Assembly (NCBI GenBank): GCA_947455145.1
Contig: CANGME010000016.1
Coordinates: forward strand, 1 to 64,000
Direction of reading: 5' to 3'
DNA length: 64,000 nucleotides
Origin: Comamonadaceae bacterium
GTDB lineage: Bacteria > Pseudomonadota > Gammaproteobacteria > Burkholderiales > Burkholderiaceae_C
Below are positions 1 through 64,000 of this stretch, piece by piece; positions within the stretch are counted from its first letter, which is position 1, and each line of letters opens with the position of its first letter. The notes beneath the pieces were generated by a model. The model was not told the DNA's origin, made no database searches, and was given only the letters and a program-made list of their open reading frames with translations. A program made the position numbers and the translations under genes.

Positions 1-17
1 AAATATCTCAGAAGAGA

Positions 18-674
18 TTATTTGTTAGCGCGGGTACCGACGACTTCGATTTCAACGCGACGGTTCTTGGCACGGCCTGCGTCGGTCTTGTTGTCAGCCA
101 CTGGCTGGCTTTCGCCTTTGCCTTCTGTGTAAACGCGATTTTTCTCGATGCCTTTAGACACCAAGTAAGCCTTGACAGCTTCTGAGCGCTTGACCGACAG
201 CTTCTGGTTATATGCATCAGTACCGATCGCATCTGTGTGACCCACAGCGATGATAACTTCCAGGTTGATAGCCTTGACCTTACCGGCCAGGTCGTCCAAC
301 TTGGCTTTGCCTTCTGGCTTGAGCACGGACTTGTTGAAGTCAAAGAAAGCGTCTGCAGCGTAAGTCACTTTGGTGGCTGCAGGTGGCTGGGGTGCAGGTG
401 CAGGGGCAGCTGCCTTAGGTGCAGGAGCAGGAGCAGCAACTGGTGCTGGTGCTGGTGCTGGTGCTGGCATCGCTTTAGGTGCAGGTGCAATAGCACCGTC
501 GCAACCCTGAACAGCCGTAGCAGGCGTCCAGCTAGCATCACGCCAGCACTCGCCAGCTGTATTCTTCCAAACTTCGCCACCAGCATTACGCCAGTTATCA
601 ACAACCTGTGCACCAGCGGTGGTAGCGATAGTTGCGACTGCGATCAACATTGCCACTTTGTTTAACTTCTTCAT
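18..674 (-). CDS. OmpA-family outer-membrane/peptidoglycan-binding protein
   Basis: The 218-residue product starts with a Sec signal peptide (residues 1-22, ending TTAGA before a Gln). A short region containing NWRNAGGEVWKN and two Cys-containing segments follows, then a low-complexity Ala-Pro linker (about residues 63-100), then an OmpA C-terminal domain (about 105-215) with GHTDAIGTDAYN and KNRRVEIEV, which in this family bind peptidoglycan diaminopimelate. There is no N-terminal beta-barrel of classical OmpA length, so it probably tethers the envelope to peptidoglycan rather than forming a pore. The Ala-Pro linker is encoded by a run of GGTGCT-type hexamers (on the given strand) that could change length by slippage. 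It is divergent from gyrA across about 243 bp that must hold both promoters. Confidence 0.88.
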   Translation of the reverse strand: MKKLNKVAMLIAVATIATTAGAQVVDNWRNAGGEVWKNTAGECWRDASWTPATAVQGCDGAIAPAPKAMPAPAPAPAPVAAPAPAPKAAAPAPAPQPPAATKVTYAADAFFDFNKSVLKPEGKAKLDDLAGKVKAINLEVIIAVGHTDAIGTDAYNQKLSVKRSEAVKAYLVSKGIEKNRVYTEGKGESQPVADNKTDAGRAKNRRVEIEVVGTRANK

Positions 675-917
675 GGGACTCCTAATTGGAAAAAATCACA
701 GTAATTCTGTGAGTAATTGATAAATGATGGCAAGGTTATTCTTACTACCACCGAACTGTCCAGTGCATTGTGCCACAGGCTCAGTGCCCCTCATCTTGCA
801 AGCAATGCAATCGTGTAGGTAAAAAGTCACAATTCTTTGCCTCAATGTTGCCATCGCGCAACAGAGATAGCCACTTAGAATCACAGATTGCCCACGCCAA
901 CGACTTAACAGCCCGCC

Positions 918-3545
918 ATGACCCAGTTTGCCAAAGAAACCTTGCCCATCAGTCTAGAAGAAGAGATGCGGCGCAGCTACCTGGATTACGCCATGAGCGT
1001 AATAGTGGGGCGTGCCCTGCCCGATGCGCGAGACGGCCTTAAACCCGTGCATCGCCGCGTGTTGTTTGCCATGCACGAGCTGAACAACGACTGGAACCGG
1101 CCTTACAAAAAGTCCGCCCGTATCGTGGGTGACGTCATTGGTAAATACCACCCGCACGGTGACCAGTCGGTGTACGACACGATCGTGCGCATGGCGCAAG
1201 ATTTTTCCATGCGTCACATGCTGGTGGACGGCCAGGGCAACTTCGGCTCGGTCGATGGCGACAACGCCGCTGCCATGCGTTACACCGAGATCCGTCTGGC
1301 CAAAATCGCGCACGAGTTGTTGGCCGATTTGGACAAAGAAACCGTTGATTTCGGCCCCAACTACGACGGCTCTGAGAAAGAGCCGCTGGTCATGCCAACC
1401 CGCCTGCCCAACCTGCTGGTCAACGGCTCGGGCGGCATTGCGGTGGGCATGGCCACCAACATTCCTCCGCACAACTTGAATGAAGTGGTGGACGCTTGTT
1501 TGCACCTGCTGGCCAACCCAGAGGCCTCCATTGACGAGCTGATGGAGATCATCCCCGCGCCGGACTTCCCCACCGCCGGCATCATTTACGGCATCAACGG
1601 CGTGAAGGACGGCTACCGCACCGGTCGTGGCCGCGTGGTGATGCGCGCCAAGTGCCACTTTGAAGACATCGACAAAGGCCAGCGCCAAGCCATCATCGTG
1701 GACGAGCTGCCCTACCAGGTGAACAAAAAGACCCTGCAAGAACGCATGGCCGAGCTGGTGCACGAGAAGAAGATTGAAGGCATCAGCCATATCCAGGACG
1801 AGTCGGACAAATCCGGCATGCGCTTGGTGATTGAACTCAAGCGTGGCGAAGTGCCCGAAGTGGTGCTGAACAATCTGTACAAGCAAACCCAGTTGCAGGA
1901 CACCTTCGGCATGAACATGGTGGCCTTGATCAACGGCCAGCCCAAGTTGTGCAACCTCAAGGATTTAATTGAAGTCTTTCTGGAGCACCGCCGTGAGGTG
2001 GTGACCCGCCGCACCGTCTTCACCCTGCGCAAATCACGTGAACGTGGCCATGTGCTCGAAGGACTTGCCGTCGCCCTGGCCAATATCGACGACTTCATCG
2101 CCATCATCCGCAACGCGCCCACACCGCCCGTGGCCAAGGCCGAGTTGATGGCACGTCCGTGGGACAGCAAGTTGGTGCGCGAGATGCTCACCCGCACCCG
2201 CACCGACGGCGGCGTGGTGAATGCCGACGACTACCGCCCTGACGGTCTGGAAAAAGAATTCGGCATGGGTGGCGACGGTTTATATCGCCTGTCTGACACG
2301 CAAGCTCAAGAAATTTTGCAAATGCGCTTGCAACGCTTGACTGGCTTGGAACAAGACAAGATTGTGGTCGAGTACAAAGACGTCATGGCCGAGATTGAGG
2401 ACTTGCTCGACATCCTGGCCAAACCGGCCCGTGTCTCGGTCATCATCACCGAAGAGCTGGGTGCCATCAAACAAGAGTTTGGTCAAGGCAAACTCGGCGC
2501 GCGGCGCAGCCAGGTGGAGCACAGCTCATTTGACCTGAGCACCGAAGACCTGATCACCCCGACCGACATGGTGGTGACCTTGAGCCACACTGGCTACATC
2601 AAGAGCCAACCCCTGTCGGAGTACCGCGCCCAAAAACGCGGTGGCCGTGGCAAGCAAGCCACCGCGACCAAGGAAGACGATTGGGTTGACCAGCTCTTCA
2701 TTGCCAACACGCACGACTACATCCTGTGCTTCTCCAACCGGGGTCGACTGTACTGGCTCAAGGTCTGGGAAGTGCCCGCCGGTTCGCGCGGTTCGCGTGG
2801 TCGCCCCATCGTCAACATGTTCCCTCTGCAAGAGGGCGAGAAGATCAACGTTGTGCTGCCGCTAACCGGCACGCACCGCAGCTTCCCCGCCGACCAGTAC
2901 GTGTTCATGGCCACCAGCATGGGCACCGTCAAAAAAACCGCACTGGACGAGTTCAACAACCCGCGCAAGGGCGGCATCATCGCCGTCAATCTTGACGAAG
3001 GCGACTACCTCATTGGCGCAGCGTTAACTGACGGGAAACACGATGTGATGCTGTTCAGCGACGGTGGCAAGGCTGTGCGCTTCGACGAGAACGACGTTCG
3101 CCCGCTGGGCCGCAGCGCGCGTGGCGTGCGCGGCATGATGCTCGACGAAGGCCAAAGCGTGATTGCCATGCTGGTGGCCGAAGACGAGCAGCAAAGTGTG
3201 CTGACCGCCACGGTGAACGGCTACGGCAAACGCACTAGCATCACCGAGTACACCCGCCATGGCCGTGGCACCAAAGGCATGATCGCCATCCAGCAGAGTG
3301 AGCGCAACGGCAAGGTGGTTGCCGCCACGCTGGTGCATGCCGACGACGAGATCATGCTCATCACCGACAAAGGTGTTTTGGTTCGCACCCGCGTCAGCGA
3401 AATCCGCGAGCTGGGCCGCGCCACACAAGGCGTGACTTTGATTGGCCTGGACGAAGGCTCCAAGCTGAGTGGTTTGCAACGCATTGTTGAAAACGATGCC
3501 AACCCAAGCGACGGTGAAGGGGCCGAGGAAGAAGACCAGGCGTGA
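918..3545 (+). CDS. gyrA: DNA gyrase subunit A
   Basis: The 875-residue GyrA is the cleavage/religation subunit of the A2B2 gyrase that introduces negative supercoils. The breakage-reunion domain opens with [20 protein letters not shown]. The catalytic Tyr is at residue 122 in AAAMRYTE, the same number as in E. coli. The C-terminal beta-pinwheel carries the GyrA-box-like segment QKRGGRGK (about residue 574) needed for DNA wrapping, and the protein ends in an acidic tail ([11 protein letters not shown]). The quinolone-pocket sequence is [11 protein letters not shown], so the residue equivalent to E. coli Ser83 is Gln83, while Asp87 is kept. The stop overlaps the serC start (TGATG), suggesting translational coupling at the head of a gyrA-serC-pheA-tyrA-aroA/cmk-rpsA string. 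Confidence 0.97.
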
Positions 3546-4636
3546 TGACGCGTCCGTACAACTTCTCAGCCGGGCCGGGCGCAATGCCGCCCGAGGTATT
3601 GACTGAGGCCGCCAGTGAGATGCTGGACTGGCATGGCAGTGGCATGAGCGTGATGGAGATGAGCCACCGCTCCAAAGAGTTCATCAGCATCTACGAACAA
3701 GCGCAGGCCGATCTGCGTGAGCTGTTGGCGATCCCCCAAGAATTTCACATCCTCTTCATGCAAGGCGGTGGTTTGGCAGAAAACGCCATCGTGCCGCTCA
3801 ACCTGTCTCGCGGAGAAAAGGCTGACTATGTCGTCACCGGCAGTTGGAGCCAGAAGTCGCAAAAAGAGGCGCGCAAATACTGCACCGTGAACATTGCCGC
3901 TAGCACCGAGGCCGATGGTCACACGCGTCTGCCAGACCTCGCCAGCTGGCAGCTCAGCGCAGACGCCAGCTACGTGCACCTGTGCGCCAACGAGACCATC
4001 CACGGCGTGGAGTTTCACACCCTCCCCGACCTGAAGGCTCTGGGTTGCCAAGCGCCGCTGGTGATTGATTTTTCATCCCAAGTGGCGTCTCGCCCGGTGG
4101 ACTGGTCAAGAGTCGGTGCAGCCTTTGGCGGCGCACAAAAAAATATCGGTCCCGCCGGCTTGACGCTGGTGGTGGTACGTGAGGATCTGCTCGGCCACGC
4201 TCTGCCCGCTTGCCCCAGCGCCTTTGACTATCGCACCGTGGCCGACCACCAGTCGATGTACAACACGCCGCCTACCTATGCCATCTACATGGCCGGACTG
4301 ACCTTCAAGTGGCTCAAGGCCCAGGGCGGCGTCATGGCCATAGAGACGCGCAACATCGAAAAAGCCAAGCTGCTGTATGAAGCGATTGACCAATCCAGCC
4401 TGTACACCAACCGCGTAGCCCCCGACTGCCGCTCCCGCATGAACGTGCCATTTTTCCTGCGCGATGAATCCCGAAACGACGCCTTTCTGGCAGGTGCTCG
4501 CGAGCACGGCCTGCTCCAACTCAAAGGCCACAAATCGGTCGGCGGCATGCGCGCCAGCCTGTACAACGCCATGCCGCTGGCAGGCGTACGAGCGCTGGTC
4601 ACCTACATGCAAGAATTTGAACGCAGCCAAAGCTAA
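3545..4636 (+). CDS. serC: Phosphoserine aminotransferase
   Basis: SerC (363 residues from the ATG at 3545) is a class V PLP aminotransferase that makes O-phospho-L-serine from 3-phosphohydroxypyruvate. It also works on the 4-phosphoerythronate branch of pyridoxal phosphate synthesis. Visible signatures are the N-terminal [17 protein letters not shown], the substrate loop SHRSKEF, the PLP-lysine motif [12 protein letters not shown], and the C-terminal [16 protein letters not shown]. The ATG overlaps the gyrA stop in TGATG; a GTG one codon upstream is also possible. It is followed 17 bp later by pheA, the usual serC-pheA pairing in beta- and gammaproteobacterial aromatic supraoperons. Confidence 0.96.
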
Positions 4637-4653
4637 CGAACTTTCGCCCAACC

Positions 4654-5736
4654 ATGACTAAATCCTTATCCGACCTGCGCATCCAGATTGACGCCCTCGA
4701 TCAAGACTTGCTGGCGCTGATCAACCGACGTGCTTCTCTGGCCCACGAGGTGGGTGAGATCAAGCGCGGCGAAGGCTCCGCCGTGTTTCGCCCTGAGCGG
4801 GAAACCCAAGTCATCAAAGGCTTGCAATCGGCCAACACTGGCCCCTTGAAGCGTGACAGCATTGCCTTCATCTGGCGTGAAGTCATGTCGGCTTGTCGCG
4901 CGCTGGAAGCCAATCAACGCGTGGCATATCTTGGCCCGAACGGCACCTTTAGCGAACAAGCGGCCTTGCAGTTTTTTGGCTCCAGCATCGAGCGCATGCC
5001 CTGCAGCAACTTGGACGAAGTGTTTCGTGCCACAGCCGCCGGTAGCGCCGAATTTGGCGTGGTGCCAATGGAGAACTCTACCGAGGGTGTGATCTCCCGC
5101 TCGCTCGATTTATTTTTGACCTCGCCCCTGCACGTTATCGGTGAAACCAGCCTCTTGGTGCGCCACAACCTGTTGCGACTCAGCAATTCGCTAGAAGGCA
5201 TTGAAGCGGTTTACGCCCACCCGCAAGCGCTGGCCCAGTGCCAGAACTGGCTCAACACACACCTTCCAAACGCCCAGCGCAATGCGGCCTCCAGCAATGC
5301 TGAGGGCGCGCGCTTGGCCGCTACCAACCCCGCCTGGGCCGCCATCGCCAGTGAGCGGGCGGGGTCTGAGTTTGGTCTGCACATTGCCTCGCATGCCATT
5401 CAGGACGACGCTTTCAACCGCACGCGCTTTGCCGTGGTCTGCCTGCCGCAAACTCTGCCCACGCCCCCGGCATCAGGCAAGGACTGCATCAGCTTGATCG
5501 TCTCCGTGCCCAATCGCCCTGGCGCGGTGCATGACCTACTGGTGCCACTCAAGAAGCACGGCGTTTCCATGACGCGCTTCGAGTCGCGCCCTGCCCGCTC
5601 TGGCCAGTGGGATTACTACTTCTACATTGACATTCAAGGGCATCTGTCGCAAGCCCACGTCAGTGCCGCTCTGAATGAATTGAAAGCGCTGTGCGCCTTC
5701 TACAAGGTCTTGGGTAACTACCCGGTTGGTGAGTGA
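4654..5736 (+). CDS. pheA: Bifunctional chorismate mutase / prephenate dehydratase (P-protein)
   Basis: The 360-residue P-protein converts chorismate to prephenate and then to phenylpyruvate for phenylalanine synthesis. An AroQ-type chorismate mutase occupies residues 1-85 (LRIQIDALDQDLLALINRRA). The prephenate dehydratase domain spans about 88-270 (VAYLGPNGTFSEQAA, and NRTRFAVVC with the family TRF motif). A C-terminal ACT domain (about 282-360) contains FESRPAR, the ESRP-type phenylalanine-binding motif, implying feedback inhibition. Its TGA lies two bases before the tyrA ATG. No leader peptide or attenuator lies in front of it, so control is probably allosteric plus the common operon promoter. 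Confidence 0.96.
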   Translation: MTKSLSDLRIQIDALDQDLLALINRRASLAHEVGEIKRGEGSAVFRPERETQVIKGLQSANTGPLKRDSIAFIWREVMSACRALEANQRVAYLGPNGTFSEQAALQFFGSSIERMPCSNLDEVFRATAAGSAEFGVVPMENSTEGVISRSLDLFLTSPLHVIGETSLLVRHNLLRLSNSLEGIEAVYAHPQALAQCQNWLNTHLPNAQRNAASSNAEGARLAATNPAWAAIASERAGSEFGLHIASHAIQDDAFNRTRFAVVCLPQTLPTPPASGKDCISLIVSVPNRPGAVHDLLVPLKKHGVSMTRFESRPARSGQWDYYFYIDIQGHLSQAHVSAALNELKALCAFYKVLGNYPVGE

Positions 5737-5737
5737 A

Positions 5738-6613
5738 ATGTTTGAACAACTTGGATTGATTGGCTGCGGCCTGATGGGCGGCTCCTTCGCGCTGGCTCTC
5801 AAACGGGCGGGCTTGGTTAAAACTGTCGTGGGCTATAGCAAGTCCCCCTCCACCACAGACCGCGCTCGCAAGTTGGGCGTGATTGACGTCGAAGCGCCTT
5901 CGGCACTGTTGGCCGTCTCGGGGGCTGACATTGTGTTGATTGCTGTTCCTGTCGCCGCCACCGAAGCCACCTTAAAGTCAATCAAACATTTGCTCACGCC
6001 GCAGATGCTGATCATGGATGTGGGCTCAACCAAAAGCGATGTCGTCAACGCTGCGAGACGTGTTTTGCGTGGAGGCAATCTGGGCTCCTTTGTGCCAGCA
6101 CACCCAATCACCGGCAAAGAAGTTTCCGGTGTCGAACATGCCGATGTCGATCTTTACGTTGACAAGCAAGTCATCCTCACGCCCATTGAGCACACCCAGA
6201 CCAAGCAATTGAAGATGGCCATCGATGTTTGGACGGCACTGGGTTGCCGCGTTCAGCAAATGTCGCCCGAAGCGCACGATGCTGCTTTTGCAGCCGTGAG
6301 CCACTTGCCGCATCTGCTGGCCTTTGCACTGATGAACGCTATCTCAGGCCAAGCTCAGGGACAAGACTTTCTGTCCTTAGCAGGCCCCGGCTTTCGTGAC
6401 TTCACCCGCATCGCCGCCAGCGACCCTCATGTTTGGCGTGACATCCTGCTCTCCAACCGTGAAGAGCTGCTAACACAGTCCAAAATCTTTCAAGCTCATT
6501 TGCAAACCTTGGAGCTTATGCTGTCCAACAACAAGGGGGCGGCACTTGAAGAATTGATTGCACAAGCCAGCAGCACCCGCGCCAAGTGGCAAATGAATCA
6601 ACCCCAAGAATAA
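5738..6613 (+). CDS. tyrA: Prephenate dehydrogenase family protein
   Basis: This is an NAD(P)-dependent prephenate (or arogenate) dehydrogenase in tyrosine synthesis, 291 residues from the ATG at 5738. An N-terminal Rossmann motif ([21 protein letters not shown]) and the segments [23 protein letters not shown] and [17 protein letters not shown] are typical of the TyrA family. There is no fused chorismate mutase or ACT domain, so it is the monofunctional type. The ATG was chosen because it follows the pheA stop by one base; a TTG at 5726 is less likely. In many relatives a histidinol-phosphate-type aminotransferase (hisC) sits between pheA and tyrA, and none is present here. The stop TAA overlaps the aroA ATG. 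Confidence 0.94.
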
Positions 6614-8622
6614 TGTTTTCCACCGAATTTCTTGACCTGCCTCCTCTGGTGGGTGCACACGGCAGCGTCATCCTGCCAGGCTCCAAAAGCATCTCCAACC
6701 GGGTCTTACTGCTAGCGGCCCTGAGCCAAGGCATCACCACCGTTCACGATCTACTGGATTCGGACGACACGCGCGTGATGCTCGCCGCCCTGCGCCAAAT
6801 CGGCTGCGGTGTGCAACAAGACGGCTCGACCGTGGTCATTGAAGGGCTGGGGGGGCAGCTGCCCAAAGCCGCCGCGATTCAACTTTTCATGGGCAACGCG
6901 GGCACGGCCATGCGCCCGCTCACCGCAGCCTTGGCAGTAATGGGCGGCAACTATGAGTTAAGTGGTGTGCCCCGCATGCATGAGCGCCCCATTGGGGACT
7001 TGGTCGATGCGTTGCGCCAACTCGGTTGCCAAATTGACTACCTGGGCCAAGACGGCTACCCGCCACTGCGAATTGGCCAACCCACACTGCGGCTGGACGA
7101 AGCTATTCCAGTGCGGGGTGACGTCTCCAGCCAGTTCTTGACCGCCTTGCTGATGGCTCTGCCATTGGTGGCCACACGCGACATCGTGATCAACGTGGTC
7201 GGCGAGTTGATCTCCAAGCCCTATATCGAGATCACCCTCAATCTGCTGGCGCGCTTCGGCATTGCGGTGCAGCGTGAGGGTTGGGCACGCTTCACGATTC
7301 CCAAGGGCAGTCGCTACCAATCTCCTGGATCAATTCATATCGAAGCCGACGCCTCCTCTGCCAGCTACTTCATAGCCCTTGGTGCTATTGCTTCGGGGTC
7401 TTCAGGCAAAGACAGCATCAAAGTCATGGGTGTCGGCGCAGACTCCATCCAAGGCGATATCCGCTTTGTAGAGGCAGCCCGGCAAATGGGTGCCCAAATC
7501 ACCAGCGGCCCCAACTGGTTGGAGATTTCGCGTGGCAGTTGGCCGCTCAAAGCCATTGACCTTGACTGCAACCACATCCCCGACGCAGCCATGACCCTGG
7601 CCGTCATGGCGCTCTACGCCAACGGCACCACCACCTTGAGCAACATCGCCAGTTGGCGCGTCAAAGAAACTGACCGCATTGCCGCCATGGCCTCTGAGCT
7701 GCGCAAGCTCGGGGCCACGGTGGAAGAAGGGGCTGACTTCATCCGCGTCACGCCGCCCGCCACAAAGGCCGATTGGAAAGCAGCATCCATCCACACCTAC
7801 GACGACCACCGCGTAGCCATGTGCTTTTCTTTGGCTGCATTCAACCCGGCACAGCAACCGGTTCGCATTCTCGATCCGAAGTGCGTTGCCAAGACTTTCC
7901 CCGACTACTTCGAGGTTCTGTTTTCAGTCACACACGCCACGACAAACACCATCCCCGTGCTGTGCATTGATGGCCCCACTGCTTCCGGCAAAGGCACACT
8001 GGCAGCCCAAGTCGCTCAACGTTTGGGCTACCACTTTCTGGACTCCGGCGCACTCTACCGGGTCACCGCGCTGGCCGCTTTGCGTGCTGGTTTATCGCTA
8101 GAACCCCAGTGTGAGCAAGCCATTGCTGAGCTGGCTCGGCAGCTGCCCGTGCGCTTTGTGGGCGAGCAAATCCTGCTAGATGGCCAAGACGTGAGCGAGG
8201 CCATCCGCAGTGAAGAAGGCGGCATGAACGCATCCAAGGTGTCAGCCCTACCCGCCGTACGTACCGCCTTGGTCGCACTGCAACACAGCTTTTGCCAGCT
8301 GCCCGGCTTGGTCGCCGACGGGCGCGACATGGGCACGGTCATCTTCCCCGGCGCTCCGCTCAAAGTGTTCCTCACGGCCAGTGCCCAGCACCGGGCCGAG
8401 CGGCGTTATAAGCAGTTGATTTCAAAGGGGATTTCGACTACAATCGACATTCTCCGCGCGGACTTGGAAGCCCGCGACACCCGGGACTCATCCCGAGCTG
8501 TTGCACCTCTCAAGCCCGCACAAGATGCCCTGCTACTGGACAACTCAGACCTCTCGATTGAAAAATCGGTGACTATGGTGTTGAACTGGTGGCAAGACAA
8601 GCAGCCTTTCAAGCCCGCCTGA
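6613..8622 (+). CDS. aroA: Fused 3-phosphoshikimate 1-carboxyvinyltransferase / cytidylate kinase
   Basis: One 669-residue reading frame joins two enzymes. Residues 1 to about 430 are EPSP synthase ([63 protein letters not shown]), the sixth shikimate step. From about residue 440 a cytidylate kinase (Cmk) begins with the P-loop [14 protein letters not shown], then DSGALYR and [13 protein letters not shown]; it phosphorylates CMP/dCMP. The linker is only about ten residues (SVTHATTNT). In most bacteria aroA and cmk are adjacent but separate. The fusion is known in some Burkholderiales. The ATG at 6613 overlaps the tyrA TAA; a GTG 27 nt upstream would add nine poorly conserved residues. Confidence 0.95.
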
Positions 8623-8743
8623 ATCCAATCTGGATAAAAGCAAACTGAGAGGCTAACCGGCCCCCACAGCTCCCTTCGCGCCCTCTTTGGCGCTTGGCTG
8701 CGGGGTTCAAAAACTTAACCCGTGGTTAAACACCACAAACAAA

Positions 8744-10426
8744 ATGTCTGAATCATTTGCCGCCCTATTTGAAGAATCGCTGACACGCACAGAAATGCGC
8801 CCGGGCGAAGTCATTACCGCTGAAGTCGTACGCATCGAGCACAGCTTTGTCGTCGTCAACGCTGGCTTGAAATCTGAAGCCTACATCCCCCTCGAAGAAT
8901 TCAAAAGCGACAAGGGCGAAGTTGAAGTCCAAGTCGGCGACTTCGTGTCGGTGGCCATCGGCTCCATCGAAAACGGCTACGGCGACACCATCCTGTCCCG
9001 TGACACCGCCAAGCGTCTGGCCTCATGGATGAGCCTGGAAAAAGCCCTGGAATCCGGCGAATTCGTCACCGGCACCACCAGTGGCAAAGTCAAAGGTGGC
9101 CTGACCGTGTTGGTCAATGGCATCCGCGCTTTCTTGCCCGGTTCACTGGTTGACACCCGTCCTACCAAAGACCTGTCCCCGTACGAGAACAAGACCCTGG
9201 AATTCAAGGTCATCAAGCTCGACCGCAAGCGCAACAACGTCGTGCTGTCACGCCGTGCTGTGGTGGAAGCCTCCATGGGCGAAGAGCGCGCCAAGCTGAT
9301 GCAGACCCTCAAAGAAGGCTCCATCGTTCATGGCGTGGTCAAGAACATCACCGAATATGGTGCGTTCGTGGACTTGGGCGGTATCGACGGCCTGCTGCAC
9401 ATCACCGACATGGCCTGGCGTCGTGTGCGTCACCCTTCAGAGGTGGTCACTGCAGGTCAGGAAATTTCCGCCAAGATCCTCAAGTTCGACACCGAGAAAA
9501 ACCGCGTGTCACTGGGTCTCAAGCAAATGGGTGATGACCCGTGGATGGGCGTGAACCGCCGCTACCCCCAGAGCACCCGCATGTTCGGCAAGATCACCAA
9601 CATCGCCGACTACGGCGCATTTGTTGAGCTGGAGCCAGGCATCGAAGGCTTGGTTCACGTGTCAGAAATGGACTGGACCAACAAGAACATCGCCCCGAGC
9701 AAAATCGTGTCGCTGGGTGACGAAGTCGAAGTCATGGTTCTGGAAATCGACGAAGACAAGCGCCGCATCTCCCTGGGCATGAAGCAGTGCAAAGCAAACC
9801 CTTGGCAAGAGTTTGCGCAAAACACCAAGCGTGGCGACCGCGTCAAAGGCCCGATCAAGTCGATCACCGACTTCGGCGTGTTTGTGGGCTTGGCTGCCGG
9901 TATCGACGGCCTGGTGCACCTGTCTGACCTGTCTTGGAACGAGCCCGGTGAAACCGCTGTGCGCGAGTACAAAAAGGGTCAAGAAGTTGAAGCCCTGGTG
10001 CTGGCTGTGGACGTGGAACGCGAGCGCATCAGTTTGGGTATCAAGCAGCTGGACTCCGACCCCTTCACAACTTTTGCCGCCATCAACGACAAAGGCCAAA
10101 CCGTCACCGGTAAGGTCAAGACCGTGGATGCCAAGGGTGCAGAGATCGACCTGGGCGACGACGTTCTGGGTTACCTGCGTGTTAGCGAAATCTCCCGCGA
10201 CCGCGTGGAAGATGCCCGCAGCGTGCTCAAAGAAGGCGACGAAGTTACAGCCGTGGTGGTCAATGTGGATCGCAAGACCCGCAACATCCAGCTGTCGATC
10301 AAAGCCAAGGACATGGCAGACCAAAACGAAGCCATGCAGTCCCTGAGCCAGCAGTCTTCACGCGAAAGCGCCGGCACCACCAGCCTGGGCGCATTGCTGC
10401 GCGCCAAGCTCGACAACAACAACTAA
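8744..10426 (+). CDS. rpsA: 30S ribosomal protein S1
   Basis: Ribosomal protein S1 (560 residues) binds mRNA 5' regions and helps the 30S subunit load structured messages. It starts [13 protein letters not shown] and contains six OB-fold S1 repeats. The four best preserved show the [21 protein letters not shown] type of pattern (near residues 202, 287, 374 and 461, with spacing of about 87). The upstream in-frame extension to 8687 has no S1 character, so the ATG at 8744 is preferred. It follows cmk, as is universal in proteobacteria, after a 121-bp gap that could hold its own promoter, and is closed by an intrinsic terminator before ihfB. Confidence 0.96.
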
Positions 10427-10450
10427 TTTCCTAGTTGTTCGTTTGAAGAA

Positions 10451-10485
10451 ACGACCGGTCGCACCACTGCACCGGTCGTTTTTTT
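10451..10485 (+). terminator. Intrinsic terminator after rpsA
   Basis: A perfect 9-bp stem (ACGACCGGT / ACCGGTCGT) with an 11-nt loop is followed by a run of seven T. It separates rpsA from ihfB. Confidence 0.9.
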
Positions 10486-10541
10486 ATTTCTATTCAGTTC
10501 GGAACAGCGCTAAATATCTGTTCCGCAAAGGTATTAGTTTC

Positions 10542-10853
10542 ATGACACGCTCTGACCTCGTTGAAGAACTGGCCAACCGCTTCAAGCAACTCACACACCG
10601 TGATGCTGAATTTGCCGTCAAGACCATTCTTGACGCCATGAACGACGCCTTGGTGCGCGGACACCGGATTGAAATCCGGGGCTTTGGCAGCTTCTCCATC
10701 AACCGTCGCCCCCCCCGCATGGGTCGCAACCCGCGCAGCGGAGAGAGCGTGGCCATCCCAGAAAAGCGAGTACCGCATTTCAAACCCGGCAAAGCCTTGC
10801 GTGAAGCCGTTGACCAACGCACCACCGAGTTGACTGCGCCAGCGCACCGCTAG
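10542..10853 (+). CDS. ihfB: Integration host factor subunit beta
   Basis: The 103-residue IHF beta subunit pairs with IhfA (encoded near 36.6-36.9 kb in this window) to bend DNA. It starts [14 protein letters not shown] and contains the DNABII signature [19 protein letters not shown] with the intercalating Pro region of the beta arm. The ATG at 10542 is chosen; the frame upstream to 10443 overlaps the rpsA terminator and is not coding. Position after rpsA is conserved across beta- and gammaproteobacteria. Confidence 0.96.
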
Positions 10854-10879
10854 AATTAGCGCAGCACAGAAGGAGCGCC

Positions 10880-11176
10880 ATGAAGCACATCGTTTGGTTG
10901 CTTAAGTGGGTGTTAAAGGCATCCATTTTTTTTACCCTATTTGCCTTCGCCCTGAACAATCAGCAGGACGTGACAATTAATTTTTTCTTCGGCACGCAAT
11001 GGCGCGCTCCCATGGTCTTGGTCGTCCTGGCAGCTTTTTCAATCGGCTTGATCGCTGGCGTACTCGCCATGCTTCCGCGTTGGTGGAAGCATCGCAAAGC
11101 AGCTGCTCGTGCGCGCGGATTTTCAAGTGCGCAAAGCCCCTCTACATTTAACCCAAACCAACCCCATGGACTTTGA
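10880..11176 (+). CDS. lapA: LapA-domain inner-membrane protein
   Basis: A 98-residue membrane protein with two predicted transmembrane helices (about residues 5-24 and 42-66, the latter VLVVLAAFSIGLIAGVLAML) separated by NNQQDVTINFFFG. A basic cytoplasmic tail (WWKHRKAAARARG) follows. This is the DUF1049/LapA pattern; LapA partners LapB in control of lipopolysaccharide assembly. An AGGAG Shine-Dalgarno lies upstream of the ATG. Its 3' end overlaps the lapB start by 11 bp, so the two are translationally coupled. Confidence 0.85.
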   Translation: MKHIVWLLKWVLKASIFFTLFAFALNNQQDVTINFFFGTQWRAPMVLVVLAAFSIGLIAGVLAMLPRWWKHRKAAARARGFSSAQSPSTFNPNQPHGL

Positions 11177-12323
11177 CCTGAGCTGGATCCTGCTGGGCCT
11201 GCCACTGGCCTTTGTGCTGGGTTGGATGGCCTCACGCTTTGACCTGCATCAGTTGCGCGTTGAAAACCGCCGCACGCCCAAAGCCTATTTCAAAGGTTTG
11301 AACTTTCTACTCAATGAACAGCAAGACCAGGCCATTGATGCCTTCATTGAAGCCGTTCAGCACGACCCCGACACCTCAGAGCTTCACTTCGCTCTAGGCA
11401 ACTTGTTTCGCCGTCGTGGCGAGTACGAGCGCGCCGTACGCGTGCACGAGCACCTGCTATCACGCGGCGACCTGAGCCAAGCCGACCGCCAGCGCGCCCA
11501 ACATGCGCTGGCGCTGGATTACCTCAAGGCCGGGCTGCTGGATCACGCGGAGAAAGCGCTACTCAAGCTCGAGGGCACGCCCTTTGAACCCCAGGCACGC
11601 TTGGCACTGCTGGCCAACTACGAACGCTCACGTGACTGGGTGCAAGCCGCTGGCATAGCCACCAAACTAAACGACACTGAAGCAGGCAGCTTCAGCACGC
11701 GCTTGGCACATTACCTGTGTGAACAGGCATCAGCATCCTGGGCCGCTGGCGACCTGCCACAGGCACAAGCGCTGCTGGAGAAAGCCATGCGCACCGCCCC
11801 ATCGGCCCCGCGTCCGCACCTTGATCTTGCCCGTCTGTTCAAACAGCAAGGTCGTCACGACGCAGCATGCGCAATGCTACAAGCCGCGTTGCAAGAAGCG
11901 CCAGTCGCCACCCCCTTGATTGCCCCTCAACTGGCCGAATCTGCCGCCGCATGTGGACGCGCAGAAGAGGTGCTTGCGCAACTGCGAGAGATCTACAACC
12001 AAGTCGCTTCGCTAGATGTGCTTGAAGCTATCGTTCAGCTCGAAGCCTCAGCGGGTACGCCTGACATGGCCGCGCGCGACTGGTATGTACACCACCTGGA
12101 GCGTGAGCCGTCTTTGGTCGCGGCTGCCAAATGGATCGCTGGTGAGAAACTGGAGCACGAGCAATTTCACCCCCAAGTCCAGCGCGCCTTAGACCATGCC
12201 GTCAAACCTTTGACACGCTATCGCTGCGCTGCCTGCGGCTTCGAAGCCAAACAGCACTTCTGGCACTGCCCTGGCTGCCAAGCGTGGGACAGTTACCCCG
12301 CCAGACGTGTTGAAGAGCTATAA
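11166..12323 (+). CDS. lapB: Lipopolysaccharide assembly protein LapB
   Basis: LapB (YciM) is a membrane-anchored TPR protein that recruits FtsH to degrade LpxC and so balances LPS against phospholipid. The product (385 residues from the ATG inside lapA) has one N-terminal transmembrane helix (WILLGLPLAFVLGWMAS). A run of TPR-like helices follows, the first near AIDAFIEAVQHDPDTSELHFALG. The C-terminal rubredoxin-like metal knuckle (CAACGF then CPGCQAWDSY) binds iron or zinc in the family. The longer frame starting at 11109 would overlap lapA extensively and lacks conservation. Next come two heptose genes, fitting an LPS core neighbourhood. Confidence 0.93.
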   Translation: MDFDLSWILLGLPLAFVLGWMASRFDLHQLRVENRRTPKAYFKGLNFLLNEQQDQAIDAFIEAVQHDPDTSELHFALGNLFRRRGEYERAVRVHEHLLSRGDLSQADRQRAQHALALDYLKAGLLDHAEKALLKLEGTPFEPQARLALLANYERSRDWVQAAGIATKLNDTEAGSFSTRLAHYLCEQASASWAAGDLPQAQALLEKAMRTAPSAPRPHLDLARLFKQQGRHDAACAMLQAALQEAPVATPLIAPQLAESAAACGRAEEVLAQLREIYNQVASLDVLEAIVQLEASAGTPDMAARDWYVHHLEREPSLVAAAKWIAGEKLEHEQFHPQVQRALDHAVKPLTRYRCAACGFEAKQHFWHCPGCQAWDSYPARRVEEL

Positions 12324-12339
12324 CCCCCACTTTGCAACC

Positions 12340-13275
12340 ATGAATATCGCAAAAGAAAAAATGTCAACCGCTCGCGTGCTGGTCGTCGGCGATGCCATGA
12401 TCGACCGCTACTGGTACGGCGCGGTCGATCGCATCTCGCCCGAGGCCCCTGTGCCCGTGGTGCGCATCACCCGCGAAGAAGAGCGCATTGGCGGTGCAGC
12501 CAACGTGGCCAGTAATGTGGTGGCGCTGGGTGGACAAGCCTCGCTGCTCACCGTAGTGGGTGACGACGACGCCAGCCACAAGCTCGAAGCCTTGGTGGCA
12601 GGCACCGGCATCACTCCTCATTTTGGCCGCGACCCGGAGTTGCGCACCACCGTCAAGTTACGCGTCATTGGTCGCCAGCAACAGCTCATCCGTCTGGACT
12701 TTGAAAATACGCCAAAAAGCGAAGTATTGTCCTCACAAACCGAGACCTTTCGCGCCTTGGTACAGAGCCACGACGCCGTGCTGTTTTCCGACTACGGCAA
12801 GGGTGGCCTTAGCCACGTCAGCGACATGATTGCGCACGCCCGTGCCGCGGGTAAATCGGTGCTGATTGACCCCAAAGGTTCGGACTACTCCCGCTACAGC
12901 CATGCCACCATCATCACCCCCAACCGTGCTGAGTTGCAACACGTGGTGGGCGACTGGCGCGACGAGGATGACCTGCGCACCAAAGCGCAAAAGTTGCGCA
13001 CCGAACTCGGCCTGCAAGCCCTGCTGCTGACCCGCAGCGAAGAAGGCATGACGCTGTACGACGATCAAGGCGAGCTGCATGTGAACGCCCAGGCCCGCGA
13101 AGTGTTTGACGTCACCGGCGCGGGCGACACCGTCATCGCCACCATGGCCGCGCTCGTCGCCTCGGGCTTGAGCCTGCGCGAAGCCATGCCACTGGCCAAT
13201 CGTGCGGGCGGCATCGTGGTCGGCAAGTTTGGTACAGCCACCGTGAGTTACGACGAACTGTTTGCTGCCGCGTAA
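12340..13275 (+). CDS. rfaE1: D-glycero-beta-D-manno-heptose-7-phosphate kinase
   Basis: This PfkB/ribokinase-family enzyme makes heptose 1,7-bisphosphate in the ADP-heptose pathway for the LPS inner core. Markers are [42 protein letters not shown] and the catalytic GAGDTVIA loop. It holds only the kinase half of E. coli HldE; no cytidylyltransferase domain follows, so HldE2 must be encoded elsewhere. The start is uncertain: ATG 12340 gives 311 residues, ATG 12361 gives 304, and the frame also runs upstream into lapB. It is followed by hldD 41 bp later. Confidence 0.93.
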
Positions 13276-13316
13276 ACCTAACCCACATTTTCAGAACCCA
13301 TTCGAAAGACACCAGC

Positions 13317-14336
13317 ATGACCCGAATCGTTGTCACTGGCGCTGCCGGTTTTATTGGCAGCAACATCATCAAAGGCCTTAACGCACGCGGCATAGACAAC
13401 ATCATTGCCGTTGACGACTTGACCCAGGGCGACAAGTTTCGCAACCTCGAAGGTCTTCGCATAGCCGACTACGTTGACCTGGACGATTTCTACACTTTAT
13501 TTGCGGATGGGGCCTACGGCCAAGTTGAGGCCGTGTTCCACGAAGGTGCTTGCAGTGACACCATGGAGCAAGACGGCAAGTACATGATGGCCAACAACTA
13601 CACGCTGTCGTGTCACTTGTTTCATGCTTGCCAAAAGCGCGGCACACGATTGTTGTACGCCTCATCAGCAGCCACCTATGGCGGCTCTGAGACCTTTCGG
13701 GAAGAGCCCGCCTTCGAGCACCCGCTCAACGTCTATGGCTACTCCAAACTACTGTTTGACCAGCGCATGCGCCGTGAATGCGGGCCCAGTTTCGAGCGCA
13801 CCTTAGCAGGCCGCTTGGCCCAGGTGGTGGGCTTTCGCTACTTCAACGTCTATGGCCCACACGAGCAGCACAAGGGCCGCATGGCCAGCGTGGCTTATCA
13901 CCAATTCCACCAGTTTCAGGCTGAGGGCCGAGTCAAGCTGTTTGGCGAGTACGGCGGCTACGGGCCGGGTGAGCAAATGCGCGACTTCGTCTTTGTCGAT
14001 GACGTGGTGGCCGTGAACCTGTGGTTCTTTGACCACCCCACCCAATCCGGCATCTTCAACCTTGGCAGTGGCAAGGCCCAGCCTTTTAATGATGTGGCGT
14101 GCGCCGTCGTCAACACCCTGCGCGACCAGAAAGGCGAAACCGCTTTGCCACTAACTGAAATGGCGTCTCGCGGCCTGATTGAGTACGTGCCCTTCCCCGA
14201 CGCCTTGCGCGGTAAGTACCAGTGCCATACCCAGGCCGACCTGAACGCCCTGCGGGCAAAGGGATGTGACCACATGTTTGCCAATGTGCAGACTGGCGTG
14301 GCTGACTACGTGAAATGGTTGTCCAAAGCGACGTGA
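13317..14336 (+). CDS. hldD: ADP-L-glycero-D-manno-heptose 6-epimerase
   Basis: HldD (339 residues) is a short-chain dehydrogenase-type epimerase that makes ADP-L-glycero-beta-D-manno-heptose, the donor for the inner LPS core. It has the N-terminal NADP site [16 protein letters not shown], the catalytic YGYSKLLFD (YxxxK), and the conserved [20 protein letters not shown] and [11 protein letters not shown] segments. It completes the lapA-lapB-rfaE1-hldD envelope cluster, all on the same strand with short gaps. Confidence 0.96.
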
Positions 14337-14445
14337 AGACAATCGACAAAATCAGGTCAACCGACTGAGGCACAATGCCGTTGAGGTTAAAGCTTCAGAT
14401 TTTATTGAAGTCAATCTCGAAATTTAAACCCTAAGGAGTTGCGCT

Positions 14446-15015
14446 ATGTTGAAGAAGATTCTGGCCCTGGTCACCATGCTGTTTGCGGCCCTCAGCTTTG
14501 CTGCCGTTGATGTCAACAAAGGCACCGCTGCCGATCTGGATGGCATCAAAGGCATTGGCCCCAGCATCTCCGGCAAGATCGTCGATGAGCGCAAAAAAGG
14601 CAACTTCAAAGACTGGAACGATTTCATCGAGCGCGTCAAAGGCGTGGGTGAAGGTAATGCCGCCAAGTTCTCAGCCGAAGGCCTGACCGTCAACGGCGCT
14701 GGCTTCAAAGGCGCAGCCGCTGCACCTGCTGCGGCCAAGGCTGCTCCTGCCGCCACCGCCGCTGCTGCTCCCGCCACGAAAGCAGCCCCTGCCGCCTCTC
14801 CAGCTGCAGCACCTGCTGCCAAGGAAGAAAAGAAAGATGCCAAGGCCGATGCCAAAGCGCAGAAAGAAGCTGACAAGAAAGCCAAAGCAGAAGAAAAGCA
14901 GAAAAAGGCTGATGAAGCCAAGGCTAAAAAAGAAGCAGACAAAAAGGCCAAGGCTGATGCCAAAGCTGCAAAAGACGCTAAACCCGCTGCTCCTGCCGAA
15001 GCACCTAAAAAGTAA
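14446..15015 (+). CDS. Secreted helix-hairpin-helix (ComEA-like) protein with Ala/Lys-rich tail
   Basis: The 189-residue product begins with a signal peptide (about residues 1-19, LFAALSFA/AVDVNKG). A helix-hairpin-helix domain (about 20-85; VDVNKGTAADLDGIKGIGPS, then GVGEGNAAKF) resembles ComEA and binds double-stranded DNA without sequence specificity. Residues 90-189 are a low-complexity tail, first Ala/Pro-rich and then strongly Lys/Ala/Asp-rich, probably a long charged helix. A strong AAGGAG Shine-Dalgarno precedes the ATG. The HhH domain suggests a role in DNA binding or uptake outside the cytoplasm; the function of the tail is unknown. Confidence 0.8.
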   Translation: MLKKILALVTMLFAALSFAAVDVNKGTAADLDGIKGIGPSISGKIVDERKKGNFKDWNDFIERVKGVGEGNAAKFSAEGLTVNGAGFKGAAAAPAAAKAAPAATAAAAPATKAAPAASPAAAPAAKEEKKDAKADAKAQKEADKKAKAEEKQKKADEAKAKKEADKKAKADAKAAKDAKPAAPAEAPKK

Positions 15016-15030
15016 TTCGCTAGACCTCAT

Positions 15031-15060
15031 AAAAAAACCCGCCACTCGGCGGGTTTTTTT
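15031..15060. terminator. Bidirectional intrinsic terminator
   Basis: A 13-bp stem (AAAAAAACCCGCC / GGCGGGTTTTTTT) with an ACTC loop has T runs on both strands. It can end both the rightward HhH gene and the leftward hydantoinase/oxoprolinase gene. Confidence 0.92.
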
Positions 15061-15081
15061 ATGCGGCTATGCGATTACTTG

Positions 15082-18000
15082 CTAGGCAGCTTCACCGTAC
15101 CCACCACCCCCTGGCGTATGGATCTCAAACACATCATCGGGTTGCATTTCGGCCTGCCCGATATGGCCCAAGGTATCCACCGTGCCATCGCTACGCACCA
15201 CACGGTTGATGCCCACTTGGCCGCCCTGCCCCCCGGCCATACCGAACGCGCCGTGCACCCGCCCGTTGGAGAGGATGCTCGCCGTCATCGCTTCTAAAAA
15301 CCGCACCCGACGCACCCCGCCATCGCCACCGCGCCATTGACCCGCACCACCTGAACCTTGGCGAATTTCATAGCTCTCCAGGCGCACCGGAAAGCGAAAC
15401 TCCAGCACCTCCGGGTCAGTCAAGCGCGAGTTGGTCATGTGCGTCTGCACCACGCTCGTACCGTCAAAGCCGGGGCCTGCGCCCGAGCCACCCGAGATGG
15501 TCTCGTAGTACTGGTGGGCCGCATTGCCGAAGGTGAAGTTGTTCATGGTGCACTGGCTCGCGGCCATCAAGCCCAGCGCGCCATACAGTGCGTTGGTGAT
15601 GCAGCTCGACGTTTCCACATTGCCCGCCACCACCGACGCGGGTGGGTTGGGGTTGAGCATGGAGCCCGCAGGGATGATGACCTTGAGCGGCTTCAAGCAG
15701 CCCGCGTTGAGCGGGATGTCGTCATTCACCAGCGTGCGAAACACATACAGCACAGCGGCCATGCACACCGCTGTGGGCGCGTTGAAGTTATTGCTTTGCT
15801 GGGCTGATGTACCGGTGAAGTCAATCTCTGCGCTGCGGTTTGCCGCGTTCACCCGAATCGCCACTTGAATCTGGGCGCCATTGTCGAGCGCCAAGGTGAA
15901 GGTCCCGTCTTTGAGCTGGGTGATCACGCGGCGCACCGACTCTTCGGCGTTGTCTTGCACATGGCCCATATAGGCCTGCACCACGTCCAGCCCGAAGTGC
16001 GCCACCATCTTGCGCAACTCTTGCACGCCCTTCTCGTTGGCGGCAATTTGCGCCTTCAAATCCGCCATGTTTTGCTGCGGGTTGCGTGAGGGGTAGAGCC
16101 CGCTTTTCAGCAGCGCCAGCATCTCAGCCTCACGCAGCACGCCGCGCTCGACGAGTTTGAAATTATTGATCTGCACGCCCTCTTCTTCAATGCGCGTGGA
16201 GAACGGCGGCATGGAGCCTGGAGAGATACCGCCGATGTCAGCGTGGTGGCCTCGGGAGCCGACGTAGAAGGTAGGTTTATCCGTTGACACCGATCTTGTG
16301 GGAGTGCTCGCGAGGTCTTCGACAGACTCAGACCGAACGGAAAAATCCAAAAACACCGGCGTGATCACGGTCACGTCGGGTAAATGCGTGCCGCCGTGGT
16401 AGGGGTCATTGAGCACGTAAACATCGCCGGGCTGCATCTTGCCAGCGTTACTGGCAATCACCGTTTTGATGCTCTCCCCCATGCTACCCAGGTGCACTGG
16501 CATATGGGGTGCGTTGGCAATCAAGTGGCCTTGCGCGTTGAACAAAGCACAAGAAAAGTCCAGCCGCTCTTTGATGTTGACCGAGTACGCTGTGTTTTGC
16601 AATTGCAAGCCCATTTGCTCGGCAATGTTCATGAAAAGGTTATTGAAGACCTCCAGCATCACCGGGTCGGCCTTGGTGCCTGCTGCAAATTTAATAGCAC
16701 GTTGTCCACTTCTTACAAGGCTTAGGTGCTCAAACTCCGTCAAAGTGGCCGTCCAACCCGGCTCCACCACGGTGGTGGCATTCTGCTCGGCAATGATGGC
16801 CGGGCCCGCAATCACATCCCCGGCGCGCAAGTCCTCACGCAGCACCAAAGTGGCCTGATGCCATTGGCCACCGGAGTACATGGGAACTCCATCACGCACC
16901 TCGGTGCGGCGCGGCAGTTCACGTGGTGGATGGACGGTAACGCGCTGCTCGGTCGGCGCATCCCCCGGCAGTACCGCCTCCACCGACACCGCCTCCACCA
17001 TCAAGACCTTGCCCGGCATGAGGAAAGAAAAGCGTTGCTGGTAGGCCTGCTCAAACGCACTGACGATGCTGACCAGCGGCCCAAACTTCACCACCAGCGC
17101 AGAGTCCGTGCCCTGGTAGCGCACATGCACACGACGGTGCACCACGACCTCACCCAAGCTGAGCTGTTGACGCGTCAACTCCTCGCACGCGGCCTCAGCC
17201 AGTGCATCCAGTCGCTGCGTGATCTGGGCCAATGACGCATCTGACAAGAGCAACTCCACGGCCTGCTCTCGAATCACGTTTTGATCGGCCAGCCCCATGC
17301 CATAGGCCGACAGAACACCCGCCAGCGGGTGCACCAAGACCTGCGTCATGCCCAAGGCATCGGCCACCAAACAAGCATGCTGCCCACCCGCCCCACCAAA
17401 GCACTGCAAGGTGTAGCGGGTGACGTCGTAGCCGCGCGCCACCGATATTTTTTTGATGGCATTGGCCATCTGCTGCACCGCAATGCTGATGAAGCCTTCG
17501 GCCACTTGCTCAGGTGTCATTCCCTCCCCCGCTGGGGGATGGCTAGGGTGGGGGCCACCCCCAAGCTTGTTAGCTAGCTCTGAAAACAACTTGCGCACCA
17601 CATCCGCATCCAGCGCCTCATCGCCCTGCGGGCCAAACACCTTGGGAAAATAAGCCGCTTGCACCTTGCCCACCATCACGTTCGCATCCGTCACGGCCAG
17701 CGGGCCACCGCGCCGATAACTCGCAGGCCCTGGGTTGGCTCCGGCGCTTTGCGGCCCCACGCGAAAGCGCGCACCGTCAAAGGCGAGTAATGATCCGCCA
17801 CCCGCTGCCACGGTGTGGATGCTCATCATGGGCGCGCGCATGCGCACGCCCGCCACCTGGGTCTCGAACTCGCGCTCAAACTCACCGGCGTAGTGCGACA
17901 CATCGGTGGACGTGCCGCCCATGTCAAAGCCAATCACCCTCACATCCGTTCGGGCTGAGCTGGTCGAAGCCCTTGCAAGCCCTTCGACAGGCTCAGGGCG

Positions 18001-18855
18001 AACGGGGGGCACCACGCCCAAGGCCAGTTCAGCGGTACGGGCCATGCCCACAATGCCGCCCGCTGGCCCGCTCAAAATGGCGTCTTTGCCCGCGAAAGAT
18101 TGCGCATCCGTGAGCCCGCCGGACGACTGCATGAAAAACAGTTTCACCCCCGGCATCTCCGCCGCCACCTGATCGACATAACGCCTCAGGATTGGCGACA
18201 AATAAGCATCCACCACGGTGGTGTCGCCCCGGCTCACCAGCTTCATCAATGGGCTGGTCTGGTGCGAGATGCTGATCTGCGTGAAGCCCAACTCCCGCGC
18301 AATGGCCTGCGCTGCCAGCTCATGCGCGGTGAAGCGGTAGCCGTGCATGAACACAATCGCCACGCTGCGCAGGCCGCGTGCATAGGCTGCGGCCATTTGG
18401 GTGCGCAGTGCGGCCACGTCCAAAGCTTGCACCAGCTCACCCTGTGCGCCGATGCGTTCGTCGGCCTCAATCACCTCCTTGTAGAGCAACTCGGGCAACA
18501 CGATGTGCCGGTCAAACAAGCGCGGGCGATTTTGGTAGCCAATGCGCAGGGCATCTCTAAACCCGCGCGTGATGACCAGCAGCGTGTCGTCGCCCTTGCG
18601 CTCCAGCAAGGCGTTGGTGGCCACGGTGGTGCCCATCTTCACGCAGGCCACCAGCGTGGAGGTGATGAGTTCCCCTGGCTGCAAGCCGAGCAAATGGCGC
18701 ATGCCTGCAACCGCCGCGTCGCGGTACTGTTCCGGGTTGTCTGACAGCAGCTTGTGGGTGACGAGCGTGCCGTCCGGGCGCTTGGCCACGATGTCGGTGA
18801 AGGTGCCGCCCCGGTCAATCCAAAACTGCCAGCGCTGTGTGTCGGGATGATTCAT
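15082..18855 (-). CDS. Fused hydantoinase A/B (5-oxoprolinase-like) protein
   Basis: This single product of about 1257 residues joins a HyuA-type ATP-binding half to a HyuB-type half. The HyuA half has [36 protein letters not shown] and [17 protein letters not shown]. The HyuB half starts near [20 protein letters not shown] and has [38 protein letters not shown] and TPGGGGYG at the end. The architecture is that of ATP-dependent 5-oxoprolinases and related hydantoinases. Substrate cannot be assigned. The ATG at 18855 precedes [16 protein letters not shown]. Two 60-nt palindromic repeats lie inside the frame (16281-16340 and 17946-18005) and add about 20 odd residues each without breaking it. 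It is divergent from a TRAP transporter that may import its substrate. Confidence 0.9.
16281..16340. repeat. Degenerate 60-nt REP-like element inside the oxoprolinase-like gene
   Basis: The right half (GTCTTCGACAGACTCAGAC followed by CGAACGG) resembles the right arm of the element at 17946-18005, and both units run 60 nt from CCGTT to AACGG. The left arm is largely eroded. In the protein it encodes [20 protein letters not shown] between the [11 protein letters not shown] and [13 protein letters not shown] motifs, where relatives are expected to have a shorter link. Confidence 0.55.
17946..18005. repeat. 60-nt REP-like palindrome inside the oxoprolinase-like gene
   Basis: The left arm starts CCGTTCGGGCTGAGC and reaches GGTCGAAG; the right arm is CTTCGACAGGCTCAGG followed by GCGAACGG. 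The arms are mostly complementary around an 11-nt centre. Exactly 20 codons are involved, giving [20 protein letters not shown] in the protein, a sequence typical of translated REP-like palindromes and unrelated to the enzyme family. Confidence 0.75.
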
Positions 18856-18994
18856 AAGCGCGCAATTTAGCATTGATGAGGCGTGTTCAGGGAAAGCACC
18901 TAGTCACAGGCACAGGATGGGGCTTACAGTCAAGGGCTTTGTTTCAATGCCTTGGCATCGCCATTTTTAGCCCCTGAACTTCATTGGAGTTTTC

Positions 18995-19981
18995 ATGAAC
19001 CCTCGTCTGTTGCCCCTCTCCACCACCACAGCCCTGATCGGCCTGAGCCTGTGCGCCTTTAACGTGGCCGCGCAGACCAAGTGGGACTTGCCTGCCGCCT
19101 ACGCCACCAGCAGCTTTCACAGCGAGAACCTGGTGCAGTTCGCCAGCGATGTGGACAAGGCCACCGCAGGCAAGCTCAAGATCGCGGTGCACGCCAACGC
19201 TTCGCTGTTCAAGGCCAATGAAATCAAGCGCGCTGTGCAAGGCGGGCAAGCCCCCATTGGCGAAATTTTGTTGGCCAATTTCGAGAACGAAAACCCGATT
19301 TACGGTGCCGACGGCGTGCCCTTTTTAGCCAGCAGCTACGCCGAGGCCAAAAAACTCGCCGCTGCGCAAAAACCCACGCTCGACAAACTGCTGGCCGCCC
19401 AGGGCATGAAGCTGCTCTACACCGTGGCTTGGCCTCCACAGGGCATTTTCATCAACAAAGAAATCACCTCCGTGGCAGAGATGCGTGGCTTGAAGTGGCG
19501 CGCCTACAGCCCGGCCACCGCAAAGATCGCCGAACTCATTGGCGCGCAGCCTGTGACCATCCAAGCCGCCGAGCTGTCGCAGTCCCTGGCCACGGGCGTC
19601 ATCAACAGCTACATGAGCTCAGGTGCCACCGGCTACGACACCAAAACCTACGAGAGCATCAAGTACTTCTACGACACGCAAGCTTGGTTGCCCAAGAACG
19701 CGGTAATCGTCAACAAAAAAGCCTTTGACGCGCTCGACCCCGCCTCGCAGAGTGGCCTCCTCAAAGCCGCCGCAGAAGCCGAAACACGGGGCTGGAAAGT
19801 GAGCCAGGAAAAGAACGACTGGTACGCCAAGGCTCTGGCCGACAAAGGCATGAAGATCGTCAAGCCCTCCCCAAAACTCCTGGCCGACCTCAAACAAGTG
19901 GGCTCCATCATGCAGGCCGATTGGCAGAAAAAAGCGGGGCCTGATGGTGCGGAGTTGTTGGCCAATTTCAACAAGAAATAA
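18995..19981 (+). CDS. TRAP transporter solute-binding protein (DctP family)
   Basis: A 328-residue periplasmic receptor with a signal peptide (about residues 1-27, LCAFNVAAQ). The DctP fold has FASDVDKATAGKLKIAVHAN, GQAPIGEILLANFENENPIYG, MRGLKWRAYSPATAKIAELIGAQ split by short loops, and the selectivity-helix region GVINSYMSSGATGYDTK. It lacks the usual substrate arginine in an easily assigned R-N motif, so the ligand (probably a carboxylate) cannot be named. It is followed 9 bp later by the small permease and then the large permease, a complete TRAP system divergent from the oxoprolinase-like gene. Confidence 0.9.
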   Translation: MNPRLLPLSTTTALIGLSLCAFNVAAQTKWDLPAAYATSSFHSENLVQFASDVDKATAGKLKIAVHANASLFKANEIKRAVQGGQAPIGEILLANFENENPIYGADGVPFLASSYAEAKKLAAAQKPTLDKLLAAQGMKLLYTVAWPPQGIFINKEITSVAEMRGLKWRAYSPATAKIAELIGAQPVTIQAAELSQSLATGVINSYMSSGATGYDTKTYESIKYFYDTQAWLPKNAVIVNKKAFDALDPASQSGLLKAAAEAETRGWKVSQEKNDWYAKALADKGMKIVKPSPKLLADLKQVGSIMQADWQKKAGPDGAELLANFNKK

Positions 19982-19990
19982 GCCCTGACC

Positions 19991-20524
19991 ATGCGCCGGT
20001 TTCTAGATCGCCTCTACCTTGCCTCGGCGGCACTTGGTGCCACCTTTATTTTGCTCATCATGCTGCTGATGGTGGGGCAAAGCGTGGCGCGTGAGTTTGG
20101 CGTGCGGACCGGTGCAATCAACGACATCGTGGCCTGGTTTTGCGCGGCGGCTTCGTTCTTTGCCATGGCCCATGCCTTCAAACACGGTGATTTTGTACGG
20201 GTGACGCTGCTGCTGGATTCACTGCCTGCGCGCCCACGCCGTGTGTTGGAAATCACCTCGCTCACCCTGGCCAGTGTGGCCGTGGCTTACCTGGCGTATT
20301 GGGCCAATCGCTTCACCTACGACAGCTGGGTGTTTGAAGAAAAAGCCCAGGGCTTGCTGCCCATTCCCATCTGGATTCCGCAAGCCAGTTTTGCACTGGG
20401 CTCCATACTCTTGCTGGTGGCGGTGCTGGACGAACTCATCATCGTTCTACGCGGCAACAAGCCCAGCTACGTCACCGCCGTTGAAGAGCGCCACGCGCAC
20501 GGCGACTTCTCTTCGGACATCTAG
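19991..20524 (+). CDS. TRAP transporter small permease (DctQ)
   Basis: A 177-residue inner-membrane protein with four predicted transmembrane helices, including LYLASAALGATFILLIMLLM, and the DctQ-like segment FFAMAHAFKHGDFVRVTLLLD. It pairs with the DctM subunit encoded next to make the sodium-coupled translocation complex. Confidence 0.9.
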   Translation: MRRFLDRLYLASAALGATFILLIMLLMVGQSVAREFGVRTGAINDIVAWFCAAASFFAMAHAFKHGDFVRVTLLLDSLPARPRRVLEITSLTLASVAVAYLAYWANRFTYDSWVFEEKAQGLLPIPIWIPQASFALGSILLLVAVLDELIIVLRGNKPSYVTAVEERHAHGDFSSDI

Positions 20525-20538
20525 GGCCTATTCACACC

Positions 20539-21849
20539 ATGGACATTTTGCTCATCGGGGGCTTGCTGCTCATCATCATGATGGTGCTGCTAGCCGGTGG
20601 CGTTTGGATAGCCATGACCCTGGCCATTTGCGGCTGGGTGGGGCAGGCATTTTTTACCAGCACATCGCCCGGCAACAACCTGTTTTCCTCCTTCTGGGAA
20701 TCCAATGCCTCGTGGGAGTTGGCCGCGCTGCCGCTGTTCATCTGGATGGGGGAGATTTTGTTTCGCACCCGGCTCAGCGAGGATATGTTCGAGGGCCTGC
20801 GCCCCTGGCTCAACCGTGTGCCGGGGCGGCTCATGCACACCACCATTTTGGGCTGCGGCATTTTTGGCTCGGTCTCGGGCTCGTCCGCCGCCACCTGCGC
20901 CACCATCGCCAAGGTTGCCTTGCCCCAACTGATCAAGCGCGGCTACAACGAACAAATTGCCATCGGCTCCTTGGCCACGGCGGGCACGCTCGGCATTTTG
21001 ATTCCACCCTCCATCACCATGGTGGTCTATGCCGTGGCGGCAGACGCCTCCATCATCCGCATTTTTCTGGCGGGTTTTCTGCCTGGCTTTCTCCTCATGG
21101 CGCTGTTCAGCGGCTACATCATGTGGTGGAGCCTGCGCCACCCTGATCTGGTGCCACCCGCTGACCCACCCACCACCTTCATGGAGAAAATCCGCCTCTC
21201 GGGCAACCTGCTGCCCTGCACGGCGCTGATCATTTTTGTGGTCTGGGTCTTGATTGCCGGGTACGCCACCGCCACCGAATGCGCGGCCTACGGCGTGCTG
21301 GGCTCGCTCGGCCTGGCTGCCTGGAGCCGCTCGCTCACCTGGGCCAATTTTTGCGAAGCGCTGATGGGCACGACCCGCACCAGTTGCATGATCATGTTCA
21401 TCCTGGCCGGTGCGGCCTTTCTCACCAAGACCATGGCCTTCACCGGCATCCCGCGTGAGCTGGCCGAATGGGTCAACGCCATGCAGCTCTCGCCCTTGGC
21501 GCTGATCGCGGTGCTGACGGTGGTTTACCTGATTTTGGGCACAGCACTGGACGGCATCTCCATGATCGTGCTCACCAGCGCGGTGGTGCTGCCCATGATT
21601 CAAAAAGCAGGTTTCGATCTGATCTGGTTTGGCATTTTCATCATTCTGCTGGTGGAGATTGCCGAGGTCACGCCCCCGGTCGGCTTTAACCTCTTCGTGC
21701 TACAAAACATGACCGGTAAAGACAGCAACACCATCGCACGGGCCGCCATCCCCTTCTTTGGCTGCTTGGTGGTGTGCATCGTGCTCATCACCGTGTTCCC
21801 GCAGATCGTCACTATCGTGCCTGATATGGTGATGGGCACGGCGCGTTGA
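20539..21849 (+). CDS. TRAP transporter large permease (DctM)
   Basis: A 436-residue, very hydrophobic protein with about 12 helices and the DctM motifs FGSVSGSSAATCATIAKV, GSLATAGTLGILIPPSITMV and EIAEVTPPVGFNLFVLQNM, which form the substrate/Na+ sites in structurally known family members. It is the last gene of the dctPQM-type operon, 14 bp after the small permease. Confidence 0.94.
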   Translation: MDILLIGGLLLIIMMVLLAGGVWIAMTLAICGWVGQAFFTSTSPGNNLFSSFWESNASWELAALPLFIWMGEILFRTRLSEDMFEGLRPWLNRVPGRLMHTTILGCGIFGSVSGSSAATCATIAKVALPQLIKRGYNEQIAIGSLATAGTLGILIPPSITMVVYAVAADASIIRIFLAGFLPGFLLMALFSGYIMWWSLRHPDLVPPADPPTTFMEKIRLSGNLLPCTALIIFVVWVLIAGYATATECAAYGVLGSLGLAAWSRSLTWANFCEALMGTTRTSCMIMFILAGAAFLTKTMAFTGIPRELAEWVNAMQLSPLALIAVLTVVYLILGTALDGISMIVLTSAVVLPMIQKAGFDLIWFGIFIILLVEIAEVTPPVGFNLFVLQNMTGKDSNTIARAAIPFFGCLVVCIVLITVFPQIVTIVPDMVMGTAR

Positions 21850-21942
21850 GTAAAAACAACGCGTTACAGATAGCCGAAGCCCCCCACGTTTCCACTAAGA
21901 TGGCGTCCCTCAGCCTAGCGCCACCCCACACCAAGGAAACCT

Positions 21943-22917
21943 GTGTTCAAGAGTTTGTTGATTTACCGAATCGGTACGGATTGGTCGCCCACCTTGGCGG
22001 CGATGGAGGCCGCGCTGGACGGTGCGCGCTTTGCGCCCTGCGGCGCCACACAAGAAAAATCCCTGGGTTGGAGCGAGCCGCGCGGTGAGGCCCATGGCCC
22101 GCTGGTCGAGGCGGTAGGCGGCCACTGGATCATGCGGCTGATGATAGAAACCAAGGCCGTGCCTGGGTCGGTTGTACAGCGCAAAGCGCAAGAACAGATC
22201 GACGCCATCGAGGCGGCTACCGGGCGCAAGCCCGGCAAGAAAGAAAGCAAAGAACTGCGTCAAGAAGCCCTGCTCTCGCTGCTGCCGCAGGCCTTCGCGC
22301 GCCAGTCCAGCGTGTGGGTCTGGATTGACCGCGAGGCACGTCTGCTGCTCACCGACGCGGGCAGCCAAGGCAAGGCGGACGACATCATCACCAGCTTGGT
22401 GAGCAGCCTGCCGGGCCTGTCGCTCACGCTGCTGCAAACCGCCGTCTCGCCCCAGGCCGCCATGACCGAGTGGCTCACGGTGAAGAGCGCAGATGAGCTG
22501 CCGCCCAGCCTGAGCGTGGAGCGGGAGTGCGAGCTCAAATCCGCCGACGAACAAAAATCGGTGGTGCGCTTCACCCGCCACAACCTGGCCAATGACGAGG
22601 TGCGCAAGCACATTGCGGAGGGCAAGCTGCCCACCAAACTGGCGCTGAGTTGGGAGGGGCGCGTGGGCTTTGTGCTGGGCGAGGCCATGCAGCTCAAAAA
22701 AATCACTTTCCTGGAAGGTGTTTTTGACGGCACATCGACCGAGAAAGAAGACGGCTTTGACGCCGACGTGGCCATCAGCACCGGTGAGCTGCGCAAGATG
22801 CTGGCGGATTTGATCGGGGCGCTGGGTGGCGAGCAGAGCCTCATTGCTGCGCCGCCCCCGGCACCCGCGAGCATTGCAGGGTCAAGTGCCCCTACCGACA
22901 ACGATCCACCGTTTTAA
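21943..22917 (+). CDS. rdgC: Recombination-associated protein RdgC
   Basis: RdgC (324 residues) forms a ring around double-stranded DNA and inhibits RecA. It starts with GTG (FKSLLIYRIG follows), preceded by AAGGAAA six bases upstream. Family features are the N-terminal CGATQEKSLGWSEPRG, a central ETKAVPGSVVQRKAQEQI, and the LIRE-like DREARLLLTDAGSQGKADD region. The C-terminus adds a Pro/Ala tail (APPPAPASIAGSSAPTDNDP). It stands alone between the TRAP operon and crcB. Confidence 0.93.
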   Translation: MFKSLLIYRIGTDWSPTLAAMEAALDGARFAPCGATQEKSLGWSEPRGEAHGPLVEAVGGHWIMRLMIETKAVPGSVVQRKAQEQIDAIEAATGRKPGKKESKELRQEALLSLLPQAFARQSSVWVWIDREARLLLTDAGSQGKADDIITSLVSSLPGLSLTLLQTAVSPQAAMTEWLTVKSADELPPSLSVERECELKSADEQKSVVRFTRHNLANDEVRKHIAEGKLPTKLALSWEGRVGFVLGEAMQLKKITFLEGVFDGTSTEKEDGFDADVAISTGELRKMLADLIGALGGEQSLIAAPPPAPASIAGSSAPTDNDPPF

Positions 22918-22957
22918 ATCTACAGGCATTCACACGCCCTATCACTGAAGACTCACC

Positions 22958-23344
22958 ATGCTGTCTGTCCTTGCCATTTGCGTTGGCGCTTGCCTGGGAG
23001 CTCTGTCCCGCTGGGGCTTGGGCCTGTGGCTCAACCCAGGCGCGGTACTGCCCTATGGCACGCTGGCGGCCAATTTGATCGGTGGTTATTTGGTCGGCGT
23101 GTGCGTCGCCATTTTTCAAGCCATGCCTGAGCTTGACCCGGTATGTCGGCTGGCCCTGGTGACTGGCTTTTTGGGCGCGCTGACGACCTTCTCCAGCTTC
23201 AGCGCCGAAGTGGTGGGCATGCTGATGCAGCAGCGCTATGTCTTGGCACTGGGTACGGCTACCTTGCACCTGTTTGGCTCGCTCTTGCTCACCGTGATCG
23301 GAATCTGGAGCGCTAATTTTTTAATAGCTGCTTACGCTAGATAA
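22958..23344 (+). CDS. crcB: Fluoride channel FluC/CrcB
   Basis: A 128-residue, four-helix membrane protein that exports F- as a dual-topology dimer. It shows GACLGALSRWGLG, GTLAANLIGGYLVG (conserved Asn of the pore) and the sodium-site/phenylalanine-box region TGFLGALTTFSSFSAEV. The last residues (SANFLIAAYAR) are encoded by sequence resembling an intergenic repeat, so the natural C-terminus may have been remodelled. Only 40 bp separate it from rdgC, too little for a fluoride riboswitch. Confidence 0.93.
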   Translation: MLSVLAICVGACLGALSRWGLGLWLNPGAVLPYGTLAANLIGGYLVGVCVAIFQAMPELDPVCRLALVTGFLGALTTFSSFSAEVVGMLMQQRYVLALGTATLHLFGSLLLTVIGIWSANFLIAAYAR

Positions 23345-23367
23345 ATGGACGTTTCAGGCCATTTATC
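23317..23367. repeat. Repeat-like stem-loop at the 3' end of crcB
   Basis: The sequence AATAGCTGCTTACGCTAG followed by a 9-bp inverted repeat (GATAAATGG / CCATTTATC, 10-nt loop) overlaps the crcB stop codon. It resembles, from memory, a family of intergenic repeats common in Comamonadaceae and may end both crcB and the convergent small gene. Confidence 0.4.
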
Positions 23368-23375
23368 CGCTGAAA

Positions 23376-23675
23376 TTACCCACCGCCACGCTGCATATAA
23401 AGATCAAACCGCTTCATGAAGGTGTAGCGTTGGGCATCATCCAACTGGGTAAATTTAAAGCTCACCAGCAGCCGGGGAATGCGGGCCAGGGCGATCTGGC
23501 GCGGCGGCGCTATTTGCCAGGTGAGCTGCAACTGGCCGGGGCCAATCTGAACCGTGGCGGATGCGCCAGAGAGTTCATAAAAGTTTGCGCCAATGGCCTG
23601 CGGTAGCCACCCCAGCCACTCCGCCGGGGTGCAGCCCATATCGCGCTCAAAACTCTCAAGATAGACGGACTGCAT
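23376..23675 (-). CDS. Small conserved protein of the AOR operon, function unknown
   Basis: A soluble 99-residue product (starts MQSVYLESFERDMGCTPAEW, ends in RGGG) that I cannot place in a named family. The segment VQIGPGQLQLTWQIAPPRQI looks like beta strands. A mid-protein region, IPRLLVSFKF, is followed by YTFMKRFDLYMQRGGG. It is the last gene of the leftward AOR operon, 12 bp after the MoaD-like gene. It could be a maturation or assembly factor for the tungsten enzyme; that is inference from position only. Confidence 0.65.
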   Translation of the reverse strand: MQSVYLESFERDMGCTPAEWLGWLPQAIGANFYELSGASATVQIGPGQLQLTWQIAPPRQIALARIPRLLVSFKFTQLDDAQRYTFMKRFDLYMQRGGG

Positions 23676-23687
23676 AGGTGACTGAGG

Positions 23688-23942
23688 TCAACCGCCCGCA
23701 ATCGGTGGCCAGATGGCCAGCGCATCGCCCTCGGCCAACGTTTGTGTTTGGCGCTGCATGGGGTCGATGTAGCGGCCATTCACCAGCACGAGGTGCACCT
23801 GTTTGGCGGGCAAACCAAAGGACTCGATGATCTGGCTGACGCTGGCGTTGGGCTCGACCTCAATCTCGGCCACATTGCCTTCGCGCCCTTGGGCGGGCAG
23901 GTAGTCGGTGAGGGAGGCAAAGAGTTTGAAGGTGATTTTCAT
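23688..23942 (-). CDS. MoaD/ThiS-family sulfur carrier of the AOR operon
   Basis: An 84-residue ubiquitin-fold protein (MKITFKLFASLTDYLP at the start) ending in the C-terminal Gly-Gly (WPPIAGG) that is adenylated and thiocarboxylated in MoaD/ThiS proteins. A dedicated MoaD-like protein in aldehyde oxidoreductase operons is thought to serve in synthesis of the tungsten-bis-pyranopterin cofactor. It lies between the FAD subunit gene and the small unknown gene. Confidence 0.88.
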   Translation of the reverse strand: MKITFKLFASLTDYLPAQGREGNVAEIEVEPNASVSQIIESFGLPAKQVHLVLVNGRYIDPMQRQTQTLAEGDALAIWPPIAGG

Positions 23943-23964
23943 GAGCGGTTTTTATGAGCAGCTT

Positions 23965-25251
23965 TTATCGACGACGCTCGTCTGCCGCGCCGCTCCATTG
24001 ATCCTGCCCTTGGGCACAGGCGATGTAGGCCACCATGAGTTGGGTAGGGTCATGCAGCAGCCTGTCTTTCCAGTCACCCAGCGAAATCGCCCCTTCAACC
24101 AGACCGCGCATCACGCCCACATGCTCAGTCCAACCCACGCTGTTAGAGCCCACCATCACGTCGCCGTTGAATTGCAGGCTCAGGTGGCGGCCGGCCACCT
24201 TGTCGGTGAGTTCAACGTGTTCACCCCCCGCCTCGCCCTCCCAATTGCCAAAGCTGGTGGACACCAAACCCAAGGTGTCGAGCACGTTGATTTGCGTGAC
24301 GCCTTTAAGCGCGGTGGGCTGCCCCACCATATTGAGCGCCGCCACACGGGCTTGCTCGGCTGCATTGGGCTGAATGGCGCTGACGATGGTCTTGCCGCTG
24401 ACCTTGTCAAAGGCCTCGGCACAATCCCCCGCCGCGTAAATGCCGGGCACATTGGTCTGTAGGTGCTCATCGGTCAACACGCCTTGCAAACAGGTGATCC
24501 CTGAGTGCTCCAAAAACCCAATCAAGGGTTTGACGCCCGCCGCGCTGATGACCAAATCAGCCTCCATGTGTTGGCCGTTGGACAGGCGAACTTTGAGCGG
24601 CTCACCGGGTGCGCCGGGTTCAATAGCCTCGACCTTAGTGCCGGTGAACACCTGCACGCCCTTGGCCTCGCACCAGTCGCGGATCATGCCGCCTGCGGTG
24701 GGTCCCATCATGCGCGGCACCATGCGGTCGCCCATCTCCACCACACTTAAGCGAACGCCGCGTGCGGCCAGCGCTTCCATGATGATGCAGCCGATAAAGC
24801 CCGCACCCAGTTGCAACACGCGCGCGCCTTTGACGGCGCGCTTCATGATGTGGCGCGCGTCGTCCAGCGTCCAGCAGTGGTGCACGCCCGCGCTGTCCAT
24901 GCCGGGTATCGGCGGATTCACCGGCACGGAGCCAGTGGCGATCAGCAGTCGATCAAACGTGAGGGTTTGGCCGTTGTCGAGCGCGACACTTTTGTTGGCC
25001 ACGTCCACCTGCTTGGCGCGCGCTTGAATGACATTGATTTTCAAATCAGCGAAGTGCGTGGCGCTCTTGCGAAGGTGCGTCCCACCTTCGGCAATATTGC
25101 CCATGAGCAGGTAAGGAATGGCCATGCGCGAGTAAGGCGGCTCGGGCTCGTCCCCCACTAGGGTGATGCTGTCATGCGGTGCGTGCTTGCGGATCGTCTC
25201 CGCCGCAATGACGCCAGCGGGGCCCGCGCCAAGGATGAGGTGATGGGTCAT
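23965..25251 (-). CDS. FAD/NAD(P)-binding subunit of aldehyde oxidoreductase (AorC-like)
   Basis: A 428-residue pyridine-nucleotide:disulfide oxidoreductase-type flavoprotein. An N-terminal FAD site (HLILGAGPAGVIAAETI) is followed by LTFDRLLIATGSVPV, a second dinucleotide site (VLQLGAGFIGCIIMEALAARG) for NAD(P)H, and the GIYAAGDCAE FAD motif near residue 275. It lacks a redox CxxxxC disulfide. In the three-subunit AOR of Aromatoleum an equivalent subunit passes electrons between the FeS subunit and NAD+. An intrinsic terminator-like hairpin separates this gene from the upstream W subunit gene. Confidence 0.88.
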   Translation of the reverse strand: MTHHLILGAGPAGVIAAETIRKHAPHDSITLVGDEPEPPYSRMAIPYLLMGNIAEGGTHLRKSATHFADLKINVIQARAKQVDVANKSVALDNGQTLTFDRLLIATGSVPVNPPIPGMDSAGVHHCWTLDDARHIMKRAVKGARVLQLGAGFIGCIIMEALAARGVRLSVVEMGDRMVPRMMGPTAGGMIRDWCEAKGVQVFTGTKVEAIEPGAPGEPLKVRLSNGQHMEADLVISAAGVKPLIGFLEHSGITCLQGVLTDEHLQTNVPGIYAAGDCAEAFDKVSGKTIVSAIQPNAAEQARVAALNMVGQPTALKGVTQINVLDTLGLVSTSFGNWEGEAGGEHVELTDKVAGRHLSLQFNGDVMVGSNSVGWTEHVGVMRGLVEGAISLGDWKDRLLHDPTQLMVAYIACAQGQDQWSGAADERRR

Positions 25252-25264
25252 GGTGCTACTTTCA

Positions 25265-25297
25265 GAAAAAGAAAAGCGGCCTGGGGTGGGCCGCTGT
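25265..25297 (-). terminator. Intrinsic terminator between AOR W-subunit and FAD-subunit genes
   Basis: Read leftward, AGCGGCC and GGCCGCT form a 7-bp GC-rich stem with a 7-nt loop, followed by TTTCTTTTTC. It lies inside the 81-bp gap of an otherwise tightly packed operon, so it probably causes partial termination. Confidence 0.7.
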
Positions 25298-25332
25298 TTC
25301 GCTGTATGCCTTAGTTGGCTTCAGGGCAGCGC

Positions 25333-27180
25333 TTACAGCCCCAGTCGGGTCTTGGTGGCAGCGGTGGGGCGGCCTTGCGGGTCCCAGCCACGCACTTCGT
25401 AGTACTTGGGCAGCATCTCGGCCAACATGCTGACCTTGCCCTTGGCGGGGCCGGTCTTGGCGGGTTCGGTCAGCAGCCGCTTGGGCAAGCTGTCGTCTTT
25501 GGCGGTGAAGCCTGCGGCATTATTGAACTCGCGCTCCAGGTTCCAGATGCGCTCGCCCACTTTCTCCAGTTCTTCGGTGGTGAACTGCTCGCCAATCGCA
25601 GCCTGCAACTGCGGCGCCAGATCGGCCAAACCCCAAGCGAAGGTGGTGAAAATGCACAGGCCTGATGAGTCAAACGCAGCCGTGGCATCTTGAAAGGCTT
25701 TGACCAACTCAGGCTTGCCTTCGTGCTCCAATGGATCGGTCTTGACTGGGATGCCCAGCACCTCAGACGCGATGGTGTAGCCACGCAAATGGCAGCCACC
25801 CCGGTTGCTGGTGGCATAGGCCAGGCCAATCCCCTGGATGCCGCGCCCGTCATAGGCCGGGAACTCTTGGCCCTTGGAGGTCATGGACAAATCAGGGTGG
25901 CCGAATTTCGCGGTCAAGCGCTTGGAGCCTTGGCCAATGTCCTTGCCAAAGCCGCGCCCGTTGACGGTCTCTTCCACCAGAAAAGCCAGCGCCTTGGCAG
26001 AGCCAAACGGCGCTTCAATGCCGATCTGCTCCTTGGTCAACACGCCCTTTTCATACAGTTCCATCACCGCGCCAATGGTGGCGCCAAAGCTGATCGGGTC
26101 AATACCCTCCTCGTTGCAAATCATGCTGGCGTATTGCAGCGCTTCCAAGTCGTTCACGCCGTTGGCCGCACCCAGTGCCCAGGCGGCTTCGTACTCCAGC
26201 CCGCCGGAGGCCCCCCAGTACTGCGGCTTGTTGGCCACGGTGAAGTGGCCTGCGTCCATCTTGCTGACGCGCCCGCAGGCGATGGTGCAGCCAAAGCAGG
26301 CTTGATTGGTCACCAGTTGCTTTTTACCATCGGTCTTGCGCGGTGTGGCCATGGCTTCGGCAGAGATGTCTTTCGCGCCCTCAAACTGCACGTCTTGGTG
26401 GTTACGCGTAGGCAGCGCGCCCACTTCGTTGATGACGTTCATCAAAATCTGCGTGCCGTAGGTGGGCAGACCCTGGCCAGTGACGGCGTTGTCGGCGAGG
26501 ATTTTCTTCTTCTCCTTCACGGCTTTCATGAAAGCCTTGGGGTCGCGGATATTGCCCACGCCAATCGTGCCGCGCACCGCAATCGCCTTGAGGTTTTTGC
26601 TGCCCATCACCGTGCCCACGCCCGAGCGGCCAGCCGCGCGGTGCAGGTCGTTCACCACGGCGGCAAACAGCACGCCGTTTTCGCCTGCCTTGCCGATGCT
26701 CGACACGCGGGTGAGTGGGTCTTGCAGACTCTTCTTGAGCGTCTCTTCGGTCTCCCACACGCTCTTGCCCCACAGGTGGGCAGCATCGCGCAGCTCGGCC
26801 ACATCGTCGTTGATGTAGAGGTACACCGGCTTGGCGCTTTTGCCTTCAAAAATCACCATATCCCAGCCCGCCATCTTCAACTCCGCACCCCAGTAGCCGC
26901 CCGAATTGGAGCAGGCAATGGCCCCGGTCAACGGGCTCTTTGTGATGACGGTGTAGCGCCCACCCGTGGAGGCCATGGTGCCGGTCAAGGGGCCGGTGGC
27001 CCAGATGATTTTGTTGCCGGGTGAGAGTGGATCGACCTTGGGATCGACCTCCTCCACCAGGTATTTAGACCCCAGGCCACGCGAGCCTAGATAGGCCTGC
27101 GCCCAGTCCATGTTGAGGGGTTCAGATTTGACGGTGCCAGCCGTCAGATTAACGCGAAGAAGTTTTCCAGCCCATGACAT
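25333..27180 (-). CDS. Tungsten-containing aldehyde:ferredoxin oxidoreductase, W subunit
   Basis: A 615-residue AOR-family protein that oxidises aldehydes to carboxylic acids (or reduces acids) at a tungsten-bis-metallopterin. The N-terminal domain has GKLLRVNLTAGTVKSEPL, LGSRGLGSKYLVEEVDP, GPLTGTMASTGGRYTVITKS and AACSNSGG-like IACSNSGGYWGAELKMAGWD. Further on are GRSGVGTVMGSKNLKAIAVRG, the Cys cluster ACFGCTIACGR and the distal Cys in SSGLCIFTTFAW, which in AORs together hold a [4Fe-4S] cluster. The ATG at 27180 starts MSWAGKLLRVNL; the 42 residues upstream overlap the ferredoxin-like gene. It follows the FeS subunit gene by 11 bp. Confidence 0.95.
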   Translation of the reverse strand: MSWAGKLLRVNLTAGTVKSEPLNMDWAQAYLGSRGLGSKYLVEEVDPKVDPLSPGNKIIWATGPLTGTMASTGGRYTVITKSPLTGAIACSNSGGYWGAELKMAGWDMVIFEGKSAKPVYLYINDDVAELRDAAHLWGKSVWETEETLKKSLQDPLTRVSSIGKAGENGVLFAAVVNDLHRAAGRSGVGTVMGSKNLKAIAVRGTIGVGNIRDPKAFMKAVKEKKKILADNAVTGQGLPTYGTQILMNVINEVGALPTRNHQDVQFEGAKDISAEAMATPRKTDGKKQLVTNQACFGCTIACGRVSKMDAGHFTVANKPQYWGASGGLEYEAAWALGAANGVNDLEALQYASMICNEEGIDPISFGATIGAVMELYEKGVLTKEQIGIEAPFGSAKALAFLVEETVNGRGFGKDIGQGSKRLTAKFGHPDLSMTSKGQEFPAYDGRGIQGIGLAYATSNRGGCHLRGYTIASEVLGIPVKTDPLEHEGKPELVKAFQDATAAFDSSGLCIFTTFAWGLADLAPQLQAAIGEQFTTEELEKVGERIWNLEREFNNAAGFTAKDDSLPKRLLTEPAKTGPAKGKVSMLAEMLPKYYEVRGWDPQGRPTAATKTRLGL

Positions 27181-27191
27181 GATCGTTCTCC

Positions 27192-27668
27192 TTAAGCAGC
27201 GGAAGGTTGGTTGCCAAGCTTGTTGGCCCACTCGGCCATCTTGCCCAGGCCAGTCCAATTGGCGTCTATGAATGTGATGGCCGCTGTCGGGCAGGCTTCG
27301 GCGCAAGCCGGATCACCTCCGCACAGGTCGCACTTTTGCACCTTGCCGGTTTCTTGCACGTAGTTGATGGTGCCAAACGGGCAGGCAATGGTGCAGACCT
27401 TGCAACCCACACAGGTAGAGTCGTTCACCACCTTGGCCCCCGTGGCCTTGTCCACCGTGATGGCCTCCACCGGGCATGCATGCAGACACCAAGCCTCGTC
27501 ACACTGGGTGCAGGTGTAGGGCACTTTTTTGCCCGTGTGATGAAAGTCAAACACCTTGATGCGCGACTTGGCGGGGGCGAAGATGCCGTAATTCTCAAAC
27601 GAACACGCCATCTCGCACTGCAAGCAGCCCGTGCATTTGTTGGCGTCGATGTGCAACACTTTTTGCAT
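27192..27668 (-). CDS. Polyferredoxin electron-transfer subunit of AOR (AorA-like)
   Basis: A 158-residue protein with four Cys clusters for four [4Fe-4S] centres: CTGCLQCEMAC, CTQCDEAWCLHACPVEAI, CVGCKVCTIACPFG and CDLCGGDPACAEACPTAAI. It is the first gene of the leftward AOR operon and would wire the tungsten subunit to the FAD subunit. A strong AAGGAGAG Shine-Dalgarno precedes the ATG. The C-terminal tail (KLGNQPSAA) is short. No sigma-54 type -24/-12 promoter was seen upstream. Confidence 0.92.
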   Translation of the reverse strand: MQKVLHIDANKCTGCLQCEMACSFENYGIFAPAKSRIKVFDFHHTGKKVPYTCTQCDEAWCLHACPVEAITVDKATGAKVVNDSTCVGCKVCTIACPFGTINYVQETGKVQKCDLCGGDPACAEACPTAAITFIDANWTGLGKMAEWANKLGNQPSAA

Positions 27669-27780
27669 CTGTCTCTCCTTAAAATCGTCGTTGAAAGGCT
27701 CATGTCCTATGAATGGAAATGCTTAGGTATTGTTGTAGTCAACCCTCACACTGCACTCAAGGGTTTTCCCTTGTTGCTTG

Positions 27781-27809
27781 CTCATTTGAAACAATATTCT
27801 CAAAATGAG
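27781..27809. promoter_or_regulatory. Candidate operator between the AOR operon and its divergent regulator
   Basis: An inverted repeat, CTCATTTGA then TCAAAATGAG (arms match except for one base of length), is centred about 42 bp before the regulator start, in the 168-bp divergent gap. It is a candidate site for the GAF/FIS regulator. Confidence 0.4.
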
Positions 27810-27836
27810 ACGCCGAGTCCAACAAAATACCCAACC

Positions 27837-28976
27837 ATGCCCACGCCCACCCCACTGATGCCTGCCAACCGCATGGAGCGCATTGCGCGGGCACGGCAAC
27901 TAGCCCTGGTTGAGGCGCCCTGCGCCACCAACGGCTTGGTCGAACCCTGGATTGAACAATCTTGGCAGCGCTGTTTAAGCCAAGGGCAGCGACCTGAGCA
28001 CCGGCTCAATTTTGAAGCCGCTTCGTCACAGCGCATGCGGCAAACCACGGAGAGCAACCTCATCCTGATTCAGGCCGCCAGCCCGATCTTGAAGCAGCTC
28101 GGCAGCGCTCTGGCCGACACACGCTACTTCGCCATATTGACCAACCAAGACGGCGTGGTGGTGGACGTGGATGGCCCCATTGACCGCAGTGACCGCCGGG
28201 TCGATCTCATCACCCGGATTGGCACTGATCTGTCTGAGCAAAGTGTCGGCACCACCGCCATAGGCGCTGCCCTGCAATTGCAGCAGCCGGTGTGGCTGCA
28301 CAGGGGAGAACATTTCTTCAACGACACGTCCGCCTATAGTTGCGCGGGTGCGCCTTTGTTTGGCCCAGATGGCCGCTACGTAGGCATGCTAGATTTAACT
28401 GGAGTGGAGGCAACCGAGCGCCCCGAGTTGCGCCACTTGGTCGCACACACAGCCCGCAACATTGAAAACGCGCTGGTGCTGCAACGCCCGCACACGCTTC
28501 TATTGCGTTTGAACTGGCCGGGCATGCCCATGGGCGATGAAGGTGACGGACTGATCGGGCTGGACGCCGATGGCTTTGTTACCGCAGCCAATCAGGCCGC
28601 TAGGCAAATGCTCCCACCCCTTGCATCACCCGCCGCGACTCATCACAGCCGAGACTTGTTTGCGCTGCCCAGTGACCTCTTGTTTGATGCAGCGCGACAT
28701 CAAAGTGAGCGGCTTGACGCGCCACTATGGTCAGGCCTGCGCTTGCAAGTGCAAGCTCGTATGGCAAACCGTCTTCACGAGGCCACCACCACCACTTGGC
28801 CTGCATTCAAATCAAGCCCGCCAGTAGCCCACCGAGTCCCTCTAAAAGACGTGGAGACGGCCATGATCTTGAAGGCCGTCGAAGAGGCCCGAGGCAACGT
28901 AGCCGAGGCTGCTATGACACTGGGCATCAGCCGAGCCACGGTGTACCGAAAACTGGGTGGTGGCAGGGTGCGTTGA
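27837..28976 (+). CDS. GAF-domain/FIS-type regulator divergent from the AOR operon
   Basis: A 379-residue regulator resembling AcoR. The N-terminal region has the family signature EPWIEQSWQRCLSQGQRPEH. A GAF-like sensor domain follows (about 80-220; FAILTNQDGVVVDVDGPIDR, GTDLSEQSVGTTAIGAAL, SCAGAPLFGPDGRYVGMLDL). The C-terminal FIS helix-turn-helix is ILKAVEEARGNVAEAAMTLG then ISRATVYRKL. The AAA+ sigma-54 activation domain that normally lies between GAF and FIS in AcoR-like proteins is absent, so it should work with sigma-70 RNA polymerase. The ATG at 27837 is preferred (ATG 27873 possible); the open frame upstream is antisense to the ferredoxin gene. It probably senses an aldehyde or related metabolite and controls the AOR operon. 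Confidence 0.85.
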   Translation: MPTPTPLMPANRMERIARARQLALVEAPCATNGLVEPWIEQSWQRCLSQGQRPEHRLNFEAASSQRMRQTTESNLILIQAASPILKQLGSALADTRYFAILTNQDGVVVDVDGPIDRSDRRVDLITRIGTDLSEQSVGTTAIGAALQLQQPVWLHRGEHFFNDTSAYSCAGAPLFGPDGRYVGMLDLTGVEATERPELRHLVAHTARNIENALVLQRPHTLLLRLNWPGMPMGDEGDGLIGLDADGFVTAANQAARQMLPPLASPAATHHSRDLFALPSDLLFDAARHQSERLDAPLWSGLRLQVQARMANRLHEATTTTWPAFKSSPPVAHRVPLKDVETAMILKAVEEARGNVAEAAMTLGISRATVYRKLGGGRVR

Positions 28977-29053
28977 TTAATATCTGACCTGTTACAGAAA
29001 ACAGAGCTGTTTTCGCACATAGACAAAAGAGGCTAGGCCTTTTTTCCATGCAG

Positions 29054-29141
29054 AAAAGACGAAAGCCGCATATAGCGGCTTTCCATTTGGTGCATCTTTC
29101 AGCTTGTTAGCGTTCAGAGCGCATATCCCAATCGATAAGTG
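29054..29141 (-). ncRNA. tracrRNA of the type II-C CRISPR system
   Basis: The complementary strand carries an anti-repeat (about 29106-29143): TCAGAGC, then CATATCCCAATCGA on the given strand, matches the CRISPR repeat at 21 of 22 core positions and diverges at the ends. Read leftward it continues into AAGCTGAAAGATGCACC, much like the segment after the anti-repeat in Neisseria tracrRNA. It then ends in a terminator with a 9-bp stem (GAAAGCCGC / GCGGCTTTC) and a T-rich tail ending near 29054. An extended -10 (TGCTACTAT, 29147-29155 on the complementary strand) puts the 5' end near 29140. The RNA would pair with crRNA repeats, recruit RNase III and load Cas9. Confidence 0.88.
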
Positions 29142-29197
29142 CTTGAATAGTAGCACGTATCAAGGTACAAACGGGGCTTACAAAAAGGGAGGCAAGC

Positions 29198-32100
29198 ATG
29201 CCAGCAATGCGGTATCGACTCGCGCTAGATTTGGGTTCAACTTCGCTAGGCTGGGCCATGGTTCGGCTCTCAGCTGAAAACCTGCCTTGCGCAATCATCA
29301 AAGCAGGGGTTCGCATCTTTTCAGATGGGCGCAACCCCAAAGACGGCTCATCACTGGCCGTCACCCGGCGCGATGCGCGCTCCATGCGCCGCCGCCGAGA
29401 CCGACTGCTCAAACGCAAGGCGCGGATGATGCGATCGCTCGTTGAGCACCGTTTCTTTTCATCCGAAGAAGCTGAACGAAAAACACTGCTAACGCTGAAC
29501 CCTTACACCCTGCGTGCCAAGGGGCTGGATGAAGCGCTTACGCCCGCAGAATTTGGTCGCACCCTATTTCACATCAACCAGCGGCGCGGCTTCAAAAGTA
29601 ACCGCAAGACGGATAAAGCCGACAACGACAGTGGCGCACTGAAAACCGCCATCAGTAAACTGCGCGAAACCCTCAAAACAGAGAACTGCCGCACGGTGGG
29701 CGAATGGCTGCACAAGCGCGATGCAGCCGACCTGACCGTCAGGGCTCGCTATCGTCAAAACAAAGTCATCAAAGACGATGGCAAAACCCGCATCGACAAA
29801 AGCTACGACCTGTACATTGACCGAGCCATGATCGAGGACGAGTTTGATGCGCTATGGCGCAAGCAGGCCGAGTTAAATCCCGCACTGTTCACCGAAGCCG
29901 CTCGCGCCGATTTGAGAGATGTGTTGTTGCATCAACGCCCCCTCAAACCCGTCAAACCAGGGCGCTGCACCTTCATGCCGGATGAAGAACGCGCCCCCTT
30001 GGCATTGCCCAGCACACAGCGCTTCCGCATGTACCAGGAGGTCAACAATCTGCGCATCCTGCGCCCAGGCTTAAAAGAGGAAGCGTTGACGCGGCAACAA
30101 CGTGATGACTTGATCCAAGCCTTGGAGTCCAACAGCAAGCGCACGTTCACGCAAATCAAGACATTACTCAAAACAGGAGGGGCCGTTCAGTTCAACTTTG
30201 AAGACCCGAAACGGCAAGAACTCAAAGGCAACGTCACCAGCGCCATCCTGAGCAACGCCAAGCACTTTGGTGCTGAGTGGTTTGAGTTTGATGAAACTAA
30301 ACAGGACGAGATAGTGCTGCAACTCGTCAAGGAAGAAAACGAAGCCAAACTCGTGCGCTGGCTGCAAGAAAACACAGGCGTTGATGAATCGCATGCCGAG
30401 GCCATCGCCAATACAGGCCTGCCAGAAGGCTACGGTAGCTTGTGCGCCAAGGCTTTGGCCCGCATCCTGCCAGAGCTGCGCAGAGATGTCGTGACCTACG
30501 ACAAGGCCGTGCAAGCAGCGGGCTTTGATCACCACAGCAACATCAGCCCTGCCGCGACAGGTGAAATATTGGCAGAGCTGCCCTACTACGGCCAGCCTTT
30601 GCAACGCCACGTTGGCTTTGGAACGAACGATCCGAAGGACGGCGATGAAAAACGCTACGGCAAGATCGCCAACCCCACAGTGCACATTGGTCTGAATCAG
30701 GTACGGCTGGTGGTCAATGCGTTGATCAAGCGCTACGGCCACCCCAGTGAAGTGATCGTCGAGGTGGCGCGCGACCTCAAACAAAGCAAAGATCAACGAG
30801 AAGACGAAAACAAACGGCAGGCTGAAAATCAACGCAGAAATATCCGCTTACGGGCTGACGTGGCAGGCACGCTGGGCATCAGCCCGGAGCGGGTCAGGAT
30901 TGCGGATATTCAGAAAATGATTCTGTGGGAAGAATTGAGCTTTGATCCCGCTGACCGCCGCTGCCCCTACTCTGGCGTCCAAATCAGTGCCACTATGCTG
31001 CTCAGTGAACAGGTTGAAATCGAACACATCCTCCCGTTTTCAGAAACACTGGACGATAGCCTGAACAACAAAACTGTCGCCCTGCGGCAAGCCAATCGTG
31101 TCAAAGGCAACCGCACGCCGTGGGCCGCATTTGGCGAGCAAACGGCAGCCGGTTTTGTCTATGCCGACATGCTGGCCCGCGCCGAACAGATGCCCAAAGC
31201 CAAACGCTATCGTTTTGGGGAAGACGCCATGAAGCAATGGCTCAGGGACGATGCAGGCTTCTTGCCGCGCGCACTCAACGACACCCGCCATATGAGCAAG
31301 GTGGCACGCGAGTACATGAGCTTGATCTGCCCGCAAAACACCCGCGTCATCCCTGGCCGCATGACAGCCATGCTGCGCGCCAAATTTGGTTTGAACGATG
31401 TGCTGGGTGTCGATGGACTCAAAAATCGAAACGACCACCGCCATCATGCAGTGGATGCCTGCGTCATCGCCGTCACCGATCAGGGCCTGCTACAACGCTT
31501 CGCCCGGGCCAGCGCCAGCGCACGGGAGCAGCAGCTCAACCGGTTGGTAGAAACCATGCCTTTGCCATGGGAGAGCTACCGTGATCACGTGCAGCGCGCC
31601 ATAAGCAACATCTGGGTCAGCCACAAACCGGATCACAGCCATGAGGGTGCGATGCACAACGACACGGCTTATGGGCTACTGGGCAATAGTCGCGTCAGCG
31701 TTCACAAAACAGTGGATGGAAAGCGTGAACGGATTGAAGACAACCTCAAGGTCATACAGTTCACCGATGCAAAAGCCACGGCACGACATGGCCTGCTACC
31801 TAACGGCGAACCGCGTCCCTACAAAGGTTACAAGGGTGACAGCAACTATTGCATTGAAATTATTCGCAATGAGAAAGGGAAATGGGAGGGTGAAGTCATT
31901 TCCACTTTTGAAGCGTATCAACTTGTGCGCACGCATGGGGTGGCGCGGTTGAGGCATCCGAATTTGAGTGTGAACGGGAAGCCATTGGTGATGAGGTTGA
32001 TTTTGGATGATTCAGTCCGCCTAGAAATCGACGGGTCACTACGCACAATGCGCGTCGCGACACTGAGCGGAAATGGGCAAGTGTTCATGGCTGATGCGCA

Positions 32101-32248
32101 AGAGGCCAATGTCGATTCACGAAACCGCGACAAAAGTGATCTGTTCACTTACGTTTCAAAGATGGCCGGTTCGTTTCAAAAATCTCAAGCCCGCCGCATC
32201 ACCATCTCCCCCATCGGCGAACTCCACGACCCCGGTTTTCGGGCCTAA
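29198..32248 (+). CDS. cas9: Type II-C CRISPR RNA-guided endonuclease Cas9
   Basis: A compact 1016-residue Cas9. RuvC-I is LALDLGSTSLGWA with Asp11. The arginine-rich bridge helix (RRDARSMRRRRDRLLKRKAR) follows, then the REC region including FHINQRRGFKSNRK. RuvC-II is VIVEVARDL with Glu522. The HNH nuclease has CPYSGVQI and EIEHILPFS with His610 and NNKTVALRQANRVKGN. RuvC-III is NDHRHHAVDACVIA with His750 and Asp753. The C-terminal third should read the PAM. All catalytic residues are present, so it should be active. The length and a cas9-cas1-cas2 operon with no csn2 or cas4 fit subtype II-C, as seen in Acidovorax and Alicycliphilus. GGGAGG lies just before the ATG. Confidence 0.97.
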   Translation: MPAMRYRLALDLGSTSLGWAMVRLSAENLPCAIIKAGVRIFSDGRNPKDGSSLAVTRRDARSMRRRRDRLLKRKARMMRSLVEHRFFSSEEAERKTLLTLNPYTLRAKGLDEALTPAEFGRTLFHINQRRGFKSNRKTDKADNDSGALKTAISKLRETLKTENCRTVGEWLHKRDAADLTVRARYRQNKVIKDDGKTRIDKSYDLYIDRAMIEDEFDALWRKQAELNPALFTEAARADLRDVLLHQRPLKPVKPGRCTFMPDEERAPLALPSTQRFRMYQEVNNLRILRPGLKEEALTRQQRDDLIQALESNSKRTFTQIKTLLKTGGAVQFNFEDPKRQELKGNVTSAILSNAKHFGAEWFEFDETKQDEIVLQLVKEENEAKLVRWLQENTGVDESHAEAIANTGLPEGYGSLCAKALARILPELRRDVVTYDKAVQAAGFDHHSNISPAATGEILAELPYYGQPLQRHVGFGTNDPKDGDEKRYGKIANPTVHIGLNQVRLVVNALIKRYGHPSEVIVEVARDLKQSKDQREDENKRQAENQRRNIRLRADVAGTLGISPERVRIADIQKMILWEELSFDPADRRCPYSGVQISATMLLSEQVEIEHILPFSETLDDSLNNKTVALRQANRVKGNRTPWAAFGEQTAAGFVYADMLARAEQMPKAKRYRFGEDAMKQWLRDDAGFLPRALNDTRHMSKVAREYMSLICPQNTRVIPGRMTAMLRAKFGLNDVLGVDGLKNRNDHRHHAVDACVIAVTDQGLLQRFARASASAREQQLNRLVETMPLPWESYRDHVQRAISNIWVSHKPDHSHEGAMHNDTAYGLLGNSRVSVHKTVDGKRERIEDNLKVIQFTDAKATARHGLLPNGEPRPYKGYKGDSNYCIEIIRNEKGKWEGEVISTFEAYQLVRTHGVARLRHPNLSVNGKPLVMRLILDDSVRLEIDGSLRTMRVATLSGNGQVFMADAQEANVDSRNRDKSDLFTYVSKMAGSFQKSQARRITISPIGELHDPGFRA

Positions 32249-32253
32249 CGCGA

Positions 32254-33183
32254 ATGATTGGTCGCATCGTTGAAGTGGCCGACGACAGGCGCCACCTGTT
32301 TATACATCGCGGCTTCATGGTGGTGCAAGACACTGAGGGCGAACGCAAGGAACTGGGCCAAGTACCGCTGGACGACATTGGGGCCGTCATCGCCAACGCG
32401 CACGGCCTGAGTTACACCAACAACCTGCTGGTGGCCCTGGCCGAACGCGGCGCGCCTTTTGTACTGTGCGCAGCCAACCACAATGCCGTGGGCATGCTGC
32501 TATCACTGGATGGCCATCACCATCAAGGCAAACGTTTTGATGCCCAACTGGAAGCCACCAAGCCGACAACCAAACGGCTTTGGGCCGAAGTCGTGCGGGC
32601 CAAACTGGAGCAGCAAGCCGCAGCGCTGGCGGCCATGGGCAGCCCCACTGCCCCACTCGCTGCATTGGTCAGCAAAGTACGCTCCGGTGACCCCGACAAC
32701 ATGGAAGCCCAAGGCGCACGGCGCTATTGGGGCTTGCTGTTTGGCGACGCCTTCCGGCGCGATCAGGATGCGGGTGGCCTCAATGCCATGCTCAACTATG
32801 GCTACACCGTGCTGCGTGCCACCACAGCGCGCGCCGTGGTGGCGGCGGGCCTGCACCCCACGCTCGGCCTGCACCACAGCAACGACAGCAACCCGATGCG
32901 TCTGGTGGATGATTTGATGGAGCCTTTTCGCCCCGTCATTGATCTCAAAGTGTGGCAGCTACGGCGCAACGGCGAGACTGACATCACACCCGAGACCAAA
33001 CGCGCTTTGGTTCGCACGCTGTACGACGACATGCAAACCGACGCGGGTGCCACACCCGTCATGGTGTGTGTCCAAAAACTGGCCACCTCGCTCGCGCAGG
33101 TTTATCTAGGCGAGCGCGAAAAACTGGATTTGCCACTGCCCGGCTTGCCACTGGCGCTGGCAGCAGCGCTCAACGATGAATAG
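32254..33183 (+). CDS. cas1: CRISPR-associated endonuclease Cas1 (type II)
   Basis: Cas1 (309 residues) is the integrase subunit that inserts new spacers with Cas2. The N-terminal beta domain starts MIGRIVEVADDRRHLFIHRG. The catalytic helical domain has Glu151 in NMEAQGARRYW, His208 in TLGLHHSNDSNP and Glu223 in DLMEPFRPVIDL, the expected metal ligands. It starts 5 bp after cas9 and is surely co-transcribed with it. Confidence 0.97.
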   Translation: MIGRIVEVADDRRHLFIHRGFMVVQDTEGERKELGQVPLDDIGAVIANAHGLSYTNNLLVALAERGAPFVLCAANHNAVGMLLSLDGHHHQGKRFDAQLEATKPTTKRLWAEVVRAKLEQQAAALAAMGSPTAPLAALVSKVRSGDPDNMEAQGARRYWGLLFGDAFRRDQDAGGLNAMLNYGYTVLRATTARAVVAAGLHPTLGLHHSNDSNPMRLVDDLMEPFRPVIDLKVWQLRRNGETDITPETKRALVRTLYDDMQTDAGATPVMVCVQKLATSLAQVYLGEREKLDLPLPGLPLALAAALNDE

Positions 33184-33198
33184 ACCCGTGGATCACTC

Positions 33199-33525
33199 AT
33201 GTTGTCAGGCTACAGACTGATGTGGGTTGTCGTGATGTTTGATCTGCCGGTGATCGAGAAAGTCGAGCGCAAAGCAGCCACGGCATTCCGTAACTCGCTA
33301 CTGGACATGGGATTTGCGATGTCGCAATTCTCGGTTTACATGCGTTTTTGCACCAGTCAGGCGCAACTCGACACTTACGGCAAACGCGTCGAAGACGCCT
33401 TGCCAGAAGGCGGCAAAGTGAATATTCTTCAATTCACCGACAAACAGTACGAACGCATCATCTCGTTCCACGGCAAAGCCAAGCTGCCCGCGAATAAAAC
33501 GCCAGACCAGTTTGATCTTTTCTAA
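33199..33525 (+). CDS. cas2: CRISPR-associated endoribonuclease-fold protein Cas2
   Basis: Cas2 (108 residues) forms the dimer core of the Cas1-Cas2 spacer integration complex. It has the ferredoxin-like first strand MWVVVMFDLPV with the conserved Asp, then KAATAFRNSLLDMGFAMSQFSVYMR, and ends in the family-typical DQFDLF. It is the last gene of the cas operon, converging on the CRISPR array, which is transcribed from the other strand. Confidence 0.96.
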   Translation: MLSGYRLMWVVVMFDLPVIEKVERKAATAFRNSLLDMGFAMSQFSVYMRFCTSQAQLDTYGKRVEDALPEGGKVNILQFTDKQYERIISFHGKAKLPANKTPDQFDLF

Positions 33526-33551
33526 ATTGCGCCATGATTTTTCAGACTCAG

Positions 33552-33584
33552 AAAACGAAAAACCCCTTGACGAATCAAGGGGTT
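33552..33584 (-). terminator. Intrinsic terminator at the leader-distal end of the CRISPR array
   Basis: A perfect 10-bp stem (AACCCCTTGA / TCAAGGGGTT) with a CGAA/TTCG tetraloop. Only on the leftward strand is it followed by T-rich sequence (TTTCGTTTTC). It ends 11 bp from the first repeat and would stop pre-crRNA transcribed leftward before it enters cas2. Confidence 0.85.
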
Positions 33585-33595
33585 ATCGTAGACCT

Positions 33596-34489
33596 AGTCT
33601 AGTCGATTGGGATATGAGCTCTGACCGGAACCCATACGCTGCGGCCTTGACAATGGGTGATAGTCTAGTCGATTGGGATATGAGCTCTGACCGGAACGGC
33701 ATCACCCACGCATTTATGCATTGCGTCAGTCTAGTCGATTGGGATATGAGCTCTGACCGGAACTGGAACTCGATGCAAACGTGGTTATTGATGAGTCTAG
33801 TCGATTGGGATATGAGCTCTGACCGGAACGCGTCTGCTCGCACTAATTGCATGCTCCAGAGTCTAGTCGATTGGGATATGAGCTCTGACCGGAACGATAC
33901 GGTTGTATATACAAAAGCATTTGCAAGTCTAGTCGATTGGGATATGAGCTCTGACCGGAACGGCGGGCGGTCTGTTGACACGCAATTTAAAAGTCTAGTC
34001 GATTGGGATATGAGCTCTGACCGGAACGGGAACATCGCCCGGGATGCAGAAGTAAGAAGTCTAGTCGATTGGGATATGAGCTCTGACCGGAACTAGGTGC
34101 AGCTTGGCATCAACCAGGCTGACAGTCTAGTCGATTGGGATATGAGCTCTGACCGGAACCATTTGTGTTGGCTGGATTCTTGTACATTGAGTCTAGTCGA
34201 TTGGGATATGAGCTCTGACCGGAACCAACCATTGAACAGTATTCGTTTTCTTGGCAGTCTAGTCGATTGGGATATGAGCTCTGACCGGAACGACTCCCAT
34301 GTCGTCCATCGTGGCGGCTTCAGTCTAGTCGATTGGGATATGAGCTCTGACCGGAACGCGCAGCTTGGCCGGGACATCCGCCACGTGAGTCTAGTCGATT
34401 GGGATATGAGCTCTGACCGGAACGATCGCCTTCGTGCTGCTGCTGATCCTTCTAGTCTAGTCGATTGGGATATGAGCTCTGACCGGAAC
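33596..34489 (-). CRISPR. CRISPR array, 14 identical 36-nt repeats and 13 spacers of 30 nt
   Basis: Repeats start at 33596 and recur every 66 nt to 34454. On the given strand each begins AGTCTAGTCGATTGGG and ends AGCTCTGACCGGAAC; all 14 look identical, with no degenerate end repeat. Every spacer is exactly 30 nt and all differ. The crRNA strand is inferred to be the leftward one: only that strand complements the tracrRNA anti-repeat, and the intrinsic terminator lies at the left end. On that strand the repeat begins GTTCCGGTCAGAGC and ends CGACTAGACT, whose last six bases could act as a -10 box, as in Neisseria repeats. The 66-nt period makes false open frames through the array. Confidence 0.98.
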
Positions 34490-34525
34490 GTGTAATGGGG
34501 GTGGCCGGAGCCACCCCCATTACAC
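34490..34525. repeat. Perfect 36-nt palindrome abutting the upstream end of the CRISPR array
   Basis: The arms GTGTAATGGGGGTGGC and GCCACCCCCATTACAC (16 bp, perfect) enclose CGGA and start at the base after the last repeat. A second small hairpin (CCGCGC-ACA-GCGCGG, 34527-34541) follows. Neither has a good T tract on the leftward strand; the small one has TTGTTT on the rightward strand. Together they fill most of the 70 bp between the array and tupA, where a leader would be expected. Confidence 0.85.
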
Positions 34526-34559
34526 GCCGCGCACAGCGCGGTTGTTTATCAAGAAAGCT

Positions 34560-35396
34560 CTATTTCCCCGCATTCGGAAAAAACACTGGCTCACCGCCAA
34601 TCTTGTAGCCAGCAATGCTCGTCTGCCCAGGTGCTGAAGTCACCCAGTCCGCAAAATTCTGGGCCTCTTTGACCTTGACATGCGGGTGCTTGGCCGGGTT
34701 GACAACCATCACGCCGTATTGGTTGAAGAGCTTGGTGTCACCCTCGACCAGCACAGCCAGATCGGCTCTGTTTTTAAAGTTAAGCCAAGTGCCACGATCT
34801 GCCAACACGTAGGCCCCAGTGCTGGCGGCGATGTTGAGCGCGGGGCCCATGCCGCAGCCGCATTCTCGGTAGCCACTGCCTTTTTGAGCGGCTTGCCCCG
34901 TCATACCCCAAAAACGCAGCTCAGCCGCATGGGTGCCGCTCTTGTCGCCACGTGAGATGAACGAGCCGTTGCTGGCAGACAGCTTCTTCAGCGCAACCAC
35001 GATGTCGCTGCCCTTGACTTTGAGGGGGTCGGCCAGCGGGCCGATGAGAACGAAGTCGTTGTACATCACGGGCAGGCGCTTGAGGCTAAAGCCATCCGCC
35101 ACAAATTTTTCTTCTGCAAGCTGGTCATGCACAAACACCACATCAGCATCGCCCCGACGTGCCATGTCCAACGCTTGGCCGGTGCCCAGCGCCACCACTT
35201 TGATGTCGATGCCGCTAGCGGCTTTGAAGGCGGGAAGCAGGTATGAAAACAGGCCTGATTGTTCGGTGGAGGTGGTCGATGCCATCACCAGATTTTGAGC
35301 TGATGCGTTTGTAGCCGCTATCAATAAAAGAGCGGCTTTCACAAATTTATAAAGACTTTCAGACTTAAACATCTTTAAAAACACGCTTGATTTCAT
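34560..35396 (-). CDS. tupA: Tungstate-type ABC transporter substrate-binding protein (TupA-like)
   Basis: A periplasmic oxyanion receptor of 278 residues. The signal peptide (ALLLIAATNASA before QNLVMA) is followed by the TupA hallmark STTSTEQSGLFSYLLP, which binds tungstate in family members. Further segments are VVALGTGQALDMARRGDADVV, SRGDKSGTHAAELRFW and a Cys-containing YRECGCGMG. The ATG at 35396 has AAGGAA eight bases upstream; ATG 35414 is less likely. No permease (tupB) or ATPase (tupC) gene lies downstream, where the CRISPR array begins, so partners must be elsewhere. It is divergent from a ModE-like regulator, and its probable role is to feed tungsten to the AOR encoded 8 kb away. 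Confidence 0.88.
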   Translation of the reverse strand: MKSSVFLKMFKSESLYKFVKAALLLIAATNASAQNLVMASTTSTEQSGLFSYLLPAFKAASGIDIKVVALGTGQALDMARRGDADVVFVHDQLAEEKFVADGFSLKRLPVMYNDFVLIGPLADPLKVKGSDIVVALKKLSASNGSFISRGDKSGTHAAELRFWGMTGQAAQKGSGYRECGCGMGPALNIAASTGAYVLADRGTWLNFKNRADLAVLVEGDTKLFNQYGVMVVNPAKHPHVKVKEAQNFADWVTSAPGQTSIAGYKIGGEPVFFPNAGK

Positions 35397-35467
35397 ATGA
35401 ATTTTCCTTAGCAAAAATGAATCGGGTATCGTAAGCGCTCCCCCTCTTTTCAGCGATATGAAGCCAC

Positions 35468-36601
35468 GTGCATAAGATCTATTTCAACTACAGTTTTGAG
35501 CAACTGCGCTTGAACGCCAAGGCTCAAGACGCCACGGCGTCGGCTCTGATCAACAACCCCCTGCTCGATCTACTGCATGCCGTCGAGACCTCGGGCTCTA
35601 TTTCAGGTGCGGCGCGTTTGATGCAACTCTCCTACCGCCATGTCTGGGGCGAGCTCAAACGCTGGGAATCCGAGTTGGGCTTTATTCTTATCCTTTGGGA
35701 AAAAGGCAAGTCCGCGCGTCTGAGCGAATTTGGAACGAAGTTGCTGTGGGCCGAGCGTCAGGCCCAGGCACGCTTGTCGCCGCAAATCGAGTCGCTGCGT
35801 GCCGATCTGGAGCGCGCTTTTGCCGTGGCCTTTGATACCGCCAGTCATGTGCTGACCCTGTATGCCAGTCACGACGACGCTTTATCCGCCTTACGCAAGC
35901 ATGCTGCCACGCAGCACCAACTGCACCTAGACATCCGATTTACGGGCAGTGTGGACGCGATCCGCGCCCTGAACGAAGGGCGCTGCGTGATGGCAGGCTT
36001 TCACACCCGCCAGCAGCCCGGCCTTGACTCCATCGCCGGGCAAACTTACAAGCCTCTGCTCAAGCCCGGTCTGCACAAAATCATCGGCTTTGCCCGGCGC
36101 ACCCAGGGCCTGATGGTGTCCAAGGGCAACCCGCTGGCATTGAACTCGTTTGAAGACATCAAGCGCTGTGGCGCACGATTCGTCAACCGCGCACGGGGCA
36201 CAGGCACACGGGTGTTACTGGACGAACTTTTGGCGCAAGCCAATATCAACCCAGCCGACCTCAGCGGCTACGAACACACCGAGCCATCGCACGCGGCCGT
36301 GGCCCAGGCCGTGGCGGCGGGCCAAGCCGACGTGGGTCTGGGGATTGAAGCGGCCGCCCGCGCGCGTGGGCTGGATTTTGTACCTCTGATTGAGGAGGAC
36401 TACCACCTGGTCTGCTTGAAATCGGCACTGGATGAGCCCGCCGTTCAAGCCCTGCGCGTGGTGTTGCAAAGCCAGGGGTGGCACGACGAGCTCGCCGCCC
36501 TGCCAGGCTACAGACTGACGTCACCGCCCGCTTCAGGTCAGGTTTTGGCTCTGAGCAAGCTGCTGCCTTGGTGGCGTTACGGCAAAGCGAAAACCCATTG
36601 A
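35468..36601 (+). CDS. ModE-like HTH regulator with periplasmic-binding-protein-like sensor domain
   Basis: A 377-residue regulator starting at GTG. The N-terminal ModE/LysR-type winged helix (LLHAVETSGSISGAARLMQ, then LSYRHVWGELKRWESELGF) covers about residues 30-115. The C-terminal domain (about 130-350) resembles type 2 periplasmic binding proteins of the molybdate/tungstate regulator class (VMAGFHTRQQPG, FVNRARGTGTRVLLDELL, AVAQAVAAGQADVGLGIEAAA). It probably senses tungstate or molybdate, or a pterin-cofactor state, and controls the divergent tupA. A weak inverted pair, TATCG (35427) and CGATA (35454), lies in the 71-bp gap and could be part of its operator. Confidence 0.85.
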   Translation: MHKIYFNYSFEQLRLNAKAQDATASALINNPLLDLLHAVETSGSISGAARLMQLSYRHVWGELKRWESELGFILILWEKGKSARLSEFGTKLLWAERQAQARLSPQIESLRADLERAFAVAFDTASHVLTLYASHDDALSALRKHAATQHQLHLDIRFTGSVDAIRALNEGRCVMAGFHTRQQPGLDSIAGQTYKPLLKPGLHKIIGFARRTQGLMVSKGNPLALNSFEDIKRCGARFVNRARGTGTRVLLDELLAQANINPADLSGYEHTEPSHAAVAQAVAAGQADVGLGIEAAARARGLDFVPLIEEDYHLVCLKSALDEPAVQALRVVLQSQGWHDELAALPGYRLTSPPASGQVLALSKLLPWWRYGKAKTH

Positions 36602-36619
36602 GTCCGTTGCTTAATCCGC

Positions 36620-36943
36620 TTAATTCAAGCCATCTTCCTGAATTTGCTCTTTCAGCTTATGGCTGGCATGAAAAGTAACCACTCGACGGGCCTCAATCGG
36701 GATGGTTTCCCCGGTGCGGGGGTTGCGCCCGGGGCGCGGGGCTTTGGTGCGGATTTGGAAATTGCCGAAGCCTGAAATCTTCACATCCGTACCTTCAACC
36801 AGCCTGTCGGCCATCAGGTCGAAGAAGGCATCAATCATGTCTTTGGACTCGCGCTTGTTCAGCCCGATATGCTCAAACAGCAGTTCGGCCAACTGGGCTT
36901 TGGTGAGCGCAGGCGTTTCCAGGCTTTCAACGGTGATTTCCAT
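36620..36943 (-). CDS. ihfA: Integration host factor subunit alpha
   Basis: IHF alpha (107 residues) starts [20 protein letters not shown] and has the DNABII arm [20 protein letters not shown]. It partners IhfB encoded at 10.5 kb. The ATG at 36943 is used; the frame upstream overlaps pheT. The order pheS-pheT-ihfA is conserved in proteobacteria, and in many relatives a MerR-type gene and a proline tRNA follow; neither is present here. Confidence 0.96.
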
Positions 36944-36981
36944 GATGTCCTTTGATCTGCCTTGGTCTGCTTGTCGTTCAA

Positions 36982-39432
36982 TCAAGCGCGGAGTCGGGCG
37001 TTCACACCCGTCACCAGTCGCTCCAATACGGCTTTAACTGCCGCCTCGATCTGGGCTTCGGTCAAGCTCTCTTGCGCACCATTGAGCGTCAGACGCAAGG
37101 CCAAACTCTTTTCGCCTGACTCAGTTGCTGCGGGGGTTGAATCGCCCGTGCCCTGAGTCAGGGTTTTAGCGCGGTACACGTCGAACAATAACGCATCACG
37201 CAACAGGCCCTCAGTCGGTGCAGCCCAGACGGCCTGCATCACCGCGTCGTGCGTGACAGATTCGGCCACCACGATGGCCAAGTCACGCTCCACCGGCTGG
37301 TGCTTGAGCACCTCTTGAAAAGCAGGTACTTCACGCTGGAGAACCGCGTCAAGTTCCAGCTCAAACATCACCGGGGCCTGCGCCAACTCATAGCCCTGTC
37401 GCCACTTGGGGTGCAACTCGCCCACATGACCAATGGCGCGGCCATTCAGCATCACGCGCGCACAACGGCCTGGGTGCATGGCAGGGTGCTCCACGGCTTC
37501 AAACACAGGCTTGTGGGGCGACAGCAAGGCCTGCACATCGCCCTTGGCATCATAGAAGTCAATGGCTTGCGACTTTTGGCCCCACTGCAAAGCATTGGCC
37601 GGGCCATAGGCCAAACCAGCCACTCGCATGGGTTGGTGGAAACCTTCAACCGTGGTGTCGGTGTTTTTAACGCTGGCATCGCGCAAGAAGACTCGGCCCA
37701 ACTCAAACACGCGCACACGCGTAGCTTTGCGATCCAGGTTGAATTTAAGAACTTGCAACAAAGAACCCAAAAGCGAAGATCGCATCACACTCATCTGGCT
37801 GGCAATGGGGTTGAGCAGCTTGATGGGGTTGGGGTTGCCCGCCAACTCGTTTTCCCAACGCTCTTCAACAAAGCTGAAGTTGATGGTTTCTTGGTAGCCC
37901 AATGCAGCCAAAGAGCGGCGCACTGCAAACGGGCCACGCTGTGATTCAGTACGAATTTTTGCCGTGATGGGGGCCAGTGGCGGCGTGTGCGGCAACTGGT
38001 TGTAGCCCACCATGCGGGCAACTTCCTCGATCAGGTCTTCTTCGATTTGCAGATCAAATCGGAAGGACGGCGGCGTGACGGTGATCAGGCCATCACCTTG
38101 GGTCAGCGGCAAACCGAGACGCGCCAGCGCGTCGGCACATTGGCCTTGGGTCAAAGGCATGCCAATGATTTTGACGGCACGTGCTACGCGCAAGACTACC
38201 GGCTCTGACTTGGGCAGATTGACTTGCAGGTCATCCACCGGGCCACACACCGTCTCAGACACGCCGCAGATGTCGATGATCAGTTGGGTGATGCGCTCGA
38301 TGTGCGCCACCGTCTCGCCGGGATCGACCCCGCGCTCGAAGCGATGACCCGCATCGGTAGAAAAGTTGTAGCGGCGTGAGCGGCCTGCGATGGCCTTGGG
38401 CCACCAAAAAGCGGCTTCAACGTAGACGTTGTTGGTGTCATCAGACACCGCCGTGGCGTCACCCCCCATGATGCCCGCGAGAGACTCCACCTGCACATCA
38501 TCCGCAATCACGCCAACCTTGTCATCCACCGTCACGGTGTTGCCATTGAGCAGCTTGATCTGCTCCCCCGCACGGCCCCAGCGCACATCCAGGCCACCGT
38601 GGATCTTGTTCAAATCAAAGATGTGGGTCGGACGACCCAGCTCGAACATGACGTAGTTGGAGATGTCCACCAGTGCCGTCACAGGGCGTTGGCCACAGCG
38701 CGCGAGTCGATCCACCATCCACTGCGGCGTGGCAGCTTTGGGGTTGAGATTGCGCACAATGCGACCGGAAAAACGGCCACACAAATCAGGCGCGCTGATG
38801 CGCACGGGCAATTGGTCTGGCATCCCGACGGCCACCGCTGGGAAGCTCGACACTTTGAGCGGCGTGCCCGTCAACGCCGACACCTCACGTGCCACGCCAT
38901 ACACGCTCAGGCAATGCGCCAGATTGGGTGTGAGCTTGAGGGTGAACAGCGTGTCGTCCAACTTGAGGTGATCGCGGATGTTTTGACCCAGCGGCGCATC
39001 GGCAGCCAGCTCTAGCAGGCCGCCGTGTTCATCAGAGAGTTTGAGTTCTCGCGCAGAGCACAGCATGCCCTGGCTCTCAACGCCGCGCAGTTGACCTAGC
39101 TTGATTTGAAAGGCTTTGCCGTCTTCACCTGGGGGCAACTCCGCACCCACCAGAGCGCAAGGCACTTTGATGCCCACGCGGGCGTTGGGTGCGCCGCAAA
39201 CGATGTTGAGCAACGTGCCCTGCCCCACGTCCACTTGGCATACGCGCAAGCGGTCGGCATTGGGGTGCTGAAGGGCTTCTTTGATCTCGCCAACCACCAC
39301 CAGCTTAAACGGCGGTGCAACAGGCTTGAGTTCTTCAACTTCAAGGCCAGCCATAGTGAGGGTCTCGGCCAGTTGCTCGGTGCTCAGGGGCGGGTTGCAA
39401 AACTCGCGCAGCCAGGATTCAGGAAATTGCAT
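36982..39432 (-). CDS. pheT: Phenylalanyl-tRNA synthetase beta subunit
   Basis: PheT (816 residues) forms the alpha2beta2 synthetase with PheS. The N-terminal EMAP-like tRNA-binding domain ([24 protein letters not shown]) is followed by the B3/B4 editing region with [12 protein letters not shown] and AGIMGG. B5 ([18 protein letters not shown]) and the catalytic-like core come next. A C-terminal ferredoxin-fold anticodon-binding domain ([20 protein letters not shown]) completes the usual architecture. It starts 8 bp after pheS. Confidence 0.97.
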
Positions 39433-39440
39433 GATTGGTT

Positions 39441-40523
39441 TTATTGAAATTGCGACAAGAAGCGAACATCGCCGTCAAAAAACAGGCGTAAGTCGTTCAC
39501 ACCGTAACGCAGCATGGTCAAACGGTCTGGGCCCATACCAAAGGCGAAGCCAATGTATTTCTCGGGCTCCAGACCCATATTGCGAATCACATTGGGGTGC
39601 ACTTGGCCAGAGCCTGCCACTTCGAGCCAGCGCCCGGCCAAGGGGCCGCTTTGGAACTGGATGTCGATCTCGGCGCTGGGCTCAGTGAAGGGGAAGAAGC
39701 TGGGGCGAAAGCGCAAGACCAGATCGTCACGCTCAAAGAAGGTGCGGCAAAAATCTGTGAAAACAAACTTCAAATCTTTGAAGCTCACGTTCTCTCCCAC
39801 CCACAGGCCCTCGCACTGGTGGAACATGGGTGAATGCGTGGCGTCACTGTCAACGCGGTAGGTGCGACCCGGTGCGATGACACGAATCTCAGGCATGTCG
39901 CCTGAAAACAGTTCGCCTTTGGCTTGCTCACCCCCCAGCAGCGCGCGATGGTGCTTGACGTGCTGCACCGCATGCCGAATCTGCATGGGGCTGGTGTGGG
40001 TGCGCAGCAGGTTGGGTGCAGTGGCTGAGCCGCCTTCCACATAGAAGGTGTCGTGCATGGAGCGTGCGGGGTGGTCTTCTGGCGTGTTGAGCGCGGTGAA
40101 GTTGAACCAGTCGGTCTCAATCTCAGGGCCCTGAGCCACTTCAAAGCCCATGGAGCCAAAAATCGCCTCGATCCGTTCCAGGGTGAGCGAGACCGGGTGT
40201 AAACCGCCCTGCCCGCGCTGGCGGCCCGGCAGGGTCACGTCCAGCGCCTCGGCCTGGAGTTGCACTTGCAACTCAGCGTCGGCCAGTGCCTGGCGGCGAT
40301 TATTGAGCGCGCCTTCAATGGCTTGCTTGGCCAAGTTGATGGCAGCGCCGCGTGTTTTTTTCTCTTCAACGCTGAGGGCGGCCATGCCCTTCATCAGCTC
40401 GGTCATGCGACCCGATTTGCCTAAGAAACGGGCCTTGATGTTTTCTAGATCGGCAGGCGTTGTTGCTTGTGCAAAAGAAGCTTTCGCATCGTCAACGATG
40501 GCGTTTAACTCGTTCATGTTCAA
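39441..40523 (-). CDS. pheS: Phenylalanyl-tRNA synthetase alpha subunit
   Basis: PheS (360 residues) is the catalytic class II subunit. After an N-terminal coiled-coil region it has [20 protein letters not shown], motif 2 ([10 protein letters not shown] and [20 protein letters not shown]) and motif 3 ([19 protein letters not shown]), with the substrate-site loop [14 protein letters not shown]. The ATG at 40523 is followed by a second in-frame ATG two codons later. A terminator-like hairpin lies between rplT and this gene. Confidence 0.97.
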
Positions 40524-40593
40524 TCCGCTTTCACAAAGTGCTCAAGACATCAAAAAATAATCGCTACTATTTTTTTGATCTATTGAACGCTCT

Positions 40594-40635
40594 AAAAGAC
40601 AAAGGGCCAAAGCTTTTTAAAGCTCCAGCCCTTGT
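40594..40635 (-). terminator. Terminator or attenuator between rplT and pheS
   Basis: Read leftward, CAAGGGC pairs with GCCCTTTG around an inner stem AGCTTT/AAAGCT, and is followed by GTCTTTTAG. It lies in a 160-bp gap where pheST leaders in enterobacteria carry an attenuator, but no Phe-rich leader peptide is visible here. Confidence 0.6.
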
Positions 40636-40683
40636 TTCATGCGCATAAGAAGCTACCGAATAGATAGCAACCTAATTGAAAAA

Positions 40684-41043
40684 TCAAGCTGCCAGTTTGG
40701 CCTTGACTTGCGCCACGATGCCAGCAAACGCAGGCATGTCATGAATGGCGATATCGGACAGAACCTTACGGTCAATTTCGATACCGGTCTTCTTCAGACC
40801 ATTGGCGAACTGGCTGTAGGTCATGCCACACTGACGAGCAGCGGCATTGATACGGGCAATCCACAACTGGCGGAAGACACGTTTCTTGGTACGGCGGTCA
40901 CGGTAGGCATATTGCCCAGCCTTCATTACCGCTTCTTTAGCGATACGGAAGACATTACCGCGGCGACCGCGAAAACCTTTGGCAAGGGCGAGAACTTTTT
41001 TGTGGCGGGCGCGAGCCGTTACACCACGTTTGACGCGAGGCAT
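40684..41043 (-). CDS. rplT: 50S ribosomal protein L20
   Basis: L20 (119 residues) starts [20 protein letters not shown] and has the conserved [20 protein letters not shown]. It is an early assembly protein that binds 23S rRNA and, in enterobacteria, represses the rpmI-rplT message. It lies 24 bp after rpmI in the standard infC-rpmI-rplT order. Confidence 0.97.
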
Positions 41044-41067
41044 GTATTACTCCTTGTTCGTCGTTAA

Positions 41068-41271
41068 TTAAATACCCATGCCGGGCAACATTTGCGCCAT
41101 GTGACCCATATTGGTCTCATGCACACCTGTCGATCCGCGCAAATGGCGTTTATTTTTGGTGGTCTTCTTGGTCAGAATGTGACGTTTGAAGGCTTGGCCG
41201 CGCTTGACGGTTCCACCGGGACGAACGCGGAAGCGTTTCTTCGCTGCGCTCTTGGTCTTCATTTTGGGCAT
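41068..41271 (-). CDS. rpmI: 50S ribosomal protein L35
   Basis: L35 (67 residues) starts [20 protein letters not shown] and is highly basic ([20 protein letters not shown]). The ATG at 41271 matches the family start; the frame running to 41343 is not conserved and crosses the leader. The 185-bp gap from infC contains three stem-loop units that could be the target of L20 feedback. Confidence 0.96.
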
Positions 41272-41340
41272 TTCAATGCTCCTTTTCATTGTGCTCGTGA
41301 GGCGTTCAGAAAACCGATTCCGAACTTGTTGGCCCCGAGC

Positions 41341-41420
41341 CACTTGTGTGGCGAGTTTTAAATCACCACTTCTTGTGGCGAGTGTTACTTCACCACTTTA
41401 TGGAGAGTTTTTAACCTCTC
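41341..41420 (-). repeat. Three imperfect 26-27-bp tandem stem-loop units in the infC-rpmI gap
   Basis: Units 41341-41366, 41367-41393 and 41394-41420 each begin CACTT and have the form CACTT-N-TGG(C/A)GAG-TTTTAA-CAC or similar; a fourth partial unit begins at 41421. On the transcribed strand each unit can fold, for example GTGGTGATTTAAAACTCGCCAC (written in two parts: GTGGTGATTTAAAA and CTCGCCAC) and GGAGAG with CTCTCC. They lie in the 5' leader of rpmI. Confidence 0.6.
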
Positions 41421-41456
41421 CACTTTTGCACGAAGCCTTAGCTCCGCGCGAAATCT

Positions 41457-42044
41457 CTACGCCGCTTCAGCCGCCGGCTTGGCAGCTGCAACCGCCACCT
41501 TTTTCTTGCCCGGCGCGATCATCATGATCATCTGCCGACCTTCCAGCTTGGGGAACTGCTCCACCACAATCTGATCGGCCAATTCATCGCGAATTCGGTT
41601 CAGCAAGGCCAAACCCAACTCCTGGTGCGTGATCTCACGGCCACGAAACCGCAGCGTGATCTTGCACTTGTCACCTTCCGCCAAGAATCGCTTGATATTG
41701 CGCACCTTGATGTTGTAGTCACCGTCATCGGTACCTGGGCGAAACTTGATCTCTTTGATCTCAATCACCGTCTGCTTGGCCTTCGCCTCAGCCGCTTTCT
41801 TTTGCTCTTGGTATTTGAATTTGCCGTAGTCCATCAAACGACAGACCGGCGGAACCGCCGTGGCAGCAATTTCAACCAAATCAACATCCAGCTCACCCGC
41901 CATGCGCAGGGCTTCCATCAAGCTCACGACACCCATAGGTTCGTTTTCAGGGCCTGAGAGGCGAACTTCCGGAGCCATGATTTCACGGTTCAGGCGATGT
42001 TTGCGTTCTTCGCGTTGGCGGCGATCACGAGGTTCAGTAGCGAT
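41457..42044 (-). CDS. infC: Translation initiation factor IF-3, starting at ATC
   Basis: IF-3 (195 residues) prevents 50S joining and checks the start codon. The body has [47 protein letters not shown] and [12 protein letters not shown]. The first ATG (41978) lies inside the conserved N-terminus: in the same frame, upstream codons encode [21 protein letters not shown], which is family-typical, back to an ATC at 42042-42044 that has AAGGA just upstream and an in-frame TGA two codons before. No ATG, GTG or TTG lies between. A rare start codon of this kind is the known device for IF-3 autorepression. A C-terminal Ala/Lys-rich tail ([16 protein letters not shown]) extends the protein. Confidence 0.95.
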
Positions 42045-42136
42045 GGTTCAATCCTTCACAATTTTTGCCGCAAAAACGCGACTACAACCGTCCAGCACAC
42101 GCGGACAATCTGTCATCTTGGCTTGGTTAAACCGAC

Positions 42137-44062
42137 TTAGACACCAGACTGGTGAGCGATGTCTTGTCGGATGATTTCAACGAACTCATCCAGAGACATC
42201 ACACCGAGATCACGATTACCTCGGGCGCGCACTGCAACAGCACTGGCTGCTTTTTCCTTGTCGCCTGCGACCAGGATGTAAGGCAGCTTTTGCATTGAAT
42301 GCTCCCGTATTTTATACGTAATTTTCTCGTTACGCATATCGGTGATCACTCTAAGCGCTTGATTTGGCAGAGATTTCTTCAATTTCTCGGCAATTTCACG
42401 ACAGTAATCGGACTGTGCGTCAGTGATATTGAGCACCGCCACCTGCACCGGCGCAAGCCAAGTTGGCAGCGCGCCCGCGTGTTCTTCGATCAAAATTCCG
42501 ATGAAACGCTCTAGGCTCCCGAGTATGGCGCGGTGCAACATGACCGGGCGATGGCGGGCACCGTCTTCCCCCACGTACTCCGCATCCAGCCGCTCGGGCA
42601 TGGAGAAATCGACCTGAATCGTGCCGCATTGCCATTGACGGCCAATCGCGTCTTTCAGCGTGTACTCGATCTTGGGGCCGTAAAAAGCACCCTCGCCCGG
42701 GGCGATTTCAAACTCGCAGCCGGAGGCTTCCAAGCTTTGCTGCAGCGCATGCTCGGCCTTATCCCACACTGCATCAGACCCAATGCGCTGCGCCGGGCGC
42801 GTGGCGACCTTGTAGATGATGTTTTTGAAGCCAAAGTCGGTGTAGGTCTTTTGGAGCAGCGCGGTGAAGTTCACGCACTCATCCAAGATTTGATCTTCGG
42901 TACAAAAGATGTGGCCATCGTCCTGCGTGAAGCCACGCACGCGCATGATGCCGTGCAAGCCGCCCGAGGGTTCGTTGCGGTGGCACTGACCAAACTCACC
43001 GTAGCGCAGCGGCAAATCGCGGTAGCTTTTGATGCCTTGTTTGAAGATCAGAATGTGACCGGGGCAGTTCATCGGCTTGAGCGCATATTCGCGCTTCTCG
43101 CTCTCGGTGGTGAACATGTTCTCGCGGTACTTGTCCCAGTGGCCAGTTTTCTCCCACAGCGTCTTGTCGATGACTTGCGGGCCTTTGACCTCTTGGTAAC
43201 CGTTGTCCCGGTACACCTGGCGCATGTACTGCTCCACGCCTTGCCACACCGTCCAGCCCTTGGGGTGCCAAAACACCAAGCCCGGCGCATGGTCGTCAAT
43301 GTGGAACAAGTCCAGTTCACGGCCCAGCTTGCGGTGGTCGCGCTTCTCTGCTTCTTCGAGTTGGGTCAGGTAGAGCTGCAACTCATCCTTGGTCGCCCAA
43401 GCCGTACCGTAGATGCGTTGCAGCATTTCATTGCGGTGGTCGCCGCGCCAGTACGCGCCTGCCACCTTCATCAGCTTGAAATGCTTGAGCTTGCCGGTGC
43501 TGGGCACGTGGGGGCCACGGCACAGGTCTTCAAACGCGCCTTCGCGGTACAGGCTCACGTCTTCATTGGCGGGAATGCTGGCGATAATCTCAGCCTTGTA
43601 GTGTTCGCCCATGTCTTTGAAGTAGGCCACGGCTTCATCACGCGGCAGCACACGGCGCAGCACGGGTTCATCCTTGTTGGCCAGCTCCGTCATCTTCTTT
43701 TCAATCGCAGCCAAGTCTTCGGGGGTGAAGGGGCGCTTGTAAGAGAAGTCGTAGAAGAAGCCGTGCTCAATCACCGGGCCAATCGTGACCTGTACATCAG
43801 GAAACAGCGCCTTGACCGCGTAGGCCAACAGGTGCGCTGTCGAGTGACGAATGACGTTCAAGCCTTCGGCGTCTTTGGCTGTGATGATGGCCAAGGCGCT
43901 GTCGGCCGACATCAAGAAACTGGTGTCAACCACTTGACCGTCCACCTTGCCTGCCAATGCAGCTTTGGCCAGGCCCGCCCCAATGGAGGCTGCGACATCG
44001 GCCACCGTCACAGGGCCGGGAAATTCGCGTTTGGAGCCGTCGGGAAGCGTGATTTGAATCAT
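42137..44062 (-). CDS. thrS: Threonyl-tRNA synthetase
   Basis: ThrRS (641 residues) has an N-terminal TGS domain ([17 protein letters not shown]) and the editing/SAD domain ([19 protein letters not shown], with the HxxxH site). The class II core has zinc-ligand [11 protein letters not shown], motif 2 [20 protein letters not shown] and motif 3 [19 protein letters not shown]. An anticodon domain ([15 protein letters not shown]) ends the protein. It leads the leftward thrS-infC-rpmI-rplT-pheS-pheT-ihfA string. Confidence 0.97.
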
Positions 44063-44135
44063 GGTGTCTGGTTGTTTGGAGAGCGGGGGTGAATTTTACC
44101 GTGGTGAAAACTATGAAAAAACAACAACTCCGAGT

Positions 44136-44172
44136 GAAAAAATCGTTTTTTAGCTATGAAAACGGTTTTTTC
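44136..44172. repeat. AT-rich inverted repeat between thrS and the SWIB gene
   Basis: Arms GAAAAAATCGTTTT and AAAACGGTTTTTTC (13 of 14 complementary) flank a 9-nt loop in the 186-bp divergent region. It could be an operator, a thrS leader hairpin or a remnant of a repeat; nothing in the sequence decides. Confidence 0.5.
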
Positions 44173-44248
44173 TCCATTAGCATGCGCTTACCAGTGAGGA
44201 AGCTTTTTTTCATTGGCGATTAATCAACTTCAAAAAGGACAATCAATC

Positions 44249-44683
44249 ATGGCAACTGCAAAAAAAGCTCCCGCTAAAAAAGCGCCCGCAAAGAAGGCCG
44301 CTCCCGCTAAAAAAGTAGCAGCACCTGCGAAAAAAGCAGCGCCTGCAAAGAAAGCCGCTCCGGCAAAAAAAGTAGCCGCCAAAAAAGCTGCTCCAGTTAA
44401 GAAAGTCGCTGCGAAAAAAGCCCCCGCCAAAAAGCGCACGCCCAATGCAGCCTTCATGAAAGCCATGACACCTAGCGCCGCTCTGGCTGCCGTGATCGGT
44501 AGCAAGCCAGTGCCCCGCACTGAAGTGGTCAAGCAGCTGTGGGTTTACATCAAGAAAAACAAGCTGCAAGACGCCATCAACAAGCGCATGATCAACGCCG
44601 ATGCCAAGCTGAAGGAAGTCTTCTCCAAGGCCCAAGTGTCCATGTTCGAGATGGCTGGCCTGATCGGCAAGCACCTCAAGTAA
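44249..44683 (+). CDS. SWIB/MDM2-domain protein with lysine/alanine/proline-rich N-terminal tail
   Basis: The 144-residue product (from the ATG at 44249, with AAAGGA upstream) has a histone H1-like tail (about residues 1-65; repeats of KKAAPAK and KKVAAKK). A SWIB domain (about 70-143; KAMTPSAALAAVIGSKPVPR, then EVVKQLWVYIKKNKLQDAIN) follows. SWIB domains occur in eukaryotic SWI/SNF subunits and in chlamydial topoisomerase fusions; free-standing bacterial copies with basic tails are found in Burkholderiales. It is probably a nucleoid protein; the exact role is unknown. An intrinsic terminator follows. Confidence 0.9.
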   Translation: MATAKKAPAKKAPAKKAAPAKKVAAPAKKAAPAKKAAPAKKVAAKKAAPVKKVAAKKAPAKKRTPNAAFMKAMTPSAALAAVIGSKPVPRTEVVKQLWVYIKKNKLQDAINKRMINADAKLKEVFSKAQVSMFEMAGLIGKHLK

Positions 44684-44703
44684 TCGGCTCACTCCGTTAC
44701 GAC

Positions 44704-44733
44704 AAAGGCCGACTTCGCAGTCGGCCTTTTTTT
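44704..44733 (+). terminator. Intrinsic terminator after the SWIB gene
   Basis: An 11-bp perfect stem (AAAGGCCGACT / AGTCGGCCTTT) with a TCGC loop runs into further T residues. The leftward TPP-enzyme gene ends 19 bp beyond. Confidence 0.92.
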
Positions 44734-44751
44734 ATTGGCACTAGCCGTGCG

Positions 44752-46452
44752 TCAAATCGACTTCGTTCGCGCCAATGCCGTCTGCGTGATGGCCGACAAG
44801 GTGCCGCGTGTGGTGATCACGTCAGGGTCCAGCATGACCTCAATCAGCGTGCCCTGTGTTCGTGCCAAAGCTGCCAGCAACTCAGGCTCAAATTCATCGG
44901 TATGCGTGATGCGCACGCCCTGGTAGCCATAGGCTTGCGCCAAGACCGAGAAGTTGGGGTTTTGCAAACTCGATCCGCTCACGTGCTGCGGGTACTCTCG
45001 CTCCTGGTGCATGCGGATGGTGCCGTACATGCCGTTGTTGAGCAGCACGATGATGGTCTTGGCCCCATGCTGCACGGCGGTGGCCAACTCTTGTCCGTTC
45101 ATCAAAAAGTCACCGTCCCCCGCCATGGTGAGCACAGTGCGCCCGGTGGTGATGGCCGCAGCAATACCGGCAGGCACGCCATAGCCCATGGCCCCATTGG
45201 TGGGCGCTAGCTGGGTTTTAAAGCCCTTGGCCAGCCCGTGGTGTTTAAAGAAGCGGTGCACCCAACTGGCGAAGTTACCCGCCCCATTGGTCAGCACGGC
45301 GTCATCCGGCAAATGCTTTTGAAGGCTCGCCACTATTGCGGGCATGTCGATATCACCCGGCAACTTTTGCGGTGCCATATTGGCCAGATAGTCCGCATTG
45401 CAGCCCTTCGCCCACGCCCCCCACGGCACGCTTGCCGGGGCCTGCATAGACTCCAGCGCCAGTGCAGCGGTGTTCATGGTGGCGTTGATCGCCAGATCGG
45501 CCTGGTACACCCGGTTCAGCTCTTCGGCGCTGGCATGGATGTGCACCAGGGTTTGCTTGATCTTGGGCACCTCAAACAGCGTGTAGCCGCCACTGGTCAT
45601 CTCGCCAAGGCGCGGGCCAATGGCCACAATCAAATCACTCTCCCGCACGCGGGCCGCCAACTTGGGGTTGATGCCAATGCCCACATCCCCCGCGTACAGA
45701 GCGTGGAAGTTGTCAAACGTGTCTTGAAACCTAAACGCATTGCCCACCGGCAACTGCCAGTTCTCGGCAAAACGCTGCAAGGCCTGCGCGGCCTGCTGAG
45801 TCCAACCTCCGCCACCTGCAATGACCAATGGTCTCTCTGCTTTTAAGAGCATTTCACGCAGATTTTGCAAGGCTTCTGGCGCAAAACTGGCCTTGGCTGG
45901 CAACACGCGGGGCAAGGCTGCCGCCTCCACCGTATGCGTCAGCATGTCCTCGGGCAACACCAGCACCACCGGGCCGGGTCGACCATTCAGGGCGGTGGCA
46001 AAGGCGCGCGCCACGTACTCGGGGATGCGACGCGCGTCGTCAATGCGCTCCACCCGCTTGGCCATGCCCTTGGTGTTGGGGCCAAAAAAGGTGCCGTAAT
46101 CAACCTCTTGGAACGCCTCGCGGTCGCGCATGTCGCTGGCCACATCGCCCACAAACAGCACCATGGGCGTGGAGTCCTGAAAAGCCGTGTGCACGCCAAT
46201 CGACGCGTTGGTAGCGCCCGGCCCACGCGTCACAAAACACACGCCAGGTTGGCCGGTGAGCTTGCCATGCGCCTCGGCCATAAAGGCTGCGCCGCCCTCT
46301 TGCCGGTTTGTGACAAAGTTAATTTGTTCGCGGTATGCGTGAAAGCCGTCGAGCACGGCCAAGTAGCTTTCACCCGGCACGCCAAACGCATGTGTCACGC
46401 CCTGGGCTACGAGGCATTCAACAAGAAGATGGCCAGCGATTTGAGATTTCAT
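44752..46452 (-). CDS. Thiamine diphosphate-dependent acetolactate synthase-like enzyme
   Basis: A 566-residue TPP enzyme with the N-terminal PYR domain (GVTHAFGVPGESYLAVLDGF and catalytic Glu in TNRQEGGAAFMAEAHGK), a central domain and the PP domain with the metal/TPP motif GDGDFLMNGQELATAVQHG ending in NN. It belongs to the acetolactate synthase-like group of uncertain substrate: no ilvN follows and the genomic context (MFS, EamA) is not branched-chain biosynthesis, so ilvB is not assigned. The next gene upstream in the same direction is an MFS transporter 38 bp away, possibly co-transcribed. Confidence 0.88.
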   Translation of the reverse strand: MKSQIAGHLLVECLVAQGVTHAFGVPGESYLAVLDGFHAYREQINFVTNRQEGGAAFMAEAHGKLTGQPGVCFVTRGPGATNASIGVHTAFQDSTPMVLFVGDVASDMRDREAFQEVDYGTFFGPNTKGMAKRVERIDDARRIPEYVARAFATALNGRPGPVVLVLPEDMLTHTVEAAALPRVLPAKASFAPEALQNLREMLLKAERPLVIAGGGGWTQQAAQALQRFAENWQLPVGNAFRFQDTFDNFHALYAGDVGIGINPKLAARVRESDLIVAIGPRLGEMTSGGYTLFEVPKIKQTLVHIHASAEELNRVYQADLAINATMNTAALALESMQAPASVPWGAWAKGCNADYLANMAPQKLPGDIDMPAIVASLQKHLPDDAVLTNGAGNFASWVHRFFKHHGLAKGFKTQLAPTNGAMGYGVPAGIAAAITTGRTVLTMAGDGDFLMNGQELATAVQHGAKTIIVLLNNGMYGTIRMHQEREYPQHVSGSSLQNPNFSVLAQAYGYQGVRITHTDEFEPELLAALARTQGTLIEVMLDPDVITTRGTLSAITQTALARTKSI

Positions 46453-46490
46453 AAAAAAGAAAATTGATTAAAGTTTCGAAGAAAAACCAG

Positions 46491-47717
46491 TTAGGAACCT
46501 GTGCGCTTACCCACGCCCAGCGCCGTCGCCACACTCACCAGCAACACAAAGGCCGCTCCGTAAAACACGCCGTTGTACCAGCCCCGATCCATGAACGCAC
46601 CAAACAACAAAGGCGACACGGCAAAGCCCACGTCAAAGCCAGAGTACACCGTGCCATAGACGCGGCCCGTCGCGCCCTTGGGCGTAGCCTTCTTCACCAT
46701 CATGTCGCGTGACGGTGCGCCAATGCCCGTGGCAAAGCCCGTGGCAGCCAGCACCACCATGGTCCCCGTTGCACCCAAGATACCTGTGCCACAAAGCGCC
46801 AGCATCAGCGCGCCAACCGCCATGCACACGGCCACCACCGCATCGCTATTGGGTTTTCGGGCTGCCACAAAACCACCTACAAAAATACCGAAAGCAGCGC
46901 ACAACATGTAGGCCGTCAAAGTGACTGTGGCCGCATTAAAGCTAACGTCATGCACGGCTTTGAGAATCGACACTGCGTAGTTTTGCACCAGCGACAAGGT
47001 CATGGTGGAAAACATGAAGAAAGCAAAGCACCACCACACCACGGGCCGTTTTAAAAACGCCAGGTCGTGCTCCTTAGCACCCTCGCTCGGCTGGTGCACC
47101 AGCACCTCGGTGTGTAACTTGTCGCGCTGCACCACCAGCAGCACCAGAATCGCTACATACATCAAGGCCGCAGCCAGGTAAGCATTGCGCCAACCCACCA
47201 AGCTGCCGATGCCCACCAAAAACACCGGGGCAGCAGCCCAACCCAAATTACCTGTGAGGCCGTGCATGCTAAAGGCGTGGCCCAGGCGCGGAGCCGATAC
47301 GCGCTGGTTCAATATGGTGAAGTCCACCGGATGAAACGGGCAATTGCCCAAACCGGCCAGCACGGCAACAAACATCAAATCGCCATACCCATTGACCCGA
47401 GAGGCCGCAATGCAGACCAACACAAAAATTCCGAACGAGGTGAACAGCACAGGCCGCGCGCCTAGGCGGTCCACCACAAAACCCGCACACGCCTGCCCTA
47501 CCCCCGAGACGATAAAAAACACCGAGGTCAACAAACCGAGCTCCGAGAAGCTAAGCCCAAACTCCTTCATGAACACGGGGAACAGCAAGGGCACAAGCAG
47601 GTGCGCAAAGTGCGAACTGGCGTGCGCCAAACCCACCAGCCCAATGACGCTGGCGTCCTGCCGCAGGGCCACCTGCGTGGCGGATGAAAATGTATTGAGG
47701 GTGTCGGCTTGTGTCAT
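46491..47717 (-). CDS. Major facilitator superfamily transporter
   Basis: About 408 residues and 12 predicted helices. The loop 2-3 motif of the MFS is represented by GFVVDRLGARPVLF, and SMHGLTGNLGWAAAPVF lies near helix 5. A long hydrophilic loop (QRDKLHTEVLVHQPSEGAKEHD) separates the halves. The ATG at 47717 (MTQADTLNTFSS) is preferred over 47735. The substrate is unknown; it is adjacent to the TPP enzyme gene. Confidence 0.88.
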   Translation of the reverse strand: MTQADTLNTFSSATQVALRQDASVIGLVGLAHASSHFAHLLVPLLFPVFMKEFGLSFSELGLLTSVFFIVSGVGQACAGFVVDRLGARPVLFTSFGIFVLVCIAASRVNGYGDLMFVAVLAGLGNCPFHPVDFTILNQRVSAPRLGHAFSMHGLTGNLGWAAAPVFLVGIGSLVGWRNAYLAAALMYVAILVLLVVQRDKLHTEVLVHQPSEGAKEHDLAFLKRPVVWWCFAFFMFSTMTLSLVQNYAVSILKAVHDVSFNAATVTLTAYMLCAAFGIFVGGFVAARKPNSDAVVAVCMAVGALMLALCGTGILGATGTMVVLAATGFATGIGAPSRDMMVKKATPKGATGRVYGTVYSGFDVGFAVSPLLFGAFMDRGWYNGVFYGAAFVLLVSVATALGVGKRTGS

Positions 47718-47747
47718 GACGTCATCGTAGCCCATCGCCTTGGAGAC

Positions 47748-48719
47748 TTACTCCACACCCCGTTCATCGACCTTCACAACACCACGGGCAGATTGAGTCG
47801 CCCCTGTGGTCACCAAAAACACCCCCGGCAAAATCAGCGCTGCACCCACTAAGTGGTGCCAACCCGGTGCTTCGCCCAACACCAACCAAGCCGTCAGCCC
47901 CCCATACAGCGGCCCCAGGTAAAGCGCAACGGCCACGCGGCTGGCATCCAAGACTTTTTGTGCCCAACCGTAGATCCAATACGCGCCCAGGCCAGGCACG
48001 ATGGCTGCGGCCAGCACCAACCACAAGGCAGACATGCCCCACTGCGTAAGCCCCGGTTGTGTCGCCTCCCAAGCGGCGAATGGCAGCAGCACGACCACAC
48101 CGCCCATGCAAATGGCGGCCAAGCGCGCCGTTGCGCTCAAACTGCTGGGCCACAGCTTTTGCAGCAAGGCATAGGCGGCCCACGCCACGGTGGCCGCGAC
48201 AATCCATAAATCACCCGGCACAAATTGCACGTTGTCCAGTTGCGCCCAATGCCCTTTGAGCACCACGTTGAACACGCCCGCCAAAGCCAATGCGACGCCC
48301 AGTTTCTGACGTGGCCCGATGCGCTCCCCCAACCACCAAGCCGCGCCCAACCCAATGAGCACGGGCGATGCGGCATAGATCAGCGCGATGTTGATAGCCT
48401 GTGTTGAGCGCGCACCCTGATAAACCCAAGCCCCACAAACGAGCATGCCCAGCGCGCCCAAGATCAGGTACTGCCACCACACCCGCAGCACAGCCACGCG
48501 CTCGCGCCACAGCTCAGGCCCGGCAATCATCAGCAACACACCGCCCGCAACCGCCCAACGCCCCAGCGCCAGCAAATGCGGGCCAATCACCCCCGGGGCT
48601 TTGCGCGCCACGATGTAGTTGACCGTCCACAGCGCAGGCACCAACCACAGCAGCGCTTGCGCCCAACGGATTTGGCGGTGCTGCGATTCAGTCATGAGCG
48701 AATGCTTTGCAGCCATCAA
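47748..48719 (-). CDS. EamA/DMT-family transporter
   Basis: A 323-residue protein with ten predicted helices forming two EamA repeats (first near LWLVPALWTVNYIVARKAPG, second near DLWIVAATVAWAAYALLQKL). These proteins export small metabolites; the substrate cannot be read from sequence. The start is uncertain: 48719 overlaps the stop of the upstream Bug gene by 4 bp, and ATG 48695 (MTESQHRQIRW) is an alternative. Confidence 0.87.
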   Translation of the reverse strand: MMAAKHSLMTESQHRQIRWAQALLWLVPALWTVNYIVARKAPGVIGPHLLALGRWAVAGGVLLMIAGPELWRERVAVLRVWWQYLILGALGMLVCGAWVYQGARSTQAINIALIYAASPVLIGLGAAWWLGERIGPRQKLGVALALAGVFNVVLKGHWAQLDNVQFVPGDLWIVAATVAWAAYALLQKLWPSSLSATARLAAICMGGVVVLLPFAAWEATQPGLTQWGMSALWLVLAAAIVPGLGAYWIYGWAQKVLDASRVAVALYLGPLYGGLTAWLVLGEAPGWHHLVGAALILPGVFLVTTGATQSARGVVKVDERGVE

Positions 48720-49684
48720 TCAATTTGCGCATTGGCATCTTTCACAATCTTGGCCCAGCGCACCAGGTCGTCGCCTAATAACTTGGTCAATTCTTCGGGC
48801 GTGCTGGGCGCGGCCACTGCGCCCTGGGTCATCATGAAGTCTTTCATCTCGGGGGTTTGCAGCACCTGCGCAAATTCAGTCTGTAGCCGCGTGACGATAG
48901 CTTTGGGTGTGCCTGCTGGTGCAAACAAACCGTACCAGGAGTTGACCTCCAAACTGGGCACGGTTTCGGCCAAGGTGGGCAGCTCTGGGGCCAGCGGCGT
49001 GCGCTGGGCTGTGGCCACCCCCAAGGCGCGCAATTGCCCGCTGCGCACAAACGGCATCAGGCCAGGGAAGCTGCCAAACGTCATCTGCACCTGCCCGCCC
49101 ACCAAGTCAGTGGCCGCAGCCGCTGCGCCCTTGTAGGGGACGTGGGTGATTTGCAGCCCCTCTGCGGACTTGAGCATCTCTGCCAACAAGTGGTTCAGCG
49201 TGCCATTGCCCGCCGAGGCGATGTTCAACTTGGCGGGGTTGGCTTTGGCCAGCGCAATGAGTTCGCGCAAATTGTTGGCGGGTACGCTGGGGTTGACGGC
49301 CAACAGGTAGGGCGCGGTGGCCACCGTCATGATGGGGGCGAAGTCTTTGACTGGATCAAACGGGATCTTGCGGTACAACGCCGGGTTGATGGTCTGCGCG
49401 CTTTGCGCCGTCAGCAGCAGCGTGTAGCCGTCGGCCGGGGCACGCGCCACAAAACTGGTGCCCACATTACCGCCCGCCCCGGCTCGGTTCTCCACTACAA
49501 ACACCTGCCCCATGCGGTTGCCCAGCTTGTTGGCGATGGCGCGCGCAATCACGTCATTGGCCCCGCCAGGGGCTTGCGGCACGATGATGGTGATGGGCTT
49601 GGCGGGGAAGGTCTGAGACCAGCTCGCACCAGCCATCAACAGCATCGCGACTGTGCGCAGACTCCATGTTTTCAATTGGTTCAT
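48716..49684 (-). CDS. Bug-family tripartite tricarboxylate transporter substrate-binding protein
   Basis: A 322-residue periplasmic receptor with a signal peptide (LLMAGASWSQ), the Bug core FPAKPITIIVPQAPGGAND, VFVVENRAGAGGNVG and YTLLLT, followed by ITHVPYKGAAAAATDLVGGQ. Bug proteins are greatly expanded in Burkholderiales and bind carboxylates; no membrane tctAB genes are adjacent, so it is one of the orphan receptors. Its ATG overlaps the dusA stop (ATGA). Confidence 0.92.
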   Translation of the reverse strand: MNQLKTWSLRTVAMLLMAGASWSQTFPAKPITIIVPQAPGGANDVIARAIANKLGNRMGQVFVVENRAGAGGNVGTSFVARAPADGYTLLLTAQSAQTINPALYRKIPFDPVKDFAPIMTVATAPYLLAVNPSVPANNLRELIALAKANPAKLNIASAGNGTLNHLLAEMLKSAEGLQITHVPYKGAAAAATDLVGGQVQMTFGSFPGLMPFVRSGQLRALGVATAQRTPLAPELPTLAETVPSLEVNSWYGLFAPAGTPKAIVTRLQTEFAQVLQTPEMKDFMMTQGAVAAPSTPEELTKLLGDDLVRWAKIVKDANAQID

Positions 49685-50679
49685 GTTGATCTTTCTGAGT
49701 TGATGCGAAGGGCAGCGGCCATCACCACGCGGGCGGGCTCGCCTTTGAGGCGGTGGTCACTCCACACTTGTCGCCATTTGCGCGCGCCCGGCAGGCCGTG
49801 GCGCAGGCCCAGCATGTGGCGGGCGATAGAGTACCAAGGTGTACCGTGCGCGGCGGCTTCGCGCTCCATGTAGGCGACCATTTGTTCTTCGACTAGCTCG
49901 CGGGTGAGCTCGCTTACGGGTGCGTCGTAAAACGCAGCATCCCACCCCGCCATCACCCAGGGGTTGTGATAGGCCTCGCGGCCCACCATCACGCCGTCGA
50001 GTTGCGCCAGTTGCACAGCGATTTCGTCATTTGTTTTGATGCCGCCGTTGATGCAAATCGTGAGGTGCGGAAAGTCCGCTTTCAGCCGCACCACCTGTTC
50101 ATAGCGCAGCGGCGGAATTTCGCGGTTTTCTTTGGGGCTCAAGCCCTGTAGCCAAGCGTTGCGTGCATGAACGATGAAGACATTGCAACCCGCCTCGCTC
50201 ACCGTGCCCACAAAGTCGCGCACAAACTCATAGCTCTCGGTTTTGTCAATGCCAATGCGGTGCTTCACGGTCACCGGCACGCTGACCACATCGACCATGG
50301 CCTTCACGCCATCGGCCACCAGTTGCGGCTCGGCCATCAAACAAGCGCCAAACGCCCCGCGCTGCACCCGTTCACTCGGGCAGCCGCAATTCAGGTTGAT
50401 TTCGTCATAACCCCACTGCTCGCCCAGCACCGCGCACTTGGCCAAGTCATGCGCCTCGCTTCCGCCCAGTTGCAACGCTACGGGGTGCTCTTCGGCGTTG
50501 AAGTCCAGGTGGCGCGGCACATCACCATGCAACAAAGCACCCGTCGTCACCATCTCGGTGTAGAGCAAGGCGTGGCGGCTGAGCAGGCGATGGAAGTAGC
50601 GGCAATGGCGATCGGTCCAATCCATCATCGGCGCGACGGACAATTTCCAGTGATCAGGGAGAGCGGGCTTGCTTGACAT
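49681..50679 (-). CDS. dusA: tRNA-dihydrouridine(20/20a) synthase
   Basis: DusA (332 residues) reduces uridine 20/20a in the tRNA D-loop using FMN. Motifs are LSVAPMMDWTDRHCRYFHRL, EEHPVALQLGGSE, EINLNCGCPSERVQRGAFGA (with the catalytic Cys), VKHRIGID and DGVMVGREAYHNPW. The ATG at 50679 starts MSSKPALPDHWK; the 53 residues upstream in the same frame run into the neighbouring gap and are not conserved. Confidence 0.95.
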   Translation of the reverse strand: MSSKPALPDHWKLSVAPMMDWTDRHCRYFHRLLSRHALLYTEMVTTGALLHGDVPRHLDFNAEEHPVALQLGGSEAHDLAKCAVLGEQWGYDEINLNCGCPSERVQRGAFGACLMAEPQLVADGVKAMVDVVSVPVTVKHRIGIDKTESYEFVRDFVGTVSEAGCNVFIVHARNAWLQGLSPKENREIPPLRYEQVVRLKADFPHLTICINGGIKTNDEIAVQLAQLDGVMVGREAYHNPWVMAGWDAAFYDAPVSELTRELVEEQMVAYMEREAAAHGTPWYSIARHMLGLRHGLPGARKWRQVWSDHRLKGEPARVVMAAALRINSERST

Positions 50680-50725
50680 GGGCTGGATTATCCCAGCCCG
50701 GCTCAAGCCTGACTTCAAGACACCG

Positions 50726-51403
50726 TCATGGCGTGACGCACCAAGGCGCCGTGTTGTGGGCAAAGCCCATCCACAACGCCCAGAACGAACTGGCCGCCAG
50801 GGCCAGCCCGGCCAAGCGCATCCCCCATTGGCCCGCACCCGGCCCCCGCAGACGCAGCCAGAGCCAGGGCCCGGCCATCATGGACACACTTGTGCCCAAG
50901 GCAAACAGCGCCATGACAAGCATGCCGTCCAGCACCTGCCCCGTCATGGCTGCCACAAGCAAAGCAGAATAAAGCAGGCCACAGGGAAGAAAGGTCCAAA
51001 ACATACCGATCACCAATGGGGCGCCTCTGCCCCAACCGGCTGCAAGTGAACGCGCCCCTAACCAGACCCTGCGACCGACACTCTCCAGCCAGACGGGTTG
51101 TTGTGCTGTCCACAGCAACAACATGCCGAGCAACAGGGCAGCCACATGAAACATAGTCCACACCGGACGCAGGGCCGCCGACTGGATGCTGAGCCAGCCC
51201 ACGCCCTGCATGGAGGCCGCCGCCACGCCCCCAAGCGCGGCGTAGCCGATGATGCGGCCAGCCTGAAAACTCCACATCGCCTGGTTGCTGCGGTCACCCG
51301 CAGCCTTACCCAGACTAGCGCAAGCCGCGCCACACATGGCAATGCAATGCGGGCCACCGGCCAAACCCATCAACAAGGCCGTTACGGCCAGAGAACTTTG
51401 CAT
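50726..51403 (-). CDS. Sulfite exporter TauE/SafE (CcoH-cluster type) membrane protein
   Basis: A 225-residue membrane protein with about six helices. Conserved Cys/His motifs lie in the first helix region (GLAGGPHCIAMCGAACASLG) and helix 4 (GMFWTFLPCGLLYSALLVAAM). This UreH/TauE subgroup (DUF-type) is frequently found beside cbb3 oxidase genes and may take part in copper handling or cytochrome maturation. It ends the leftward hemN-tauE pair, 9 bp after hemN. Confidence 0.82.
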   Translation of the reverse strand: MQSSLAVTALLMGLAGGPHCIAMCGAACASLGKAAGDRSNQAMWSFQAGRIIGYAALGGVAAASMQGVGWLSIQSAALRPVWTMFHVAALLLGMLLLWTAQQPVWLESVGRRVWLGARSLAAGWGRGAPLVIGMFWTFLPCGLLYSALLVAAMTGQVLDGMLVMALFALGTSVSMMAGPWLWLRLRGPGAGQWGMRLAGLALAASSFWALWMGFAHNTAPWCVTP

Positions 51404-51412
51404 GTAGCTAAT

Positions 51413-52810
51413 CTAAATGATCTTGGAGAAGCGTGCACGGTTAAGGTCCGCTTGCAAATACCGATCAAACACCATAGCAACGGCGCGCACAAAAAACCAT
51501 CCCATAGATGTGACTTGGATGCCGCTGTCGTCCATCTCCACCAAACCCTGCTCGGCCAGTTCACACAGCGCATCCAGCTCGGCGGGAAAGTAACGTTGAA
51601 AGTCAATCAGATACGCCAAGTTGAAGGATTTGAACTCAATACTGCCTTGACACATCAGCCCCATGATCACAGCCCGCCGCACCAAGTCATCCCGCGAGAG
51701 AGCCAAACCCCGAACCACGGGGAAATTTCCCTGCGCGATGTGATCGTAATACTCGTCCAGTGTCTTGACGTTCTGGCTGTAGGTTGCACCAATGCGCCCG
51801 ATGGAGGAGACGCCCAACCCGATCAAATCACACTCCGGCAGTGTGCTGTAGCCCTGAAAATTACGGTGCAATCGTCCTTGGCGCTTCGCGATGGCCAGCG
51901 AGTCATCTGGAAGCGCAAAGTGATCCATTCCCACATATACATAGCCAGCTCCCATGAATGCTGCCATGGAGTTGGAGAGCATGGCAATCTTCGAAGTGGC
52001 ATGAGGCAAGTCAGCGACTGAAATCCGACGCTGTGGTTTAAATCGCTCCGGCAGGTGGGCATAGGCATAAAGGGCAATTCGGTCTGGCCGCAACGCCACG
52101 ATCTGCGACACAGTGCGATCGAAGGACTGCGGGGTTTGCAAGGGTAGGCCATAGATCAGGTCCACATTAATGGAATCAAAACCTCTCTGGCGCGCGGCCG
52201 CCACCAGCTCAAACACCTGCTCGGCAGGCTGAACGCGATGCACCGCCTTCTGTACGTCGGGGTCAAAGTCTTGAACCCCAAAACTCAGGCGGTTAAAGCC
52301 CAACTCAGCCAGCGTATCAAGCCGTTTTGCATCCATTGTTCTGGGATCGACCTCGATCGAGTACTCGCCCCTAGGCGCCAGATAGAAGTTGCGACGCAGC
52401 ATGGCCATGAGTGAACGCAACTCCTCATCACTCAAAAAGGTTGGCGTGCCGCCCCCCAAGTGCAACTGAACTACAGGTTGTGCCGTACCCAACTGCGCGG
52501 TGTGCAAGTCCACTTCTCGACTGAGATAGCGCAGGTATTCGGTTGCCCGGTCATGGTGTTTGGTGATGATCTTGTTGCAGGCGCAGTAATAGCAAAGTGA
52601 CTCGCAAAACGGGATGTGCACATACAGCGACAGGGGCAACACCATCGCTGCGGCACCCGAACGGCGTTGTTGCAGGGCGCGCACATAATCATCGGCAGTG
52701 AACGCCTCGACGAAACGGTCTGCCGTGGGGTACGACGTATAGCGCGGCCCGGCAACATCGTAACGACGCAGCATTTCCGGGGAAACGGGATCAACGGTGG
52801 CAGCATTCAT
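51413..52810 (-). CDS. hemN: Oxygen-independent coproporphyrinogen III dehydrogenase
   Basis: HemN (465 residues) is a radical SAM enzyme that makes protoporphyrinogen IX without O2. It has the cluster motif CESLCYYCACNKI (CxxxCxxC plus an extra Cys), then HLGGGTPTFLSDEELRSL and EYSIEVDPRTMDAKRLDTLA, and in the C-terminal region GLGVSSIGRIGATYSQN. A perfect FNR box lies about 57 bp upstream of its ATG, so low-oxygen induction is likely. It is divergent from fnr. Confidence 0.95.
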   Translation of the reverse strand: MNAATVDPVSPEMLRRYDVAGPRYTSYPTADRFVEAFTADDYVRALQQRRSGAAAMVLPLSLYVHIPFCESLCYYCACNKIITKHHDRATEYLRYLSREVDLHTAQLGTAQPVVQLHLGGGTPTFLSDEELRSLMAMLRRNFYLAPRGEYSIEVDPRTMDAKRLDTLAELGFNRLSFGVQDFDPDVQKAVHRVQPAEQVFELVAAARQRGFDSINVDLIYGLPLQTPQSFDRTVSQIVALRPDRIALYAYAHLPERFKPQRRISVADLPHATSKIAMLSNSMAAFMGAGYVYVGMDHFALPDDSLAIAKRQGRLHRNFQGYSTLPECDLIGLGVSSIGRIGATYSQNVKTLDEYYDHIAQGNFPVVRGLALSRDDLVRRAVIMGLMCQGSIEFKSFNLAYLIDFQRYFPAELDALCELAEQGLVEMDDSGIQVTSMGWFFVRAVAMVFDRYLQADLNRARFSKII

Positions 52811-52860
52811 ATATCGTCCTTAACTTAGTTTTCACTGTGCCTAAAGATGAAAACTTTTTC

Positions 52861-52874
52861 TTGATGTACATCAA
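52861..52874. promoter_or_regulatory. Perfect FNR box between hemN and fnr
   Basis: TTGATGTACATCAA matches the TTGAT-N4-ATCAA consensus exactly. Its centre is about 57 bp from the hemN ATG and 48 bp from the fnr ATG, so it can serve as a class II activator site for hemN and an autoregulatory site for fnr. Confidence 0.88.
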
Positions 52875-52915
52875 ACACTGCTAAGGTACGAGCTTACTTG
52901 TCAAGGATTCCCCAA

Positions 52916-53659
52916 ATGAGTGATCTGACCTTACAGCCTGTGAACCCAGACTCGATCAAGGTCGCCTGTGCCACCTGCAACTTGCGGGAACTGTGCCTGC
53001 CCATGGGGCTAACCAAAGAGGAGCTTGAACGTGTTAACAATGTGGTGACCAACCGACGCACAGTCAAACGGGGCTCGTCCTTATTTCGCGTTGGAGACAA
53101 GTTTTTCTCCCTCTATGCCATTCGCACAGGGATCTTCAAGACCTGCGTTGGCTCCGAAGATGGCAGAGAGCAGGTGACCGGCTTCCAGATGGCCGGAGAA
53201 ATCATCGGCTTGGACGGGATTGTGAACGACCACCATACATGCGATGCCGTTGCACTGGAGGATGCAGAAGTTTGTGTCATGCCACTGGACCGCATCGAAG
53301 AACTCGCCCGAGAGGTCACAGCCCTTCAGCGGCATGTTCACAAAATCATGAGCCGTGAAATCGTGCGTGAGCATGGGGTGATGCTTTTACTGGGCAGCAT
53401 GCGCGCCGAGGAGCGACTGGCCGCCTTCCTGCTCAACCTGGTGCAACGCTTGCACATCCGAGGATTTTCCCCGTCCGAACTGGTGCTGCGCATGTCGCGC
53501 GAGGAAATTGGCAGCTATCTTGGACTCAAAATTGAGACAGTCAGCCGCGCATTTTCAAAATTTGCCGAAGAAGGTCTTATCGAAGTCAAGCAACGGCATG
53601 TTCGCATCTTGAACGCCGACGCACTCACACGGCTGGTCAATCATTCAGAGTGTCGCTAA
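52916..53659 (+). CDS. fnr: Fumarate/nitrate reduction-type oxygen-sensing regulator FNR
   Basis: A 247-residue CRP/FNR protein. N-terminal Cys residues in CATCNLRELC plus a central Cys in HHTCDAVALED give the four ligands of the oxygen-labile [4Fe-4S] cluster. The cNMP-binding-like beta roll, a long dimer helix and the C-terminal helix-turn-helix (MSREEIGSYLGLKIETVSRAFSKF split at LGL), with recognition residues E-SR in ETVSRAF, predict binding to TTGAT-N4-ATCAA. Three such sites lie in this window (hemN/fnr, ccoN, ccoI). The ATG at 52916 has AAGGA upstream. Confidence 0.95.
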   Translation: MSDLTLQPVNPDSIKVACATCNLRELCLPMGLTKEELERVNNVVTNRRTVKRGSSLFRVGDKFFSLYAIRTGIFKTCVGSEDGREQVTGFQMAGEIIGLDGIVNDHHTCDAVALEDAEVCVMPLDRIEELAREVTALQRHVHKIMSREIVREHGVMLLLGSMRAEERLAAFLLNLVQRLHIRGFSPSELVLRMSREEIGSYLGLKIETVSRAFSKFAEEGLIEVKQRHVRILNADALTRLVNHSECR

Positions 53660-53701
53660 ATCGCTGCGGCTAGAGCAGTAAATTCATGCTTTTGCTGCCT
53701 C

Positions 53702-53962
53702 TTAATCGCCCCCCTGTGACTCCCGGTTTTGATTCACCTCGAATGCGGACATGGACAGCAGTGTCGTCAGGCCACTTGAGAGCATGGTGAGCCCCCAGAA
53801 AACAAAAAACGACAGGGTATACACGCCTTGCCGCGACAACGCTAGCGGATGACCCAGCCAGTGCAGATCCTGCGGGTCCACCATTGCAAACACCATCATC
53901 TCCAGCACGCCTGCAACCAAAAAAGCAGGCCAGGCAATCCACATCAGTTTTTGTACTTTCAC
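53702..53962 (-). CDS. Small membrane protein downstream of the cco cluster
   Basis: An 86-residue protein with two predicted helices (WIAWPAFLVAGVLEMMVFAM and TLSFFVFWGLTMLSSGLTT) and a short polar C-terminus. A GTG at 53962 has GGGAGAG close upstream and is preferred; the ATG at 53944 would shorten it by six residues. It is the last gene of the ccoG-fixH segment and is of unknown function. It could be a cbb3 assembly or stability factor by position. Confidence 0.72.
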   Translation of the reverse strand: MKVQKLMWIAWPAFLVAGVLEMMVFAMVDPQDLHWLGHPLALSRQGVYTLSFFVFWGLTMLSSGLTTLLSMSAFEVNQNRESQGGD

Positions 53963-54002
53963 GCTTCTCTCCCGCTTGTTTGCTTTATGACTCACTGCGC
54001 GC

Positions 54003-54284
54003 TCAAGGCTGCGACTCGGTCTTGGGTGATGGCGCAGTACCGGTGGCCGCATGGTTGCGGGCCTGCACAGCAGGTGCCACGCTATTGGGACTGCCCTGTA
54101 GTGTTTTATTGATCTCAATTCCCTTACGGTAGTAGTCCTCGGTTACCAAGGGATCGGGTCTACTGATGGCCAGATACAACGTGATAAACCCGGCAACCAC
54201 CACGATGGCTGGGCCGGCAATCACCAACCACACGTGGCCAAATTTCCACCAAGGGAGCGATGCGACTGAGACTTGGTCTGACAT
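54003..54284 (-). CDS. ccoH: FixH/CcoH-family cbb3 oxidase assembly protein
   Basis: A 93-residue protein with one transmembrane helix (HVWLVIAGPAIVVVAGFITL) followed by the FixH-type RPDPLVTEDYYRKGIEINK motif and a low-complexity tail. CcoH is needed for stable cbb3 assembly and copper delivery. It lies 9 bp after ccoG. Confidence 0.88.
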   Translation of the reverse strand: MSDQVSVASLPWWKFGHVWLVIAGPAIVVVAGFITLYLAISRPDPLVTEDYYRKGIEINKTLQGSPNSVAPAVQARNHAATGTAPSPKTESQP

Positions 54285-54293
54285 GTCAAATCC

Positions 54294-55748
54294 TTATCGT
54301 GGAACTATAAAAACGGACTTTTCGATGATGCGTGCCGGAGCGTCCTGCGCAGCAATCTCAAACTGTATGGGGTGGCTACCCGCAGGCGCGGCGTCATAAG
54401 GCATCTGCACCCGCACAGCCACCCAGCGCGACTCCGTGGCACCAACCGCCACCAATTCGTCCGACGCCACAATCAAACCCGGCAAGCCAGTCACCGACAG
54501 CTTGTACCGCTGAACCGTTTCAGTTGCGTTCATCAATTGCAGACGGTAAACATTCTCGATCTTGCCGCCCTGCACAATTCTGGCCAAAACGCCGCGATCA
54601 CGCACCACATCCACCTTCAAAGGTGTACGCGTCGCAAGACTCACCAGCAAACCCAAGCTTATGGCCGCCAAAATGACCGCGTAAATCAGCACCCGTGGAC
54701 GGATCACGCGCCGCAAGGTCTGCGCGCGGCTCCAGCCGTTCTGGATGGCGTTCTGGGTTGAGTACTTGATGAGCCCCCGCGCATAGCCCATCTTGTCCAT
54801 CACGGTGTCGCACACATCGGCACAGGCACCGCAATTGATGCACTCATATTGCAAGCCCTTGCGAATGTCAATTCCTGTAGGGCATACCTGCACACACAAA
54901 CTACAGTCCACGCAAGCCCCTAGATTGAGAGGCGCGGGATCTACCTTGCGCGAGCGCGCGCCACGCGGCTCACCACGTTGCGTGTCATACGTGACGATCA
55001 AAGTATCCTTATCGAACATCGCGCTCTGGAAGCGCGCATAGGGGCACATGTATTTGCAGACCTGCTCACGCATGAAGCCAGCGTTGCCATAGGTAGCGAA
55101 CCCATAAAAAATAACCCAAAAGACTTCCCATGAGTCCATATGAGTCTGCAAAAACTCCATACCCAACTCACGGATAGGCGTGAAATAACCCACAAAGCTA
55201 AACCCGGTCCATGCAGCCACCATGCCCCAGACCAGGTGCTTTAACGACTTCTTGACCAGCTTCTCCAGCGACATCGGGCTGCCGTCCAGGCGCATGCGTG
55301 CAGAACGATCCCCCTCAACCTTGTGCTCGATCCAAAGGAATATTTCGGTGTAAACCGTCTGCGGACAAGCGTAGCCGCACCACAGGCGTCCAGCAACGGC
55401 CGTGAATAAAAACAGGGACAAGGCCGAGATGACCAATAATCCCGCCAGGTAGATGAAGTCCTGCGGATACAGGACCAAATTAAAAATGTAGAAACGCCGC
55501 GATCCGAGATCAAACAACACGGCCTGCCGCTGCCCCCATTCGAGCCAAGGCAATCCGTAAAACACCAACTGAGTCAGAAATACGAAACCCCAACGCCAGT
55601 TAGAAAATAGACCCGAGACACTACGCGGATAAATCGTCTTTTGCGCTTCGTAAAGCGAGACCATCACCGCGTCAGGCGCGATCCCATCCGCACCCGGCGG
55701 GGGTGAATTTTTCACCACAATAGGAATAACCGTTCGTTGGTGTGCCAA
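54294..55748 (-). CDS. ccoG: Cytochrome c oxidase accessory protein CcoG
   Basis: CcoG (FixG/RdxA; 484 residues) is a membrane ferredoxin-like copper reductase used in cbb3 biogenesis. It has an N-terminal cytoplasmic part with KTIYPRSVSGLFSNWRW and several helices. The first Cys motif is LWCGYACPQTVYTEIFLWIE. Two [4Fe-4S] motifs follow: CVDCSLCVQVCPTGIDIRKG and CINCGACADVCD. A C-terminal immunoglobulin-like periplasmic domain (about 360-484) completes it. It follows the ccoNOQP genes. Confidence 0.95.
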   Translation of the reverse strand: MAHQRTVIPIVVKNSPPPGADGIAPDAVMVSLYEAQKTIYPRSVSGLFSNWRWGFVFLTQLVFYGLPWLEWGQRQAVLFDLGSRRFYIFNLVLYPQDFIYLAGLLVISALSLFLFTAVAGRLWCGYACPQTVYTEIFLWIEHKVEGDRSARMRLDGSPMSLEKLVKKSLKHLVWGMVAAWTGFSFVGYFTPIRELGMEFLQTHMDSWEVFWVIFYGFATYGNAGFMREQVCKYMCPYARFQSAMFDKDTLIVTYDTQRGEPRGARSRKVDPAPLNLGACVDCSLCVQVCPTGIDIRKGLQYECINCGACADVCDTVMDKMGYARGLIKYSTQNAIQNGWSRAQTLRRVIRPRVLIYAVILAAISLGLLVSLATRTPLKVDVVRDRGVLARIVQGGKIENVYRLQLMNATETVQRYKLSVTGLPGLIVASDELVAVGATESRWVAVRVQMPYDAAPAGSHPIQFEIAAQDAPARIIEKSVFIVPR

Positions 55749-55786
55749 GAGTTTTTTACCAGTTTCTTGTATGGGTGTTCCGCCGC

Positions 55787-56701
55787 CTATTTACGGCCAG
55801 TGCCAGATTGCGACAAACCCCAGACGTAAGAGGCCAGTACTTGAATCTGGGCTGCGCTCAGTTTGTCCGCCTGAGCCGGCATCTGGTTGACCTTGCCGTT
55901 GTTGATCATCGACACAATGGCACCTTCACCCCAGCCATGAAGCCAAATGTCATCGGTCAGGTTCGGCGCACCCAAAGCCGGATTGCCCTTCCCGTCTATT
56001 CCGTGGCAGGCCGCACAAGCACCAAATTTGGCCTTGCCCAATGAGGCCCGCAGGGAGTCATGTGGGCTACCAGAAAGACTGAGCACGTAGTTCGCCACAT
56101 TCTTCACGTCGTCTGAAGAGCCGACGGCCGCTGCCATGGGCGGCATGTTCCCGATACGACCTGCGGTGATGGTTTCCGTGATTTTCTCGGGTGTGCCACC
56201 GTACAACCAATCGCCATCGGTCAGATTGGGAAATCCCTTGCTTCCACGGGCGTCTGAGCCGTGACACTGAGAACAATTGTTCATAAACAAGCGTTCACCA
56301 ATACCCATGGCATTCGCGTCTTTAGACAACTCATCTGGCTTCATAGCGGAAAACTTGGCGTACAAAGGTGCCAGTTCTTTTTGTGCTTTATCCAATTCGG
56401 CCTGGTGCTCCCCCAGCGATGTCCAGCCCAGCGTCCCGGTACTGCTTCCCAGACCCGGGTAGAGGGCCAGATAGACGCCGGCAAAAATGATGGTGAGGAT
56501 AAACAACCAGACCCACCAGCGCGGCAGGGGGTTGTTCATCTCCCGCAGGTCGCCATCCCACACGTGGCCGGTCGTATTGTCGTTCGCGGTCATGGCTTTG
56601 GCCTTGCCGCTGAACCACAACAGAAGCAGGCAAGCCAAAATGCTAACGATGGTGATGATGGCAACGTAGCCCGACCAGAAGTTGCTTGTAAAGTCGCTCA
56701 T
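55787..56701 (-). CDS. ccoP: cbb3-type cytochrome c oxidase subunit III (diheme CcoP)
   Basis: CcoP (304 residues) is the diheme c-type subunit. It has an N-terminal helix (YVAIITIVSILACLLLLWF), the conserved VWDGDLREMNNPLPRWWVWL followed by a second helix, and two heme c sites, CSQCH and CAACH, each in a cytochrome c domain (about 130-215 and 225-300). The ATG at 56701 starts MSDFTSNFWSGY. It passes electrons towards CcoO/CcoN. Confidence 0.96.
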   Translation of the reverse strand: MSDFTSNFWSGYVAIITIVSILACLLLLWFSGKAKAMTANDNTTGHVWDGDLREMNNPLPRWWVWLFILTIIFAGVYLALYPGLGSSTGTLGWTSLGEHQAELDKAQKELAPLYAKFSAMKPDELSKDANAMGIGERLFMNNCSQCHGSDARGSKGFPNLTDGDWLYGGTPEKITETITAGRIGNMPPMAAAVGSSDDVKNVANYVLSLSGSPHDSLRASLGKAKFGACAACHGIDGKGNPALGAPNLTDDIWLHGWGEGAIVSMINNGKVNQMPAQADKLSAAQIQVLASYVWGLSQSGTGRK

Positions 56702-56727
56702 TGATCTTCTTCCTTTGACGGCTCTCG

Positions 56728-56865
56728 TTAATCCTGTTCGAAAGGCAGATTGGCCGCCTGTTCGAAGTCTTTTGCGTTTCGACCAGACCACGCCCAAAGC
56801 ACGATGCCAATGAAGGTGATGAAACTTGCCACCGTAGCGATGGAGCGAAGGGTATTGATTTCCAC
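56728..56865 (-). CDS. ccoQ: cbb3-type cytochrome c oxidase subunit CcoQ
   Basis: A 45-residue frame starting at GTG (EINTLRSIATVASFITFIG follows) with one transmembrane helix and the CcoQ-type IVLWAWSGRNAKDFEQAANL segment, ending FEQD. GGGAGA lies upstream of the GTG. It fills the gap between ccoO and ccoP exactly where ccoQ belongs. CcoQ stabilises the CcoP interaction and is easily missed because of its length. Confidence 0.9.
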   Translation of the reverse strand: MEINTLRSIATVASFITFIGIVLWAWSGRNAKDFEQAANLPFEQD

Positions 56866-56882
56866 GATGCGATCTCCCGTGT

Positions 56883-57509
56883 TTATTTAAGCGCCGTACC
56901 CAAGACCTGAAGGTAGGCGATCACCGCGTCCATCTCCGTCTTGCCTTTCAACTCGGCTGCGGACTTGGCAATTTGCTCATCGGTGTAAGGCACCCCCACA
57001 ATTCGCAGCGCCTTCATGTGAGTTGGCATGGAGGCCGCATCCACGGCATCTTTTTCGAGCCAGGAATAAGCCGGCATGTTCGACTCGGGCACCAAGTCGC
57101 GTGGGTTATTCAGGTGAACGCGATGCCACTCATCGCTGTAACGGCCACCAACGCGGGCCAAATCCGGCCCAGTGCGCTTGCTGCCCCACTGAAAAGGGTG
57201 GTCATAAACCGACTCGCCCGCCACTGAGTAATGCCCGTAACGCAGAGTTTCAGCTCGAAAAGGGCGAATCATCTGCGAGTGGCAGTTGTAGCAACCCTCG
57301 CGCACATAAATGTCGCGGCCCGCCAACTGCAGCGCGGTGTAGGGCTCAATGCCCTTGATCGGCTCGGTGGTTGACTTCTGAAAGAACAGCGGAACGATTT
57401 CGACCATACCCCCCACCAGCAAAACCAGCAGGATGAGGACGATCATCAAAAAATTATTGGTTTCAATCTTTTCGTGCGACAGGCCGCCACTTGACTTGTT
57501 GTTTGACAT
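56883..57509 (-). CDS. ccoO: cbb3-type cytochrome c oxidase subunit II (CcoO)
   Basis: CcoO (208 residues) is the monoheme c subunit: one N-terminal anchor helix ([20 protein letters not shown]), then the heme site [17 protein letters not shown] and the distal Met region of NMPAYSWL. It lies between ccoN (12 bp upstream) and ccoQ. Confidence 0.97.
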
Positions 57510-57521
57510 GATTCTTGGCCT

Positions 57522-58964
57522 TTAAGTGTGGGCAGATGCCGCAGGAATCGTGACTTCTTCCGTATGCCCTGCGATTACAGTTTTGACGACGTTCCAAAGC
57601 ATCAGCACCATGCCACCAAAGTACAGCAAGCCACCCAAGAGGCGCAATACATAGAAGGGATAGGTGGCTTTGACCGACTCAACAAAGGTGTAAGTCAAGG
57701 TGCCGTCTGTGTTGATGGCGCGCCACATCAGGCCCTGCATCACGCCGGCAATCCACATCGCCGCGATGTAGATCACGATACCGATGGTGGCCGTCCAGAA
57801 ATGAATTTCGATGGCTTTGACGCTGTACATCTGCTTCTGGCCAAACAGGCGGGGGATCAGGTAGTACATGCTGCCCATGGTCACCAGACCCACCCAGCCC
57901 AAGGCACCGGAGTGCACGTGGCCAATCGTCCAGTCGGTGTAATGGCTCAGCGCATTGACGGTCTTGATGGACATCATCGGTCCTTCAAACGTGCTCATGC
58001 CATAGAAGGAAAGTGACACGATCAGGAAGCGCAGGATCGGATCGTCACGCAGCTTATGCCAAGCACCTGAAAGCGTCATGATGCCGTTGATCATGCCGCC
58101 CCAGCTCGGTGCCAACAGGATGAGTGAGAACACCATGCCGACCGACTGCGTCCAATCCGGCAAGGCCGTGTAATGCAGGTGGTGCGGGCCGGCCCACATG
58201 TAGGTGAAGATCAACGCCCAAAAGTGGACGATGGACAGGCGGTAGCTATAGACTGGCCGCTCTGCCTGCTTGGGGATGAAGTAGTACATCATCCCCAAAA
58301 ATCCTGCGGTCAGGAAAAAGCCCACGGCGTTGTGGCCGTACCACCATTGCACCATGGCATCTTGCACGCCCGCATAAGCCGAGTAGGACTTCATAAAGCC
58401 CGCCGGTATGGCTGCACTATTCACAACGTGCAGCAGGGCAACCGCAAGAATGAATGCCCCAAAGAACCAGTTGGCCACGTAGATATGGCGAACCTTGCGC
58501 GTACCCACCGTGCCAAAGAACACCACGGCAAAGGCCACCCAGACCAGCGTAATCAGGATGTCGATGGGCCATTCCAGCTCGGCGTATTCCTTGCCCTGGG
58601 TGTAACCCAGCGGGAGGGAGATCGCGGCGGCCACAATCACCGCTTGCCAGCCCCAGAAGGTGAAGGCGGCCAACCGGTCGCCAAACAGGCGCACATGGCA
58701 AGTGCGCTGAACAATGTAGTAAGCCGCAGCGAATAAGCCGCACCCGCCAAAAGCAAAAATAACCGCATTGGTATGCAGTGGCCTCAAGCGACCGTAGCTG
58801 AACCACGGCACGCCCATATTAAATTCGGGCCAAGTAAGTTGCGCGGCAATGATCACGCCAACCAGCATGCCGACCACACCCCACACCACCGTCATGAGAG
58901 CGAACTGCCTGACCACCTTGTCGTTGTAGGACGTCGCGTTTTGATTTGAAAAACTCATTGACAC
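57522..58964 (-). CDS. ccoN: cbb3-type cytochrome c oxidase subunit I (CcoN)
   Basis: CcoN (480 residues) is the catalytic heme b / heme b3-CuB subunit of the high-affinity oxidase, with 12 predicted helices. Histidine ligands are visible in [16 protein letters not shown] (low-spin heme), [27 protein letters not shown] (CuB) and [14 protein letters not shown]. An FNR-type box lies about 56 bp upstream of its ATG, so expression should rise at low oxygen. It starts the ccoNOQPGH run and follows ccoI-ccoS. Confidence 0.97.
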
Positions 58965-59013
58965 CTCATTTTGATTACTGAGGCAAGTTTGAAGGGTGAC
59001 GCGTCATTTCTTT

Positions 59014-59027
59014 TTGACTTATGTCAA
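59014..59027. promoter_or_regulatory. FNR-type box upstream of ccoN
   Basis: TTGACTTATGTCAA is a symmetrical variant of the FNR consensus (TTGAY-N4-RTCAA). Its centre is about 56 bp from the ccoN ATG, almost the same distance as the hemN site, consistent with activation from a -41.5 position. Confidence 0.72.
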
Positions 59028-59033
59028 CTGATA

Positions 59034-59171
59034 TCAAGAATCCTTGAGAATCCGCTCGCCTTCGGCTTCGATATCCTCAAACTGGCCACGGTGAATCGCC
59101 CACCAGAGCCCGCCCAGAATAAAAAACACCAAGATGACCGATAGCGGGATCAGCAAATAAAGGATGTCCAT
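59034..59171 (-). CDS. ccoS: cbb3-type oxidase assembly protein CcoS
   Basis: A 45-residue protein with one helix (ILYLLIPLSVILVFFILGGL) and the CcoS-type WWAIHRGQFEDIEAEGERIL segment. CcoS is needed for cofactor insertion into cbb3. Its ATG overlaps the ccoI stop (TGATG), showing coupling; the longer upstream frame is inside ccoI. Confidence 0.92.
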   Translation of the reverse strand: MDILYLLIPLSVILVFFILGGLWWAIHRGQFEDIEAEGERILKDS

Positions 59172-61525
59172 CAGACACCCTCCTTCCGTTGGGCTGCGCC
59201 CGCCAGACGCAGGGCGTTGAGCACGACCAACAGCGAGCTGGAAGCCATGCCCAAACCAGCCAGCCATGCTGGCAACCAGCCCACCACAGCCAGCGGTACG
59301 CACACGGCGTTGTAGCCAACAGCCCACCAGAGGTTTTGATTTACGACTCGCAGCGTTTGACGGGCCAACACGACAGTCTTCACCACAGGGGTCAACCGCT
59401 CACCCAAAACCACAAAATCTGCCTGCGCCTGTGCCAGCGGGACGGCTTTTCCGAAAGCAAAGGACACATGGGCACCCGCCAACACGGGTCCGTCATTAAG
59501 CCCATCCCCCACCACGGCCACCTTTTTTCCCTGATGCTGGGCCGCATGCAGGTAAGCCAGCTTGTCCTGCGGCGTACAGCCACCCCGTGCCTGCGAGATG
59601 CCCAGTTGCGCCGCCATGCGAGCGACTGCGGGCTCAGCATCGCCCGACAAAATTTCCACGCCAATACCAAGGTCCTGCAAGGCCTTGACGGTTTCGAGAG
59701 CATCAGGCCGGAGATCTTCATGGAACTCAAAACTGGCCAACCAGCCCCGCTCGTCGCTCAGGCAAGCGTAAGGGCTGGCTACCGGCGGCTGCTCCAGTCC
59801 GCAAAATCGTGCCGACCCCAGCCTCAAGTCTTGACCCGAAGCTGTGCCTATGTCCTTGGCTTCGTCTTGCGTCACATGGACGCAACCCGACACGCCCTGC
59901 CCGGCTGTCTCGCACACACCATCGGCCATCCATCGGGCTCGCCTGGCATCTGTATTCAATTTGGCGTGCTCCACCAAGGCCCTTGAAACAGGATGGTGCG
60001 AATGACCGGCCAAGGCAGCCGCCATGTCGAGCACTTGCGCCCGAGACACGCCGTCCCGCGTGCGGACGGTGGCCAGCACCATGGCATCGCGCGTCAGGGT
60101 GCCCGTCTTGTCAAACAGCACGACATCAACACTGGCCAACGCTTCCAGCCCTTGCAGATGTCGCACCAGAACGCCATGGCGTGCTAAGGCCCCAGCGGCT
60201 GTCAGCATGGCCGCCGGTGTAGCCAGCGACAACGCGCACGGACAGGTCACCACCAGCACAGCCACTGCCACCATGAGGGCGTGAGCCGGATCTTGCGACC
60301 ACCAGAACGCACCCGCGCCCGTAGCCGCCAGCAACACTGCCAGCAAGAAGGGCTTGGCGATGCGATCAACCCGTTGCGCCAACGGTGGCTTGGTCGTGGC
60401 GGCGCTTTCCATGAGCGCGACGATCTGGGCGAAGCGGGTTTTTTCACCCGTCTGCTCCACGCGGACCAAAACAAGGCCCGACAGGTTGTGGCTGCCCGCA
60501 ATGACATTTGCGCCCACCCGCCGGGGCACGGGTCGGGATTCACCCGTGAGCAGGGCCTCGTCAGTCAGCGTCTCACCCTGCACAATAAGGCCGTCTGCCG
60601 GGAACACATCTCCGGGCGCAATGCGCACGATGTCGCCCGCCCGCAAGCGCCGCACAGCCACGCGCTCAAACCCGCCACCGTGCTGCTGCCGCTCCACGCT
60701 GTCAGGCAGCCGATTCATCAGTGCTTCGAGCGCGCCAGCAGTGCGGTCGCGCAAGCGCAACTCCAGCCAACGCCCAGTTAGCAGAAAAAAGACGAACATG
60801 GTGAGGGAGTCAAAATAGACTTGACCACCAAATGGCCCCTGCGGATTAAAAGTGCCAACCGTGCTGACTGCGAAGGTGATTAAGATGCCCATCGCCACAG
60901 GCAAGTCCATGCTGATGCGCCTCTGCGCAATATCCCGCCAGGCTGCCGAAAAGTACGGTCCGCAAGAAAACATCAGCACCGGCAATGTCAGCACCCAGGA
61001 GGCCCAACGCAAAAGCTGCTCCATCTCTGGCGTGAGATCTCCCGGTGCCGCAACGTAGGCGGGCCATGCGTACATCATCACCTGCATCATGCAAAGACCT
61101 GCGACCAGCCAACGCCATAGCGCCTTGCGGGTCTCCAAACGGCGTCTCTGTGCGGCAAAGGCGTCTTGAGCAGGCACTGCGCTGTAGCCGGCCTGGCGCA
61201 CGGCCTGCATCCACCCAGAGGGCGTAACCGCAGCCGCCGACCAGACCACTCGTGCCCGTTGACTGCCTGCACTCACAGAGGCACTGCTCACGCCGGGCAC
61301 GGCCTGCAAGGCCGCCTCGACCGTCAGCGCGCAGGCAGCGCAGTGCATACCGTCAATTACCACATGGGATTCCCAGCAAGCCTCCCTACCACTGACAGGC
61401 CGGCTAAATGCGCCCCACTCTTCGGGGTCATCCAGCAAGTGCAAGTTGTCTGGTGTCACCTTGGACGCAGGCAGTGCTGTGCCCATGCACTCTGAATCGA
61501 ACGCGTACGAAGCGGGATGGGCCAT
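59171..61525 (-). CDS. ccoI: Copper-type P1B ATPase for cbb3 assembly (CcoI/FixI)
   Basis: A P1B ATPase of about 784 residues. It has an N-terminal metal-binding domain (HVVIDGMHCAACALTVEAAL, CxxC) and transmembrane helices. The TGE loop is in LLTGESRPVPRRVG, the membrane copper site VTCPCALSLATPA, the phosphorylation motif DKTGTLTRDAM and the hinge VAVVGDGLNDGPVLAGA. It supplies Cu to the cbb3 CuB site. The start is uncertain: the frame is open to 61615 but that part overlaps an FNR-type box and the 3' end of fumC; ATG 61525 (MAHPASYAF) is chosen, with 61549 and 61486 possible. It is coupled to ccoS. Confidence 0.92.
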   Translation of the reverse strand: MAHPASYAFDSECMGTALPASKVTPDNLHLLDDPEEWGAFSRPVSGREACWESHVVIDGMHCAACALTVEAALQAVPGVSSASVSAGSQRARVVWSAAAVTPSGWMQAVRQAGYSAVPAQDAFAAQRRRLETRKALWRWLVAGLCMMQVMMYAWPAYVAAPGDLTPEMEQLLRWASWVLTLPVLMFSCGPYFSAAWRDIAQRRISMDLPVAMGILITFAVSTVGTFNPQGPFGGQVYFDSLTMFVFFLLTGRWLELRLRDRTAGALEALMNRLPDSVERQQHGGGFERVAVRRLRAGDIVRIAPGDVFPADGLIVQGETLTDEALLTGESRPVPRRVGANVIAGSHNLSGLVLVRVEQTGEKTRFAQIVALMESAATTKPPLAQRVDRIAKPFLLAVLLAATGAGAFWWSQDPAHALMVAVAVLVVTCPCALSLATPAAMLTAAGALARHGVLVRHLQGLEALASVDVVLFDKTGTLTRDAMVLATVRTRDGVSRAQVLDMAAALAGHSHHPVSRALVEHAKLNTDARRARWMADGVCETAGQGVSGCVHVTQDEAKDIGTASGQDLRLGSARFCGLEQPPVASPYACLSDERGWLASFEFHEDLRPDALETVKALQDLGIGVEILSGDAEPAVARMAAQLGISQARGGCTPQDKLAYLHAAQHQGKKVAVVGDGLNDGPVLAGAHVSFAFGKAVPLAQAQADFVVLGERLTPVVKTVVLARQTLRVVNQNLWWAVGYNAVCVPLAVVGWLPAWLAGLGMASSSLLVVLNALRLAGAAQRKEGV

Positions 61526-61583
61526 CCCGGCAAGACTTGAAGTGGGCATGGGATAAGCGTAACTGACGAAACCCGACAACGGT

Positions 61584-61597
61584 TTGACTTGGATCAA
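61584..61597. promoter_or_regulatory. FNR-type box upstream of ccoI
   Basis: TTGACTTGGATCAA differs from the FNR consensus at one half-site base. It lies about 65 bp before the chosen ccoI start and overlaps the last four bases of the truncated fumC gene. Confidence 0.6.
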
Positions 61598-62778
61598 GTT
61601 GAAGCGTGACCGCAAGCGCTCATCATTCCGTCATTTGATGCACCGCCCACATTTATCGCCATGTCATTGCCAAACAGTTGCGCACACAACATGGTGAGCG
61701 CCTCGCACTGGGTGGGGTTGACCTTGCCCGGCATGATGGACGAGCCCGGCTCGTTCTCAGGCAAGCTCAACTCACCCAGACCACTGCGCGGGCCGCTGGC
61801 CAGCCAGCGCACATCGTTGGCGATCTTCATCAAACTCGCGGCCAGGGTCTTGAGCGCGCCGTGGGCGTGCAACAGGGCGTCGCAACTGGCCAGGGCTTCG
61901 AACTTATTGGGGGCCGTAACCAAGGGCAAACCGGTGAGTGTGGCCAGCTCTGCCGCTACGGCTTCGGCATAGCCCGGTGGCGCGTTCAGACCAGTGCCCA
62001 CCGCCGTGCCGCCCAGGGCCAGCTCACACAGATGAGATAAGGCGGCGCGCACATGATCTTCACCGTGCTGGAGCTGCGCCACATAGCCCGAAAATTCCTG
62101 TCCCAGTGTGAGCGGTGTGGCGTCTTGCAAATGGGTTCGGCCAATTTTCACAATGTCCTCGAAGTCCTGCGATTTTTGATCCAGCGTGGCGCGCAGTTTT
62201 TGAAGGGCTGGCAGCAGCCGATGCGTGATGGCGTCCACCGCCGCTACATGCATGGCGGTGGGAAAAACGTCGTTGGACGACTGACTCAGGTTCACCTCGT
62301 CATTCGGGTGCACTAAGCGCCCCTCCCCGCGCTCGCCGCCCATCAGCTCACTGGCACGGTTGGCGAGCACCTCATTGACGTTCATGTTCGTCTGCGTGCC
62401 GGAGCCGGTTTGCCAGACCACCAGCGGGAATTCATCGGCGTGCTGTCCGTTGATGACCTCGTCGGCAGCGGAGACGATGGCCTGCGTCTTGTCAGGGGCC
62501 AGCAGCCCCAGGGTGTGATTGACCCGCGCCGCGCTGCGCTTAATCTGCGCCAGGGCGCGGATGATCTCGGTCGGCATTCGCTCCACAGAGATGTCGAAGT
62601 TTTGTAATGACCGCTGCGTCTGCGCACCCCAAAGCTGGTGCGCGGGCACCTCAATCGGGCCGAAGCTGTCGCGCTCGGTGCGACTGGCTTGGCCGTCGTC
62701 TTTTTGATGCTGCGGTGCGGGGCTCATAGGCTTGGCCAACCTGTCAAAATACGCAGTTGAAACCTTCAGCATAGTCAT
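61594..62778 (-). pseudogene. fumC: Truncated class II fumarase (fumC), C-terminus lost
   Basis: The 394-residue frame matches FumC from [20 protein letters not shown] through [49 protein letters not shown] and the catalytic loop [19 protein letters not shown] to [11 protein letters not shown]. There the family continues into GNFELNVF and about 100 more residues; here eleven unrelated residues ([12 protein letters not shown] region) precede a stop. No frame downstream restores the domain; the ccoI control region begins at once. A deletion joining ccoI to fumC is the simplest explanation. Active-site residues of the first two domains remain, but loss of the C-terminal helices probably abolishes function. 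The start may be 62778 or 62727. Confidence 0.8.
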
Positions 62779-62810
62779 TCACTGTCGTTAACTCAAAAAC
62801 TCCCTCTGCC

Positions 62811-64000
62811 ATGACCACCACCATCCGCCAAGCCGACCTGATCGAGTCCGTCGCCGCCGCCCTGCAGTACATCAGCTACTACCACCCGGCTGACTTCATC
62901 GCCCACCTGGCGCGCGCCTATGAGCGCGAGCAAAGCGCCCCGGCCAAAGACGCGATTGCGCAAATTTTGACCAACAGCAAGATGAGCGCCACCGGCCACC
63001 GCCCGATCTGCCAAGACACCGGCGTCGTCAACGTGTTCCTCAAAGTGGGCATGGATGTGCGGCTAGACGGCTTCACCGGCAGCCTGGAAGACGCCGTGAA
63101 CGAAGGCGTGCGCCAGGGCTACAACCACCCCGACAACACGCTGCGCGCCAGCATCGTGGCCGACCCGCACTTTGACCGCAAAAACACCAAAGACAACACG
63201 CCCGCCGTGATTTTTACCGAGCTGGTGCCCGGCAACACGGTGGAAGTGACCGTGGCAGCCAAAGGCGGCGGCTCTGAGAACAAGAGCAAACTGGTCATGC
63301 TCAACCCCGGCGACAGCATCGTGGATTGGGTGCTCAAAACCGTGCCCACCATGGGCGCTGGCTGGTGCCCGCCGGGCATGTTGGGCATCGGCATTGGCGG
63401 CACGGCTGAGAAAGCCATGCTGCTGGCCAAAGAGAGCCTGATGGACGACATCGACATGTACGAGCTGCAAGCCAAGGCCGCCAAGGGCGAAAAGCTCACT
63501 AAGGTCGAAGAAATGCGCCTGGAACTGTTGGACAAAGTCAACGCCCTGGGCATTGGCGCGCAGGGCCTGGGTGGCCTGACCACGGTGCTGGACATCAAAA
63601 TCAAGATGTACCCCACCCACGCCGCAGGCAAGCCCGTGGCCATGATTCCCAACTGCGCCGCCACCCGCCATGCGCATTTTGTGATGGACGGCAGCGGCCC
63701 CGTGTACCTGGACCCACCTAGCCTGGACTTGTGGCCCAACGTGGCCTGGACGCCTGATTACGTCAAGAGCAAAAAGGTCAACCTTGACGCCCTCACCCCC
63801 GCTGAAGTGGCGAGCTGGAAGCACGGCGACACGCTGCTGCTGAACGGCAAAATGCTGACCGGCCGCGACGCCGCCCACAAGCGCATTCAGACCATGCTGG
63901 CCAAAGGCGAGCCGCTCCCCGTCAGCTTTAAAAATCGCGCCATTTACTACGTCGGCCCCGTTGACCCGGTGCAAGGCGAGGCTGTGGGCCCCGCAGGCCC
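62811..64000 (+). CDS. Class I (iron-sulfur) fumarate hydratase, 3' end outside the window
   Basis: An open frame of 396 codons starts at ATG 62811 (TTTIRQADLIESVAAALQYI follows) and runs off the window. It matches two-domain class I fumarases: ICQDTGVVNVFLKVG with the first cluster Cys, GGGSENKSKLVMLNPGDSI, and IPNCAATRHAHFVMDGSG with a second cluster Cys. The beta domain begins near VNLDALTPAEVASWKHGDTL. These enzymes hydrate fumarate to malate with a [4Fe-4S] cluster. It is divergent from the truncated fumC across 32 bp and may be the working fumarase of the cell. Confidence 0.95.
   Translation, partial: MTTTIRQADLIESVAAALQYISYYHPADFIAHLARAYEREQSAPAKDAIAQILTNSKMSATGHRPICQDTGVVNVFLKVGMDVRLDGFTGSLEDAVNEGVRQGYNHPDNTLRASIVADPHFDRKNTKDNTPAVIFTELVPGNTVEVTVAAKGGGSENKSKLVMLNPGDSIVDWVLKTVPTMGAGWCPPGMLGIGIGGTAEKAMLLAKESLMDDIDMYELQAKAAKGEKLTKVEEMRLELLDKVNALGIGAQGLGGLTTVLDIKIKMYPTHAAGKPVAMIPNCAATRHAHFVMDGSGPVYLDPPSLDLWPNVAWTPDYVKSKKVNLDALTPAEVASWKHGDTLLLNGKMLTGRDAAHKRIQTMLAKGEPLPVSFKNRAIYYVGPVDPVQGEAVGPAG

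Follow-up and report, generated by a model that had tools for sequence, protein, structure and literature searches.

The gap ahead of cas9 in the window, the whole stretch of 64,000 nucleotides of a Comamonadaceae bacterium analysed here, almost certainly holds the tracrRNA gene of a type II-C CRISPR-Cas9 system, lying on the minus strand, divergent from cas9 and directed leftward. This reading is supported by an anti-repeat unique in the genome, by a position, -10 element, scaffold and terminator kept among relatives and by covariation between repeat and anti-repeat. The unique complementarity, the kept anatomy and the covariation are all shown by computation, and we infer from the sequence that the gene is transcribed with about the start site and ends given below and that its RNA is bound by Cas9 and processed by RNase III. 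The gene completes the parts list of a compact Cas9 of 1016 aa. It is real and ordinary, a tracrRNA in its plain state without a built-in guide, and the interest above routine annotation lies in a lead at the level of the family, probable natural guides in relatives, which the window itself does not carry.

The CRISPR-Cas9 Locus and Its tracrRNA Gene

As the sequence-only reading had stated, a gap of 221 bp (28977-29197) precedes cas9, between reading frames ending at 28976 and starting at 29198. The features of the gap and of the adjoining locus are the following.

29054-29083, minus strand: intrinsic terminator, a 9-bp stem (29083-29061) with T-rich tail; stem kept in relatives
29084-29101, minus strand: kept scaffold TGAAAGATGCACCAAATG, 3' of the hairpin; longer inserts here in some relatives
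29102-29111, minus strand: kept hairpin GCTAACAAGC at the nexus position, folding as GCU-AACA-AGC
29111-29135, minus strand: anti-repeat core, pairing with the array repeat with 2 mismatches in 25
29054-29141, minus strand: predicted tracrRNA of about 88 nt, putative 5' end near 29140-29142 and 3' end in the T tract
29147-29155, minus strand: extended -10 of the tracrRNA gene, TGCTACTAT; in 23 aligned sequences the T, the A and the final T never vary
29143-29171, plus strand: weak candidate for a cas9 promoter, TTGAAT-17-TACAAA, not better than shuffles
29198-32248, plus strand: cas9, 1016 aa (TIGR01865, E 2.6e-187; PADLOC Cas9)
32254-33183, plus strand: cas1 (TIGR03639, E 1.4e-71)
33199-33525, plus strand: cas2 (TIGR01573, E 9.3e-17)
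33558-33584, minus strand: hairpin and T tract directly after the last-transcribed repeat, probable array terminator
33596-34489, minus strand: CRISPR array with 14 identical repeats of 36 nt separated by 13 spacers of 30 nt; crRNA sense deduced from the anti-repeat
34490-34525, minus strand: perfect 16-bp hairpin abutting the first-transcribed repeat (fold z -6.7)

The order cas9-cas1-cas2 followed by the array, with neither csn2 nor cas4 from cas9 to array, assigns the locus to subtype II-C; all other frames of at least 80 aa in this part overlap the three cas genes or the array. The hairpins at the two array ends fit type II-C as well, and the 16-bp one resembles, by analogy, the guide-sequestering hairpin of an extraneous crRNA, a mechanism outlined in excerpts of PMC12080349. 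Comparison of the array's spacers with phages gave no match.

All parts that had been proposed for a tracrRNA gene opposite to cas9 were found on the minus strand of the gap, i.e., an anti-repeat, the segment AAGCTGAAAGATGCACC following it, the terminator stem succeeded by GTCTTTTCTG, and the extended -10 in the right place. With TGCTACTAT at 29155-29147, the RNA may reasonably be placed to start near 29140-29142 and, ending at 29054, to measure about 87-89 nt, in agreement with the 88 nt predicted earlier. Taken from the window alone, however, neither signal goes beyond chance, as one terminator in 351 bp compares with a mean of 0.4 in shuffles and the -10 reaches p 0.065 against shuffles of its own upstream region. 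Both are carried by their conservation in relatives. Over the window, no Rfam family reached the gathering score, and around the tracrRNA three matches at E up to 10 were weak and unrelated; such a match defines Rfam families, not the tracrRNA class.

Pairing with the Array Repeat

The inverted match to the array repeat spans 25 nt at 29111-29135 (23 matches, 92%); from this, the minus strand is deduced to carry the array in crRNA sense, the repeat there reading GTTCCGGTCAGAGCTCATATCCCAATCGACTAGACT. A longer match at 29104-29135 (32 nt, 84%) is obtained against one repeat copy gaining from its spacer. Beyond the core, a bulge and then three further pairs follow, so that the anti-repeat of the sequence-only reading is present, while the 38 nt given for it overstate its length. 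By duplexfold, the minus-strand RNA takes up most of the 36-nt repeat in a duplex of -40.8 kcal/mol that contains internal loops; the printed rows of the corresponding window scan held the array's own complement only and do not rank the anti-repeat. When the own genome was searched with a 24-letter anti-repeat pattern allowing up to 3 mismatches, only 29111-29134 on the minus strand and the 14 repeats were found, against 0 matches for the reversed control. The 25-nt core would pair with the repeat (36 nt) of crRNAs transcribed from the array's minus strand; Cas9 would hold the GCUAACAAGC hairpin together with the scaffold after it and the terminator hairpin, and the terminator would end the tracrRNA.

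One of the two mismatches is a U-C pair without compensation, the sole substitution of its kind at that position among 46 loci; 43 of these match there, L041 and L043 fail by an indel, and the third is the window. The window's repeats carry at this point the letter of L024 and L038, and its anti-repeat the commonest letter of the 46 loci. Together with the window's -10 scoring only p 0.065, this exceptional mismatch could be taken to mean that the gene is a decayed, untranscribed remnant in a silent system whose repeat has drifted. Such decay is very improbable, as the 14 repeats are identical, the cas9, cas1 and cas2 reading frames are complete, and scaffold and terminator are like those of relatives. 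Moreover, a mismatch within a long duplex is common in tracrRNAs.

Conservation and Covariation among Relatives

Relatives were collected by scanning the window's Cas9 against named genomes, giving 59 loci at best-segment identities of 57-81%. L068, whose contig starts inside cas9, was dropped, and the remaining 58 relatives together with the window make up the 59 loci considered below. Not more than 1200 bp ahead of cas9, the minus strand carries CGCTAACAAG in 57 of these 59 loci including the window (56 of the 58 relatives). The two loci without it there are L045, where the cas9 N-terminus lies outside the alignment and the start was extrapolated, and L065, which has its core on another contig. 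In 23 aligned sequences picked from the 58 loci and the window, GCTAACAAG is invariant.

Covariation was assessed in the 46 loci with a core and a known repeat of their own. The 26-nt anti-repeat matches its own repeat at a mean of 22.70 of 26 positions, whereas a permutation that exchanges repeats between loci, and ignores kinship, gives 19.81 (sd 0.19, maximum 20.5 of 2000); L041, L043 and L076, having an indel in the pairing, were scored as poor matches. Matching letters are of at least two kinds at 15 of the 26 positions, with covarying stretches such as CTTGGG in L036, ATCATCGGG in L064 and L079, GATTGAG in L054 and L071 and GATTAAG in L077. This tracking of the array repeat is hard to reconcile with a cis-acting inverted repeat or operator instead of an RNA gene, a reading favoured by the element's place within the cas9 upstream region and by the weak cas9 promoter that can be placed over the tracrRNA -10, and practically dismissed since scaffold and terminator are kept past the anti-repeat and the element lies far from cas9 in L076 (383 bp) and on another contig in L065.

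For the tracrRNA gene itself, the -10 starts 15-22 nt before the 26-mer and is better than shuffles at p < 0.05 in 33 of 57 loci (median 0.03), the window being among the other 24. A promoter model for cas9, on the other hand, failed against shuffles over 56 loci (none below 0.05). The best candidate in the window, TTGAAT at 29143-29148 and TACAAA at 29166-29171 separated by 17 nt, would share 2 bp with the tracrRNA -10 (29147-29152) and is no better than shuffled sequence (p 0.22). The overlap of the two promoter regions, as asserted by the sequence-only reading, is therefore not claimed.

The gene has several variants. Longer, unlike inserts replace the short UGAAAGAU segment after the GCUAACAAGC hairpin in L032, L034, L047, L055, L064, L093, L133 and L134, and a second, partial anti-repeat lies right past the tracrRNA terminator in Pelistega suis (L077:4700-4760). 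Carriage of this tracrRNA by phages was considered on the strength of three viral contigs and dropped. Only one of them has a real tracrRNA: in L113:60-150 (IMG/VR), a complete member of the same family is found less than 100 bp from the start of a contig stretch classed as viral (400 bases read). L112 and L114 share one sequence, apparently a chance match, without anti-repeat or terminator. Plasmid copies were represented just by 33-nt matches in 6 Curtobacterium plasmids, which were set aside.

Probable Natural Guides in Relatives

In seven relatives, a repeat-like segment with a guide upstream of it is present near the tracrRNA or cas9 or as part of a second, stand-alone single-guide RNA gene, and the guide ends match, over 9-13 bases (one with a mismatch), a promoter region belonging to cas9, to the RNA itself or to a neighbouring NYN-domain gene. 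This suggests that these relatives possess type II-C counterparts of tracr-L. On balance, it appears probable that the tracrRNA gene has repeatedly been turned into natural guides that would steer Cas9 to cas-adjacent promoter regions by seeds of 9-13 nt, in a fused, tracr-L-like form (L064, L076 and, degenerate, G838), as a solitary unit (L065) or as a stand-alone gene beside a nuclease-like NYN-domain gene (G714, G841, G844), the last possibly being a self-limiting Cas9 switch over a potentially harmful neighbour and a type II counterpart of CreTA.

Among the 59 loci, the motif GTTCCGG, read in crRNA sense and not more than 1200 bp ahead of cas9, opens a repeat-like segment in L023, L064, L065 and L076; it occurs without such continuation in L052 (both strands) and L078 (other strand). 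In L064, L065 and L076, the 24-nt guide reappears upstream of cas9 with its final 10, 13 and 11 bases, respectively, and shuffled guides were as good at p 0.001 for L064, in 0 of 2000 cases for L065 and at p 0.0005 for L076. The solitary repeat of L023 (score 25 of 26) showed no seed match, which counts against the natural-guide reading. As a control, 24,165 positions upstream of cas9 (450-bp regions from 58 relatives) were each taken for a guide end, and 1.03% proved to have a match of at least 10 nt; only three of these positions precede GTTCCGG, and their matches are 10, 13 and 11 nt (the L023 element is outside the 450-bp range).

In a set of 81 cas9-tracrRNA regions, which contains some genomes twice and lacks L065, direct repeats of at least 9 nt are confined to L064, L076 (and its duplicate record L083) and L063, the latter rejected for low complexity. 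In L064 and L076 the second copy abuts the repeat start. The long tracrRNA-cas9 gaps of L077, L079, L090, L091, L093, L096 and L100 do not contain direct repeats of this length. Inverted matches in L046 (10 nt) and L076 (12 nt) and nine-nt repeats in L133, L138, L139 and L142 were discarded, as they do not abut a repeat start.

In both fused cases (L076:4592-4741 and L064:4790-4928, minus strand), guide and repeat-like segment precede the tracrRNA, and the guide end of 11 and 10 nt, respectively, recurs beside a -10-like sequence between cas9 and the tracrRNA. L076 folds as one RNA made up of guide end, repeat-anti-repeat hairpin and scaffold (z -5.4); for L064, z is -4.6 for a folded part without guide and GTTCCGG. 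Judged by sequence, L064 and L076 would each encode a natural single-guide RNA, and G714, G841 and G844 would do so from a separate gene. In L065, a solitary repeat unit (300-313, minus strand, and 478-490, plus strand) has a 13-nt guide end matching the stretch directly upstream of cas9, while the tracrRNA core of this genome is on another contig (L115). G838 (L129:4480-4760) shows a degenerate repeat, TTTCCGG, between cas9 and the tracrRNA, and its guide end agrees with the cas9 upstream region at 10 of 11 bases, judged by eye and post hoc.

The window lacks GTTCCGG within 1200 bp upstream of cas9. It was rejected as a tracr-L or solitary-guide case, and likewise as a case of a spacer targeting the cas9 promoter region, the longest 3' seed of its 14 guides in 28301-29500 being 7 nt. 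Elsewhere in the window, 4 of the 14 guides have seeds of 9-10 nt, which were taken as chance.

Candidate Stand-Alone Single-Guide RNA Genes

In genome G714 (locus L099), a second tracrRNA scaffold is located 1 kb away from the first and is preceded by a guide, GTTCCGG and a short hairpin; the fold of this stand-alone RNA has a z of -1.95, with 7 of 200 shuffles as good. A search of the genus (17 genomes, 6 with the core) showed G841 and G844 to have two cores as well, and G837, G838 and G652 to have one each. No further doubled core was found in other, overlapping genome lists, where cores occurred in 32 of 52 (only G714 double), 42 of 50, 6 of 100 and 6 of 42 genomes. The putative stand-alone genes are at L116:5190-6320 (equal to G714:C16), L126 and L127.

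In G714, G841 and G844 the RNA adjoins the NYN-domain gene, assigned in G714 to Pfam PF01936 (E 1.2e-7) and PADLOC HEC-09 (E 1.2e-29). By tblastn, this gene was recovered in G841 and G844 at 87-88% identity, in G841 with the first 22 residues in another frame, and was not found in the 8- to 8.5-kb stretches of G837, G838 and G652. Near the start of the NYN frame (L116:5337-6098), a hairpin bears T tracts on both strands, so that a short RNA of its own might be produced between this hairpin and the guide RNA.

The final 9 guide bases appear a second time upstream, at 11 bp ahead of a -10-like sequence belonging to the stand-alone RNA itself, reading TGCGAAGGT in G714, TGTGGAGGT in G841 and TGCGGAGGT in G844. 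At the two positions where the three species differ, guide and target carry the same change; as a rival explanation for this, recombination between the copies may have homogenised them. In G714 the target overlaps, by eye, a possible -35 of the NYN gene. Searching the G714, G841 and G844 genomes with the whole guide at up to 2 mismatches gave no other match.

Target Flanks and Protospacers

The flanks after the targets are GGGTGTA in L064, GGAGATA in L065, AGGGATA in L076, AGAAATT in G714 and in G841, GGAGATT in G844 and GGAAATA in G838, and all seven conform to NGRNRTW. As this pattern was read off the same sites and the Cas9s differ, it is put forward only as a hypothetical PAM. Two array spacers with phage matches allow comparison. 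A spacer of L064 agrees over 28 exact nt with Bordetella phage BPP-1 (E 1e-3; five Bordetella phage records, one with 26 nt), followed by CGGCGACG; this flank, CGGCGAC, has no T at position 6 and no W at 7. The spacer at L033:9417-9446 shares 28 of its 30 bases with Xanthomonas phage Pfeifenkraut, within the primase/helicase gene, the flank being TGCGGTCA; Pseudomonas phage PaMx42 is similar and has the same flank, and the match is similar in several other phages. Here, TGCGGTC has no R at 3 and no W at 7, with the T at 6 fitting, which tells against a strict NGRNRTW and not against natural guides. Common to the seven targets and the two spacer flanks is NGNNR. Three other weak phage records for L064 and one phage match of the L065 array (87%, E 0.7) were ignored; the arrays of L076, L077 and L040 had no match among phages.

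Comparison with Known Systems

Among solved structures, the window's Cas9 is matched best by Cas9 chains, several of which are Neisseria proteins. The tracrRNA presumably resembles the Neisseria-type II-C RNA. Likeness to that type lies in these structure matches, the window's RNA differing in being without an Rfam match.

The same arrangement has been described for Bordetella pseudohinzii in 2015, where, according to excerpts of PMC4624362, a putative tracrRNA with its own predicted promoter and rho-independent terminator is divergent upstream of cas9-cas1-cas2 in a locus reported to be transcriptionally active. Shared with the window are the gene order, the array downstream, the divergent tracrRNA and the small Cas9 (a gene of 3,117 bp versus 3,051 bp); the species is another one, and the likeness is drawn from the description of the arrangement. 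From eight protospacers, the same source proposed 5'-WGR-3' as PAM, with which the GR at positions 2-3 of our target flanks agrees, whereas W at position 1 is seen in 3 of 7. In a catalogue of Cas9 orthologs, guide-RNA position and orientation are stated to vary and to be generally kept within a clade (PMC7606464, in part). Hence, the window's tracrRNA is of an already known kind.

The tracr-L form is, in the relevant part of a 2021 review (PMC8616872), confined to some systems of subtype II-A. Like the tracr-L of Streptococcus pyogenes (II-A; excerpts of PMC8616872 and PMC11417352), L064 and L076 have guide and repeat-like segment upstream of the anti-repeat on the same strand and a 10- or 11-nt match in the cas9-tracrRNA region. 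However, they belong to subtype II-C and are known from sequence alone, and the window is without such an extension. Among the matches listed in searches of the open-licence PubMed Central literature, there was no II-C autoregulator. If true, the existence of natural guides in II-C systems, including a separate single-guide RNA gene whose target co-varies with it across three species, would imply more than one origin of Cas9 self-control and offer a natural test of the shortest seed for Cas9 binding without cutting. With CreTA and the scaRNA of Francisella novicida, as treated in excerpts of PMC9458426, the candidate stand-alone genes share an ectopic degenerate repeat giving rise to a guide RNA, which there represses a gene by partial matching; in G714, G841 and G844, by contrast, a full tracrRNA scaffold comes after the guide, and an NYN-domain gene lies alongside.
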